This document shows positions 1 through 39,297 of a DNA stretch of 39,297 bases, piece by piece (the stretch's first letter is position 1; every line of letters begins with the position of its first letter). The translations under genes were made by a program, and so were the position numbers. Location of the stretch: positions 1-39,297 of the IMG/VR virus record IMGVR_UViG_3300026501_000001; one strand, given 5' to 3'. The notes below the pieces were generated by a model. It was given only the letters and a program-made list of their open reading frames with translations, was not told where the DNA came from and searched no databases. Source of the stretch: a virus.

Positions 1-330
1 CATGTCTAGCATTAAAAATATTTTAGTATCAGCAAACATTATACATAAATAATCAGCTTGTGAATATTTAACCCAACCCGGCTTTTTATCTTCAACATTT
101 GACCATATTTCAAGTAAAATATCATTATAATATTTACGTCTTTTCTTTTCTTCAATAAATAATTCTTGTCCATCAGGAAATATGATTTTACAATCAATAC
201 CTTGTTTTTGATAATGATAGTCGTTTAAATATTCTACTTCTATATCTTCACCGAAACACATTTTATAAATATTTATAAAATTATTATCCTTAGAAAACTC
301 TAAATCTTTATTAAAATCACATACTTTCAA
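1..330 (-). CDS. Probable PD-(D/E)XK-type nuclease, N-terminal part (continues across the circular join)
   Basis: The frame opens at a TTG codon at 330, eight bases after a GGAGGT site, overlaps the end of the methyltransferase gene, and runs without a stop to base 1. It continues in the same frame at the other end of the window and ends at 38958, giving about 180 residues. An Asp in GIDCKIIFPDG followed by FIEEKKRRKYYNDILLEI gives a D...ExK pattern typical of PD-(D/E)XK nucleases. I infer a small DNA endonuclease, perhaps for recombination or packaging. The family call rests on the motif only. The alternative internal ATG near 273 has no comparable ribosome site. Confidence 0.6.
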   Translation of the reverse strand, partial: MKVCDFNKDLEFSKDNNFINIYKMCFGEDIEVEYLNDYHYQKQGIDCKIIFPDGQELFIEEKKRRKYYNDILLEIWSNVEDKKPGWVKYSQADYLCIMFADTKIFLMLDM

Positions 331-1435
331 AACCCCACACCTCCCATTTATCATTATACCTTTGTCTTGCAAAAACTTCTAAATATCTCATATTAGGATA
401 CATTTTTTCAATCAAATCATAATAAAAATCTGGTTTTTTACTGTGTTTGCCTCTTTTCTCACTATAAATTGAATCATATCGATTTTCAGTCGCTGGTGGT
501 GAAAATTTCCCAGTAGTACCAACTAAAAGTATTTCATGATTTATTCTAAACCAATAACCCATACCTTTTATTTGTTTATCCCAAATTGCACATGTTTTAT
601 AAGTAAATCCCCATTTAATCAATAATTCTATTCCTTCTTGTAATTTAGGTGCTGTAGTCCACATATAACAAACTGAATCTTTAGCGTGTGGCATTGATAA
701 TAAAAACAAATCTTCTTGTGTCATTGTAGGGTATTGATTTTCAATTGCTCTTGTTTCTGAAACCTCAAAGTTATATTGCCAAGGAGGATCAATATAAATA
801 ACGTCAAACTCACCAGTTAAAGGCTTCATTGGTTTACTTTGTAACTGGTCCTTTTTTTCAGTTTGTTTTGTTTTCATATAAGCTTTATCTATTGACATTG
901 TACCATTCTTTAGTTGGTCCTTTATATCAGGTGTTGCCTTTTCTTCTATCTGTTGTACTTTGTTTAATGTGCCTTTGGATATATTATATTTTTCCGCTGC
1001 CATTTCTTGACTATTGATTTTATCATTTGTAGGGTTTACCAATATTGGTAAACCTTCATTTTGTTTACCGTTTTTACCACCTATTGACATATTTTCTTTA
1101 CCTTTAATCTCCAAATAGTTTTTATATTTTAAGGCTAATAAACATTTATCATATGGCGATAAATTACGCCGTCCTGTTTGATTATTTAATATCCAACCAA
1201 TTACATCAATTCTTTTAACAAATTTATCTGTCATATCTTCAATCGGGTATTTTATAATATTATTTTCTTGTACAATTTTAAATCGATTATGCCCATCAAT
1301 AATATATCCATTCCAAGTTTTAACACTATCTAAAACACCAAATTGTAAAATATTTTCTTTTAATTGGTTGTATTCTTCATTTGTTAATGGTGGTATTAAA
1401 TCTCTAAATTCATTATCAATTTTTAATTCAATCAT
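317..1435 (-). CDS. ParB-like domain fused to MT-A70 adenine DNA methyltransferase
   Basis: The first ~100 residues form a ParB/sulfiredoxin-like domain: LIPPLTNEEYNQLKENI, then IIDGHNRFKI as the nucleotide-binding-type motif. A linker with an HTH-like stretch (AAEKYNISKGTLNKVQQI) follows. The C-terminal half is an MT-A70 methyltransferase with catalytic DPPW near residue 217 (VIYIDPPWQYNF) and a late EVFARQR segment. Such enzymes put a methyl group on N6 of adenine in DNA; here that would modify phage DNA, perhaps against host restriction. GAGGTG precedes the ATG by five bases. The gene overlaps the start of the following nuclease-like gene. Confidence 0.88.
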   Translation of the reverse strand: MIELKIDNEFRDLIPPLTNEEYNQLKENILQFGVLDSVKTWNGYIIDGHNRFKIVQENNIIKYPIEDMTDKFVKRIDVIGWILNNQTGRRNLSPYDKCLLALKYKNYLEIKGKENMSIGGKNGKQNEGLPILVNPTNDKINSQEMAAEKYNISKGTLNKVQQIEEKATPDIKDQLKNGTMSIDKAYMKTKQTEKKDQLQSKPMKPLTGEFDVIYIDPPWQYNFEVSETRAIENQYPTMTQEDLFLLSMPHAKDSVCYMWTTAPKLQEGIELLIKWGFTYKTCAIWDKQIKGMGYWFRINHEILLVGTTGKFSPPATENRYDSIYSEKRGKHSKKPDFYYDLIEKMYPNMRYLEVFARQRYNDKWEVWGFESM

Positions 1436-1437
1436 TA

Positions 1438-1719
1438 TTACACCTCATCTAATTTTATATTAATACCTAATTTGACCATTAATAAAATATAGTCTTCAAT
1501 ACTCATAGATATCATTTGTGTTTGATTATCTAATTCTTTTAATAGTTTAAACTTAAATCCTACTATTGTTTTTCTTTTATCTTTTACTTTTTTTATAATA
1601 ATAATATCATCCAGAGTACCAATCTTTTTAAAATTTTCTAATTTTTTATTCCAAATATTAATTAATTTCTTTTGTTGTTCATTATAATTTCCCGGAATAA
1701 TTTCAATACTTGCATACAA
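1438..1719 (-). CDS. Hypothetical protein, 93 aa
   Basis: I do not recognise this protein. It is rich in Lys and Ile, has no membrane segment, and ends with an acidic helix-like stretch (SIEDYILLMVKLGINIKLDEV). It starts after a GAGGTG site and stops two bases before the methyltransferase ATG, so the two are translated together. It may assist the methyltransferase, but this rests on position alone. Confidence 0.6.
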   Translation of the reverse strand: MYASIEIIPGNYNEQQKKLINIWNKKLENFKKIGTLDDIIIIKKVKDKRKTIVGFKFKLLKELDNQTQMISMSIEDYILLMVKLGINIKLDEV

Positions 1720-1739
1720 TAATTATCACCTCAATATAA

Positions 1740-1762
1740 AAACCTAGATATTATCTAGGTTT
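1740..1762 (-). terminator. Rho-independent terminator
   Basis: A perfect 10-base stem (AAACCTAGAT) with a 3-base loop, followed on the minus strand by TTTTTATA. It lies just after the stop of the gene that ends at 1767. Confidence 0.7.
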
Positions 1763-1766
1763 AATT

Positions 1767-2135
1767 TTATAATAACATAGACTTATTTAAATTTATTGTT
1801 TTATTGTAATGGTCTATTTCACTAAAACCATTATATTTTTCAGCTTCCTTTCTAACTTCAATTATAAGTGATGTTATATCGGTCAAACACCAACCTTCAT
1901 TACTTTGTCCTGATACTGCCAACCTAACACGCCTTATTTTATTATGTAATTCTATCATACCTAATGATTCACGTTCAGCCTCAACTAAATTACCTACCGC
2001 TAACCATCTATGATAAATATAACCTTGATGACTTTCTAATAATAAAACAAAAGCGGCGCATATATGTTTTGTTACACAAAATAAGCAATCATTGGATTGA
2101 ACACCATTATCAACTACTAAATTACTATCTAACAT
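1767..2135 (-). CDS. Cys/His-containing phage protein, 122 aa
   Basis: Function unknown. Near the N-terminus is CLFCVTKHICA, then two predicted helices with spaced Glu and His (ESHQGYIYHRWLAVGNLVEAERE). This could bind a metal or form a small four-helix fold. GGGAGG precedes the ATG. It has its own promoter (2166-2194) and its own terminator, so it is a one-gene unit on the early side of the genome. Confidence 0.62.
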   Translation of the reverse strand: MLDSNLVVDNGVQSNDCLFCVTKHICAAFVLLLESHQGYIYHRWLAVGNLVEAERESLGMIELHNKIRRVRLAVSGQSNEGWCLTDITSLIIEVRKEAEKYNGFSEIDHYNKTINLNKSMLL

Positions 2136-2165
2136 TTTAATTAACCTCCCTTGATATTTTCTAAC

Positions 2166-2194
2166 ATTATATTATAGTTTTATACATTTTACAA
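2166..2194 (-). promoter_or_regulatory. Sigma-70-type promoter, TTGTAAA family
   Basis: Minus strand: TTGTAA at 2194-2189, a 17-base spacer, TATAAT at 2171-2166. It lies in the 3' end of the upstream nuclease gene and points at the 122-aa gene. It resembles the promoter at 21314-21342 (CTTGTAAA at the start, AACTAT close to the TATAAT). Confidence 0.65.
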
Positions 2195-2685
2195 GAAAGA
2201 TAATAATAATTATAATAAAATAATCGTAGCATATATAAAGCTGTATAATATTTACTAATACTATGGCATTTAATACCGTATTTCATTTGAAAAGATAATA
2301 ATGATGCTATGAACGAATTAGGGTGTATTTCACTTCTATATTTTTGTTCATGTATATTATCTAATACTTTTGAGTCTTCAATTAATAAATGTAAATCAAC
2401 ATTTTCTATTCTTTCAAATTCATTTTTGAATCTAGTTCTTCCAGTAGTAAAATTTATAGCTAATTCATTTAAATTTCTTTTTCTTTCAACTAAAATATTA
2501 CCGTGAACTGTTGACATATCATTATTAATAAAAAAATATGTATAGTCACCAGATTCTAATTTATCAAATTTATATTTAACACCCATAACTTTAAATACAT
2601 TAATAATGTGATCAATTTCCTTTTCTCTAGTATCAATAATTACAACTATTTGTTTAATCCATTCTTCAAATTTAATTTTAGACAT
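2167..2685 (-). CDS. ERCC4-type nuclease
   Basis: The ERCC4 (XPF/Mus81-like) nuclease core is readable: VVIIDTREKE, then KFDKLESGDYTYF, then ILVERKRNLNELA, then GRTRFKNEFERI. The Asp/Glu residues of DTRE and ESGDY and the ERK motif are the metal and catalytic residues of the family. Phage members cut branched DNA and act with annealing proteins. An ERF annealing protein is encoded 1.7 kb upstream. I set the start at the second ATG (MSKIKF), seven bases after AAGG; an in-frame ATG two codons earlier overlaps the previous gene. Confidence 0.85.
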   Translation of the reverse strand: MSKIKFEEWIKQIVVIIDTREKEIDHIINVFKVMGVKYKFDKLESGDYTYFFINNDMSTVHGNILVERKRNLNELAINFTTGRTRFKNEFERIENVDLHLLIEDSKVLDNIHEQKYRSEIHPNSFIASLLSFQMKYGIKCHSISKYYTALYMLRLFYYNYYYLSCKMYKTII

Positions 2686-2687
2686 AA

Positions 2688-3470
2688 TCATACCTTTTTA
2701 AATAACTCAGATAACGGTTGAGTATAAATATCTCTATCTATAGTTATTTCTTTGCTAATTTTAGGATGTAATAAGTTAATATCATTTTCTTGATTTTTTA
2801 ATAATTCCTGTTCTTCATAATCATAAATAATTGTATTACTTTGTTCCATATATGGATTTTTTATAGGCTCAATAAAAGGTAAATCAATCGTATTTTCTAT
2901 AAAAGTTTCATAACCACATATTTGACACCTTATACGACCAAGATTATCCACATGTAGAATACTAGAACAATTAGGACATTTATTGAACATATGTTCAATA
3001 ACTTCTTTTTCTCTTACAATTTCTTGTTCTAAATTTTTATACAATTTTTTTTGAATATCTTCTATACTTTGTTTTTCTTCACCTACCACTTTTATATTTC
3101 TATCTTTTGTTAAATTATTATAAAATTTTTGATTATCTGCATATTTTTCAGTTAGTATTTTTTCATAATCCATGTAAGCTGAATCATTAACTAAACTATC
3201 TATATTTTTCTTTAAAGTATAAATATGAGCATTCAAAATATTATATTGATCCTTATATTGATTAAAATTTTCACCTGCTTTTATACTAGATTCTATTAAA
3301 TTACTAATTACAATATCAATATATGATAAATTTTTTTTCCATTTCTTAATATATTTAACTTGTGTAAGTATTACATATACAGCTATACCAACTATACTTG
3401 TACAAGTCAAACCTATAAAAATAAGCAAGCACCATAAAATTATATTATTTATAAAATCAAAACTAGTCAT
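2688..3470 (-). CDS. Membrane-anchored protein with coiled coil and zinc ribbon, 260 aa
   Basis: Residues 10-35 form one membrane segment (IILWCLLIFIGLTCTSIVGI). Charged, probably coiled-coil helices follow to about residue 160, then a zinc ribbon with CPNC and CQIC pairs about 15 residues apart, then an acidic tail. It is likely held at the inner face of the membrane with most of the protein in the cytoplasm. Its ATG overlaps the end of the previous gene (ATGACTAG), so the two are coupled. Function unknown. Confidence 0.7.
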   Translation of the reverse strand: MTSFDFINNIILWCLLIFIGLTCTSIVGIAVYVILTQVKYIKKWKKNLSYIDIVISNLIESSIKAGENFNQYKDQYNILNAHIYTLKKNIDSLVNDSAYMDYEKILTEKYADNQKFYNNLTKDRNIKVVGEEKQSIEDIQKKLYKNLEQEIVREKEVIEHMFNKCPNCSSILHVDNLGRIRCQICGYETFIENTIDLPFIEPIKNPYMEQSNTIIYDYEEQELLKNQENDINLLHPKISKEITIDRDIYTQPLSELFKKV

Positions 3471-3798
3471 TGTTTAAACCTCCCTTTAAATCATAACCTA
3501 AATTTTTTTTATCAATTATTGCACAAATTTGAGCTAATTCTAAAAGTGTATATTTAGAATACCGTCTAATATAAATTAAACAATCTGTTATACCATTTTC
3601 ATTATTTTGTCTTTTAGCTTTTTCTAATAATTCAACATAAATTTCAATCTTTTTAATTTCTTCTTTTACTTCCTGTAGTTCTTCGTAAAAAGCACCCATA
3701 AACTCGTCACTATTTTTAAAAAATTTACCGTGTTTATCAATAGCCCTATCAAACTCAAAACCAATTATTTCTTCACATAGTTTAATATTATCATTCAT
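3463..3798 (-). CDS. Possible MazG-like helical protein, 111 aa
   Basis: An all-helical protein with spaced acidic residues: FYEELQEVKEEIKKIEI near residue 38 and LLELAQICAIIDK near residue 84. These resemble the metal-binding helices of MazG-type nucleotide pyrophosphohydrolases, which break down (d)NTPs. The typical EExxD second motif is not clear, so this is tentative. Its TAG stop lies inside the start of the next gene, which confirms TAG as a real stop here. Confidence 0.55.
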   Translation of the reverse strand: MNDNIKLCEEIIGFEFDRAIDKHGKFFKNSDEFMGAFYEELQEVKEEIKKIEIYVELLEKAKRQNNENGITDCLIYIRRYSKYTLLELAQICAIIDKKNLGYDLKGGLNND

Positions 3799-3817
3799 TA
3801 AATCACCTCAATATCTT

Positions 3818-3843
3818 AGCTTCCTCTATTTTAAGAGGAAGCT
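3818..3843 (-). repeat. Intercistronic hairpin
   Basis: Perfect 10-base arms (AGCTTCCTCT / AGAGGAAGCT) around a 6-base loop. The stop codon of the upstream gene lies inside it, and the next gene's ribosome site follows at once. There is no T-run, so it is not a clear terminator. Confidence 0.6.
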
Positions 3844-4002
3844 ATTTATAATTTTTTTCTTCATATTACCACATACCGGACAAATATAACCTTGATATTC
3901 TGTACCTGATATTATATATGGTTCACCATCTTTATCCATGGGTATTTTTTTACATGTACTTATTATAACTGGACCTTTCTTTTTAATATTATTACAAAAC
4001 AT
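3826..4002 (-). CDS. Small zinc-binding protein, 58 aa
   Basis: Contains one clear CPVC pair (YICPVCGNMKKK) and earlier Cys residues (MFCNN, ISTCKK), so a small zinc ribbon is likely. I chose the ATG at 4002 because AGGAGG lies nine bases upstream; an ATG six codons earlier is inside that ribosome site region. It overlaps the end of the HIRAN gene by 11 bases. Function unknown. Confidence 0.62.
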   Translation of the reverse strand: MFCNNIKKKGPVIISTCKKIPMDKDGEPYIISGTEYQGYICPVCGNMKKKIINSFLLK

Positions 4003-4306
4003 ATTGTTTAACCTCCTCATTATATAATCGTGCTCCTAGTGAATAGCTACTTATATAAACTATTCTATAACAATCTTTAACATTTAAGCTATCATATGTA
4101 GTCTTTGAAATATAACCTATATGGAATCGTTTATTATTTACCTCTGAATATACTTTTATAGCTTTTTTATCATATTTATTATCAGGTTCTTTTTCTAAAT
4201 AAATCCTATCATTTAATTTGATATTAGTTCTTATATTTTCATATTCATAATATTTTAATCCAACGACCTCAATTTTTTTACGTGTAATTTTATTTAACAA
4301 AAACAT
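3992..4306 (-). CDS. HIRAN-domain protein, 104 aa
   Basis: The whole protein matches the HIRAN pattern: VVGLKYYEY, then LNDRIYLEKEPDNKYDKKAI, then KVYS and HIGYISK. HIRAN domains bind single-stranded DNA ends or damaged DNA, and in phages they often stand alone near recombination genes. The ERF annealing protein is directly upstream, which supports a role in DNA metabolism. AAGGAGG precedes the ATG. Confidence 0.8.
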   Translation of the reverse strand: MFLLNKITRKKIEVVGLKYYEYENIRTNIKLNDRIYLEKEPDNKYDKKAIKVYSEVNNKRFHIGYISKTTYDSLNVKDCYRIVYISSYSLGARLYNEEVKQYVL

Positions 4307-4327
4307 TTAATTATCCTCCTTGTTTTA

Positions 4328-4349
4328 GTAGAGGATTTAAACCCTCTAC
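4328..4349 (-). repeat. Intercistronic hairpin
   Basis: GTAGAGG and CCTCTAC arms around an AT-rich loop (ATTTAAAC), between the ERF and HIRAN genes. There is no T-run after it on the minus strand, so it is more likely an RNA-stability or processing element than a terminator. Confidence 0.55.
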
Positions 4350-4394
4350 TTTAATAATATCCTCGTCTACGTTTAAGAGTGAACCAAGGAATAG

Positions 4395-5120
4395 TTAAGA
4401 CTTTTTTCCAGTCACCTGTTCAAATTGTGTAAGATATTTACCCTTTAATTGCTGATATACTGTATTTAATCTTGCACCCTTTAATTTATCAGTATTATCT
4501 ACACCTTTTATTTGTTTACCATCCTTAGCTTTAAAACTAGTAATTTCAAGTAATAATTTTTGAGCTTCAATTACATTATTATTAGTTACTAGCATTAAAA
4601 CTTTTACTATAATATTTCTTTGTCTTTTCTCTTTATCTTCCTCTGTATTTTCTGATTTACTAGAACTATTAGTATTTTGATTAGTATTGTTAGTATTTTG
4701 ATTAGTACAGTCATGACTATCAGGGTCGATGTCTTCACTTATTAAAAGTAAATCCTCTAATAAGGATTTCTTAAGAAATGTTTTAGCACTTAAAACCTTT
4801 TGCGATAAATCCATTTTTGACTTAGTTCTGTCAATGTAAATCTCACCAGTTTCAATAATTTTATTTTCTAAATTTACTGGATTATTAATGTCTATAACTC
4901 TCATTTCTAAAGTGTATTTATCACCGTCAAGACTACCAGCACCAAAATTAATTATTAATCCCAAATCTTTTAATAAAGGTTTTAATTCACTAAATATATC
5001 TTGAATTGTTCTGTAATTAAAATCTGCGAAATCATTACGATTACCTTTATTAACTTTTATACTATCCTGTAATATTGCTATTTTCTGATAAATGTTTAGT
5101 TCATTTTTTAAATTTTCCAT
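4395..5120 (-). CDS. erf: ERF-family single-strand annealing protein
   Basis: The N-terminal ~140 residues carry the ERF pattern: IYQKIAILQDSIKVNKGNRN, FADFNYRTIQDIFSELKPLL, then GLIINFGAG and a SQKVLSAKTFLKKSLL helix. A low-complexity Asn/Thr/Ser linker (residues ~145-160) leads to a basic C-terminal helical part. ERF proteins anneal complementary single strands in phage recombination and can circularise genomes after injection. A consensus promoter lies 36-64 bases upstream and GGAGG precedes the ATG. This is one of three early genes with the same promoter type. Confidence 0.85.
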   Translation of the reverse strand: MENLKNELNIYQKIAILQDSIKVNKGNRNDFADFNYRTIQDIFSELKPLLKDLGLIINFGAGSLDGDKYTLEMRVIDINNPVNLENKIIETGEIYIDRTKSKMDLSQKVLSAKTFLKKSLLEDLLLISEDIDPDSHDCTNQNTNNTNQNTNSSSKSENTEEDKEKRQRNIIVKVLMLVTNNNVIEAQKLLLEITSFKAKDGKQIKGVDNTDKLKGARLNTVYQQLKGKYLTQFEQVTGKKS

Positions 5121-5155
5121 TTTAAATAACCTCCAATAATTTATTTATTATAAAT

Positions 5156-5184
5156 ATTATATAACATATAATCCTTGCTGTCAA
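5156..5184 (-). promoter_or_regulatory. Consensus early promoter 1 (TTGACAGCAA type)
   Basis: Minus strand TTGACA at 5184-5179, a 17-base spacer beginning GCAAGGATTATAT, and TATAAT at 5161-5156. It drives the ERF gene. The sequence AAATATTTGTTGACAGCAA recurs at two other promoters. Confidence 0.88.
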
Positions 5185-5192
5185 CAAATATT

Positions 5193-5390
5193 TTAAACAA
5201 TATCAAATTTAAATACTTCTTCAAATTTCATATTTAAAATATTTAATATCTTATTAGCTTCAATTATAGAAAACTTACTATGAAGGATTCTATAATTTAA
5301 ACCTGATTGTGTTATATTTAATTTTTTGGCTAAATCATTTGTTTTAATTTTTTTTATTTTTAAAATATATCTAAAATATTCACTATTCAT
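5193..5390 (-). CDS. Cro/CI-type helix-turn-helix protein, 65 aa
   Basis: A compact XRE-family DNA-binding domain: IKTNDLAKKLNITQSGLNYR is the helix-turn-helix, followed by FSIIEANKILNILNM. It resembles Cro-like repressors. I chose the ATG at 5390 because GGAGGTACAAT precedes it; the frame extends upstream to 5474 but that part overlaps another small gene and has no ribosome site. It sits just before the ERF promoter and could act on it or on the similar promoters nearby. Confidence 0.75.
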   Translation of the reverse strand: MNSEYFRYILKIKKIKTNDLAKKLNITQSGLNYRILHSKFSIIEANKILNILNMKFEEVFKFDIV

Positions 5391-5412
5391 ATTGTACCTC
5401 CATAATATATTT

Positions 5413-5430
5413 GGGAGGATTAACCCTCCC
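5413..5430 (-). repeat. Intercistronic hairpin
   Basis: GGGAGG / CCTCCC arms with an AT-rich loop, between the 40-aa gene and the HTH gene. No T-run follows on the minus strand. Confidence 0.5.
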
Positions 5431-5454
5431 CACTCAATACCTTGTATATAAATC

Positions 5455-5577
5455 CTAGAATGGAATTTCTTCATCTAGAATGTTTTGTTCAATTTCATTT
5501 TCCCTATCAATCCAAAACTGATTAACCATATTATCAAAATAACTTTCGTCTGAACCTAATAATTTTAAATCATCCAT
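5455..5577 (-). CDS. Small acidic protein, 40 aa
   Basis: An ATG preceded by GGAGGTTATTTAAA, the same leader as the ERF gene, opens a 40-codon frame ending in TAG. The product is very acidic (MDDLKLLGSDESYFDNMVNQ at the start, NILDEEIPF at the end). Short acidic phage proteins often bind and inhibit host proteins, sometimes as DNA mimics; that is only a guess here. Confidence 0.55.
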   Translation of the reverse strand: MDDLKLLGSDESYFDNMVNQFWIDRENEIEQNILDEEIPF

Positions 5578-5607
5578 TTTAAATAACCTCCATTTTTTTT
5601 AATAGTT

Positions 5608-5628
5608 GGGAGGTTTTTGATTCCTCCC
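5608..5628 (-). repeat. Intercistronic hairpin
   Basis: GGGAGG / CCTCCC arms around a 9-base T-rich loop, just after the stop of the 53-aa zinc protein and before the 40-aa gene. Confidence 0.5.
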
Positions 5629-5636
5629 TGTTATGT

Positions 5637-5798
5637 TTACGCTACTGGTACTTTGATGTCTTCATTGTTTGGACAATCAGGATTTGGACACCTATAAACG
5701 TCTAAATTTCTAAAGGTTACCACTCCGTCACTTCTTTTTACTGGTTCTGATTCTGTACGTACTTTTTCTAATGTTGTATTACATTTTAAACATTTCAT
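5637..5798 (-). CDS. Small zinc-finger protein, 53 aa
   Basis: MKCLKC at the start and YRCPNPDC near the end give two Cys pairs 30-odd residues apart, fitting a zinc ribbon. The ATG at 5798 follows GGGGGTGACTTA; the frame extends further upstream but across the promoter. It is the first gene after the consensus promoter at 5848-5876. Function unknown; possibly DNA or protein binding early in infection. Confidence 0.65.
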   Translation of the reverse strand: MKCLKCNTTLEKVRTESEPVKRSDGVVTFRNLDVYRCPNPDCPNNEDIKVPVA

Positions 5799-5847
5799 TA
5801 AGTCACCCCCTTTACCGTGTCGTTTGTGTTTCCATGTTGATATATTA

Positions 5848-5876
5848 ATTATACTATATATAATCTTTGCTGTCAA
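5848..5876 (-). promoter_or_regulatory. Consensus early promoter 2 (TTGACAGCAA type)
   Basis: Minus strand TTGACA at 5876-5871, 17-base spacer starting GCAAAGATTATAT, TATAAT at 5853-5848. Drives the 53-aa zinc-finger gene. Confidence 0.88.
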
Positions 5877-5884
5877 CAAATATT

Positions 5885-6106
5885 TTAAATTAATTCAAGT
5901 TTTGCAATAATATCTTTTAATGATATAAAATTTCGTATTATACGAAATTTTATAATATCAGCTTGGCATATTACATTGGGTAAATCACTATTACCTATGA
6001 CTAACAAATTACCTTTAGTAATTAATAACAATTCACCTTGTAAATATGAACCATTCTTTAATTGAAATGTATAGTGTTTACCAACTTTAAATATATATTT
6101 TTCCAT
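5885..6106 (-). CDS. Small beta-rich protein, 73 aa
   Basis: I read the start at the second Met (MEKYIF), which follows GGAGGTTAACAGA; the ribosome site lies in the last codons of the upstream gene. The pattern YTFQLKNGSYLQGELLLITKGNLLVI, with alternating hydrophobic residues, suggests a small SH3- or Sm-like barrel. That is a look-alike judgement and the function is unknown. Confidence 0.6.
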   Translation of the reverse strand: MEKYIFKVGKHYTFQLKNGSYLQGELLLITKGNLLVIGNSDLPNVICQADIIKFRIIRNFISLKDIIAKLELI

Positions 6107-6110
6107 TCTG

Positions 6111-6284
6111 TTAACCTCCATTTTTTAATATTTCTATTGAATGTTTTAAGCAATATGGTTTTAATGATATAATATATCTACAACAAGAACATAATATTTG
6201 ATTGCATACAATACATTGTTTAGAACTACTTTCTAATATCTCTTTATTACACGAACTACATATAACAGTCTTATATTTTCTCAT
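6111..6284 (-). CDS. Cys-rich treble-clef-type zinc protein, 57 aa
   Basis: An ATG after AAAGGAAG opens a 57-codon frame ending at a TAA in the next gene's ribosome site. Cysteines are arranged as VICSSC, CIVC, LCSCC, then YCLKH, enough to hold two zinc ions in a RING- or treble-clef-like fold. It is one of at least nine small zinc proteins in this genome. Function unknown. Confidence 0.65.
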   Translation of the reverse strand: MRKYKTVICSSCNKEILESSSKQCIVCNQILCSCCRYIISLKPYCLKHSIEILKNGG

Positions 6285-6300
6285 AACGACTTCCTTTCTT

Positions 6301-6321
6301 ATAGAGGGTTTAACCCTCTAT
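6301..6321 (-). repeat. Intercistronic hairpin
   Basis: Perfect 8-base arms ATAGAGGG / CCCTCTAT with loop TTTAA; the upstream gene's stop codon is in the loop. No T-run follows on the minus strand. Confidence 0.55.
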
Positions 6322-7314
6322 ATTCATATAAGTTTGATATATACACCATAATATCATTATTTTATCGATATAATACTGGTTTTCTTGTCTAGGTAACCAA
6401 TTTTTAGAATCAATTGCTATGAATTTTGACCAAATATCACTATCGGTTTTGAATATCTCAATATTTGTTTTAGATTTATAAATTCTTTCTATTTTATTGC
6501 CAGATTTAATAGTATAGAATCCGTTAGTTAAGTCTAATATTTTAGAAATAGCCTTATTCATTGTTTGAAATCTACTTTCAGAAATTAGATTCCCATCACA
6601 GTTATATAGCTGATAAAGATTATAATTATAATCACATGTTTTACAAAGATTTTCGTTTAATACTGTTTTTCCTGTCATGTTATTACAATCGTAACAGTGT
6701 TCATTAAATATAAATCCTACTTCACAACTTGCACAATTACCATTTTCGCTTAATTTCTCTTTACAAATTTGACAGTTTTCAGGTTCTTGTATCTCACAAT
6801 TACTACAATTGCAATATTGAACTAATTTAGTGCAATTTTTACAAAAAACTCTGTTATCAGTTTCAAATAATTTAGTCATTACAGAGCAATTACCACAATT
6901 ACCTTTACAGCTTTGACAGAAATCTTTTATTTCTTCTTTGTTTATTTCATCCTGTTGAATCAATGAATCTTCTATGTTTTCAACAATTGAATTTTTTAAA
7001 ATATCCATTACTTTAATTTTTCCATTTATTAATTCTTGAACTTCTTGAATTTTCTTTTCAAACAATGATTTTAATTCTTTTTTAGTTTGTTTATTTAACC
7101 ATTCATTATCATAACCAAAATAAAAAGTATTTCTATTTCTTATTAATTGTGCTGTTATTTCTCTTTCTTTTGATCCTTCTTTTAAATTCTCTTTAACTGG
7201 TGTAATTAATTTCTGTAATTCTCTTTGCAATCTTAATCCATCTTCACAAACTTGTTGAATAGCATCTACCATTTCAATTTTTGTTGTCTTTGCATTAAAT
7301 CTTTTATTTTCCAT
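6310..7314 (-). CDS. Multi-zinc-ribbon protein with N-terminal coiled coil, 334 aa
   Basis: The first ~130 residues are helical and charged. Residues ~135-240 hold a dense run of Cys pairs: CQSC, CGNC, CKNC, CNCSNC, CQIC, CASC, CYDC and CKTC, so several zinc ribbons in a row. The last ~90 residues look globular (QTMNKAISKILDLTNGFYTI). It might be a scaffold for nucleic acid or protein contacts. The start is the ATG at 7314 after TTGGAGGG. Its own consensus promoter is 37 bases upstream, so it is likely an early, strongly expressed protein. Confidence 0.68.
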   Translation of the reverse strand: MENKRFNAKTTKIEMVDAIQQVCEDGLRLQRELQKLITPVKENLKEGSKEREITAQLIRNRNTFYFGYDNEWLNKQTKKELKSLFEKKIQEVQELINGKIKVMDILKNSIVENIEDSLIQQDEINKEEIKDFCQSCKGNCGNCSVMTKLFETDNRVFCKNCTKLVQYCNCSNCEIQEPENCQICKEKLSENGNCASCEVGFIFNEHCYDCNNMTGKTVLNENLCKTCDYNYNLYQLYNCDGNLISESRFQTMNKAISKILDLTNGFYTIKSGNKIERIYKSKTNIEIFKTDSDIWSKFIAIDSKNWLPRQENQYYIDKIMILWCIYQTYMNIEG

Positions 7315-7350
7315 TTTAAAACCCTCCAAAAAATTATTTACTACTCTTTT

Positions 7351-7379
7351 ATTATATATTATATAATTCTTGCTGTCAA
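7351..7379 (-). promoter_or_regulatory. Consensus early promoter 3 (TTGACAGCAA type)
   Basis: Minus strand TTGACA at 7379-7374, 17-base spacer starting GCAAGAATTATAT, TATAAT at 7356-7351. Drives the multi-zinc-ribbon gene. Confidence 0.88.
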
Positions 7380-7407
7380 CAAATATTTTAAATAATTATC
7401 AAAAATT

Positions 7408-7440
7408 TTAAATAAAAAATAGAACCTTTAAAAAGGTTCT
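7408..7440 (-). terminator. Terminator of the lysis operon
   Basis: On the minus strand a 9-base stem (AGAACCTTT / AAAGGTTCT) is followed by ATTTTTTATTT. It lies after the amidase stop and just before early promoter 3, so it separates late from early transcription. Confidence 0.8.
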
Positions 7441-7459
7441 ATAAACAGGTATTTAATAA

Positions 7460-8167
7460 TTATTTATTTGAGTAATATAATTTTTGAATTAAACCAGACC
7501 AATTTAAACTAGGAAATGTTTTCATATGTTTTATCCAAATATCTGCATAATCACTTTCTTTTTTAATAATTTCCTGCCATGTTAACATTTTCTCATTATC
7601 AGGTAAATCAAATTTTAAGTTAAAATATTTAAAAATAGCTTTTACCGTGGCTATTGCAAAAAGGTCTATATTAGCTTTATAAAATTTTACGTCATTCTCA
7701 TTAGTATGATAAAAATGTTCCATAAGACAAGCCACGGCATTTGTATTACTTAATTCATAAAGACCACTACTATATAAGACACTATCTGGTCGACTTCCTC
7801 TATCTGTTGTTGGTGTTACCGCTGATATAAAATCATACCATATATCAGATATTTTTTTACCGTTACCATTTTTATTCAAATGACTATAATAACTTTCACA
7901 ACCTCTTACGGTCTGTGTACCTGCATTTGAATGATTAGCTAAATGTAAAATTACTTTATTTTTATTACTATCTTGTACGATTTCAGATAATGTCATATTT
8001 TTATCTTTATTTTTAAATATTACAAAATCACAATTGATATCAGCTAAATCAATATAATATTCAATCCGGTCTCTTAGTTTAAACATGTTATCCTCTTCCG
8101 TACCATAACCAGCTACACCTATATTTTTTTCTTGGGTACTTGCTGATAAATAAATTTTTATAGACAT
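7460..8167 (-). CDS. N-acetylmuramoyl-L-alanine amidase (endolysin)
   Basis: An Amidase_3-type catalytic domain fills most of the 235 residues. KIYLSASTQEKN is the first strand, VILHLANHSNAG carries the catalytic/metal region, and CLMEHFYHTNENDVKF carries the conserved Glu. It cuts the bond between muramic acid and L-Ala in peptidoglycan. No cell-wall-binding repeats are visible; only ~40 residues follow the catalytic domain, so it is a short lysin. It follows the holin gene by 11 bases and GGAGGG precedes its ATG. A first-position His usual in this family (H of the SxGH type) is not obvious. Confidence 0.85.
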   Translation of the reverse strand: MSIKIYLSASTQEKNIGVAGYGTEEDNMFKLRDRIEYYIDLADINCDFVIFKNKDKNMTLSEIVQDSNKNKVILHLANHSNAGTQTVRGCESYYSHLNKNGNGKKISDIWYDFISAVTPTTDRGSRPDSVLYSSGLYELSNTNAVACLMEHFYHTNENDVKFYKANIDLFAIATVKAIFKYFNLKFDLPDNEKMLTWQEIIKKESDYADIWIKHMKTFPSLNWSGLIQKLYYSNK

Positions 8168-8178
8168 TTATTTCCCTC

Positions 8179-8460
8179 CTATTTCCCTACTATCATTTCA
8201 ACTATACCTTTAACAATTATTAAACCACCTGTCACAATAGAACCTATCAAGCCTACAAACTTATAATCAATCTCTTTTTTTTTAGTTTCCAATATTACCG
8301 GGCAATTTTCAGTATTTCTTTTACATTCTTCTTTAGTAACCATATTTTCTTCGATATACATTAATTTTGATTCAATCATATTAAATCTATTAGTTATGTC
8401 TGTTTTAAGGTCCTTAATATTATCAATTATTAAGTCTAAAAAACGATTATCTGCATCCAT
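8179..8460 (-). CDS. Holin, XhlA/BhlA-like
   Basis: 93 residues. The first ~65 are a charged coiled coil (FLDLIIDNIKDLKTDITNRF onward, with a short Cys-containing part), and the last ~22 form one membrane span (FVGLIGSIVTGGLIIVKGIV). This N-terminal helix plus C-terminal span matches XhlA/BhlA-type holins. It opens the membrane to let the amidase reach the wall. GGGAGG precedes the ATG. The large hairpin at 8484-8518 is in its leader. Confidence 0.82.
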   Translation of the reverse strand: MDADNRFLDLIIDNIKDLKTDITNRFNMIESKLMYIEENMVTKEECKRNTENCPVILETKKKEIDYKFVGLIGSIVTGGLIIVKGIVEMIVGK

Positions 8461-8483
8461 TTTGCAACCTCCCTTATTATATA

Positions 8484-8518
8484 AATGGTATACCTATATT
8501 ATAACAAGGTATACCATT
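8484..8518 (-). promoter_or_regulatory. Perfect 12-base inverted repeat with TATAAT in its loop, before the holin gene
   Basis: Arms AATGGTATACCT and AGGTATACCATT are fully complementary, with an 11-base loop holding TATAAT on the minus strand (8503-8498). It could be an operator around a -10 box or an RNA hairpin in the lysis leader. The -35 match is weak, so any promoter here would need an activator. Confidence 0.6.
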
Positions 8519-8593
8519 CTAAGGAAACTATTAAAATGAAAAACTACTCTATAGCAAAATATCAATGTAGTATTGATAGAAACAATCTAAAAT

Positions 8594-8605
8594 ATGACCG
8601 GTCAT
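8594..8605. repeat. 12-base perfect palindrome ATGACCGGTCAT
   Basis: A GC-rich palindrome in a very AT-rich non-coding stretch between the tRNA-like RNAs and the holin gene. It could be a dimer-binding operator site. Nothing else was recognised between 8519 and 8676. Confidence 0.4.
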
Positions 8606-8676
8606 TGCAAAATATTGTGTATTTTTATAATTAAAGCTGACTATTAAATACATGTTAATATAATTTTGCTTTATTC

Positions 8677-8714
8677 CTAGACTCAAACTAGCAGGGTTAG
8701 CAACCTGGTGTTTG
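8677..8714 (-). ncRNA. tRNA-Ser(GCU)-like fragment
   Basis: On the minus strand a hairpin CAGG/CCTG encloses TTGCTAA, which looks like a serine tRNA anticodon loop with GCT as anticodon. It is followed by CTAG-TTTGAGT-CTAG, a 4-base-pair T-arm look-alike. No acceptor stem could be found, and an alternative outer helix CAAAC/GTTTG competes with the T-arm. It may be a decayed tRNA or part of a larger structured RNA. It starts two to three bases after tRNA-like element B. Confidence 0.35.
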
Positions 8715-8716
8715 TA

Positions 8717-8771
8717 GTACGACGCTAAGAATCGAACTTAGTATTCATGACATAGTAACCATACCGTCATT
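8717..8771 (-). tRNA. D-arm-less tRNA-like element B, anticodon CAT
   Basis: 55 bases. Acceptor AATGACG/CGTCGTA pairs at six of seven positions (one A-A, one G-U). The T-arm is perfect: CTAAG-TTCGATT-CTTAG. Between them are only 23 bases: GTATGGTTAC in place of the D-arm, then a short stem TAT/ATA around GTCATGA, whose middle is CAT with T at position 33. There is no variable loop and no encoded CCA. Ordinary tRNAs have about 42 bases here. Its linker matches that of element A closely (GTATGGTWAC), so the short form is shared and not random loss. Confidence 0.5.
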
Positions 8772-8842
8772 ACCTAATACATGTATATTTAATATTTTTT
8801 TAATGTCACTTCCATAACCTAAGGAAAATATTAAAACCCCTA

Positions 8843-8899
8843 TTATAACGTTTGGACTTGAACCAAATATCCTCGAAAGATAGTTACCATACCGTTATA
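8843..8899 (-). tRNA. D-arm-less tRNA-like element A, anticodon TCG
   Basis: 57 bases. The acceptor stem is perfect (TATAACG/CGTTATA), as is the T-arm (TTTGG-TTCAAGT-CCAAA). The 25 bases between hold GTATGGTAAC and then TATC-TTTCGAG-GATA, a 4-base-pair anticodon-like arm with loop TTTCGAG (T33, anticodon TCG, A37), which would read CGA for Arg. The GG in the linker could pair with the T-loop as D-loop GG does. The discriminator would be A; CCA is not encoded. The shape recalls D-arm-less animal mitochondrial tRNA-Ser. Confidence 0.55.
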
Positions 8900-8904
8900 A
8901 CTGT

Positions 8905-8990
8905 GTAATTTTAAGTTTAATGTCCATAAAAATTACTAAAAATCTAGACTAACCATGTATAAATATACCAGATAGTAATATTGTTTATGG
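8905..8990 (-). ncRNA. Structured RNA with two competing folds
   Basis: On the minus strand CCATAAA (8990-8984) can pair with TTTATGG (8930-8924), and inside it ATTACTA (8979-8973) with TAGTAAT (8938-8932): two perfect 7-base helices. The bases of the last arm can instead form GTAATTTT/AAAATTAC (8936-8929 with 8912-8905). The two folds exclude one another, as in switch-type leaders. It lies just before element A. Confidence 0.4.
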
Positions 8991-9001
8991 TTAAGGCTTT
9001 A

Positions 9002-9020
9002 ATAAGGAATTGCACCTTAT
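9002..9020 (-). ncRNA. T-arm-like hairpin
   Basis: Minus strand ATAAGG-TGCAATT-CCTTAT: a 6-base-pair stem with a 7-base loop that differs from a normal T-loop (TTCAATT) at one base. No matching acceptor stem was found. It may be a remnant of another tRNA-like gene. The remaining non-coding stretch 9021-9260 has a CCGTG/CACGG hairpin (9119-9133) and a CGTAAAGC/GCTTTATG long-range pairing but no gene I can support. Confidence 0.35.
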
Positions 9021-9264
9021 ACCTCCACGCAATTTCAAAAAGTTTAATCACTATAACCCAAGTTTTCAACTAATTTAATTTATTGTGGTGTACTACTGCT
9101 TATACTATAAAACATAAGTCCGTGTTATCACGGAAAAAATAAAATAAACTTATTAGGTTAATTAAAATGTTTCATAAACACATAAAGCAAAAACAAAAAC
9201 ATAACAGGTTTAAAACTATTAATATAGTTAAGTTTAACGTGCTTTACGCTAACTTACACTATAA

Positions 9265-9293
9265 ATTATAACATATGTCGATTTTAAAGGCAA
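9265..9293 (-). promoter_or_regulatory. Promoter of the structured RNA region
   Basis: Minus strand TTGCCT (9293-9288), a 17-base spacer, perfect TATAAT (9270-9265). No open reading frame follows for almost 800 bases, so the transcript starts as non-coding RNA and probably runs on through holin and amidase to the terminator at 7408-7440. Confidence 0.75.
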
Positions 9294-9337
9294 TATGATT
9301 TTAAACAAAATAAAATATAGTTTGTACACAATTTGAT

Positions 9338-9694
9338 TTATTTTGTACTCAAATTATTCACATTTAAATCAATATTATTAATTTTGATAGGAATATCAAC
9401 ACCATTATGTTTAATTTCATTAGATTTTGTAATATTTTTAAACTCTGGTTCTTTAACAATTAATTCACTACTTAATCTATTAAATTGTATTTGTGTCATT
9501 ATTCCAATTTTATTTGTTTTACAATATTCTTGAAATATTTTATAAAAATCATTTAATGATTGAGGTTTATTAGCTGTTTTAGTATAACAATCAATAATCA
9601 CAGGTATTTTATTTTTTAATCTTTTTCTAATAATATGTTCGGCCTCAATCAATTGATCCTCTGGTATTTGATCTATAATTTTTTCAATATCCAT
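9338..9694 (-). CDS. Hypothetical protein with winged-helix-like core, 118 aa
   Basis: The middle (SLNDFYKIFQEYCKTNKIG, then MTQIQFNRLSSEL) resembles the small winged-helix domain often found at the end of D5-type primase-helicases (FxxFxxWCxxNG...sxxxFxxxL). Here it stands alone. I prefer the ATG at 9694 because an ATG four codons earlier lies right on the ribosome site (AAAGGG). It is divergent from the plus-strand gene at 9779 and shares a symmetric promoter region with it. Function unknown. Confidence 0.6.
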   Translation of the reverse strand: MDIEKIIDQIPEDQLIEAEHIIRKRLKNKIPVIIDCYTKTANKPQSLNDFYKIFQEYCKTNKIGIMTQIQFNRLSSELIVKEPEFKNITKSNEIKHNGVDIPIKINNIDLNVNNLSTK

Positions 9695-9724
9695 ACCGTA
9701 TAACATCCCTTTCTTTTTTTTTCA

Positions 9725-9750
9725 TTATATCACTTTATTTTATGATATAA
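9725..9750. promoter_or_regulatory. Symmetric divergent promoter/operator
   Basis: Perfect 8-base arms TTATATCA / TGATATAA with a 10-base centre. Each arm together with its next base forms a TATAAT box, one per strand, facing the two divergent genes. A regulator binding the dyad would control both. The -35 boxes are weak. Confidence 0.5.
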
Positions 9751-9778
9751 TAAAATAAAAAATTAATGGAGGTTTATT

Positions 9779-10132
9779 ATGTTATCTTATAAAGATTATG
9801 GAAAATTGTTTGATACCCCAGTATTACCAGTTGGTGCAATCATTGAACAACCGAATTTTAATTATGATTCAGAACTATTACAAGATTTTTTATTATTCTA
9901 TTCTTCAAATAATCCACTCGCTGACACTGTAACAATTGAAATTAAATTTGTAAATTCAAATAGTATTGAAACAAATTGGAGAAATTTTTTCATAATACCG
10001 GGTACTAATGGTTTTATTGAAAGTATTATGATGGGTCAAAATATGGGTTATGGCTTTAAACTAAGAATTATTAATAATGCACCTGTACAAATAAACGATT
10101 TTAAACTTTGGCTTCAAGGTAAAGCAATGTAA
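9779..10132 (+). CDS. Lone plus-strand protein, beta-rich, 117 aa
   Basis: Unrecognised. GGAGG precedes the ATG and a strong terminator follows, so it is a one-gene unit against the general direction. The sequence alternates polar and hydrophobic residues (TVTIEIKFVNSN, NWRNFFIIPGTNGF, YGFKLRIINNAPVQINDFKL), which suggests a beta-sandwich such as a decoration or tip protein, but the position away from the virion genes does not support this. Confidence 0.68.
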   Translation: MLSYKDYGKLFDTPVLPVGAIIEQPNFNYDSELLQDFLLFYSSNNPLADTVTIEIKFVNSNSIETNWRNFFIIPGTNGFIESIMMGQNMGYGFKLRIINNAPVQINDFKLWLQGKAM

Positions 10133-10147
10133 CCAATTAAATAAATT

Positions 10148-10170
10148 AAGGACCTTTATAGGTCCTTTTT
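10148..10170 (+). terminator. Rho-independent terminator
   Basis: AAGGACC / GGTCCTT with a 6-base loop followed by TTT, 16 bases after the plus-strand gene. Confidence 0.8.
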
Positions 10171-10227
10171 AAATTAACTCTAAATAGTATACATTTGTTT
10201 AGTTAGTGTTATTTACGGAAACTTTCG

Positions 10228-10476
10228 GGTAGTTCTGGTAGTCGTCTGGGGAAAAGAACTTCAACCTCCGCTTAGAGGGGAGAGGCTTACGGGAGTTCGG
10301 GGGAGGATTGAAAGAAACATATAAATATACATTTTTTATTTGTACATATGTACATAATTATGTATAAATAAAAAATTCTTATAAAGTGATTTAATTTACT
10401 ACCAGAACTATCCGTAAACCTCTACGCTCTAAACGGAGGTTGAAGTTTTTTTCCCCAGACGACTACCAGAACTACC
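10228..10476. repeat. Imperfect palindrome of about 250 bases, GC-rich arms
   Basis: GGTAGTTCTGGTAGTCGTCT near 10228 is matched by its reverse complement ending at 10476. The match runs on for about 75 bases with a few changes and, after a diverged stretch, into the centre, where two 18-base arms (10331-10348 and 10359-10376) differ at one base. The motif AGTTCTGGTAGT occurs three times in all. The arms are much richer in GC than the genome. No reading frame was seen. It could be a replication origin, a MITE-like insertion or a large RNA hairpin. Confidence 0.75.
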
Positions 10477-10628
10477 AGATTTTGAAACATAAATGTAATA
10501 GAAAATGAAAAAATAAAACTTGACTTTTATTAAAATAAGTGGATAACTTTTAATTTACATTTTTTAGGAGGATTTATAGAAATTACTTAGATATTTTAAA
10601 TAATGTAGATACGTTACTTATCATAAAA

Positions 10629-10648
10629 AAAAAGCCCTAATGGACTTT
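10629..10648 (-). terminator. Rho-independent terminator
   Basis: On the minus strand AAAGTCC-ATTA-GGGCTTT (one G-U pair) runs into nine T. It lies after the antirepressor stop. Confidence 0.72.
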
Positions 10649-10654
10649 TTTAAA

Positions 10655-11650
10655 TTATTCAGTTATAATATTTTCAAGGTCTTGTATTAAATCAGGTGTT
10701 AATTTGTATTTATAAAAAGTATTATTGATTTCTATAGCACGGTATTTCTCTTTTATTTTACCGTATTTATCATAAAATATTTCATATTCATTTTGAAATA
10801 AATAATTATTTAAAATGTTATCCATTTCTTTTAAAACACTAGTTTTATATAATAGTGTTTTATATTCTTTATCACCTACTATAGTATAAGTTTCTCTATA
10901 ATATATACCGTCGTATAATTCAGGTAAATTTGGTGTATAAAACAAATCTAATGGTGTTAATAATGCAGTTATAAGTCTAGCATGTGGTTTATTATTAACT
11001 GATAATATACCATAAAGCTGACCGATTTCCGTACTGGTGTACTCACCTTTTTTCTTAATATCTGGTGTAATATGATTATTCTCTTTCAAGCTAGTATTTT
11101 CAACTTTTAGTTTATAATTTTCTCTAACAGCAGCACCTAATTTACCCATTACTTGTGCTTCTCTAGACCGTGATATTTGACCTCTAGTTTTCCAAACAAT
11201 TACATTTTCATTTTTTAAAGCTGTTGTTTGTTCAATTAGTTTCTGTTTTTCTTTCTGTTCATTAATCCATACTTTTGCTCTTTCAATTGGATTATCAATT
11301 TGATAAGAAGGTACTTGATCCTTTAGTAACCTTTCACATTCTATGAAATAAAGACGGGCCTCTTTGCCTTTAGCATTTCGTTGAATCATAGATATTTCTT
11401 TCGCCATATCTAAAGTGAGTTGGTGGTCTATTTTTTCTTTTACAAAACGTTGGTCAACCCCACTATTTTCCGAAGGCTCATTTTTGAGCGGTCGAAATTC
11501 AGTGAAGTCTATGCCATTTTCAAATCCATAGTCTAACATCCTTGGGAACCAATCTTTTTAATCTGTGTTAATCTCTAAAAACGCATGCAGGTCTCGCCCT
11601 AAAACTGTTGGCCTATCGCTGTCATAGTTAACTTTTATTAACTCATTCAT
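10655..11650 (-). pseudogene. AntA/AntB-type antirepressor, interrupted by one in-frame TAA
   Basis: From an ATG at 11650 (GGAGG ten bases upstream) the frame reads MNELIKVNYD...GRDLHAFLEINTD, then TAA at 11560-11558, then KDWFPRMLDYGFENGIDFTE and on to 10655. Together this is a normal AntA domain (HLTLDMAKE-like LTLDMAKEISMIQRN, KGKEARLYFIECERLLK) plus a long C-terminal DNA-binding-type part. Family members have Tyr or Phe at the stop site, so TAT/TAC to TAA is likely. An ATG at 11539 could restart translation but has only AAGG right beside it. The 5' part has codons richer in GC than its neighbours. The full protein would bind and relieve a repressor. Confidence 0.8.
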
Positions 11651-11666
11651 AATTTTCATTCCTCCA

Positions 11667-11981
11667 TTAACTATATTTTAATATTCCTAAATTATATAAA
11701 GTTTCAATACCTTTTTCATTTACAATATTGTAACCATTTATTCTGATAATTAATCCTTTTTTCAATAAAAAATCTCTTTCACTTTTAGACATTAAATCAC
11801 CGTCAAAAGTTAATTTTGTTAATTGTTTTAATGTTTCTAAAGTACCTTTTCTAAGTTCAATCATTCTATTTTTTAAATAAGAATCTAAATCAAACATAGA
11901 ACTACATTTTTTAAAATTTTCACAATCCATACAACCTAAACCAAAGTTTTCACAATTTGTAATATCTTTATTTTCAATCAT
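11667..11981 (-). CDS. Cys-cluster protein with winged-helix-like C-terminus, 104 aa
   Basis: Starts at the ATG at 11981, nine bases after AAAGGA; an upstream in-frame TTG is less likely. CENFGLGCMDCENFKKC is a compact Cys cluster that could bind zinc or an iron-sulfur centre. The C-terminal half (LMSKSERDFLLKKGLIIRIN, then NEKGIETLYNLGIL) looks like a small winged helix. Perhaps a redox- or metal-linked regulator; not recognised. Confidence 0.6.
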   Translation of the reverse strand: MIENKDITNCENFGLGCMDCENFKKCSSMFDLDSYLKNRMIELRKGTLETLKQLTKLTFDGDLMSKSERDFLLKKGLIIRINGYNIVNEKGIETLYNLGILKYS

Positions 11982-11982
11982 T

Positions 11983-12159
11983 TTAATCAATCCTTTCTAA
12001 ATTCTTTATTTCTTTTTCTGTACAATGTTTTAATTTTCTACGTTTAATTCTATTTAACTTCTTTCTTTTTCTACCATGATAATCATTGCAACAAGGACAT
12101 TTATAACCGCCATGACCAATTATACCTTTATTTTGTTGGGTAAATAAATCTTTTGTCAT
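11983..12159 (-). CDS. Small basic zinc protein, 58 aa
   Basis: ATG after AAAGGATAATTGAT opens 58 codons that stop one base before the next gene's ATG. It has GYKCPCCNDYHGRKRKKLNR, an unusually basic zinc knuckle, suggesting nucleic-acid binding. Function unknown. Confidence 0.6.
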   Translation of the reverse strand: MTKDLFTQQNKGIIGHGGYKCPCCNDYHGRKRKKLNRIKRRKLKHCTEKEIKNLERID

Positions 12160-12262
12160 ATCAATTATCCTTTCTAATTAATTTAACTTAGCTCCCTAAC
12201 ACAGACTTATGTAAACAATGTTACTGCAAATTAGAAAGGAAGCTAAGAAATTTTATTATTTA

Positions 12263-12613
12263 TTATTCATTTTTTTTAGTAACTATATCTATAACTTTTT
12301 TAACTGATTTCAACGGTGAAGTTTCATTTAATCCGTTATTATTATCGTCACCATTAATTGTATCAACAAAAAATATATTAGGCTGTTGTTCCTGTAATTG
12401 TTTTTCATAATTAGGGTCTAAAATATTTGGATAATATTTTGAAGTATCATATCTGTCATACCACATTTCACGACTATTACACATAACATTGAAATTTTGA
12501 ATACAGTTACAAATATATTCAGTTAATATAAAATCAGGTGTATTACTTCCATTTTCAATAGAATATTCGTTTAATAATTTCTGTAAATCTTTTTTAAAAT
12601 CATTTAAATTCAT
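12263..12613 (-). CDS. NTPDFIL-type phage protein with pectate-lyase-type cap motif, 116 aa
   Basis: The N-terminal ~50 residues (ENGSNTPDFILTEYICNCIQ, then NSREMWYD) match a small protein type common in phages whose function I cannot name. The C-terminal part has IFFVDTINGDDNNNGLNETS, the same motif as the start of the beta-helix protein at 32335 (VFFVDPINGDDNNDGT). In beta-helix proteins this caps the helix. Here it ends the protein, so a module seems to have been copied or cut. The stretch 12160-12262 has no gene, only a weak CTTAGCT/AGCTAAG inverted repeat. Confidence 0.65.
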   Translation of the reverse strand: MNLNDFKKDLQKLLNEYSIENGSNTPDFILTEYICNCIQNFNVMCNSREMWYDRYDTSKYYPNILDPNYEKQLQEQQPNIFFVDTINGDDNNNGLNETSPLKSVKKVIDIVTKKNE

Positions 12614-12615
12614 AA

Positions 12616-12897
12616 TTATTTATTCCCTTCTTTTATTATTTTGCCATTTTTTAATATATATCCAGATTTACCACTATTTGTAAAATCATAAATCTTTTTT
12701 GCTTTAATATATACTTCACTAGTAATACCTAAAAGTATACATATTTCTTTTAAAGCACTTACTTTATCTAATAAAAAACTAGACATGTCTTGGTTCTTAT
12801 CTTCATAATAAAATTTATCTGCTTTTTGTTGTAATTCTGCTATTTTTTCAGCAAAAACCTTTATAACATATTCACTACACTTATTACATAAGTTCAC
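12616..12897 (-). CDS. Hypothetical helical protein, 93 aa
   Basis: Starts at GTG ten bases after AAAGG. MNLCNKCSEYVIKVFAEKIA begins with a Cys pair and leads into a coiled-coil-like helix; the end has GYILKNGKIIKEGNK. Not recognised. The first bases repeat (GTGAACTT twice), which may reflect slippage at the start. Confidence 0.5.
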   Translation of the reverse strand: MNLCNKCSEYVIKVFAEKIAELQQKADKFYYEDKNQDMSSFLLDKVSALKEICILLGITSEVYIKAKKIYDFTNSGKSGYILKNGKIIKEGNK

Positions 12898-12912
12898 AAG
12901 TTCACAACCTTT

Positions 12913-13068
12913 CTAACTGTTTTTTCTAGGTTTACCGGGTATAAAAGCATCCTTACAATCTTCACACCAATAAACATTACCCGGTTTATCTGACCATTGC
13001 CATGTATTATTACCAAAGCAATTAGGACATATTTCTTTACCTATATTTTTTTTCTCAATATTTTTCAT
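12913..13068 (-). CDS. Zinc-ribbon protein, 51 aa
   Basis: EICPNCFGNNTWQWSDKPGN followed by YWCEDC gives a classic two-pair zinc ribbon. I place the start at 13068, ten bases after AAAGG; the longer frame overlaps the end of another small gene. Zinc ribbons of this size often bind nucleic acid. Function unknown. Confidence 0.65.
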   Translation of the reverse strand: MKNIEKKNIGKEICPNCFGNNTWQWSDKPGNVYWCEDCKDAFIPGKPRKNS

Positions 13069-13084
13069 ATTTCTACAACCTTTC

Positions 13085-13219
13085 TTAATATTGTTTTCCA
13101 CATAATTTACAAATCCAATATATACGTTTAACTATTTTTTTAAGTTTATTATCATAGTAACTTTCTTGAATTTTATATAAGTCACCTCCACAACTACAAC
13201 CACCTATTTTAATTTCCAT
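13085..13219 (-). CDS. Zinc-ribbon protein, 44 aa
   Basis: ATG after GAGGTAATAACA; product has GGCSCGGDLYKIQ near the start and WICKLCGKQY at the end, a compact two-pair zinc ribbon. It follows directly on the 116-aa membrane protein gene. Confidence 0.6.
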   Translation of the reverse strand: MEIKIGGCSCGGDLYKIQESYYDNKLKKIVKRIYWICKLCGKQY

Positions 13220-13224
13220 TGTTA

Positions 13225-13575
13225 TTACCTCATTTTATAACTACTAAGAATTTTATCGGTTGGTAAAAACCAATAAGTTATTATTCTAATTTTTAAATCA
13301 TAGCTTTTATTTTTTTTAATTTTACTATACTGATTATAATTAATTATTATCTTTTGTTCCCCATTATGAACATATGTTAAATAATGCTCATAATCAGACG
13401 TTTTCCCATTGAAAATATACACTTCTTTAGTATTAACCTTAACATTCTGTTCATACACATAAGTATTTTTTTTGATTAAGTCATTACAAATCCAATCAAT
13501 ACCTAATACCACACCTACAAACAAGCTAAGAACTGATATAAATACAATAAATTTAGCAAACAAATCATTATTCAT
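13225..13575 (-). CDS. Single-span membrane protein, 116 aa
   Basis: Residues 8-27 (KFIVFISVLSLFVGVVLGI) form one membrane segment with the start in the cytoplasm; the rest has alternating strands (YLTYVHNGEQKIIINYNQYS) and would lie outside the membrane. AGGTGATT precedes the ATG. It may act at the cell surface, for instance in exclusion of other phages; this is only inferred from topology. Confidence 0.6.
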   Translation of the reverse strand: MNNDLFAKFIVFISVLSLFVGVVLGIDWICNDLIKKNTYVYEQNVKVNTKEVYIFNGKTSDYEHYLTYVHNGEQKIIINYNQYSKIKKNKSYDLKIRIITYWFLPTDKILSSYKMR

Positions 13576-13606
13576 TTAATTAATCACCTAATTTCATTTA
13601 CTATAT

Positions 13607-13635
13607 ATTATAATACTATAAATTATTATCTTCAA
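13607..13635 (-). promoter_or_regulatory. Probable promoter
   Basis: Minus strand TTGAAG (13635-13630), 17-base spacer, TATAAT (13612-13607), at the very end of the helicase gene and pointing at the run of small genes from 13575 downward. Confidence 0.6.
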
Positions 13636-15523
13636 TAGATTTATCATTTAATAATTTTACAAAATATTCATGTGAGTTACTTTTAGTGTTAATCCTTGAT
13701 TTAACATTATATTTTCTTAATACTTTTCCTAATTGAATTGGATTTGTAATGTAAATATTTCCTATCAAATGATTAAATAATTCTGAACATTTATACCATG
13801 AACCCTCATTCGATAATGGTTTTAAATCCAAGGTATCTTCAATTGACATAATAGTTTCAGGTTTTGATAAATATTTTTCGTTACTTCTTTCAACTAGTTG
13901 TATTTCGTCTTTATTATGCCAATATCTCTCACCTTTTAGATACATATCGTAAAAATAACCCCATAAAAACTCAATATCAACGGTATGTTCTGCGTTTAAA
14001 TTTACGTTACCCATGGTTAAAAATCTACGTGAACCGGTTAAATCTCGTAAATACTCATAGTCGTTTGTTGTACCACAAAAACATGTCCTTCTCTTAATGT
14101 CTATGTGTTCTTTAGCGTATGGTATTCTAACTCTATCTTTTGTATTTGTAATATAAGCTTTTAACGAATCTTGGTCTGATTTTTTAAATGTACTTGATAT
14201 TTCTCCTATTTCAACTAACCAATTTGAACTGACTTCTATTAAATGGTCTTTATTGGCAACGTCTAAAACTAATAAAGACATAAAATAATCATATTTAAAC
14301 ATATCAGGTAATAAAGACCTATACCATCTGGTTTTACCTTCACCTTGACCACCTTGAAAAACTGGCAAAAATTGATTTTCAATAGGTCTTGTTTCTCCAT
14401 ATTCTGTACGACAACCCATGTATACCATTTGTAAAAAAGAATGTTTTAAAAACCATTCTTTTAAATGTTCTGTTGTTTCTACCGTGTTACAGATATCTTT
14501 AAAGGCTTTTTCTCCCATTTCTATATTGGTTAAATATTTAGCATGGCATTGTTTTAACCAATCTTCTACAGGATTATATTGATTATTCCAACCAATATTT
14601 ACAATATCACTTTCTATTTTTTCTTTAAAAGGTCTATAATTATGCTTAATTCCACAATCCCTTAATTTAGTTAAATATGTTTCTAAACTTTCATAGTGTT
14701 TTATATCATTCTTAAAGACTTCAAATTTTCTTTTAATGATATTATATTTAATTTCAACTTTATAATGCTTTAATAAAGCTTTTGTATTTTCGATAACAGA
14801 TAATATTTCATATTTTATAATTTTAGGACCGTCTTCAAAATCATATCTATCCTTATATTCTTTTAAACTTAATGTTTCCTTTTCGTCCTCGTCATTTTTA
14901 AATGAGACTATAACCCAATTATCATCCCAATCAACTCTTGTAAAATCAGGGTCTTGTTGGTCTCTCCATTTAAGTTTTAAATCTTGTTGTAATCTTTTAA
15001 AAAATTCTTTATGATTTTTATCGTTACAATCAGTATTTGAGTACGTTTCGGTGTGAAAACTATTTAAATAAATCCAACATTTTTCATTATTTTTCTTACA
15101 TATTGGACATGAATAAAATAAATAATTATGTTTATGATTACCCGGACAATGAAAACCCATTGTTTGAAGTTCATTAATTAACCATTCAAATTTATCATTA
15201 TTTATTTTCTTTCTCTCTAAATCTATTGTGTTAATTAACATTCCATTTTCAGTACAATCATATACATTATATGTTAATAGTAAGGTCTCTTTATTCCATT
15301 TACTATAATTACCTTCGGTTAAAATTGTTTGCTCATAATCAGAATTAAAACTTGTAATTTGTAAACCTTGTTTTACTAAATTATCATTTTCATTTGTAAG
15401 TAATTGGTCCATTTTATCAATTATAATTTCTTCTATATTAGTGGTATCCTCAATATTAAATTGTTTTATAAATTTATCGTAATTAATTCCGCTAATATCC
15501 CAATTTATAAGCTTATATTTCAT
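13616..15523 (-). CDS. Replicative helicase, VirE/D5-like superfamily 3 type
   Basis: 635 residues. The N-terminal third has a zinc-binding part (HCPGNHKH...SCPICKKNNEKCWIY, residues ~145-175). The ATPase is C-terminal: Walker A FQGGQGEGKTRWYRS near residue 390, Walker B region WLVEIGEIS near 435, then the VirE block RIPYAKEHIDIKRRTCFCGTTN and LTGSRRFLTM. These enzymes unwind DNA at phage origins. Most relatives carry a PrimPol primase domain at the N-terminus; I see none here, while a PrimPol-like domain sits on the polymerase. GGAGGG precedes the ATG and overlaps the stop of the small gene upstream. Confidence 0.85.
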   Translation of the reverse strand: MKYKLINWDISGINYDKFIKQFNIEDTTNIEEIIIDKMDQLLTNENDNLVKQGLQITSFNSDYEQTILTEGNYSKWNKETLLLTYNVYDCTENGMLINTIDLERKKINNDKFEWLINELQTMGFHCPGNHKHNYLFYSCPICKKNNEKCWIYLNSFHTETYSNTDCNDKNHKEFFKRLQQDLKLKWRDQQDPDFTRVDWDDNWVIVSFKNDEDEKETLSLKEYKDRYDFEDGPKIIKYEILSVIENTKALLKHYKVEIKYNIIKRKFEVFKNDIKHYESLETYLTKLRDCGIKHNYRPFKEKIESDIVNIGWNNQYNPVEDWLKQCHAKYLTNIEMGEKAFKDICNTVETTEHLKEWFLKHSFLQMVYMGCRTEYGETRPIENQFLPVFQGGQGEGKTRWYRSLLPDMFKYDYFMSLLVLDVANKDHLIEVSSNWLVEIGEISSTFKKSDQDSLKAYITNTKDRVRIPYAKEHIDIKRRTCFCGTTNDYEYLRDLTGSRRFLTMGNVNLNAEHTVDIEFLWGYFYDMYLKGERYWHNKDEIQLVERSNEKYLSKPETIMSIEDTLDLKPLSNEGSWYKCSELFNHLIGNIYITNPIQLGKVLRKYNVKSRINTKSNSHEYFVKLLNDKSIEDNNL

Positions 15524-15534
15524 GTTTAACCCTC

Positions 15535-15708
15535 CTATTTTTGTTTTAATGTGTTTATGTACATTTTATAACCAGTTGAAAATAATTCTTGTTCTGTCAT
15601 ATTATATTTAGAACAAATATTTTTTATCTCTATTAATTCATTTGGTGTTACTCTTAAACATTTAACAATTTCTTTCTTTACTGCTTTTCTAACCCCTCCC
15701 CTTGGCAT
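15535..15708 (-). CDS. Small ribbon-helix-helix-like DNA-binding protein, 57 aa
   Basis: ATG after AGGAGGTG. MPRGGVRKAVKKEIVKCLRV gives a basic strand-like start, followed by TPNELIEIKNICSKYN and a second helix, the order expected for a CopG/Arc-type fold. Such proteins bind operators as dimers. It is the first gene behind the promoter at 15753-15781 and faces the polymerase operon, so it could regulate both. Its TAG overlaps the helicase's ribosome site. Confidence 0.6.
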   Translation of the reverse strand: MPRGGVRKAVKKEIVKCLRVTPNELIEIKNICSKYNMTEQELFSTGYKMYINTLKQK

Positions 15709-15752
15709 GTTTTCACCTCCTCTAAATGTATTACAATTGATAGTGTATTTTA

Positions 15753-15781
15753 ATTATAAATCCTACCGACATTTTTTTCAA
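15753..15781 (-). promoter_or_regulatory. Promoter of the helicase operon
   Basis: Minus strand TTGAAA (15781-15776), 17-base spacer, TATAAT (15758-15753). Confidence 0.82.
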
Positions 15782-15796
15782 TAGCTAATTTTAATA

Positions 15797-15825
15797 TTTA
15801 CAACAATAAATTATAATGATATAAT
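15797..15825 (+). promoter_or_regulatory. Promoter of the DNA polymerase operon
   Basis: TTTACA (15797-15802), 17-base spacer, TATAAT (15820-15825), 21 bases before the first ATG, back to back with the helicase promoter. Confidence 0.82.
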
Positions 15826-15846
15826 TTATAATGGAGGTGGTTAGAT

Positions 15847-16218
15847 ATGAAAGAAGTAAAAAAATTAACAGGAAATAATTTATTAACTATTAGAAAGGAT
15901 TTGTTATGTTATTCAAAGTATGTACCTGAAATCTTAACAAAGGAACAATTTACTAATTATTATTATTTCATGTATTGTGTAAAAATGAGTTCTAAAAGAG
16001 TAATTGAAATTAATTTTACAAAAACTTATATGTTAGGGTGTAAAATAATTACTACACCAAAAATAATTAAAAAAAGTATAAATTTTATTAATTTGCATAT
16101 TCCACAAAGCATAGTAAATCAATTTAGAGAAAAATATTTTGAAATGAAAATAATAAATCCTACAACTATTCATTTAATAGGATTAACAGAAAATGAATAT
16201 AATAAATTAATTAAATAA
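15847..16218 (+). CDS. Hypothetical protein ahead of the polymerase, 123 aa
   Basis: First gene of the plus-strand replication operon; GGAGGTGG precedes the ATG and the polymerase follows after 17 bases. Lys-rich with strand-like segments (RVIEINFTKTYMLGCKIITT, TTIHLIGLTENEYNKLI). Not recognised. Its place suggests a replication accessory protein, such as a polymerase cofactor or single-strand-binding protein; this is inferred from context only. Confidence 0.68.
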   Translation: MKEVKKLTGNNLLTIRKDLLCYSKYVPEILTKEQFTNYYYFMYCVKMSSKRVIEINFTKTYMLGCKIITTPKIIKKSINFINLHIPQSIVNQFREKYFEMKIINPTTIHLIGLTENEYNKLIK

Positions 16219-16235
16219 CAAGGAGGTTAATTAAA

Positions 16236-18866
16236 ATGTTAGATAATTTAAGATATTTAGTAATAGATACTGAAACATTAGAAGATTATTTCAGCTTACA
16301 GTATAAAAATGAAAAAGGTATAAGTAAAGTTTATGAATGTTATAATGATAACGATATTCATAAACTTTATGCTCTATTAACTAGAGTAAAAAGACCTATG
16401 TATTGTTATAGTATTGATTATGATAAAATTATGATAAACGCTTTATGCAAGTTCGTAGAGAGTAAAACAATTAATATTTGTTATCATTTAAGACAAGTTT
16501 CAAATTATATAATAAATCATAAAATAGATTATTTCAGATTAAATAAATTATTTTGGACCGACTGTTATTTTAAAATTAAAGAATCAGATATTGATTTATC
16601 ACAAAAGGAAATATGGGATCAATCAATTTTAAAATGTAAACAATTAAATCCTAATCAAAAAACTAGAGAATTTATTGATTTATATCAAAGAATTTTAGGA
16701 AAAAGTAAAGTATTTAAATCCTTAATTATAAACAGTATACCTAAAATTAATTTTTACTATACTGTAAAAAATGATAAATCGTTGCAAATGACAATCTCAT
16801 TAAAAAAACTACAGCTTATTTATGAAGGATATAATATAAAATTTGATTTTAATAAATATACAAAAATAGCAGATATAAAAAAAGACGGTTTGTATGATAC
16901 TTTTATAGAATATTCGTTAAATGACGTTAATTTTTTAGATACAATATTCAAAGATAAACCATTAAAAGATATTACAAAAAGAATTTATGCAGTACAAGCA
17001 GTTAAACAAATAAATCCTGATATTGAAATATCAGACATTGAAATTTATTCTGAAAATGATACAGCTTTAATTACTAAATTACTTAGTATTGATAAACCAA
17101 ACAAAGTGTTTACTGTAGATTATACTAAACATATTAAAACAAACTATAAACAATTTAATGATTTTGTTAAATTTGTTTCAGAAAATAATAATTTAATATC
17201 TAAAGACAGAGAATTAAAAGAAACTTATTGTAGTAAATTTAAAAAAGAATATATTACGGACGATTATACCATAGTTAATGATAATGTTGATTTACAAATA
17301 AATAGTTTTGATACTTTGATAATTAATAATACTAGTATTAAATTTGGTCTTGGTGGTGTTCATGGTGCAATACCGTCTTATATTAGTGAAAATCTTTTAC
17401 ATTTAGATTATACTTCACAATATCCTAGTATAATTTTACAATATAAAGAATTATTTAAAAATATAATAAATGTTGATTTATATGAAGCTGTATATAATAT
17501 GAGAATAGAATCTAAACCAAAATTAAAATTAATAGAAAACGAAAAAGGTATTGATTCACCTGAATATAAGGAATTATTATTAATAGTTGAAGGTTTAAAA
17601 CTAATTTTAAACACTGCTTATGGTTTGATTAATAGTAATTTTGAATTACCAATTAGTTTTAAACCCTTAGGACGTTTTATTTGTTTAAAAGGTCAATCCT
17701 TACTTTTAAACTTAGCTTATAAGTTAATTAAATATAATAATGATATATCCTTAGTTAATGTAAATACAGACGGTATTATTTTAAAATTACCTGAGAACTG
17801 TAATATTGACCAATTAATTAAAGAAGATATCGACGGTTATTTTGTACTAGGTGTGGATAAAATTAAAAAAATAATTCAGCGTGACGTAAATAGCTATTTA
17901 AAAATTATGGAAAATGAATCATTAAAAACAAAAGGGGCTTTTAATTTAAAAATCAAACAACATATTAATAAAAATGAGCAATTAAGTGTTTTATTACAAA
18001 ATGCAATTAGATTAATTAATAATCAAAGTGTACAAATTTTACCAGTGTATTTTGATATTAAGTGGATTAATAAAGAAGAAAAGGCATATTATTTAACAAA
18101 TAGTATTAATGGTAGTATTGCAATTAAAAATACTGTAAAACCACAAATACTTAGTATTGATAATGAAATGTTTTATTTTACGGATAACAAGGACCTTGCC
18201 GATTTATCATTATATCAAAAATATTCTAGAATAATAATGGATAGAATACTTACATTTTCAATGACTAACACTGAAAAAAATTTACCTTTTATTGAAAATA
18301 CTTTGATTGAAGATACTGAAGAAAATAATAAATCTAAAAAAACTTTAAAATTAAAATTAACTAAATTATTTAATTTAACTGATAAAAACAAAAATTTATT
18401 AGGTTTTGTAGGTTTTAAAGGTGATACTAAAACTAATTCATATATTAACGGTAAACCAATAAAACCATTGATACATTACACAATGACTAAAATTCAAAAT
18501 TCTACTTATTGTAAAGGTTTTAGTTTAACAAGTGGTGATAAGTTTTTAATTATTGACGTTGATATTTTTGATAAACATACCAATAAACCTAAAATTGGTT
18601 TTCAAATATGCAATTTATTAATAAATAAATTAAAGGAACAAAATACATTTGAATGTTGGAATGATAAAACAATAAGAACCAATAGAAAATTTATATTTAA
18701 ATGTAATGATAAGATTTTAATAAAATCACCTTATAATAAATATATTGAAATTTTAACACAAAAGGCCACTATTTTAACTTTAGACGAAGTAAATATAAAA
18801 TATGATTGTAATTGGATAGAACCCATAGAATTTAATTTAAATGAATTTAAAGAGTATATAAGCTAA
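16236..18866 (+). CDS. Family B DNA polymerase with C-terminal PrimPol-like domain
   Basis: 876 residues. The exonuclease has YLVIDTETLEDYF near residue 10 and YSLNDVNFLDTIF near 230. Polymerase motif A is LDYTSQYPSI (~390), motif B KLILNTAYG (~455), motif C VNTDGIIL (~510); the usual DTDS has become NTDG, but the second Asp remains. The gap of ~65 residues between A and B leaves no room for the TPR1 insertion of protein-primed enzymes. Residues ~740-840 (CKGFSLTSGDKFLIIDVDIF, then IRTNRKFIFKC, then YIEILTQKATIL) follow the PrimPol order of motifs, with the usual His replaced by Lys. GGAGG precedes the ATG. Confidence 0.85.
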   Translation: MLDNLRYLVIDTETLEDYFSLQYKNEKGISKVYECYNDNDIHKLYALLTRVKRPMYCYSIDYDKIMINALCKFVESKTINICYHLRQVSNYIINHKIDYFRLNKLFWTDCYFKIKESDIDLSQKEIWDQSILKCKQLNPNQKTREFIDLYQRILGKSKVFKSLIINSIPKINFYYTVKNDKSLQMTISLKKLQLIYEGYNIKFDFNKYTKIADIKKDGLYDTFIEYSLNDVNFLDTIFKDKPLKDITKRIYAVQAVKQINPDIEISDIEIYSENDTALITKLLSIDKPNKVFTVDYTKHIKTNYKQFNDFVKFVSENNNLISKDRELKETYCSKFKKEYITDDYTIVNDNVDLQINSFDTLIINNTSIKFGLGGVHGAIPSYISENLLHLDYTSQYPSIILQYKELFKNIINVDLYEAVYNMRIESKPKLKLIENEKGIDSPEYKELLLIVEGLKLILNTAYGLINSNFELPISFKPLGRFICLKGQSLLLNLAYKLIKYNNDISLVNVNTDGIILKLPENCNIDQLIKEDIDGYFVLGVDKIKKIIQRDVNSYLKIMENESLKTKGAFNLKIKQHINKNEQLSVLLQNAIRLINNQSVQILPVYFDIKWINKEEKAYYLTNSINGSIAIKNTVKPQILSIDNEMFYFTDNKDLADLSLYQKYSRIIMDRILTFSMTNTEKNLPFIENTLIEDTEENNKSKKTLKLKLTKLFNLTDKNKNLLGFVGFKGDTKTNSYINGKPIKPLIHYTMTKIQNSTYCKGFSLTSGDKFLIIDVDIFDKHTNKPKIGFQICNLLINKLKEQNTFECWNDKTIRTNRKFIFKCNDKILIKSPYNKYIEILTQKATILTLDEVNIKYDCNWIEPIEFNLNEFKEYIS

Positions 18867-18888
18867 GGTTTAACCCTTAGCTTTTTTT
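18861..18888 (+). terminator. Terminator between convergent genes
   Basis: AGCTAAGG / CCTTAGCT with loop TTTAAC and a run of seven T on the plus strand. The stop codons of both convergent genes lie in it. Confidence 0.85.
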
Positions 18889-19538
18889 CTATTTCTTATA
18901 TATAATCCTGAACCTCCTATTATAGTTAAAAGACTACCTGAAATAATAAATATAAAACTGCTAGTTTCTCCGGTCTTTGGTAATTCTTTATCATTATGCA
19001 CTATATTTTCAATAATACTAGGTGTCGGTGTATTATCTGGTACATATGTTGGTGTATCTTCTATTACTCCACTAGGTGTTACTGATTCACTAACACTAGG
19101 TGTTGGTGTTTCACTAGGTAAAATAGATTCTGTTGGTAAAGGTGTTATATTTGATATATCAATTGAAATATCTGATAGATAAGTACTTTTAGAACCTCTA
19201 TAATATTTTATACGATTTATAACAATATTTATTTTATTTGGACCTTCATTTAATGTACCTTCATAATTACCCTCAAAATACACTACACCTTTATTATCTT
19301 TACCTGTGATTGTAATTATACAATTTAAATTTGATACAGGTATTTTTTCATTTAAAGGGCAAATTTGATTATCTACTTTTACAATTCGTTCCCATGTTAC
19401 CCATGTCAATAAACCTGTACCATTACCGGGTGTATAACCTTTAAATAGTACCTCATATGAGTTATTTTCACCATATACAGGTAGTATAAGAAGTGATATA
19501 ATTAAAAGACACAATATCAAACTAATTTTTTTATACAT
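18870..19538 (-). CDS. LPXTG cell-wall-anchored surface protein
   Basis: 222 residues. Starts at the ATG at 19538 after GGGAGG. MYKKISLILCLLIISLLILP is a signal peptide. A beta-rich domain follows (residues ~25-130), then a Pro/Thr/Ser stalk with ETPTPSVSESVTPSG and TPTPSIIEN, then LPKTGE, a membrane span and RNRKKAKG: a full sortase signal. Host sortase would fix it to the wall of the infected cell, so it is probably made to change the host surface, for instance to block other phages. No sortase is encoded here. Weaker possibility: a moron from a host gene. Confidence 0.85.
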   Translation of the reverse strand: MYKKISLILCLLIISLLILPVYGENNSYEVLFKGYTPGNGTGLLTWVTWERIVKVDNQICPLNEKIPVSNLNCIITITGKDNKGVVYFEGNYEGTLNEGPNKINIVINRIKYYRGSKSTYLSDISIDISNITPLPTESILPSETPTPSVSESVTPSGVIEDTPTYVPDNTPTPSIIENIVHNDKELPKTGETSSFIFIISGSLLTIIGGSGLYIRNRKKAKG

Positions 19539-19580
19539 TTTATGTAATCCTCCCTTAACATTTACAATCATAATATAATA

Positions 19581-20192
19581 CTATTCAACTTTTATCAATT
19601 TGATTTTAACATTTGTAATACTTAATTTTGTATCCTTTGGTAATTCAATATTTTTATATTCTTTTTCTGCAAAAGTTTTATCTAATCCCATAATTGCATT
19701 AATTCCACCAGTGTACATATTATCTGATGATACATTCCCAGTATTACCACTTATAGCAATTATGTCATAATTTCCCGGTTCAAAATCTTTACCCGAAATA
19801 TAATTACCAGAACTAAAAATATATTCTTTCTTTTTTTCTTTAGTCTTGTTTGGTGTATCAGTCGAAATTATAGGATCAATATTTAATGAATCAAGTTCTT
19901 TATTTAAATCTTTTATTTCTTGATTTTTATTATCAATATCACCTGTCAAACTTTCTAATTGTCTTGATAACTCAAATATTTGGTCATTTCTTGAATTAAT
20001 TTCATTTAAATATTGGTCTACTGAAATATCTTTACTAGTAAGCAATGAAAAATACATAAGTGCTGTAATTACTCCAATAGTTATTGTAGCAGGTAAACTT
20101 TTTGTTCTTTGTTTTGTATAAAGTATAGCACCCACAAATGGAAATATTATTATTAAACCCCAAAACCCAACTTTTTTTAATCCTTCTTTCAT
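19581..20192 (-). CDS. Membrane protein with coiled coil and external beta domain, 203 aa
   Basis: Two close membrane spans near residues 10-24 and 33-50 (FWGLIIIFPFVGAIL; ATITIGVITALMYFSLL), a coiled coil to ~100, then YIFSSGNYISGKDFEPGNYD and ISGNTGNVSS. This is the beta domain with a GxDxxPGxYdi motif that is common in Gram-positive envelope proteins. It lies 42 bases before the LPXTG gene, so the two may form a surface pair. Function unknown. Confidence 0.72.
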   Translation of the reverse strand: MKEGLKKVGFWGLIIIFPFVGAILYTKQRTKSLPATITIGVITALMYFSLLTSKDISVDQYLNEINSRNDQIFELSRQLESLTGDIDNKNQEIKDLNKELDSLNIDPIISTDTPNKTKEKKKEYIFSSGNYISGKDFEPGNYDIIAISGNTGNVSSDNMYTGGINAIMGLDKTFAEKEYKNIELPKDTKLSITNVKIKLIKVE

Positions 20193-20219
20193 TTTATAAA
20201 CTCACCTTTCTAAATTTTA

Positions 20220-20336
20220 TTATTTTTTAGTCACTTCTTGAAAACATTCTCTACAATATTTTTTACCTTTATATATGTATGGTAAAGTACCAATTTTACA
20301 ACCACATTTACAACATACATCTTGTTCAATTTTCAT
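20220..20336 (-). CDS. Small LIM-like zinc protein, 38 aa
   Basis: ATG after AGGAGGTTTTT opens 38 codons; the product has VCCKCGCKIG and KKYCRECFQEV, two zinc-binding Cys pairs with KGKKYC spacing as in LIM or ClpX-type fingers. Confidence 0.6.
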   Translation of the reverse strand: MKIEQDVCCKCGCKIGTLPYIYKGKKYCRECFQEVTKK

Positions 20337-20348
20337 AAAAACCTCCTA

Positions 20349-20642
20349 TTAATATGGTTCTGAATAACCCTGCCACATACCGTTAATTTTTTTAGCTCCA
20401 AATTTAGCTCTTTGAATAAAATAACATTTACCAAAAGCTTCGCCAACTTCACAATTATTACACATAATATTTTTATTATGACATATATTACAATCACTTT
20501 TAGTGTGACCACAAGTACCTAACCAACCACCTGCATTATGACCTTTACTAGCCTTTTTATTATATTCTTTTTCGGCTTGTTCAATTAACTTATCTGTTAA
20601 TCGTTGAAATGTTGCCATATCAGACCTTGACCAACCAAACAT
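20349..20642 (-). CDS. Cys-rich protein, 97 aa
   Basis: N-terminal helix (MATFQRLTDKLIEQAEKEYN), then GTCGHTKSDCNICHNKNIMC and CNNCEVGEAFGKCYF: at least six Cys and two His likely binding zinc. AAAGGAGG precedes the ATG. Not recognised. Confidence 0.62.
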   Translation of the reverse strand: MFGWSRSDMATFQRLTDKLIEQAEKEYNKKASKGHNAGGWLGTCGHTKSDCNICHNKNIMCNNCEVGEAFGKCYFIQRAKFGAKKINGMWQGYSEPY

Positions 20643-20963
20643 TTAATTAACCTCCTTTGTTAAATCTCTTTCTATACCTTCTAATATTTTTTTTCTTAAT
20701 GTAATTAACTTTTTAATTTTATCTGAAATTTGATTTTTTTTAAAAGTTTCAGTTTCTTTTTCTTTTTTAATAATTAAAAATTGTATTTCATTATATAATT
20801 TTAAAGTATTATCATTTTCATAATGAATTAAATATTCTAAGTTACAATAAGGACATATATAAAATACTTTGGTTAACTCATTATTTTCTTTTCTATATTG
20901 AAATGCTTCCATTTCTGGTAAATCAAATATTTTTTTACAACCATTATTACATTTTATTTTCAT
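20643..20963 (-). CDS. Zinc-ribbon plus coiled-coil protein, 106 aa
   Basis: MKIKCNNGCKKIFDLPE and VFYICPYCNLEYLIHYEN form a two-pair zinc ribbon. The rest is a basic coiled coil (FKKNQISDKIKKLITLRKKI). This form is common in Gram-positive phages; the role is not known. It stops three bases before the next start. Confidence 0.68.
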   Translation of the reverse strand: MKIKCNNGCKKIFDLPEMEAFQYRKENNELTKVFYICPYCNLEYLIHYENDNTLKLYNEIQFLIIKKEKETETFKKNQISDKIKKLITLRKKILEGIERDLTKEVN

Positions 20964-20965
20964 AA

Positions 20966-21283
20966 TTAAAACCTCTCAATATGTTTTATTAAATATTTTA
21001 AATAAACTCTTTGTTCTATATATTTATTATCGCCATCCCTCTCAAAACTTAAAACTAATTCTAATAATTTATTTAGATTATGTAAGTGGTCATTTTGACT
21101 ATATTTTTCATATCTAGCTAAGTAATTTTTTAAATCTTCTTCTTTTATTCTCCAACTTTTACCAAATTTAATTGCTTTTAATTGACCAGTATGAATTTGA
21201 GTTCTAACAGTTGAATCATGTATTCTTAATTCGTTAGCTACTTCTTGTATTGTATAATATATAGTATCAATGTCATTATTCAT
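20966..21283 (-). CDS. Excisionase-like helix-turn-helix protein
   Basis: An HTH_17/MerR-type N-terminal domain: YYTIQEVANELRIHDSTVRT, then GQLKAIKFGKSWRIKEEDL. About 40 helical residues follow. Proteins of this type are excisionases or small regulators. With no integrase recognised, regulation is more likely. It is the first gene behind the promoter at 21314-21342, heading the LPXTG block. Confidence 0.8.
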   Translation of the reverse strand: MNNDIDTIYYTIQEVANELRIHDSTVRTQIHTGQLKAIKFGKSWRIKEEDLKNYLARYEKYSQNDHLHNLNKLLELVLSFERDGDNKYIEQRVYLKYLIKHIERF

Positions 21284-21313
21284 TCATCCACCTTCTTTAT
21301 TATATTTTAGCTA

Positions 21314-21342
21314 ATTATATAATAGTTTAACATAGTTTACAA
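21314..21342 (-). promoter_or_regulatory. Promoter, TTGTAAA family
   Basis: Minus strand TTGTAA (21342-21337), 17-base spacer ending AAACTATTA, TATAAT (21319-21314). Very like the promoter at 2166-2194. Confidence 0.72.
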
Positions 21343-21345
21343 GAA

Positions 21346-21369
21346 AAAAAAATAACCCTTATAGGGTTA
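21346..21369 (-). terminator. Terminator at the end of the virion operon
   Basis: On the minus strand TAACCCT / AGGGTTA with a 3-base loop, followed by nine T. Confidence 0.82.
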
Positions 21370-21394
21370 AGTGTATATTTGTCATAGATAAGCA

Positions 21395-22105
21395 TTAACC
21401 CTCTGATAATTTTGTAACAATTATATGACTATATGAGGATATAGTAATCGGATTAGATACATCATTTGAAATTTGGCTGGCTCTATATTGAAATGTTGTA
21501 TCGGTTGCACCTGCCAATATTAAAAAATGTTCGGTTATATGTGAACTTGTTGTTAATGCCGGTAAAGTATATGATATATCGGTTGCTATACCATGTCCAG
21601 CACTATTTCTACATAATGTAAATGTGGTACTACTATTAGTTTGTGCTTCACCACCTCTACAATTCCTAGCACAAACTAAAGTATAATCTGATCCTGTAAC
21701 TGCCCAATCAAATTTTATATCAGGTGTTGCACTGGTGTCATTTCTAGCACTCATATGTACGTCTATAGCATATAATCCAGAATTGGCTTTTAAAGTAAAT
21801 ACTAAACCTGTGATATTTACCATATCAGTACCACTTATTGATTGATTTGAAGGTACGTCATACCATTTTATAGCTACATCACCTAACACATTTGTTGCAA
21901 TTAATTGATTTTGAAATTTTTGTAATAATACTCTAGAACCAATTCTTAAACCTAATAAATTAGTTGTACTAATCACCTTTAAATTATCGTCGGTTGATAA
22001 TATTTTTACTGTTAATGGTGATAAAGCTGTTACCGTAGCAATTTTAAAATTATTTGGTTGACTTTTATCTAATATGGCCTTATAAATCTGCTCTTTATTC
22101 AACAT
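21395..22105 (-). CDS. Tail tip or baseplate protein, 236 aa
   Basis: Last gene of the virion operon. The N-terminal part (FKIATVTALSPLTVKILSTD, then GLRIGSRVLLQKFQNQLIAT) has the OB-like pattern seen in DUF2577/baseplate hub-spike proteins. The C-terminal ~130 residues (GLVFTLKANSGLYAIDVHMS and on) look like a jelly-roll that could bind the host surface. It overlaps the upstream gene by 11 bases. Confidence 0.65.
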   Translation of the reverse strand: MLNKEQIYKAILDKSQPNNFKIATVTALSPLTVKILSTDDNLKVISTTNLLGLRIGSRVLLQKFQNQLIATNVLGDVAIKWYDVPSNQSISGTDMVNITGLVFTLKANSGLYAIDVHMSARNDTSATPDIKFDWAVTGSDYTLVCARNCRGGEAQTNSSTTFTLCRNSAGHGIATDISYTLPALTTSSHITEHFLILAGATDTTFQYRASQISNDVSNPITISSYSHIIVTKLSEG

Positions 22106-23750
22106 TTGTCACCCTCCTTATTACAGATTTTATAAGCTCACCTACTTTTAAATTATATGAAAATGATTCAATTTTATATATAGCATTAATATTTAATAAT
22201 GTATTTTTAAAATTATAACAATCTCCCTGATACGGTAAACCGTCATTTGTTCTTGAAGTAATCAAAGCATGATTGTAACTAATAGCTTCTTCTATCTCTA
22301 ACATTTTTAATATTTCTCGTCTTGCTCTTAAATCAACATAACTCTGACTTGTGGCCTCACTATCAAATATTTTAACTATATATCTACCTAAAGAAGTTTG
22401 ACTTAATGGGTGATTACTTAAATTTTCATCTTCAAAGGTCCATGTTTTAGTTAAAGGTTCTGTATCGACCGTTAATTGTCTAGCTATAATAATTACTTTG
22501 TTATACATATTGGTATAATCAATTGTAATATCGATACCATTTTTATATAAACTTTCGTTATTATCTTCAAAATTCCACGCAATATATTTATTATCAGACC
22601 ACGGTATTGATTTAAATATGCCTGTACCACTACACCATAAAGGATAATAATTTATAGTATTAAGTAATGAATTAATTATAAATAATTTAGATTTACCAAT
22701 TTCATAACTCATATCTTCAATTAAAACCTCGTCACTTGGTGGGATTGAATATTTAATCCATGTACCAACACCATCTAATAAACTTGTTATAGTATCAATT
22801 ACGTTTTCCCCTGCTTCATAATATACAGAACTTGTTATTTTATCTTGTTCTAATGCAATCAATAAATCATAACCTTGTACTTGTCTTGTCACAACTTTAC
22901 CATTACTTACTTTATTCGGTGAAGATAATACATAAGTACCTAATGGTATACTATACTCGATATCATTATAAGTTAATGTATACCAAGGTCTTATTAAATC
23001 TGATAAAAAATTAATATTTGTATTATCTTTCATTTCAAATGAAGCTGTTCCAATAATATCCCTTGTAAAATTTATATTAATATTTCCGGAAATAATATTA
23101 TTTAACCATTCATAATGAGTATACATACCATTTTGTAAAGTCAATCTTTCATATTTAAAACTTTCAATTCTATTACCTGTTAAAATTTTAGTAATATCAA
23201 TTGTTACAGGTGGTTCAAATACTATAATTAATTCCGTAATTGGGTTATATTCGTATGAATCTACGTCAATACCACTATTAGCTGTTTCACCGTTGCTATC
23301 AGAGGTAAATAAAATAATATTGTTTCCCTCTATCCAAGTACCTTCATTAACTTTTTCTTGAATAATATCTGTTATATCTAATTGAACCATTTGTTCTTCG
23401 GCGTTTTCGTCTTGGTGTAAATAAATATAATTATCTGTACCAACCATTGCCATAAATTCACTATAATTTGTTGGAATCGAATTACCAGTTGAGGCTTTTA
23501 TTTTAGCCTCAACCCACCCATCATTGACCGCATATAAATTTAATCTATATGTAGCCGAAATTATATTTGATCCTTTAGGTATGTTAATACTTCTAAAAGC
23601 ATGATAAATATCACAATAACCGTCCTCGTCATACCAATTATAATAAATAATGTCACCACTTGAATCATTATAATATGAAGAAGTATCATGTACTACATAA
23701 CCATCGTCTGAACCTGTAGTTATAAAATAATTATGTGTATTTCTTGCCAT
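22095..23750 (-). CDS. Tail hub protein with N-terminal DNRLRE domain
   Basis: 551 residues. The first ~180 match a DNRLRE beta-sandwich: DGYVVHDTSSYYN, the AFRSINIPKGSNIISATYRL core, and LDITDIIQEKVNEGTW. The rest resembles phage hub proteins (DUF5048-like): GNININFTRDIIGTASFEMK, DLIRPWYTLTYNDIEYSIPL, GTYVLSSP, and RQVQGYDLLIALEQD. The hub joins tail tube and tip. The DNRLRE part is an added surface domain, likely for binding polysaccharide or proteins of the wall. Confidence 0.75.
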   Translation of the reverse strand: MARNTHNYFITTGSDDGYVVHDTSSYYNDSSGDIIYYNWYDEDGYCDIYHAFRSINIPKGSNIISATYRLNLYAVNDGWVEAKIKASTGNSIPTNYSEFMAMVGTDNYIYLHQDENAEEQMVQLDITDIIQEKVNEGTWIEGNNIILFTSDSNGETANSGIDVDSYEYNPITELIIVFEPPVTIDITKILTGNRIESFKYERLTLQNGMYTHYEWLNNIISGNININFTRDIIGTASFEMKDNTNINFLSDLIRPWYTLTYNDIEYSIPLGTYVLSSPNKVSNGKVVTRQVQGYDLLIALEQDKITSSVYYEAGENVIDTITSLLDGVGTWIKYSIPPSDEVLIEDMSYEIGKSKLFIINSLLNTINYYPLWCSGTGIFKSIPWSDNKYIAWNFEDNNESLYKNGIDITIDYTNMYNKVIIIARQLTVDTEPLTKTWTFEDENLSNHPLSQTSLGRYIVKIFDSEATSQSYVDLRARREILKMLEIEEAISYNHALITSRTNDGLPYQGDCYNFKNTLLNINAIYKIESFSYNLKVGELIKSVIRRVTNVE

Positions 23751-23756
23751 ATTTTA

Positions 23757-26075
23757 TCACTCACTTTCTACTTTAGTGATTATACAATTAAATTGGTACG
23801 CTGAATTATCTTTTTTATCGAATTTACAATTGGATATATTACATTCTATCCACCTATTTCTAAAATCTCTAAAAAAATTATTACCAGCAGTTAATATTAT
23901 TTCTTTTACCGTATCATAATCTGTATAAGGTAAATCACAACTAAAACTAATAATTTGTGATTCTTTTGAACCCTGATATTTAACCGGATAATTTCTACCT
24001 TCAAATTCTACTATAATACTATCTAGTTCTATTATTTCATTTAATGCTATATCACCTTTTAATTCAATATAATCACTATAATTACTACCACCATTAATAT
24101 AATATCTCCCTGTTAAAATCATTTCCACATAATCAGGTGTTGATACTGCTATACTTGGTATATCGCTAATAGCTTCAATATAATAATATGTTGTACCACT
24201 AATTAAAGGTATATAATCAGTTACAGCCGTATTGACTGGTATATTTTCAATTGCTAATTCATAAGTTAAACCACCATCAATACTTCTATATATATTATTA
24301 TAACTAGTTTCTACTTCATCACCTGTTGGTGAAGGATTAGTTATTTCTATTAATACAGTACCATTTGTTTCATTTTTATTTAATACCATTGTTGGTACAG
24401 GTGGTGTATAAAAATCAGTTGTAAATTCAACAGTACTCAATTCACTCCATAATCCATTTTCTTCTTGTACTTGCAATGTTACTTTATAATCGGTACTATT
24501 TTCTAAATTATAATTAAATGTTACATTTTCACTAGAACTTGACGCTGTTTTAGATTCTAATAAATTATCATTTTCATCATATAAATTACATAAATATTGA
24601 ACTTGGCTATAAGATTCAGCCTGTGTATATGACCATTCAACATTTAGTACACTATATGGATAATCGTCAATTCCATTTGGTACATTAATAGTACCAATAG
24701 GTAAATGTTCTAATGTAAAACTACATGTTTCACTATAAGCACCTTGACCAGTACCATCTAAACCACCACTTGTACAAGCACCCCAAGTACTTACTTCATA
24801 TTCCCATTCACCAACTGAAAAACTAGCTGTTGATACATTTGAATAACTTTCTGTTCTGGCTGTTTTATTTACATATAAGGACCATGCGCCCCCAACTTCA
24901 CGGAAACGAATTTTAAAATATGTTTGACCACTACCATCAATTGTATTATGTGTCCATGTTATAGGTATAGCATTATCAATATCAATACCTTGTAAATTAT
25001 CAGGTTGTAAATTACTTGGGGCGGCTGGTGGTGTTAAAATTTGTACCAAGGCACTAGTATTCCAACTACTATTTAATGTTGGGTCGGTACATTCTGTACG
25101 TACTCGATAATAATTATAATTAGCAGGTGCTGAATCAGTATATGTAATACTATTAGCCGCCAAGTCAGGTACTGTTAAAGCAGAATAGCCAGCCCATGAT
25201 ACATTATCGGCACTTGTATTTCTTTCTATATAAACACTTTCGTCATTATTAGCAGGATTGTCCCATGTTAACACTACCGTAGTACCAACACGAGTACCAA
25301 TAATACCTGTTGGTGTTGCTGGTGTTGTATTACAACAATCTGAACTACTATATGACGAATCACCCGCTGAATTTCTAGCTTTTACTTTATAGCAATATTT
25401 ATGATTAGCACTCGTTGATGTATCACTATAACTCTCAACTGTACCACTTAATGTGGCTTTAAGTGAATAACTTCCACCGTCTACACTTCTATATACTAAT
25501 ACACTATCATATGGTTGGTCTGAATCTTCATTATTAGTCCAGGCTAAATTTATTTGTATATCACTCGACCTACTACATGAAAAACTACTAGGGGCGGCTG
25601 GTGCTGTTATGTAAAAAGCTCCCACATACATTCTTTTATCGTCACTAGTATAGCCACTCATACTAGATACACTTGGGAATGAACTTGTATTTGTTTTAAT
25701 ATAACCTGTTGTTCCACTTGCTGTTGTTCCTGCAATATGCCCCCCGCTTGGATTTCTATATAAACCAACCCAATATGTACCAGAGCTTATAACTTCGGCG
25801 GTAATAGATTTTGTATTCCACGCTTGACCGCCAACTGATTCACTACCAACAGCCATTGTAAATGTTGAAGATTGAGCTAAACAACTACCTCCACTACTCC
25901 ATAAACACAATCTAGTTGATACACTTGAAGACCGTCCGGCCGCATACACTTTCAATTGTGTTACGGCACAATTTGACGGAAAACTTATAGGTGAAGCATG
26001 TTGATTACTTGTATTTAAACCAAACCATGTATAACTTGGAGGTGTACCACTACCAACAGAGTAAACCCATGGCAT
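23757..26075 (-). CDS. Tail protein with several fibronectin III domains and Dit-like C-terminus
   Basis: 772 residues. Residues 1-155 form a jelly-roll-like carbohydrate-binding-type domain (TQLKVYAAGRSSSVSTRLCL; GTYWVGLYRNPSGG). About four to five fibronectin III domains follow from APAAPSSFSC (~158) to ~645. The last ~120 residues (YIELKGDIALNEIIELDSII; IILTAGNNFFRDFRNRWIEC) look like a distal-tail-type domain. This order is reversed from most distal tail proteins, where the Dit part comes first. It lies between tape measure and hub, as expected for distal tail. Confidence 0.75.
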   Translation of the reverse strand: MPWVYSVGSGTPPSYTWFGLNTSNQHASPISFPSNCAVTQLKVYAAGRSSSVSTRLCLWSSGGSCLAQSSTFTMAVGSESVGGQAWNTKSITAEVISSGTYWVGLYRNPSGGHIAGTTASGTTGYIKTNTSSFPSVSSMSGYTSDDKRMYVGAFYITAPAAPSSFSCSRSSDIQINLAWTNNEDSDQPYDSVLVYRSVDGGSYSLKATLSGTVESYSDTSTSANHKYCYKVKARNSAGDSSYSSSDCCNTTPATPTGIIGTRVGTTVVLTWDNPANNDESVYIERNTSADNVSWAGYSALTVPDLAANSITYTDSAPANYNYYRVRTECTDPTLNSSWNTSALVQILTPPAAPSNLQPDNLQGIDIDNAIPITWTHNTIDGSGQTYFKIRFREVGGAWSLYVNKTARTESYSNVSTASFSVGEWEYEVSTWGACTSGGLDGTGQGAYSETCSFTLEHLPIGTINVPNGIDDYPYSVLNVEWSYTQAESYSQVQYLCNLYDENDNLLESKTASSSSENVTFNYNLENSTDYKVTLQVQEENGLWSELSTVEFTTDFYTPPVPTMVLNKNETNGTVLIEITNPSPTGDEVETSYNNIYRSIDGGLTYELAIENIPVNTAVTDYIPLISGTTYYYIEAISDIPSIAVSTPDYVEMILTGRYYINGGSNYSDYIELKGDIALNEIIELDSIIVEFEGRNYPVKYQGSKESQIISFSCDLPYTDYDTVKEIILTAGNNFFRDFRNRWIECNISNCKFDKKDNSAYQFNCIITKVESE

Positions 26076-26090
26076 AATATCAAATCCTTT

Positions 26091-28070
26091 CTAAAAACGT
26101 CTTGTATTTTTTTCCATAGATATATTTTGCATTATTTCCCTAATATCTTGCATATCTTGTATATCTTTTAAAGGAATAGTAACATTAAAAGTCTCATTAT
26201 GATAATGAATATCACCATTTTTATTAGGTAAATTGTTTATAATATTTTTTGTTTGTGAGTTAGTAAATATATCAGAACCCCTTGGTAAATTTAATAATTC
26301 CGGTCCTTCTTCGCCAACTAATGCTAAACCGCCACTAAAATTAGTAATACCAGTAGCAAATTTTGGAATAGCTTTTATATTGGCTTTTGCTGCACTTTTC
26401 TTTTCTAATTTACTAAAAGCTTCAATTACTAATTGAATAGGCCATAATAAACCTTCAATTGCTGTTTTTAATAAGGCTATTGCACCTTTTACCGTGTCAA
26501 TTGCTTTTTTGGCATTAATTCTAAAAAAATTCCATTGTGTCACTACCATATCAATTATATAAACAACGATTTCACCAAATTTAATAAGAGTATTCATTAA
26601 ACTAGCTATTTCTTTCTTATGATTGACTATCCATTTAATAGCTTCACCAATCATTTCTATAAAATCTTTTAAGACATTAGCTGATAAATCTTTAATTTTA
26701 CCACTAACTTTTATAACACTTTCTCTTAAATCCATAACTGATTGAGAGAATTTTTTGGCATCGTCTTTACTCATACCAAATTCTTTTTGTAAAGTTTTTT
26801 GCATTTCTTGAGCATCGCCTGTGAAAATTTCACCTAATAATTGTTTTACGTCTTTAATAACTTCTATTAATTTTAAGAAACTTCGCTTAGTATCATCCAC
26901 GGTCAAAACAAAATCGGCGGCTTCTTCGGCACTCATACCAAATTGACCTATTAACATTCCCATTGCTCCGGTTAAGTCACCTTGGAAAATAGAAACCAAA
27001 GCTTGTACAATTATTGATATTTTTTCAAAAGCGGTTTGTAATAATCCTGTTTTTGCTGCTACACCTACTGTTACACCACCAACAACACCTAATACCGTAC
27101 CTATTTCAGTAAATGCCAAAATTGCAATTAACACAGGTGCACTTAATGCAGTTATTGCCGTGATTATTCCCCCAATTATAGCTATTAAACCACCAAAAGC
27201 AGTTATTAAAATAGGTACAACTAAACCACCAACAGTAAAAATTCTTATTATATTTTGCATAACAGGGTCTAATTCATTAAATTTACCAATCAAATTATTT
27301 AAATAAGGTACTGCTTTATCATTCAAAAAATTAAATAAAGGTTCAACAAATTTTTGTAGTAAAGAATTAAAGTTATCTTTCAAAGTAGATATTTTACCTT
27401 CTAATGTTTTTGATCCTTCTTCCATTCCTTTATAAAATTTACCGCCTTTTTCGGTTGCATCAATCATTGCCTGCTCTACTTCTTTAAAACTAACTTTACC
27501 TGCTGCCATTCTTTTTCTAACTTCTCCCATAGTTTCGCCTGTTCTTGCTGTTATCTCATTCAATGGATTCCAACCACGATTAATTAATTGGTTTAAATCA
27601 CCGGCTTGTAATCTACCTAAAGAACTAACTTGACCTATTACTACACCTAAACCTTTAAATCTTTCTTCATTACCAAGTGATATATCACCTAATCTACTCA
27701 TTAATGGTAATACTTCTTTTTGATTTATACCAAATTGTAATAATGTTTTTGTCACTTCCGCTAATCCAGTAATTTCGAATGGTGTAGCAGCACCCATTTT
27801 TTTTAATTTATCTGTCATTTCGGCTGCTTCTTGTTCTGAACCCAAAAGGACCTTAAAATCAGTTTCAAGATTTTGTACTGTTGAACTATATTTTAAACCT
27901 TCAAAAACTAAACCAGCTAAAGGCATTGTTATACCAGCCGTTAATGCTCCACCAAATTTCATAAAACTAGAACCAACAGAGGATAATTTATTACCTATTC
28001 CATTTAATACACCTGTAACACGGTCCATACCTTCTATACGCATATTTCCAAATACGTCAAATATCTGCAT
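26091..28070 (-). CDS. Tape measure protein
   Basis: About 660 residues. The N-terminal part has the tape-measure pattern: STVQNLETDFKVLLGSEQEA, GAATPFEITGLAEVTKTLLQ, LQAGDLNQLINRGWNPLNEI, KRMAAGKVSFKEVEQAMIDA. Membrane-like segments follow (~285-345: IFTVGGLVVPILITAFGGLI onward). The end has GGLALVGEEGPELLNLPRGS. The protein sets tail length; about 0.15 nm per residue would give roughly 100 nm. I start at the ATG at 28070 after GGAGG; a GTG three codons earlier lies on the ribosome site itself. Confidence 0.9.
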   Translation of the reverse strand: MQIFDVFGNMRIEGMDRVTGVLNGIGNKLSSVGSSFMKFGGALTAGITMPLAGLVFEGLKYSSTVQNLETDFKVLLGSEQEAAEMTDKLKKMGAATPFEITGLAEVTKTLLQFGINQKEVLPLMSRLGDISLGNEERFKGLGVVIGQVSSLGRLQAGDLNQLINRGWNPLNEITARTGETMGEVRKRMAAGKVSFKEVEQAMIDATEKGGKFYKGMEEGSKTLEGKISTLKDNFNSLLQKFVEPLFNFLNDKAVPYLNNLIGKFNELDPVMQNIIRIFTVGGLVVPILITAFGGLIAIIGGIITAITALSAPVLIAILAFTEIGTVLGVVGGVTVGVAAKTGLLQTAFEKISIIVQALVSIFQGDLTGAMGMLIGQFGMSAEEAADFVLTVDDTKRSFLKLIEVIKDVKQLLGEIFTGDAQEMQKTLQKEFGMSKDDAKKFSQSVMDLRESVIKVSGKIKDLSANVLKDFIEMIGEAIKWIVNHKKEIASLMNTLIKFGEIVVYIIDMVVTQWNFFRINAKKAIDTVKGAIALLKTAIEGLLWPIQLVIEAFSKLEKKSAAKANIKAIPKFATGITNFSGGLALVGEEGPELLNLPRGSDIFTNSQTKNIINNLPNKNGDIHYHNETFNVTIPLKDIQDMQDIREIMQNISMEKNTRRF

Positions 28071-28083
28071 GTTGCCCACCTCC

Positions 28084-28410
28084 TTACTGTTTAACTTGAT
28101 TAATTAATTTAACCATTATTCTAATATGGTCATTCCTATGACCTGTATTTTTTGGTAAACCTATAGTTTCATAAGTATTACCTTCATAAACAACTAAATC
28201 ACCTTTAAGAATACTAAAATCATTTGTAAAAAATTTTATTATAGTTTCAATTGTTGCTTTATCAGCTATATAAACAATTCTATCTGTTTGACTACCTAAA
28301 TAACCCATAATATTAGTACTAGTGTATGTTGTTGTGGTTCTGTTTGTTGTACCCTGTGAATATGTTGGTCGTTTTCTAACACATGCAATATAATGACTTT
28401 CTATACTCAT
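28084..28410 (-). CDS. Head closure (stopper) protein, 108 aa
   Basis: Small beta-barrel type: NIMGYLGSQTDRIVYIADKA, LKGDLVVYEGNTYETIGLPK fits phage head-tail joining proteins (SPP1 gp16-like). It overlaps the connector gene by four bases. Such proteins close the head after packaging. Confidence 0.65.
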   Translation of the reverse strand: MSIESHYIACVRKRPTYSQGTTNRTTTTYTSTNIMGYLGSQTDRIVYIADKATIETIIKFFTNDFSILKGDLVVYEGNTYETIGLPKNTGHRNDHIRIMVKLINQVKQ

Positions 28411-29003
28411 ATTATCAACCCCTCCATTACATCCGTTACCGTAGGTTTAAATAAGGACCTATAATTATTTAAACTACTCATTAATGTACTAGGGTAATTA
28501 TTAATTAATTTATCAAATACCATTGTATGGTCATCTATTGTTTCAGAGATTAAACCAGGTTGTACTGTTTTTTGAATACTAACATTAATCATTTGTGCTG
28601 CTGTAAATTTAAAAGTTATTGGATATTTAATTCTTACTAATGATACAGGTTTATTTTCATCCTCTGTTATTAATGTATTTATAGTATTTAAAATTAATTT
28701 ATTAGGTGTAGCTATTGAACTTATTGTATAAGCTGAATCATTTCTTAAACTGCCATAAATTCTAATAGTATCATTTGCTACTAATCCCATTGATTCAATT
28801 CCAGATAATTCAATTGAATTATCACTTGAATTAAATTTAATAGCTGTTGATAAAATATAATTAAAATTTTCATCTATAAAATCATTATTACAATAATCAA
28901 TTATAGACTGTTCAACTAATGGTATTAACATACTAATTAAAGTATCATATGTACTACTTGTTATCTGTAAAATTGATTTTACTTCACTTAAGGTCACAAC
29001 CAT
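28407..29003 (-). CDS. Head-tail connector (gp6-like adaptor), 198 aa
   Basis: N-terminal LSEVKSILQITSSTYDTLIS, then LVEQSIIDYCNNDF and C-terminal GLISETIDDHTMVFDKLINN with YPSTLMSSLNNYR match the gp6/gp15 adaptor family, which binds below the portal ring. The middle ~50 residues are an added beta part (IELSGIESMGLVANDTIRIY). Unusually, it lies after the tail chaperones and not next to the capsid gene. Confidence 0.75.
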   Translation of the reverse strand: MVVTLSEVKSILQITSSTYDTLISMLIPLVEQSIIDYCNNDFIDENFNYILSTAIKFNSSDNSIELSGIESMGLVANDTIRIYGSLRNDSAYTISSIATPNKLILNTINTLITEDENKPVSLVRIKYPITFKFTAAQMINVSIQKTVQPGLISETIDDHTMVFDKLINNYPSTLMSSLNNYRSLFKPTVTDVMEGLII

Positions 29004-29005
29004 AT

Positions 29006-29439
29006 TTACATCACCTTTCTAAATTTAAAATTAGAATCATTTAAATTATCATATTTATTAATTAAATCCTGTTCTTCTTTTAATCTTTCTTCATATGATA
29101 AATTTAAATTATCTGTTTTTGATTTCATTTCTTTATAGTAATCTTTAAAAGAACCTTTAAAATTATTATGCTCTACATCAAATAAAAATAATGTAAAATA
29201 TTTATCTTCGGTCCGTTCTTCTTGTTTTTGTGTAAATCTATTAATACAATTTTTATATAATAAATAACCTTTATCAAAAGATAAATTCATTATATATTTA
29301 ATATAATTAAAATCTTTATACATAAACATTAAAGGCTCAATTATATTACTATCAGTAAAAAACTCCGTAAACATAGCATAAGTATTTACGGAGTTCTCTA
29401 ATATTTCATAATCTGTTAATGGTTTATCAATTTTTTTTT
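29006..29439 (-). CDS. Tail assembly chaperone, C-terminal part made by -1 frameshift
   Basis: The frame has no ribosome site of its own at the first ATG (29374). Read one base back after the A9 run at 29439-29431, the upstream chaperone frame continues as KKKIDKPLTDYEILENSVNT and enters this ORF with no stop. The product would be a protein of about 265 residues, as in lambda G/GT. The C-terminal part is acidic and helical (EERLKEEQDLINKYDNLNDS). It lies between tube and tape-measure genes, the standard place. Confidence 0.85.
29361..29395 (-). promoter_or_regulatory. Likely frameshift-stimulating hairpin
   Basis: Perfect 11-base arms AACTCCGTAAA / TTTACGGAGTT with a 13-base loop, 35 bases downstream of the A9 slip site. 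The first ATG of the T frame is at the edge of the loop. Confidence 0.6.
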
Positions 29440-29802
29440 AAGGTCATCTGTATTTATCATTGTTTTTAACACATTAGGTAAACCATTATTAAATAACTCA
29501 ATTACTATGTTAATTACTTCTTCAAAATCTAAATCTTCCGCATTTTTAATATTTTTATAACTATTAATCAATTCATAAATTGAATCTTTAGCCTTATATA
29601 GATTTTGTACAATGAATGACAAAATATCAATTGTTACTATTTTTAGTTTATCATTCATAGGTAATTGACTATTTTTTAATAATCGTTCAATTTTATTACC
29701 GGTCAAATACTCAATATAAGGTTTAATGTTTATTTGGTCCAATACTTGACTAAGTAACATGACCTCACTAAACTTTAACTTTCTACTAGTATTAGTTTCC
29801 AT
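29416..29802 (-). CDS. Tail assembly chaperone, short form
   Basis: 128 residues, helical (VMLLSQVLDQINIKPYIEYL; IVTIDILSFIVQNLYKAKDS), ending DDLKKKLINH. The three Lys codons form a run of nine A that serves as slip site for the longer G-T-type product. It coats the tape measure before the tube forms. It follows the second tube protein, in the usual order. Confidence 0.82.
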   Translation of the reverse strand: METNTSRKLKFSEVMLLSQVLDQINIKPYIEYLTGNKIERLLKNSQLPMNDKLKIVTIDILSFIVQNLYKAKDSIYELINSYKNIKNAEDLDFEEVINIVIELFNNGLPNVLKTMINTDDLKKKLINH

Positions 29803-29829
29803 AATATTAACACCTCGTTTATTTTAATT

Positions 29830-30384
29830 TTAAACAGTATAATCCCAAATTTCCAAAGGTGGTACTGTTGGTGTAGCAGCAAAATAAAAACCTGTATATG
29901 TCATTTCACTTACAATCTCATCTTTACTTTTAAATTCCCATTTAATAGGACTTATATTTAAAGCATTTAAAACTTTTATTAGCGTAACTTCACCACTATG
30001 TTTTTGCCCTTTAAATGTTACATTTGTTAATACATCAGCGGCGGCAATTTCTAAATCAAAATTCATTTTTTTATAAGTACCGTCTTGGTCTGTACCGTCT
30101 GATACTGTCATTGATAATCCATAGACTAAATTTGTATATGTAAGTTTTAAAAAATTAATTATCAACTTAACTATATACATTTCAATTCTTCTCATATTTT
30201 TAGTAGGTCCATAACTGCCATCATACGCAATAACTCTTACAGGCTTTTCAACTGATAACCTAGAACCTCCACGTGTAGCACCTATTACGGCGGATGTACC
30301 TTCTCCATAATCTTTATAAACAACACCTTCGCCTAAAAGAATATCTTGGGCGTTTGGTATTGTTGTACCCATTACACCTATCAT
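29830..30384 (-). CDS. Tail tube protein 2, 184 aa
   Basis: TTIPNAQDILLGEGVVYKDY, IGATRGGSRLSVEKPVRVIA and YDGSYGPTKNMRRIE line up with the start of the larger neighbour, so the two are paralogues. The C-terminal part (ADVLTNVTFKGQKHSGEVTL) also aligns. This form, without inserted domain, is probably the main tube subunit. GGAGG precedes the ATG. Confidence 0.75.
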   Translation of the reverse strand: MIGVMGTTIPNAQDILLGEGVVYKDYGEGTSAVIGATRGGSRLSVEKPVRVIAYDGSYGPTKNMRRIEMYIVKLIINFLKLTYTNLVYGLSMTVSDGTDQDGTYKKMNFDLEIAAADVLTNVTFKGQKHSGEVTLIKVLNALNISPIKWEFKSKDEIVSEMTYTGFYFAATPTVPPLEIWDYTV

Positions 30385-30398
30385 TTAACAAACCTCCT

Positions 30399-31502
30399 TT
30401 AAGCTACATATTCATATAAATCTAATGGTGTTGTTGTACCTGCCGACGGTTCATAATGACTAGTAAATGTTGTACCATTAACTATTTCAGATTTTTGTTC
30501 TAAAGCTGTATCAATATTACCATCATTTAAACAATTTCTTAATACAATTTTTACCATTTTACCGTCCATTTTCTGACTAATTAAAGTAATATTCTCCAAA
30601 TAATCTTCACTTGTAATTTCAAGGTCTGGTTTAATTAATCTATATGTTGTTTCGTCGGTATAATCAAAATTACTAGCATTTAAACCAACTATACTACTTA
30701 ATGATTGATTTTGTATCAAATCTATAGCATCAACATAAAAAGTACACGAACTACTAGGGGCTGCTGTAGCAAATTTAAATGATATACCTGTAACGGCGGA
30801 CCAACTTGCTGTACCAGCTTCGGAAAATGAACTTTTAGCAATTTTAAATATATTCCATTCATCAGCGGTTAAACTTGATCCTGCAATATCATAATAAAAA
30901 GCGTTTGTTTCTGTACCTTCTATATCTTTATGTATAGATAATCTTATTTTTGCATTACTCCCCAAAGCTGTTTTATTGGCACTTGTAATATAAATACCAA
31001 ATCCAATATAATCACTTGTACCAGCCACTTCACTATTAGCATAAGCAGTTAAATCCTTACTACTTGCAAAAACTTCATGAATACCGTAATTTTCTGTATC
31101 GCCTGTACATTTTGCACTTTGTAAACCAGTATTAACTATACTGGTTTCGGCTGCATATGTTCCACCTGTACCCGCCCAATCTTTTGACTCCCATGTACCG
31201 TCACTTTCACAATTAGAAATTGTTTTTTTATGAAAATATTTTAAATACATTTGTTGTAATGTAACACTAGCAATAAATTCTATATGTCTTACTAAAGGTA
31301 CACCGTTTGAATCTAAAACAGGACCATAAACCCCATCTATAGGTAAATATTTAATATTTCTATTGATATCTACAACACAACCCCCATTAGTAGAACCTAA
31401 TACTGTTTGTAGTGGTGTCCCATAATTAGCATATGCTATAAATTCACCTTGTATAATATCGTTTGCCACTGGTATAGTGGGTGTATTTACGCCTACTGAC
31501 AT
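30399..31502 (-). CDS. Tail tube protein 1 with inserted jelly-roll domain, 367 aa
   Basis: Residues 1-90 (TPTIPVANDIIQGEFIAYAN; IDGVYGP) and ~285-367 (LEITSEDYLENITLISQKMD; TPLDLYEYVA) match the 184-aa neighbour. Between them, residues ~93-272 form a carbohydrate-binding-like jelly-roll: NCESDGTW, GLQSAKCTG, YIGFGIYITSANKTAL, and CTFYVDAIDLI at its end. The added domain would stick out from the tail tube, if this copy is built into it, and could touch the cell wall. Confidence 0.75.
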   Translation of the reverse strand: MSVGVNTPTIPVANDIIQGEFIAYANYGTPLQTVLGSTNGGCVVDINRNIKYLPIDGVYGPVLDSNGVPLVRHIEFIASVTLQQMYLKYFHKKTISNCESDGTWESKDWAGTGGTYAAETSIVNTGLQSAKCTGDTENYGIHEVFASSKDLTAYANSEVAGTSDYIGFGIYITSANKTALGSNAKIRLSIHKDIEGTETNAFYYDIAGSSLTADEWNIFKIAKSSFSEAGTASWSAVTGISFKFATAAPSSSCTFYVDAIDLIQNQSLSSIVGLNASNFDYTDETTYRLIKPDLEITSEDYLENITLISQKMDGKMVKIVLRNCLNDGNIDTALEQKSEIVNGTTFTSHYEPSAGTTTPLDLYEYVA

Positions 31503-31518
31503 ATTAAAACATCTCCTT

Positions 31519-31914
31519 TCAATTTACTATTAATAAATATCTTTGGTATATTCTTGACATATTTGATTCAATAACTGGTATTTCACCATCCATGTCAATA
31601 TAACATCTATAATATCCTTCGGTTTCAACTTGATAACTTTTGTCTAAACCATATACAGTTAAAACACCACCAACATATTTACCTTCTTCTACTACTTTTG
31701 AAGCTGCTAAAATAGCGGAATCATCGTTTGTATCATCCCAAAAATCAATCTCTAATATTCTATGTTTATTATGTTCTTCTTTTGTTGAACTTTGAATTAT
31801 ATATACTAAATATGGGAATGTTGCGTTTTCAGGTGCTGAACCATCATATATGTTTATATCAGTTAATGACTCTAATCTTGCATTAATATAATATTTAAGT
31901 TTACCCAAGTCCAT
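31519..31914 (-). CDS. Tail completion protein, 131 aa
   Basis: ESLTDINIYDGSAPENATFP and YLVYIIQSS match the gp17/tail completion type (DUF3168-like). The order gp10-like, completion, tube fits. Its start overlaps the previous gene. Confidence 0.7.
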   Translation of the reverse strand: MDLGKLKYYINARLESLTDINIYDGSAPENATFPYLVYIIQSSTKEEHNKHRILEIDFWDDTNDDSAILAASKVVEEGKYVGGVLTVYGLDKSYQVETEGYYRCYIDMDGEIPVIESNMSRIYQRYLLIVN

Positions 31915-32275
31915 TACCTAAATACCTCCCTGCTAATTGTTTTAATTCGGATATATGATTATAAATAGCCGGTCTCATAAATGGATGTGCTGCCATTTTA
32001 TACGTTCCCATTTCTTGATAACCTGCATAATAACAATCATTGAATAACACTAAATTTTTATTATTACTTGGTCCTGTTATTCTATAACCACACCTTGACC
32101 TTAAAAATCCAGTTTTAACAGCAACATATATTTTCATTTTACTTACACCAAATTTACCCATATTAGTTAAAGCTGTATCTTGATTTATTCTCAATCTATT
32201 TAAAAAACTTGGTATGTTATTTGTAACCTGTAATCTAATTCCACCATTATTCATAAATTGTATATTATTAGCCAT
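31901..32275 (-). CDS. HK97 gp10-like protein, 124 aa
   Basis: FGVSKMKIYVAVKTGFLRSR, then YYAGYQEMGTYKMAAHPFMR and PAIYNHISELKQLAGRYL fit the gp10 head-tail family (VPVDTGxLRxS; YAxYQEfGT...Pf). Start at the ATG at 32275 after AAAGGTGG. Confidence 0.85.
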   Translation of the reverse strand: MANNIQFMNNGGIRLQVTNNIPSFLNRLRINQDTALTNMGKFGVSKMKIYVAVKTGFLRSRCGYRITGPSNNKNLVLFNDCYYAGYQEMGTYKMAAHPFMRPAIYNHISELKQLAGRYLGNGLG

Positions 32276-32294
32276 ATAAACCACCTTTTTATAA

Positions 32295-32320
32295 AAGGGT
32301 TAGGTATCAACCCAACCCTT
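32295..32320 (-). terminator. Weak intra-operon terminator or attenuator
   Basis: AAGGGTT / AACCCTT arms, followed on the minus strand by TTTTATAAAA. It lies just after the beta-helix gene and could lower expression of the genes that follow. Confidence 0.5.
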
Positions 32321-32334
32321 AATATTAATTTCAA

Positions 32335-33288
32335 TTATGTTTCTTCATAATAGTTACTTACAACTTTAAAACCAGCAGCTTGCACACCTGCTAAGTTAAC
32401 ATCTGCAAAAGTATCTTTTGTAAATCCTCCTAGGATATTATGAGCAATTACACCAGTACAACCACTATTACCATTTAAATCAAGTGCTTTTGTACATGAT
32501 AAAAATCTATTTTTTTCGATAGTCATATAACTTGGTGTTACTGCATTTGTATCAGGTTCGAATAATTCTATACCAGCAGTACAATCAACAAAATGATTAT
32601 TTTTAATTACGTCGTGTGCTGGATTACCATAACCATTAACCCTAGGTGCATAACCAGCGGTTAAACTTTCAAACCAACAATCTTCAATCAAATTATAACC
32701 ACCTGCCGCCTGTTCAATTCCATTTCTAGCTACTGCCCAACCTACAAATTTACAATTTTTAATGTGATTATATCCACCATAGTAACTACCACCACCAGCA
32801 ATTGCCATACATGCAGGACTTGCAGCCACTGATTCACTATAATGATTACCTGCTGTACCTGCTACATAAGTTTGGGTCGTAGATTTACCACCAATAAAAG
32901 TTAAACCAATTATAGTACACGGTTGACTTATAATTATAGGTGGTCCAGCATCAAAACTAGGCGTACCTGTACTTGGGTCTATACCAGTATGATAAAATTT
33001 TTCAGGATTGAAATTATTCATTCCAAAATCACAAGCTACAATAGTTATTCCAGCCTTATTACATAATGTCGCTTCGGTAACTACTTCACTACCTCTCATT
33101 CTAATTATCATACATCCTGTATTAGCTGTACAAGCGTCAATACCCGTTTGTAATGTTGCAAAAGCCCTTTCCTGCAATGTACCGTCGTTATTATCATCAC
33201 CATTAATAGGGTCAACAAAAAATACATTACCTGTTGTTTTATTTCTTGCCAATAAAGCTTGTAATTTACCTTTTATAGTCAATGCCAT
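32335..33288 (-). CDS. Right-handed beta-helix (pectate-lyase-like) protein in the head block, 317 aa
   Basis: Begins with VFFVDPINGDDNNDGT, the cap motif of beta-helix proteins, then repeated strand turns (NHIKNCKFVGWAV, NLIEDCWFESLTAG, DVIKNNHFVDCTAGIEL, MTIEKNRFLSCTKALDL). Such proteins bind or cut polysaccharides. It is encoded between the minor capsid and head-tail genes, so it may be a capsid fibre and not a tail spike. Start at the ATG at 33288 after GGAGTGG. No clear lyase active site was identified. Confidence 0.75.
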   Translation of the reverse strand: MALTIKGKLQALLARNKTTGNVFFVDPINGDDNNDGTLQERAFATLQTGIDACTANTGCMIIRMRGSEVVTEATLCNKAGITIVACDFGMNNFNPEKFYHTGIDPSTGTPSFDAGPPIIISQPCTIIGLTFIGGKSTTQTYVAGTAGNHYSESVAASPACMAIAGGGSYYGGYNHIKNCKFVGWAVARNGIEQAAGGYNLIEDCWFESLTAGYAPRVNGYGNPAHDVIKNNHFVDCTAGIELFEPDTNAVTPSYMTIEKNRFLSCTKALDLNGNSGCTGVIAHNILGGFTKDTFADVNLAGVQAAGFKVVSNYYEET

Positions 33289-33322
33289 TTTTACCACTCC
33301 TTTTTAGTAATTTTATTACTAT

Positions 33323-33475
33323 TTACGTCACACCTTTATATAGTCTTAATTTATTTAAACATTTTTGTCGTTCTGCTTCGGTTAATGCTACTATTAATCT
33401 ACGTTCCCATTTTCTATACAAGGTTTCAGTTGAAATGACATTCCAAATCCTTTTCCTTAATTTTTCCTCATTCAT
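33323..33475 (-). CDS. Small basic protein, 50 aa
   Basis: ATG after GGAGG and overlapping the minor capsid stop (ATGAATGA). Product has KLRKRIWNVISTETLYRKWE and LTEAERQKCLNKLRLYKG: Arg/Lys-rich helices. It is tightly coupled to the capsid genes. Not recognised. Confidence 0.6.
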   Translation of the reverse strand: MNEEKLRKRIWNVISTETLYRKWERRLIVALTEAERQKCLNKLRLYKGVT

Positions 33476-34064
33476 TCTCTAACCTCCTAACAACATGTAA
33501 TACAAAATGTAAACAGTTTACATGAAATAAACCGGCCTCACGAGCTTTTGATAATTCTTCTAATGTTAAAATTTTACCTTCAAATGGTTTACATTCATTA
33601 CAAATAGTACTGTGTGAAGATACTTTGACTAAATTATTTGTTACAGTTTCAATTACTGATAATCTTACTAATTCATTGTTAACATGTCGAGTATACATAT
33701 TAGAATATGTTTCAATATTCCAGTGTTTACCGTCTTTAGCTGTAAAACCATGTATACCTTTATCGGCATAATCTGATAATAATTTTTGTATTAATTCTTG
33801 GTCTTGTGTAGCATTTATTTTATTTAATAAAATATTATATTCTTTTTGTGCTGTAATATACATGTTATTCATTGCGATACTATAATCTTTTATTAATTTT
33901 CTAGCTTTGTCCGACTTTGATATTTTATCATAATGTGATTCAACAGCTTTTAAAAGTGAGTGGTTAGTTAAATGTTTTCTAAATTGAAATTTTTTACCGC
34001 TTTTTAATGTTGTCAATGCCATATCAGTAACACGTTTATAATATTTTATGATAAGTTCTAACAT
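33468..34064 (-). CDS. Minor capsid protein (Phage_min_cap2-like), 198 aa
   Basis: GIHGFTAKDGKHWNIETYSN, MYTRHVNNELVRLSVIE, then VKVSSHSTICNECKPFEGKI and GLFHVNCLHFVLHVV are the C-terminal signature of minor capsid protein 2 / Mu gpF-type proteins with Cys pair and His. The protein is shorter than usual (often 350+ residues), missing much of the N-terminal portal-binding part. AAAGGAG precedes the ATG. Confidence 0.75.
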   Translation of the reverse strand: MLELIIKYYKRVTDMALTTLKSGKKFQFRKHLTNHSLLKAVESHYDKISKSDKARKLIKDYSIAMNNMYITAQKEYNILLNKINATQDQELIQKLLSDYADKGIHGFTAKDGKHWNIETYSNMYTRHVNNELVRLSVIETVTNNLVKVSSHSTICNECKPFEGKILTLEELSKAREAGLFHVNCLHFVLHVVRRLENE

Positions 34065-34079
34065 TTAACTAACTCCTTT

Positions 34080-34115
34080 CTACTTTCTTTTTTTACCTTT
34101 ACCTTTACAAGCCAT
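34080..34115 (-). CDS. Possible 11-residue basic peptide
   Basis: GAGGTG lies six bases before an ATG that reads MACKGKGKKRK and stops at TAG. It fills the gap between capsid and minor capsid genes. It may be a real small peptide or a translation-coupling device. Confidence 0.35.
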   Translation of the reverse strand: MACKGKGKKRK

Positions 34116-34139
34116 TGAAAACACCTCACAAATAATTAA

Positions 34140-35051
34140 TTAAGCTGCTGGTTTTGAATGAATATAAATTCCATCGACTTTATTATCAGGTACAAATAAA
34201 TCATGATAAAGTCTATAAGCAAAAAACCAAGCATCCGCTGTTTGATTTAAAGCAGGTGGTATTATTTTTTCTGGCATATGTCTTATAACAGCTATAACTA
34301 TACTCATAGGAACAATTATAAAATTTAACTCAACCGCTCCACTTGCCGGTGTAAATCCGCCGGCGGTTTCTCCACCACTAGTACCATCAAGAAAATCGAA
34401 ATCATTATAAAACCTTGCTTTCGGTACTTTAATTAAAGGCATGTTATCAAAAGTTTCAATTGTTCTATCTAATTTGGTATTATTAGTTTGACCAAATCTT
34501 ACATTTATAAAATCACCAGCTTGTTTAAGATTTTTATAAGTAGTATTAGATACAAATAAAACTCTACCATCTTTTGTTACTTCGGCATCATCTAAAGTTT
34601 GAACACCTGTATCAATAGCATCTACTACGGTATCATATGTTAAAAGTTCTTGTTCATCAATTGAACTAGCTAAAGTACATATTTTTTCATATCTATAAGC
34701 ATCAATTTCTGGTACAATATTGGTTCTCATATTTTCAGCCATTAATTCCATTGCGCTTGTCATTGCTTCTTGAGCATCCATTACATCTAAATTATAACTA
34801 CGACCTCTATCCATACCAAAAGTATGAGCTTCCCACTCAATAGTAGCTGTACCAGCCACATAACCACCACTACGACTATAATCGCCCAAAGCTTGTGTTG
34901 ATATCTTTTTTAAATATATAGTTTTTGCACTCTCAGGTGCAAATTTATATTGAGATTCGGCCGCCTCTAAAATAGAAGTAGTAGCATCCTGTTTATAAAT
35001 TCTATCTAACATATTTCTATATGCTAAAGAATAATTTACAGTATTAGGCAC
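34140..35051 (-). CDS. Major capsid protein, 303 aa
   Basis: HK97-fold coat of the type found in Gram-positive siphoviruses: NYSLAYRNMLDRIYKQDATT at the start (no long scaffold arm), GDYSRSGGYVAGTATIEWEA, GMDRGRSYNLDVMDAQEAM, MRTNIVPEIDAYRYEKI. The start is GTG at 35051, six bases after GAGGTG; a GTG three codons earlier lies in the ribosome site. A separate scaffold gene comes directly before it. Confidence 0.85.
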   Translation of the reverse strand: MPNTVNYSLAYRNMLDRIYKQDATTSILEAAESQYKFAPESAKTIYLKKISTQALGDYSRSGGYVAGTATIEWEAHTFGMDRGRSYNLDVMDAQEAMTSAMELMAENMRTNIVPEIDAYRYEKICTLASSIDEQELLTYDTVVDAIDTGVQTLDDAEVTKDGRVLFVSNTTYKNLKQAGDFINVRFGQTNNTKLDRTIETFDNMPLIKVPKARFYNDFDFLDGTSGGETAGGFTPASGAVELNFIIVPMSIVIAVIRHMPEKIIPPALNQTADAWFFAYRLYHDLFVPDNKVDGIYIHSKPAA

Positions 35052-35066
35052 ATTTAACACCTCACA

Positions 35067-35663
35067 TTATAATTTTTTCCCTACAGTATCCCAGTCAATA
35101 GACGTATCACTTCCAAGTTTGCCTAATCCTAAGATACTTTCAAAATCATTTTCCTTTTTCGTTTTATTTTTATCATTAGTATTTGTTTGTTTTTCAACAA
35201 ATAATTCTTTATAATTAGTTTTTAAATCTTTTACAATATCTGACAAACCAAGTATATTTGATCCTTCAATAGTTAATTTTTCAAAATCAATTTTTCCTAG
35301 CAATAAATCAGTATATTTAGCACCTTCTTTATTTAAGGCACTTTCAACTAAATATTTTTTACTATTATTTAATATTATTTTGTCTTTTATCATTATTTCA
35401 TTTTTATATTTAGAATCTAACTCTAAATATTTAGTTTTTAATTCTTCATTACCACTTACTAATTTTGACATCTCACCTATTTTAGTTTCTAATGTTGTAA
35501 CTTTTTCTTTTTCAATCTTAATATTATCATTTAATTCATTAAATCTAGACCGTGGTATATATGAACCATCATTAATTAAATCAAACTCTTCGGCTTTTAT
35601 ACCTTTTGCTAATATTTGATTGTAAAGTTCATCACCAATTTTATTTTTTATTCTATCTGACAT
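35067..35663 (-). CDS. Capsid scaffold protein (GP20-like), 198 aa
   Basis: Mostly coiled coil (EKVTTLETKIGEMSKLVSGN, then LKTKYLELDSKYKNEI), followed by LVESALNKEGAKYTDLLLGK and KENDFESILGLGKLGSDTSI; this is the pattern of phage GP20 scaffolds. Start at 35663 after GGAGG. It is likely removed when the head matures. Confidence 0.85.
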   Translation of the reverse strand: MSDRIKNKIGDELYNQILAKGIKAEEFDLINDGSYIPRSRFNELNDNIKIEKEKVTTLETKIGEMSKLVSGNEELKTKYLELDSKYKNEIMIKDKIILNNSKKYLVESALNKEGAKYTDLLLGKIDFEKLTIEGSNILGLSDIVKDLKTNYKELFVEKQTNTNDKNKTKKENDFESILGLGKLGSDTSIDWDTVGKKL

Positions 35664-35730
35664 GTTATTAACCTCCATTTTTTACATGTATGACATGGCA
35701 TTAATCATTTTTGCGTGTTTAGTCACGTAA

Positions 35731-35756
35731 TATAAATTATAACGTTATAATTTATA
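35731..35756. promoter_or_regulatory. Perfect 26-base palindrome between portal and scaffold genes
   Basis: Two perfect 13-base arms centred on AACGTT (arm TATAAATTATAAC). A TATAAT box is present on each strand. The rest of the 146-base gap holds no gene. It may be an operator with a promoter that raises scaffold and capsid expression within the late operon; the -35 boxes are poor. Confidence 0.55.
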
Positions 35757-35809
35757 ATGTTAGTGTTATTTAATAATAGTATACATTTAATCGAATATTT
35801 TGTCTAGTT

Positions 35810-37147
35810 TTATTTTTCGTTATGTATATCTAAATTAGGATTAGTATTTAAACGAGGGTCATTTTTAAATTTTTCAACTTCGGCCTGTTCATCTTGTTTA
35901 ATTTTTGCCTTTTCTTCCTCAATATTTGTTACCCATGGATGATTTTTTAAAATGGTGTCTAATGATACCATATTCATACTTTTAACACATGAATCTATTT
36001 TTTCGACTTCATTAACAAGTCTATCCCTATTACATGTCAAAGTTTTATCATATTTTGTTTTATAAAATTGCTCATAACAAGTCATAAAATTAATATAAAA
36101 TAATTGTAATTGCTTTTCAGTTTCATTGGACTTATTTTCAATACCTGCGTATCTTGACGTTATAACTACATTAGTGATATTACCGTCACCTATTTTATCA
36201 GGATCAAAACCTTGACCTAATTTAAATATATTAGCTATTAACAAATCAAGTATAAATTTTCTTGCTTCAACTGGTATTTCTATAGATATATATTCCATAT
36301 CACCATCCGAAGGTATTCCAGCGGCTTTATATCTTTTTAAATTTGCCATTGTAGTTTTCAAAGTATTATCATCACCACTAAAACCTTTTAATTTCATTAA
36401 AGCTTCCTGAAATTTATCAATATTATCAATCAAACCTGAATTAATTTGATTATACATGTCTAACAAATCTTGAATTCCTTCTAAATCACTTTCTTTTTCT
36501 TTATTATTAAACATAGGTATAAAAGGTAAAAACGGTAAATTATATTCTTTTTCATCAACTAATTCACTATTGAAAAAATCTTCAACTTTGTAATGTAAGG
36601 TCTTAATTTCTTCAACTATAATATTATTTTCAATTGTTAAATAAGTTACACCTGTTAATTCCCATAGTTCAACATTTAAAACTTTTTCTTTACTAGAATT
36701 ATAATAATATCTAATGATAGATACAATTTTTTTATTATACCTATCATATAATGGTATAACTTCACTATCATGTACAAATACATACTGTAAATCATTATTT
36801 TCAACATATAAATATAACCACGTTCTACTATCCAAACTAGAATTTAAAATCGCATCATCAAGTAAATCTGTAAGAACTGGTAATTCAAATAATGTATTTT
36901 TAACTGTAGGTCCTTTACTCAATAAATAATTTCTTTTTTGTTTTACTAATAATTTAAAATAATTTGTAAATAATTTATTTTTATTTTCTAATTTAATACT
37001 TTTAATATTTCCTGATTGGTCAACAATATCAACACTTGTAATTTTGTTGCTATCAGGTTTATATTTATAATATGCTCTTCCTAAATATCTATCTTTTTTC
37101 TTTTTAGTATCTTCTTGTATAAGTTTTAATAATTCTTTCAAATCCAT
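35810..37147 (-). CDS. Portal protein (SPP1-type), 445 aa
   Basis: Start at the ATG at 37147 after AAGGAGG; the frame is open further upstream but overlaps the terminase. KLLVKQKRNYLLSKGPTV, WLYLYVENNDLQYVFVHDSE, VIPLYDRYNKKIVSIIRYY and YNLPFLPFIPMFNNKEKESD with DLEGIQDLLDMYNQINSGL match the SPP1 gp6 portal family. Twelve copies form the ring for DNA entry. Confidence 0.88.
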   Translation of the reverse strand: MDLKELLKLIQEDTKKKKDRYLGRAYYKYKPDSNKITSVDIVDQSGNIKSIKLENKNKLFTNYFKLLVKQKRNYLLSKGPTVKNTLFELPVLTDLLDDAILNSSLDSRTWLYLYVENNDLQYVFVHDSEVIPLYDRYNKKIVSIIRYYYNSSKEKVLNVELWELTGVTYLTIENNIIVEEIKTLHYKVEDFFNSELVDEKEYNLPFLPFIPMFNNKEKESDLEGIQDLLDMYNQINSGLIDNIDKFQEALMKLKGFSGDDNTLKTTMANLKRYKAAGIPSDGDMEYISIEIPVEARKFILDLLIANIFKLGQGFDPDKIGDGNITNVVITSRYAGIENKSNETEKQLQLFYINFMTCYEQFYKTKYDKTLTCNRDRLVNEVEKIDSCVKSMNMVSLDTILKNHPWVTNIEEEKAKIKQDEQAEVEKFKNDPRLNTNPNLDIHNEK

Positions 37148-37160
37148 TTGTTTAACCTCC

Positions 37161-38447
37161 TTACGCCCATCTAATTTTATTTGACAAAATATGCTCTTCT
37201 TGACCATATCTAACACTTGCACATCCATCAGGTTCTTTTGGGTAATCTCCATAAATTATTTTATCAGTTTTTGGGTCTTTTTTATACTCATATAATTGAA
37301 AATCAGATGCTATATTAGGACACCTTTTTTTGTCAATTATAATTTCCGCTCTATCTTGCATCCATTTTATACCGTGTGGTTTTGAATCTTTTCCTTTTTT
37401 GCAATGTCTTACATTCAAACTTTTTAAATTCATTTCATTTATTGTTCGTGGGTCTTCACTATCACCATATATTAGCAAAGAACCCGCTTTTGGTTTTATA
37501 TGTACTGCTAACATTTCATTATTGGCTCTAGTCAAATATACTTCGTCAAATACAAACAATTGCATTGTATTTTCGTTATAAAAACTTTCACTATAACATG
37601 TTGCAGCACTATAACCAAAGTCAAGACCTCTATCAACTTTATAAAATCTTGAAATTTCATCATCTGTAATTGTTCTGAGTACTAATACACCATCTGTATT
37701 ATCAATTGTTTTTTCAGGATAAATTTCTAAACCTTCGCCAACAACTTCACCTAAAAACATATGTCTATATTTTCGAGGATTTATTATTTTTAATTCTTCG
37801 GCTTCATTTACAAAAATGTCACCTAACCATTCACGAGGTGCATCCAAATAAGTACTAGAATGTATATATCTACTAGGTACAATTATTCTAGATTCATCGT
37901 TTACCCATGCGTTTTTACTAGCAGGTGGGTTATACATATAAAAGGCTGCTGCTTCATCACCACCACGTAATAATGAATGATTTATAACCCTTATTTCATC
38001 CATACCGATAAATTCTGTCAATTCTTCATATATTACAAATTTGCAAAAACCTTTTTTAAATTTAATTGATTTAATTTTTTCATGATCCCTTTTATTAGCA
38101 GCCCCTCTAAATAATATTGTATTATCTTTAAACCATATTTTCATTGGATTAGTTGTATATTGCCATAGGTCAGTTAAACCTAATAAATCAATAGCCCATA
38201 AAAAATTTTGAAAGATACTATCTCTAATTGTATCTTTAACTTTTCTTAATGCGACTCCATGTCTAACTCTCCCTTCAATAGCATCTACAGTCAACCTCCA
38301 TATCACATAAATAAAAACAAAAGATGATTTTAAAGAACCTCTACCACCTTTTAACCAATAATGTAAGTGTTTTTGTTCTTCCAAATCCCAAAATAAATCA
38401 TAATACGCCGGACCGATGCATTTTGTCAATTCAATGTTAATCATCAT
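37161..38447 (-). CDS. terL: Terminase large subunit
   Basis: Walker A KGGRGSLKSSFVFI (~35), Walker B FVIYEELTEF, and coupling motif FYMYNPP. The RNase-H-like nuclease part has VDRGLDFGYSAATCY, IYGDSEDPRTI and a late Asp in PKEPDG. It belongs with PBSX/SPP1-type large terminases, which cut and pump DNA into the head. Start at the ATG at 38447 (AAGG upstream); it overlaps the small subunit gene by 11 bases. Confidence 0.92.
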   Translation of the reverse strand: MMINIELTKCIGPAYYDLFWDLEEQKHLHYWLKGGRGSLKSSFVFIYVIWRLTVDAIEGRVRHGVALRKVKDTIRDSIFQNFLWAIDLLGLTDLWQYTTNPMKIWFKDNTILFRGAANKRDHEKIKSIKFKKGFCKFVIYEELTEFIGMDEIRVINHSLLRGGDEAAAFYMYNPPASKNAWVNDESRIIVPSRYIHSSTYLDAPREWLGDIFVNEAEELKIINPRKYRHMFLGEVVGEGLEIYPEKTIDNTDGVLVLRTITDDEISRFYKVDRGLDFGYSAATCYSESFYNENTMQLFVFDEVYLTRANNEMLAVHIKPKAGSLLIYGDSEDPRTINEMNLKSLNVRHCKKGKDSKPHGIKWMQDRAEIIIDKKRCPNIASDFQLYEYKKDPKTDKIIYGDYPKEPDGCASVRYGQEEHILSNKIRWA

Positions 38448-38901
38448 TAACAACCTTTTTAGGAATATTATTTACTAAATTTATACCAATACCGTGTACT
38501 CTTTCACCAAGTTTTAATTTATGATAATCAAGTAACATTTTTCCGGCTGCTAATCTATCTTTATGTTTAACTGGTATTTTGGTCGTTTCGATTAGTTCAT
38601 CAAAACCGTTTTTGTTACCACTTTTTAAGGCAAAAGCTATAGTTTCAGTTTCATTTCCTCTTACAGTGTTAGTTAAAAAAGAAACTAATTCTTCTAATTT
38701 CATTAATTTTTCATTATCAACTTTGTCAATTCTATTTTCTATATACAATTTTATTTCAGGATCATTCAATAAAGCCGATGATTTTCTTTGTAAATATGCT
38801 CTAGTTGTACCAATATAACCGACTGTTTTAGCTGCTTCCGTTCCATTAAAACCATTAATTAAATATTCATCTGCAAAAGCTTTTTTCTTTCTTGTTAACA
38901 T
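38437..38901 (-). CDS. terS: Terminase small subunit
   Basis: Terminase_2 type: MLTRKKKAFADEYLINGFNG, EAAKTVGYIGTTRAYLQRKS, LLNDPEIKLYIENRI, and KDRLAAGKMLLDYHKLKLGE. The helix-turn-helix part binds the packaging site. AGGAGGTG precedes the ATG. First gene of the virion operon. Confidence 0.9.
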   Translation of the reverse strand: MLTRKKKAFADEYLINGFNGTEAAKTVGYIGTTRAYLQRKSSALLNDPEIKLYIENRIDKVDNEKLMKLEELVSFLTNTVRGNETETIAFALKSGNKNGFDELIETTKIPVKHKDRLAAGKMLLDYHKLKLGERVHGIGINLVNNIPKKVVNDD

Positions 38902-38921
38902 TTATATACACCTCCTATACC

Positions 38922-38950
38922 ATTATATCATAGTTTATTGCTAATATAAA
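38922..38950 (-). promoter_or_regulatory. Promoter of the virion operon
   Basis: Minus strand TTTATA (38950-38945), 17-base spacer, TATAAT (38927-38922), just upstream of the terS ribosome site. The -35 match is four of six. Confidence 0.62.
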
Positions 38951-38973
38951 GAACCTGCTATTTAACAGGTTCT
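38950..38973 (-). terminator. Terminator of the early block
   Basis: AGAACCTG / CAGGTTCT around an 8-base loop, followed by TTTATATTAG on the minus strand. It contains the stop of the nuclease-like gene and separates it from the virion operon. Confidence 0.6.
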
Positions 38974-39297
38974 AAACTACATTCTTTCATAGCTTCCAAA
39001 AGTTCTTCTTTTGGGATTGCTCTATTTTCTGTTGTATACTCCGAACCGGAATAACTTCTATTTTTAACTAATATAGGTTTATATTTAACCAACCAAATAT
39101 AATCATATTTTTTCCAAGCTAATTTAATTAAATACATGTCTAGCATTAAAAATATTTTAGTATCAGCAAACATTATACATAAATAATCAGCTTGTGAATA
39201 TTTAACCCAACCCGGCTTTTTATCTTCAACATTTGACCATATTTCAAGTAAAATATCATTGTTATATTTATCATAATAATATTTACGTCTTTTCTTT
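38958..39297 (-). CDS. Probable PD-(D/E)XK-type nuclease, C-terminal part (joins the gene at 1-330)
   Basis: The frame enters from the window end and stops with TAG at 38958. It repeats the part seen at the left edge (WVKYSQADYLCIMFADTKIF) and then adds YLIKLAWKKYDYIWLVKYKP and a tail rich in Glu. In this copy five extra codons (YDKYN) lie within KYY-NDILLEIW compared with the left copy. Function as given for the left part. Confidence 0.6.
   Translation of the reverse strand, partial: KKRRKYYYDKYNNDILLEIWSNVEDKKPGWVKYSQADYLCIMFADTKIFLMLDMYLIKLAWKKYDYIWLVKYKPILVKNRSYSGSEYTTENRAIPKEELLEAMKECSLEPVK
39135..39297. repeat. Terminal overlap with bases 1-148
   Basis: Bases 39135-39260 are identical to 1-126. 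A 15-base insertion follows (39261-39275), then 22 identical bases. It shows circular closure or terminal redundancy of the genome. Confidence 0.9.

Follow-up and report, generated by a model that had tools for sequence, protein, structure and literature searches.

The window, i.e. the whole stretch of DNA analysed here, is a 39,297-nt (39.3-kb) viral record with a siphovirus-type gene set comprising terminase, portal, capsid, tape measure, endolysin and antirepressor. On its minus strand, the endolysin gene is preceded by a 93-aa ORF, holin-like by position only, for which neither PHROGs nor Pfam gave a match, and before the latter lies an 877-nt gap without convincing gene, running from an ORF end at 9338 to the 93-aa ORF start at 8460. 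This gap harbours two compact tRNA-like elements, A and B, arranged in tandem in the sense of the lysis genes; the 93-aa ORF starts 382 nt past the 3' end of A and 256 nt past that of B, and no ORF of at least 20 aa overlaps A or B on either strand. A candidate promoter at the far end of the gap would yield a leader of ~800 nt containing both elements, the promoter-like sites of the region being not above background (15 vs. 13.9 +/- 3.9 expected from shuffles). The inverted repeat I4 could perhaps be an operator or a leader hairpin. The coordinates of all these features are gathered in Table 1.

Table 1. Features at and around the two compact tRNA-like elements.
Feature	Position	Strand	Basis or remark
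Endolysin, N-acetylmuramoyl-L-alanine amidase (Amidase_3)	7460..8167	-	PHROG 435 endolysin E 1.6e-26; Pfam PF01520 E 1e-14
93-aa ORF	8179..8460	-	holin-like by position only; just upstream of endolysin gene
Inverted repeat I4, perfect 12 bp, 11-nt spacer	8484..8518	.	immediately before the next gene's ribosome-binding site
Degenerate ~128-nt tandem duplication bearing A and B	8647..8929	-	direct repeats D1, D2, D4
Element B, compact tRNA-like, 55 nt	8717..8771	-	sequence read; descriptor scan
B, acceptor 5' strand, AATGACG	8765-8771	-	
B, linker, GTATGGTTAC	8755-8764	-	
B, hairpin, TAT-GTCATGA-ATA	8742-8754	-	
B, T-arm, CTAAG-TTCGATT-CTTAG	8725-8741	-	
B, acceptor 3' strand, CGTCGTA	8718-8724	-	
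B, discriminator-like C	8717	-	
Element A, compact tRNA-like, 57 nt	8843..8899	-	sequence read; descriptor scan with simulation control
A, acceptor 5' strand, TATAACG	8893-8899	-	
A, linker, GTATGGTAAC	8883-8892	-	
A, hairpin, TATC-TTTCGAG-GATA	8868-8882	-	
A, T-arm, TTTGG-TTCAAGT-CCAAA	8851-8867	-	
A, acceptor 3' strand, CGTTATA	8844-8850	-	
A, discriminator-like A	8843	-	
Candidate promoter, TTGCCT + 17 nt + TATAAT, TG before second hexamer	9265..9293	-	promoter-pattern sites

Besides these features, an 18-nt direct repeat (94%) links positions 8519-8536, ~60 nt before the 93-aa ORF, and 8819-8836, 6 nt past the 3' end of A. Two T-arm-like hairpins of the leader on the minus strand, TAAGG-TGCAATT-CCTTA at 9003-9019 and CTAG-TTTGAGT-CTAG at 8677-8691, lack an acceptor strand that would match and were left uncounted; the TGCAA loop type of the former is also found in elements of crAss-like phages (cr10, cr7). 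Elsewhere in this A/T-rich genome, a second long non-coding gap (10133-10654), with a raised G+C content (up to 0.335), adjoins a strand switch.

An earlier note on this DNA had placed two short tRNA-like genes in the gap, and its coordinates, sequences, acceptors and T-arms for both hold good on sequence reading and strict scanning. The acceptor helix is fully paired in A (7/7) and pairs at 6/7 positions in B, with an A1:A mismatch and one G-U pair, and both elements have a complete T-stem (5/5) closed by a normal T-loop (TTCRANY). A common linker, GTATGGTWAC, stands in place of tRNA positions 8-26, the variable region is 0 nt long, and a 7-base anticodon-like loop with T33, exposing the triplet TCG in A (followed by A37) and CAT in B, is borne by a stem of 4 bp in A and of 3 A-U bp in B. 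In an alternative register, the anticodon-like hairpin of A has 5 bp and a 5-base loop. The CCA end is encoded in neither element. Regarding the D-arm, which the same note considered to be lacking, it is indeed reduced to the 10-nt linker, but the latter may still form a mini-arm of 2-3 bp with a UGGU loop; all 3 bp (GTA-TGGT-TAC) can form in the B linker and in an element of another phage contig, designated L118, and 2/3 pairs in the linkers of A and of a further element, L219, the third being A-A. The GG of the linker could act at the T-loop as G18-G19 do.

As free single strands, A has a minimum free energy (MFE) of -10.2 kcal/mol vs. -9.1 to -9.3 kcal/mol for the tRNA-like fold, and B of -9.4 vs. 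about -6.5 kcal/mol, the competing fold of the latter being about 3 kcal/mol better; the MFE z-scores of both are unremarkable. An MFE fold other than the tRNA-like one is not unusual among A/U-rich tRNAs but calls for caution for B.

When the window was scanned under strict criteria (T-stem 5/5, TTCRANY loop, at most one acceptor mismatch, length of 48-66 nt), A and B were the only matches. In 300 windows simulated with an order-2 Markov model, 0.48 matches per window were obtained, 0.07 with a perfect acceptor, and a pair sharing the linker at 9/10 bases appeared in 0/300. A and B are confirmed as real compact tRNA-like elements, above chance. Standard detectors do not retrieve them: in bacterial mode ARAGORN called neither element and no tRNA anywhere in the record, and in its -mt, -mtx and -mtd modes it made no call at A or B and 5-9 scattered calls elsewhere in the window, which are probably false positives. 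Rfam, at gathering and permissive thresholds, gave no match at A or B, including to RF00005 tRNA and to tmRNA, and no tag reading frame accompanies them; at a permissive E-value, weak matches to unrelated families only were obtained and set aside. Compared with defined classes of tRNA-like molecules, A and B have neither the 5-bp anticodon stem nor the variable region of at least 3 nt of decoding tRNAs, share an intact acceptor and T-arm without D-arm with the D-armless mitochondrial type (though the B linker can form a mini-arm), and possess the 7-bp acceptor, 5-bp T-stem and canonical T-loop of an RNase P minihelix (B with one acceptor mismatch). With respect to tRNA-type transcript punctuation, they are intergenic and on the strand of the next ORF, 382 and 256 nt upstream of it, vs. 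17-56 nt for the elements of crAss-like phages.

Both elements are embedded in a degenerate tandem duplication, the repeat pairs of which (8752/8880, 8647/8776 and, reaching further, 8913/9040) are spaced by 127-129 nt, with repeat D1 spanning the 5' halves of A and B. A and B are therefore paralogues, i.e. diverged copies issued from a tandem duplication, and the compact form is older than the latter. The shared linker, which had been taken as the sign of a designed short form, is explained by the ~128-nt duplication and brings no independent evidence of design, since A and B descend from one duplicated unit. What has changed since copying is more informative. In the T-stem, 3/5 pairs have changed, every one on both sides, and the T-loops are still canonical; in the acceptor, a single pair has changed on both sides, another has turned into G-U and a third is broken. 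Four two-sided pair changes between A and B, vs. 2.0 in shuffles, are suggestive of helices kept by compensatory change after the duplication, short of proof since only two sequences are compared and 31/500 shuffles reach the observed level.

Two scans of IMG/VR with linker and T-loop patterns provided two further compact-fold matches. L118 (positions 1750-1804 of a 60-kb contig with 50% GC) combines an 8-bp acceptor, the linker GTATGGTTAC, a 3-bp mini-hairpin and a 6-bp T-stem, and its MFE fold (-22.2) is a complete miniature cloverleaf; L219 (12671-12730) is a compact fold in a 99.6-kb crAss-like contig. Both are intergenic and sense to the next gene, in contigs that are unrelated. Their linker is no independent evidence, as it was in the query, and what is independent of the query is a perfect 7-8-bp acceptor in register. 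More generally, a perfect acceptor with a T-arm within 44-69 nt was found in 8 elements over 3.3 Mb of phage DNA vs. 0-2 per simulation (n=5), this set being a biased phage sample because most loci came from pattern searches. Other pattern matches were discarded: L110 and L209 lie inside ordinary tRNAs, L200, L212 and L216 are seemingly tRNAs with inserts, and L198 and L217 have no acceptor. Of note, L200 (~1660-1770) and L216 (minus strand, around the match at 3491-3533), in two large-phage records, are tRNA-like with a similar insert of ~50 nt in the anticodon loop (GGGTWGGATTCYGTTCGATTCRGATGCRAGTATGGTAACCGTAAANCCGC), and both were missed by ARAGORN. The L219 record also contains a hatchet ribozyme and a permuted tmRNA, and directly upstream of its compact element, at 12586-12668, two consecutive hairpins have loops sharing TGTGG(G)ATGGATWAG.

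Regarding the leader itself, blastn against annotated phages returned A/T-rich chance matches only, no homologue was obtained via the 93-aa protein and the endolysin, and no relative via DNA polymerase and terminase scans or via a profile search of genome contigs with a capsid alignment. The model R1, built from A and B (self-scores of 80.1 bits for A and 71.7 bits for B), gave 0 matches in 21 viral records with capsid relatives; it also missed L118 and L219, so that a negative result obtained with it says little except about close copies. The exact pattern CGGTATGGTWACTAT occurred in IMG/VR in 53 stretches that were inspected by eye, with no tRNA-like context, and these were attributed to chance.

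The gene following the L219 element led to crAss-like relatives, in which the corresponding gap is occupied by an ordinary tRNA-Arg or tRNA-Leu, its 3' flank being similar to that of L219. Shortened elements of 42-65 nt, with the acceptor and T-arm kept and the anticodon arm often absent, are also present in crAss-like phages, and whole-record scans of seven of them revealed reduced elements in cr113_1 (17702-17758, D-arm kept, no anticodon arm), cr115_1 (60690-60748) and cr50_1 (48785-48849). In cr6_1 (L248, NC_055894), a 42-nt minihelix with neither D-arm nor anticodon arm (TAGCCTG-ATAGGAAATAT-TGTAG-TTCGATT-CTACA-CAGGCTA) lies 21 nt before the start codon of a primase ORF (locus position 17914) and is nearly a textbook minimal RNase P substrate. 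Among 327 ORFs of at least 150 aa in crAss-like phages, 10 are preceded by an element, be it canonical or reduced, whose end falls 17-56 nt ahead of the ATG, vs. 0 in the reverse-complement and 0 in the shuffled controls of these upstream segments. The earlier note knew of no comparable form in phages; such reduced elements are encountered in crAss-like phages as well as in the L118 and L219 contigs.

This arrangement is most regular at the DNA-polymerase ORF, where a tRNA or tRNA-like element of 42-89 nt ends ~17-27 nt upstream in most crAss phages checked, similar elements occurring upstream of the DNA-primase ORF; many of them are unannotated and ARAGORN-negative (L286 in cr113_1, L289-L300; NC_055896, NC_055898, NC_055894, NC_055893, MT774375, MT774382, others). 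In 12 further phages, of which cr109, cr60 and cr52 (3/12) are not independent of cr113 as they belong to the same genus, a strong element stands 18-26 nt before the polymerase start in 8 and a weaker one in 1, and no element of the acceptor/T-arm type was found at this site in the remaining 3, two of which (cr273 and cr7) have similar layouts with other loop sequences. The element is in some phages a canonical tRNA-Arg, -His or -Val, annotated by the depositors as tRNA-His or tRNA-Val in two of these 12, and in three others an anticodon-less form of 57-58 nt. For the anticodon-less form, cr113 and three others show six two-sided pair changes (0/500 shuffles), each of which is due either to the most divergent sequence or to a single substitution event. 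As position, acceptor and T-arm are kept and the anticodon, even its arm, is not, selection at such sites bears on the acceptor and T-arm rather than on decoding, and a processing mark appears as the simplest reading of the polymerase-site elements. This pattern may be more general and better supported than the result obtained in the window.

Other structured RNAs were noticed in these phages. Upstream of the primase ORF, L261 (cr10_1) and L258 (cr50_1) share the motif GTAAGCACAT...AAGCAGATGTGTGAAT in a longer element with tRNA-like ends, which resembles a distinct conserved structured RNA, perhaps of tmRNA type. In an intergenic gap where relatives carry a tRNA, another structured RNA is shared by L221/L227 (cr6_1 and a clone) and L224 (cr50_1); it contains GATAATG...ACTAAG...GGATGC..TATCGAG, has a closing helix of 7 bp and gave no match in Rfam.

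For A and B, the reading we prefer, tentatively and as something just short of probable, is that they are minimal tRNA mimics directing cleavage of the lysis transcript by RNase P and tRNA 3'-end enzymes. Among the three functions that the earlier note proposed, the comparative evidence favours a processing signal for this transcript. A and B would stand in tandem within the 5' leader of the lysis transcript, each folded element presenting a stacked acceptor/T-arm helix on whose T-loop the linker GG may dock; this helix would provide what bacterial RNase P requires for a cut on the 5' side, tRNA 3'-end enzymes would recognise the 3' side, and cleavage would release two RNAs of ~55-57 nt and leave a new 5' end on the lysis mRNA. 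The analysis establishes the sequence, anatomy and non-randomness of the elements, their sense-strand position before the lysis genes and a duplication followed by compensatory change; that the leader is transcribed and folds in vivo, that RNase P or RNase Z cleaves it and that expression of the lysis genes is affected is what we infer. The acceptor and T-arm are the best-kept parts of A and B, and RNase P is able to cleave model hairpins made of acceptor stem, T-stem and T-loop alone, its known substrates including the phage M3 and C4 RNAs (PMC11143913). On the other side, 382 and 256 nt separate the 3' ends of A and B from the next gene, vs. 17-56 nt in crAss-like phages, the tandem arrangement is unlike the crAss layout, B has an acceptor mismatch and a better competing fold, the candidate promoter is not above background, and the mechanism is drawn by analogy with unrelated phages, no homologue of the leader or of the 93-aa gene having been found in the searches above. 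In a broader and more speculative form, it is quite conceivable that unrelated phage lineages use stripped tRNA mimics, down to 42 nt, as cis-acting punctuation, of which A and B would be a tandem, D-arm-reduced version placed before lysis genes; the acceptor and T-arm would be kept, the D-arm or anticodon arm reduced or absent, and cuts by host enzymes would define the ends of phage mRNAs.

Alternatively, A and B could serve as decoys or sponges which, by mimicking tRNA ends or anticodon loops (TCG, CAT), absorb host anticodon nucleases, effectors cutting tRNA tails or other tRNA-targeting defences. Escape from tRNA-targeting defences is a known role of phage tRNAs (PMC10264068, PMC11555353), tRNA tails are cut by Cas12a3 (PMC12851939), and A and B each combine a complete acceptor end with a 7-base loop bearing T33. 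This is nonetheless unlikely, as the anticodon-like stems are just 3-4 A/T-rich bp, reduced elements elsewhere do without anticodon arm, and their place in the lysis leader implies that A and B are expressed late, a late moment for counter-defence. Quite unlikely too are trans-acting small RNAs, processed and stabilised by tRNA enzymes, that would regulate mRNAs or occupy tRNA-binding proteins; the long non-coding region of ~877 nt with its tandem duplication, the discrete ends expected of tRNA-like processing and the precedent of mammalian mascRNA and menRNA, processed into small tRNA-like RNAs (PMC9777231), would suit them, but no target or conserved single-stranded seed is known. An ordinary tRNA that lost its D-arm by deletion, was then duplicated and is now drifting would account for the mismatch and weak anticodon stem of B and for the likeness of the linker to the 3' half of a D-arm (GGTATGGTAAC in the tRNA-Gln of L110); such decay seems improbable given that the T-stem divergence is fully compensated, that T-loops are canonical in both copies and that no tRNA is left in the record.

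The earlier note also envisaged true tRNAs. Read in this way, A would be an Arg tRNA (TCG) and B a Met or Ile2 tRNA (CAT), both D-armless and decoding as in animal mitochondria. No use of such tRNAs by the EF-Tu, synthetases or ribosomes of bacteria is known. D-armless tRNAs are functional in animal mitochondria (PMC2797822) and T33 in a 7-base loop, plus A37 in A, would fit, but the 3-4-bp anticodon stems, the zero-length variable region, the unencoded CCA, the silence of the ARAGORN mitochondrial modes at A and B despite 5-9 other, probably false, calls, and the existence of anticodon-arm-free elements elsewhere make this very unlikely. Finally, a chance likeness in A/T-rich DNA, copied once by duplication, is hardly credible: a match with at most one acceptor mismatch is indeed expected in about every second window (0.48), the duplication explains the second copy and the MFE z-scores are unremarkable, but a perfect acceptor is expected just 0.07 times per window, compensatory change would be unexpected for a chance fold, and the combination of linker and fold recurs in L118 and L219.

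Phage tRNA genes are usually read as codon supply or defence evasion. Elements reduced to the tRNA portion seen by processing enzymes, among them anticodon-less versions at the very site where relatives carry ordinary tRNAs, suggest that some of these genes are kept as transcript-processing signals; if true, the annotation and counting of phage tRNAs would change, and the many unusual or unannotated tRNA-like genes of gut phages would find a reason. Open-access full texts yielded no description of phage tRNA-like elements devoid of the D-arm or the anticodon, most subscription papers being outside this scope.

Among known systems, the tRNA-like domain of tmRNA has, as A and B do, an acceptor and T-arm without D-stem, but A and B come with no tag-peptide frame, pseudoknots or Rfam tmRNA match. 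The D-armless animal mitochondrial tRNAs resemble them by a short linker in place of the D-arm, a retained T-arm and a size of 55-60 nt, but keep a functional anticodon stem and variable region together with adapted partners, which A and B do not. The mammalian mascRNA and menRNA are about 60 nt long, with a poor anticodon arm and a good acceptor and T-arm. Like the RNAs expected from A and B, mascRNA (from MALAT1) and menRNA (from NEAT1) are enzymatically released from a longer transcript (PMC9777231), but they are nuclear, formed at the 3' end of a long non-coding RNA and without sequence relation to A and B. In the polycistronic transcripts of mitochondria, tRNA or armless tRNA-like units located between genes on the sense strand are excised to define mRNA ends (PMC4394434); A and B differ in residing in a phage, in the 256-382 nt separating them from the next gene and in their anticodon arm, which in the phage units is reduced or lost, making these hardly usable as tRNAs. 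Also comparable are the minimal acceptor/T-arm substrates of RNase P, for which a coaxial acceptor and T-arm with its T-loop is sufficient for cleavage (PMC11143913), and phage substrates of the enzyme such as the M3 RNA and the antisense C4 RNA, which like A and B are phage-encoded and not decoding tRNAs; A and B, whose cleavage is predicted, differ in keeping a tRNA-type 7-bp acceptor, a D-like linker with GG and the T-loop, and in standing in tandem in a lysis leader. As phages are already known to provide RNase P substrates and mitochondria to punctuate transcripts with tRNAs, the reduced tRNA-like form in phages would be a variation on these themes.
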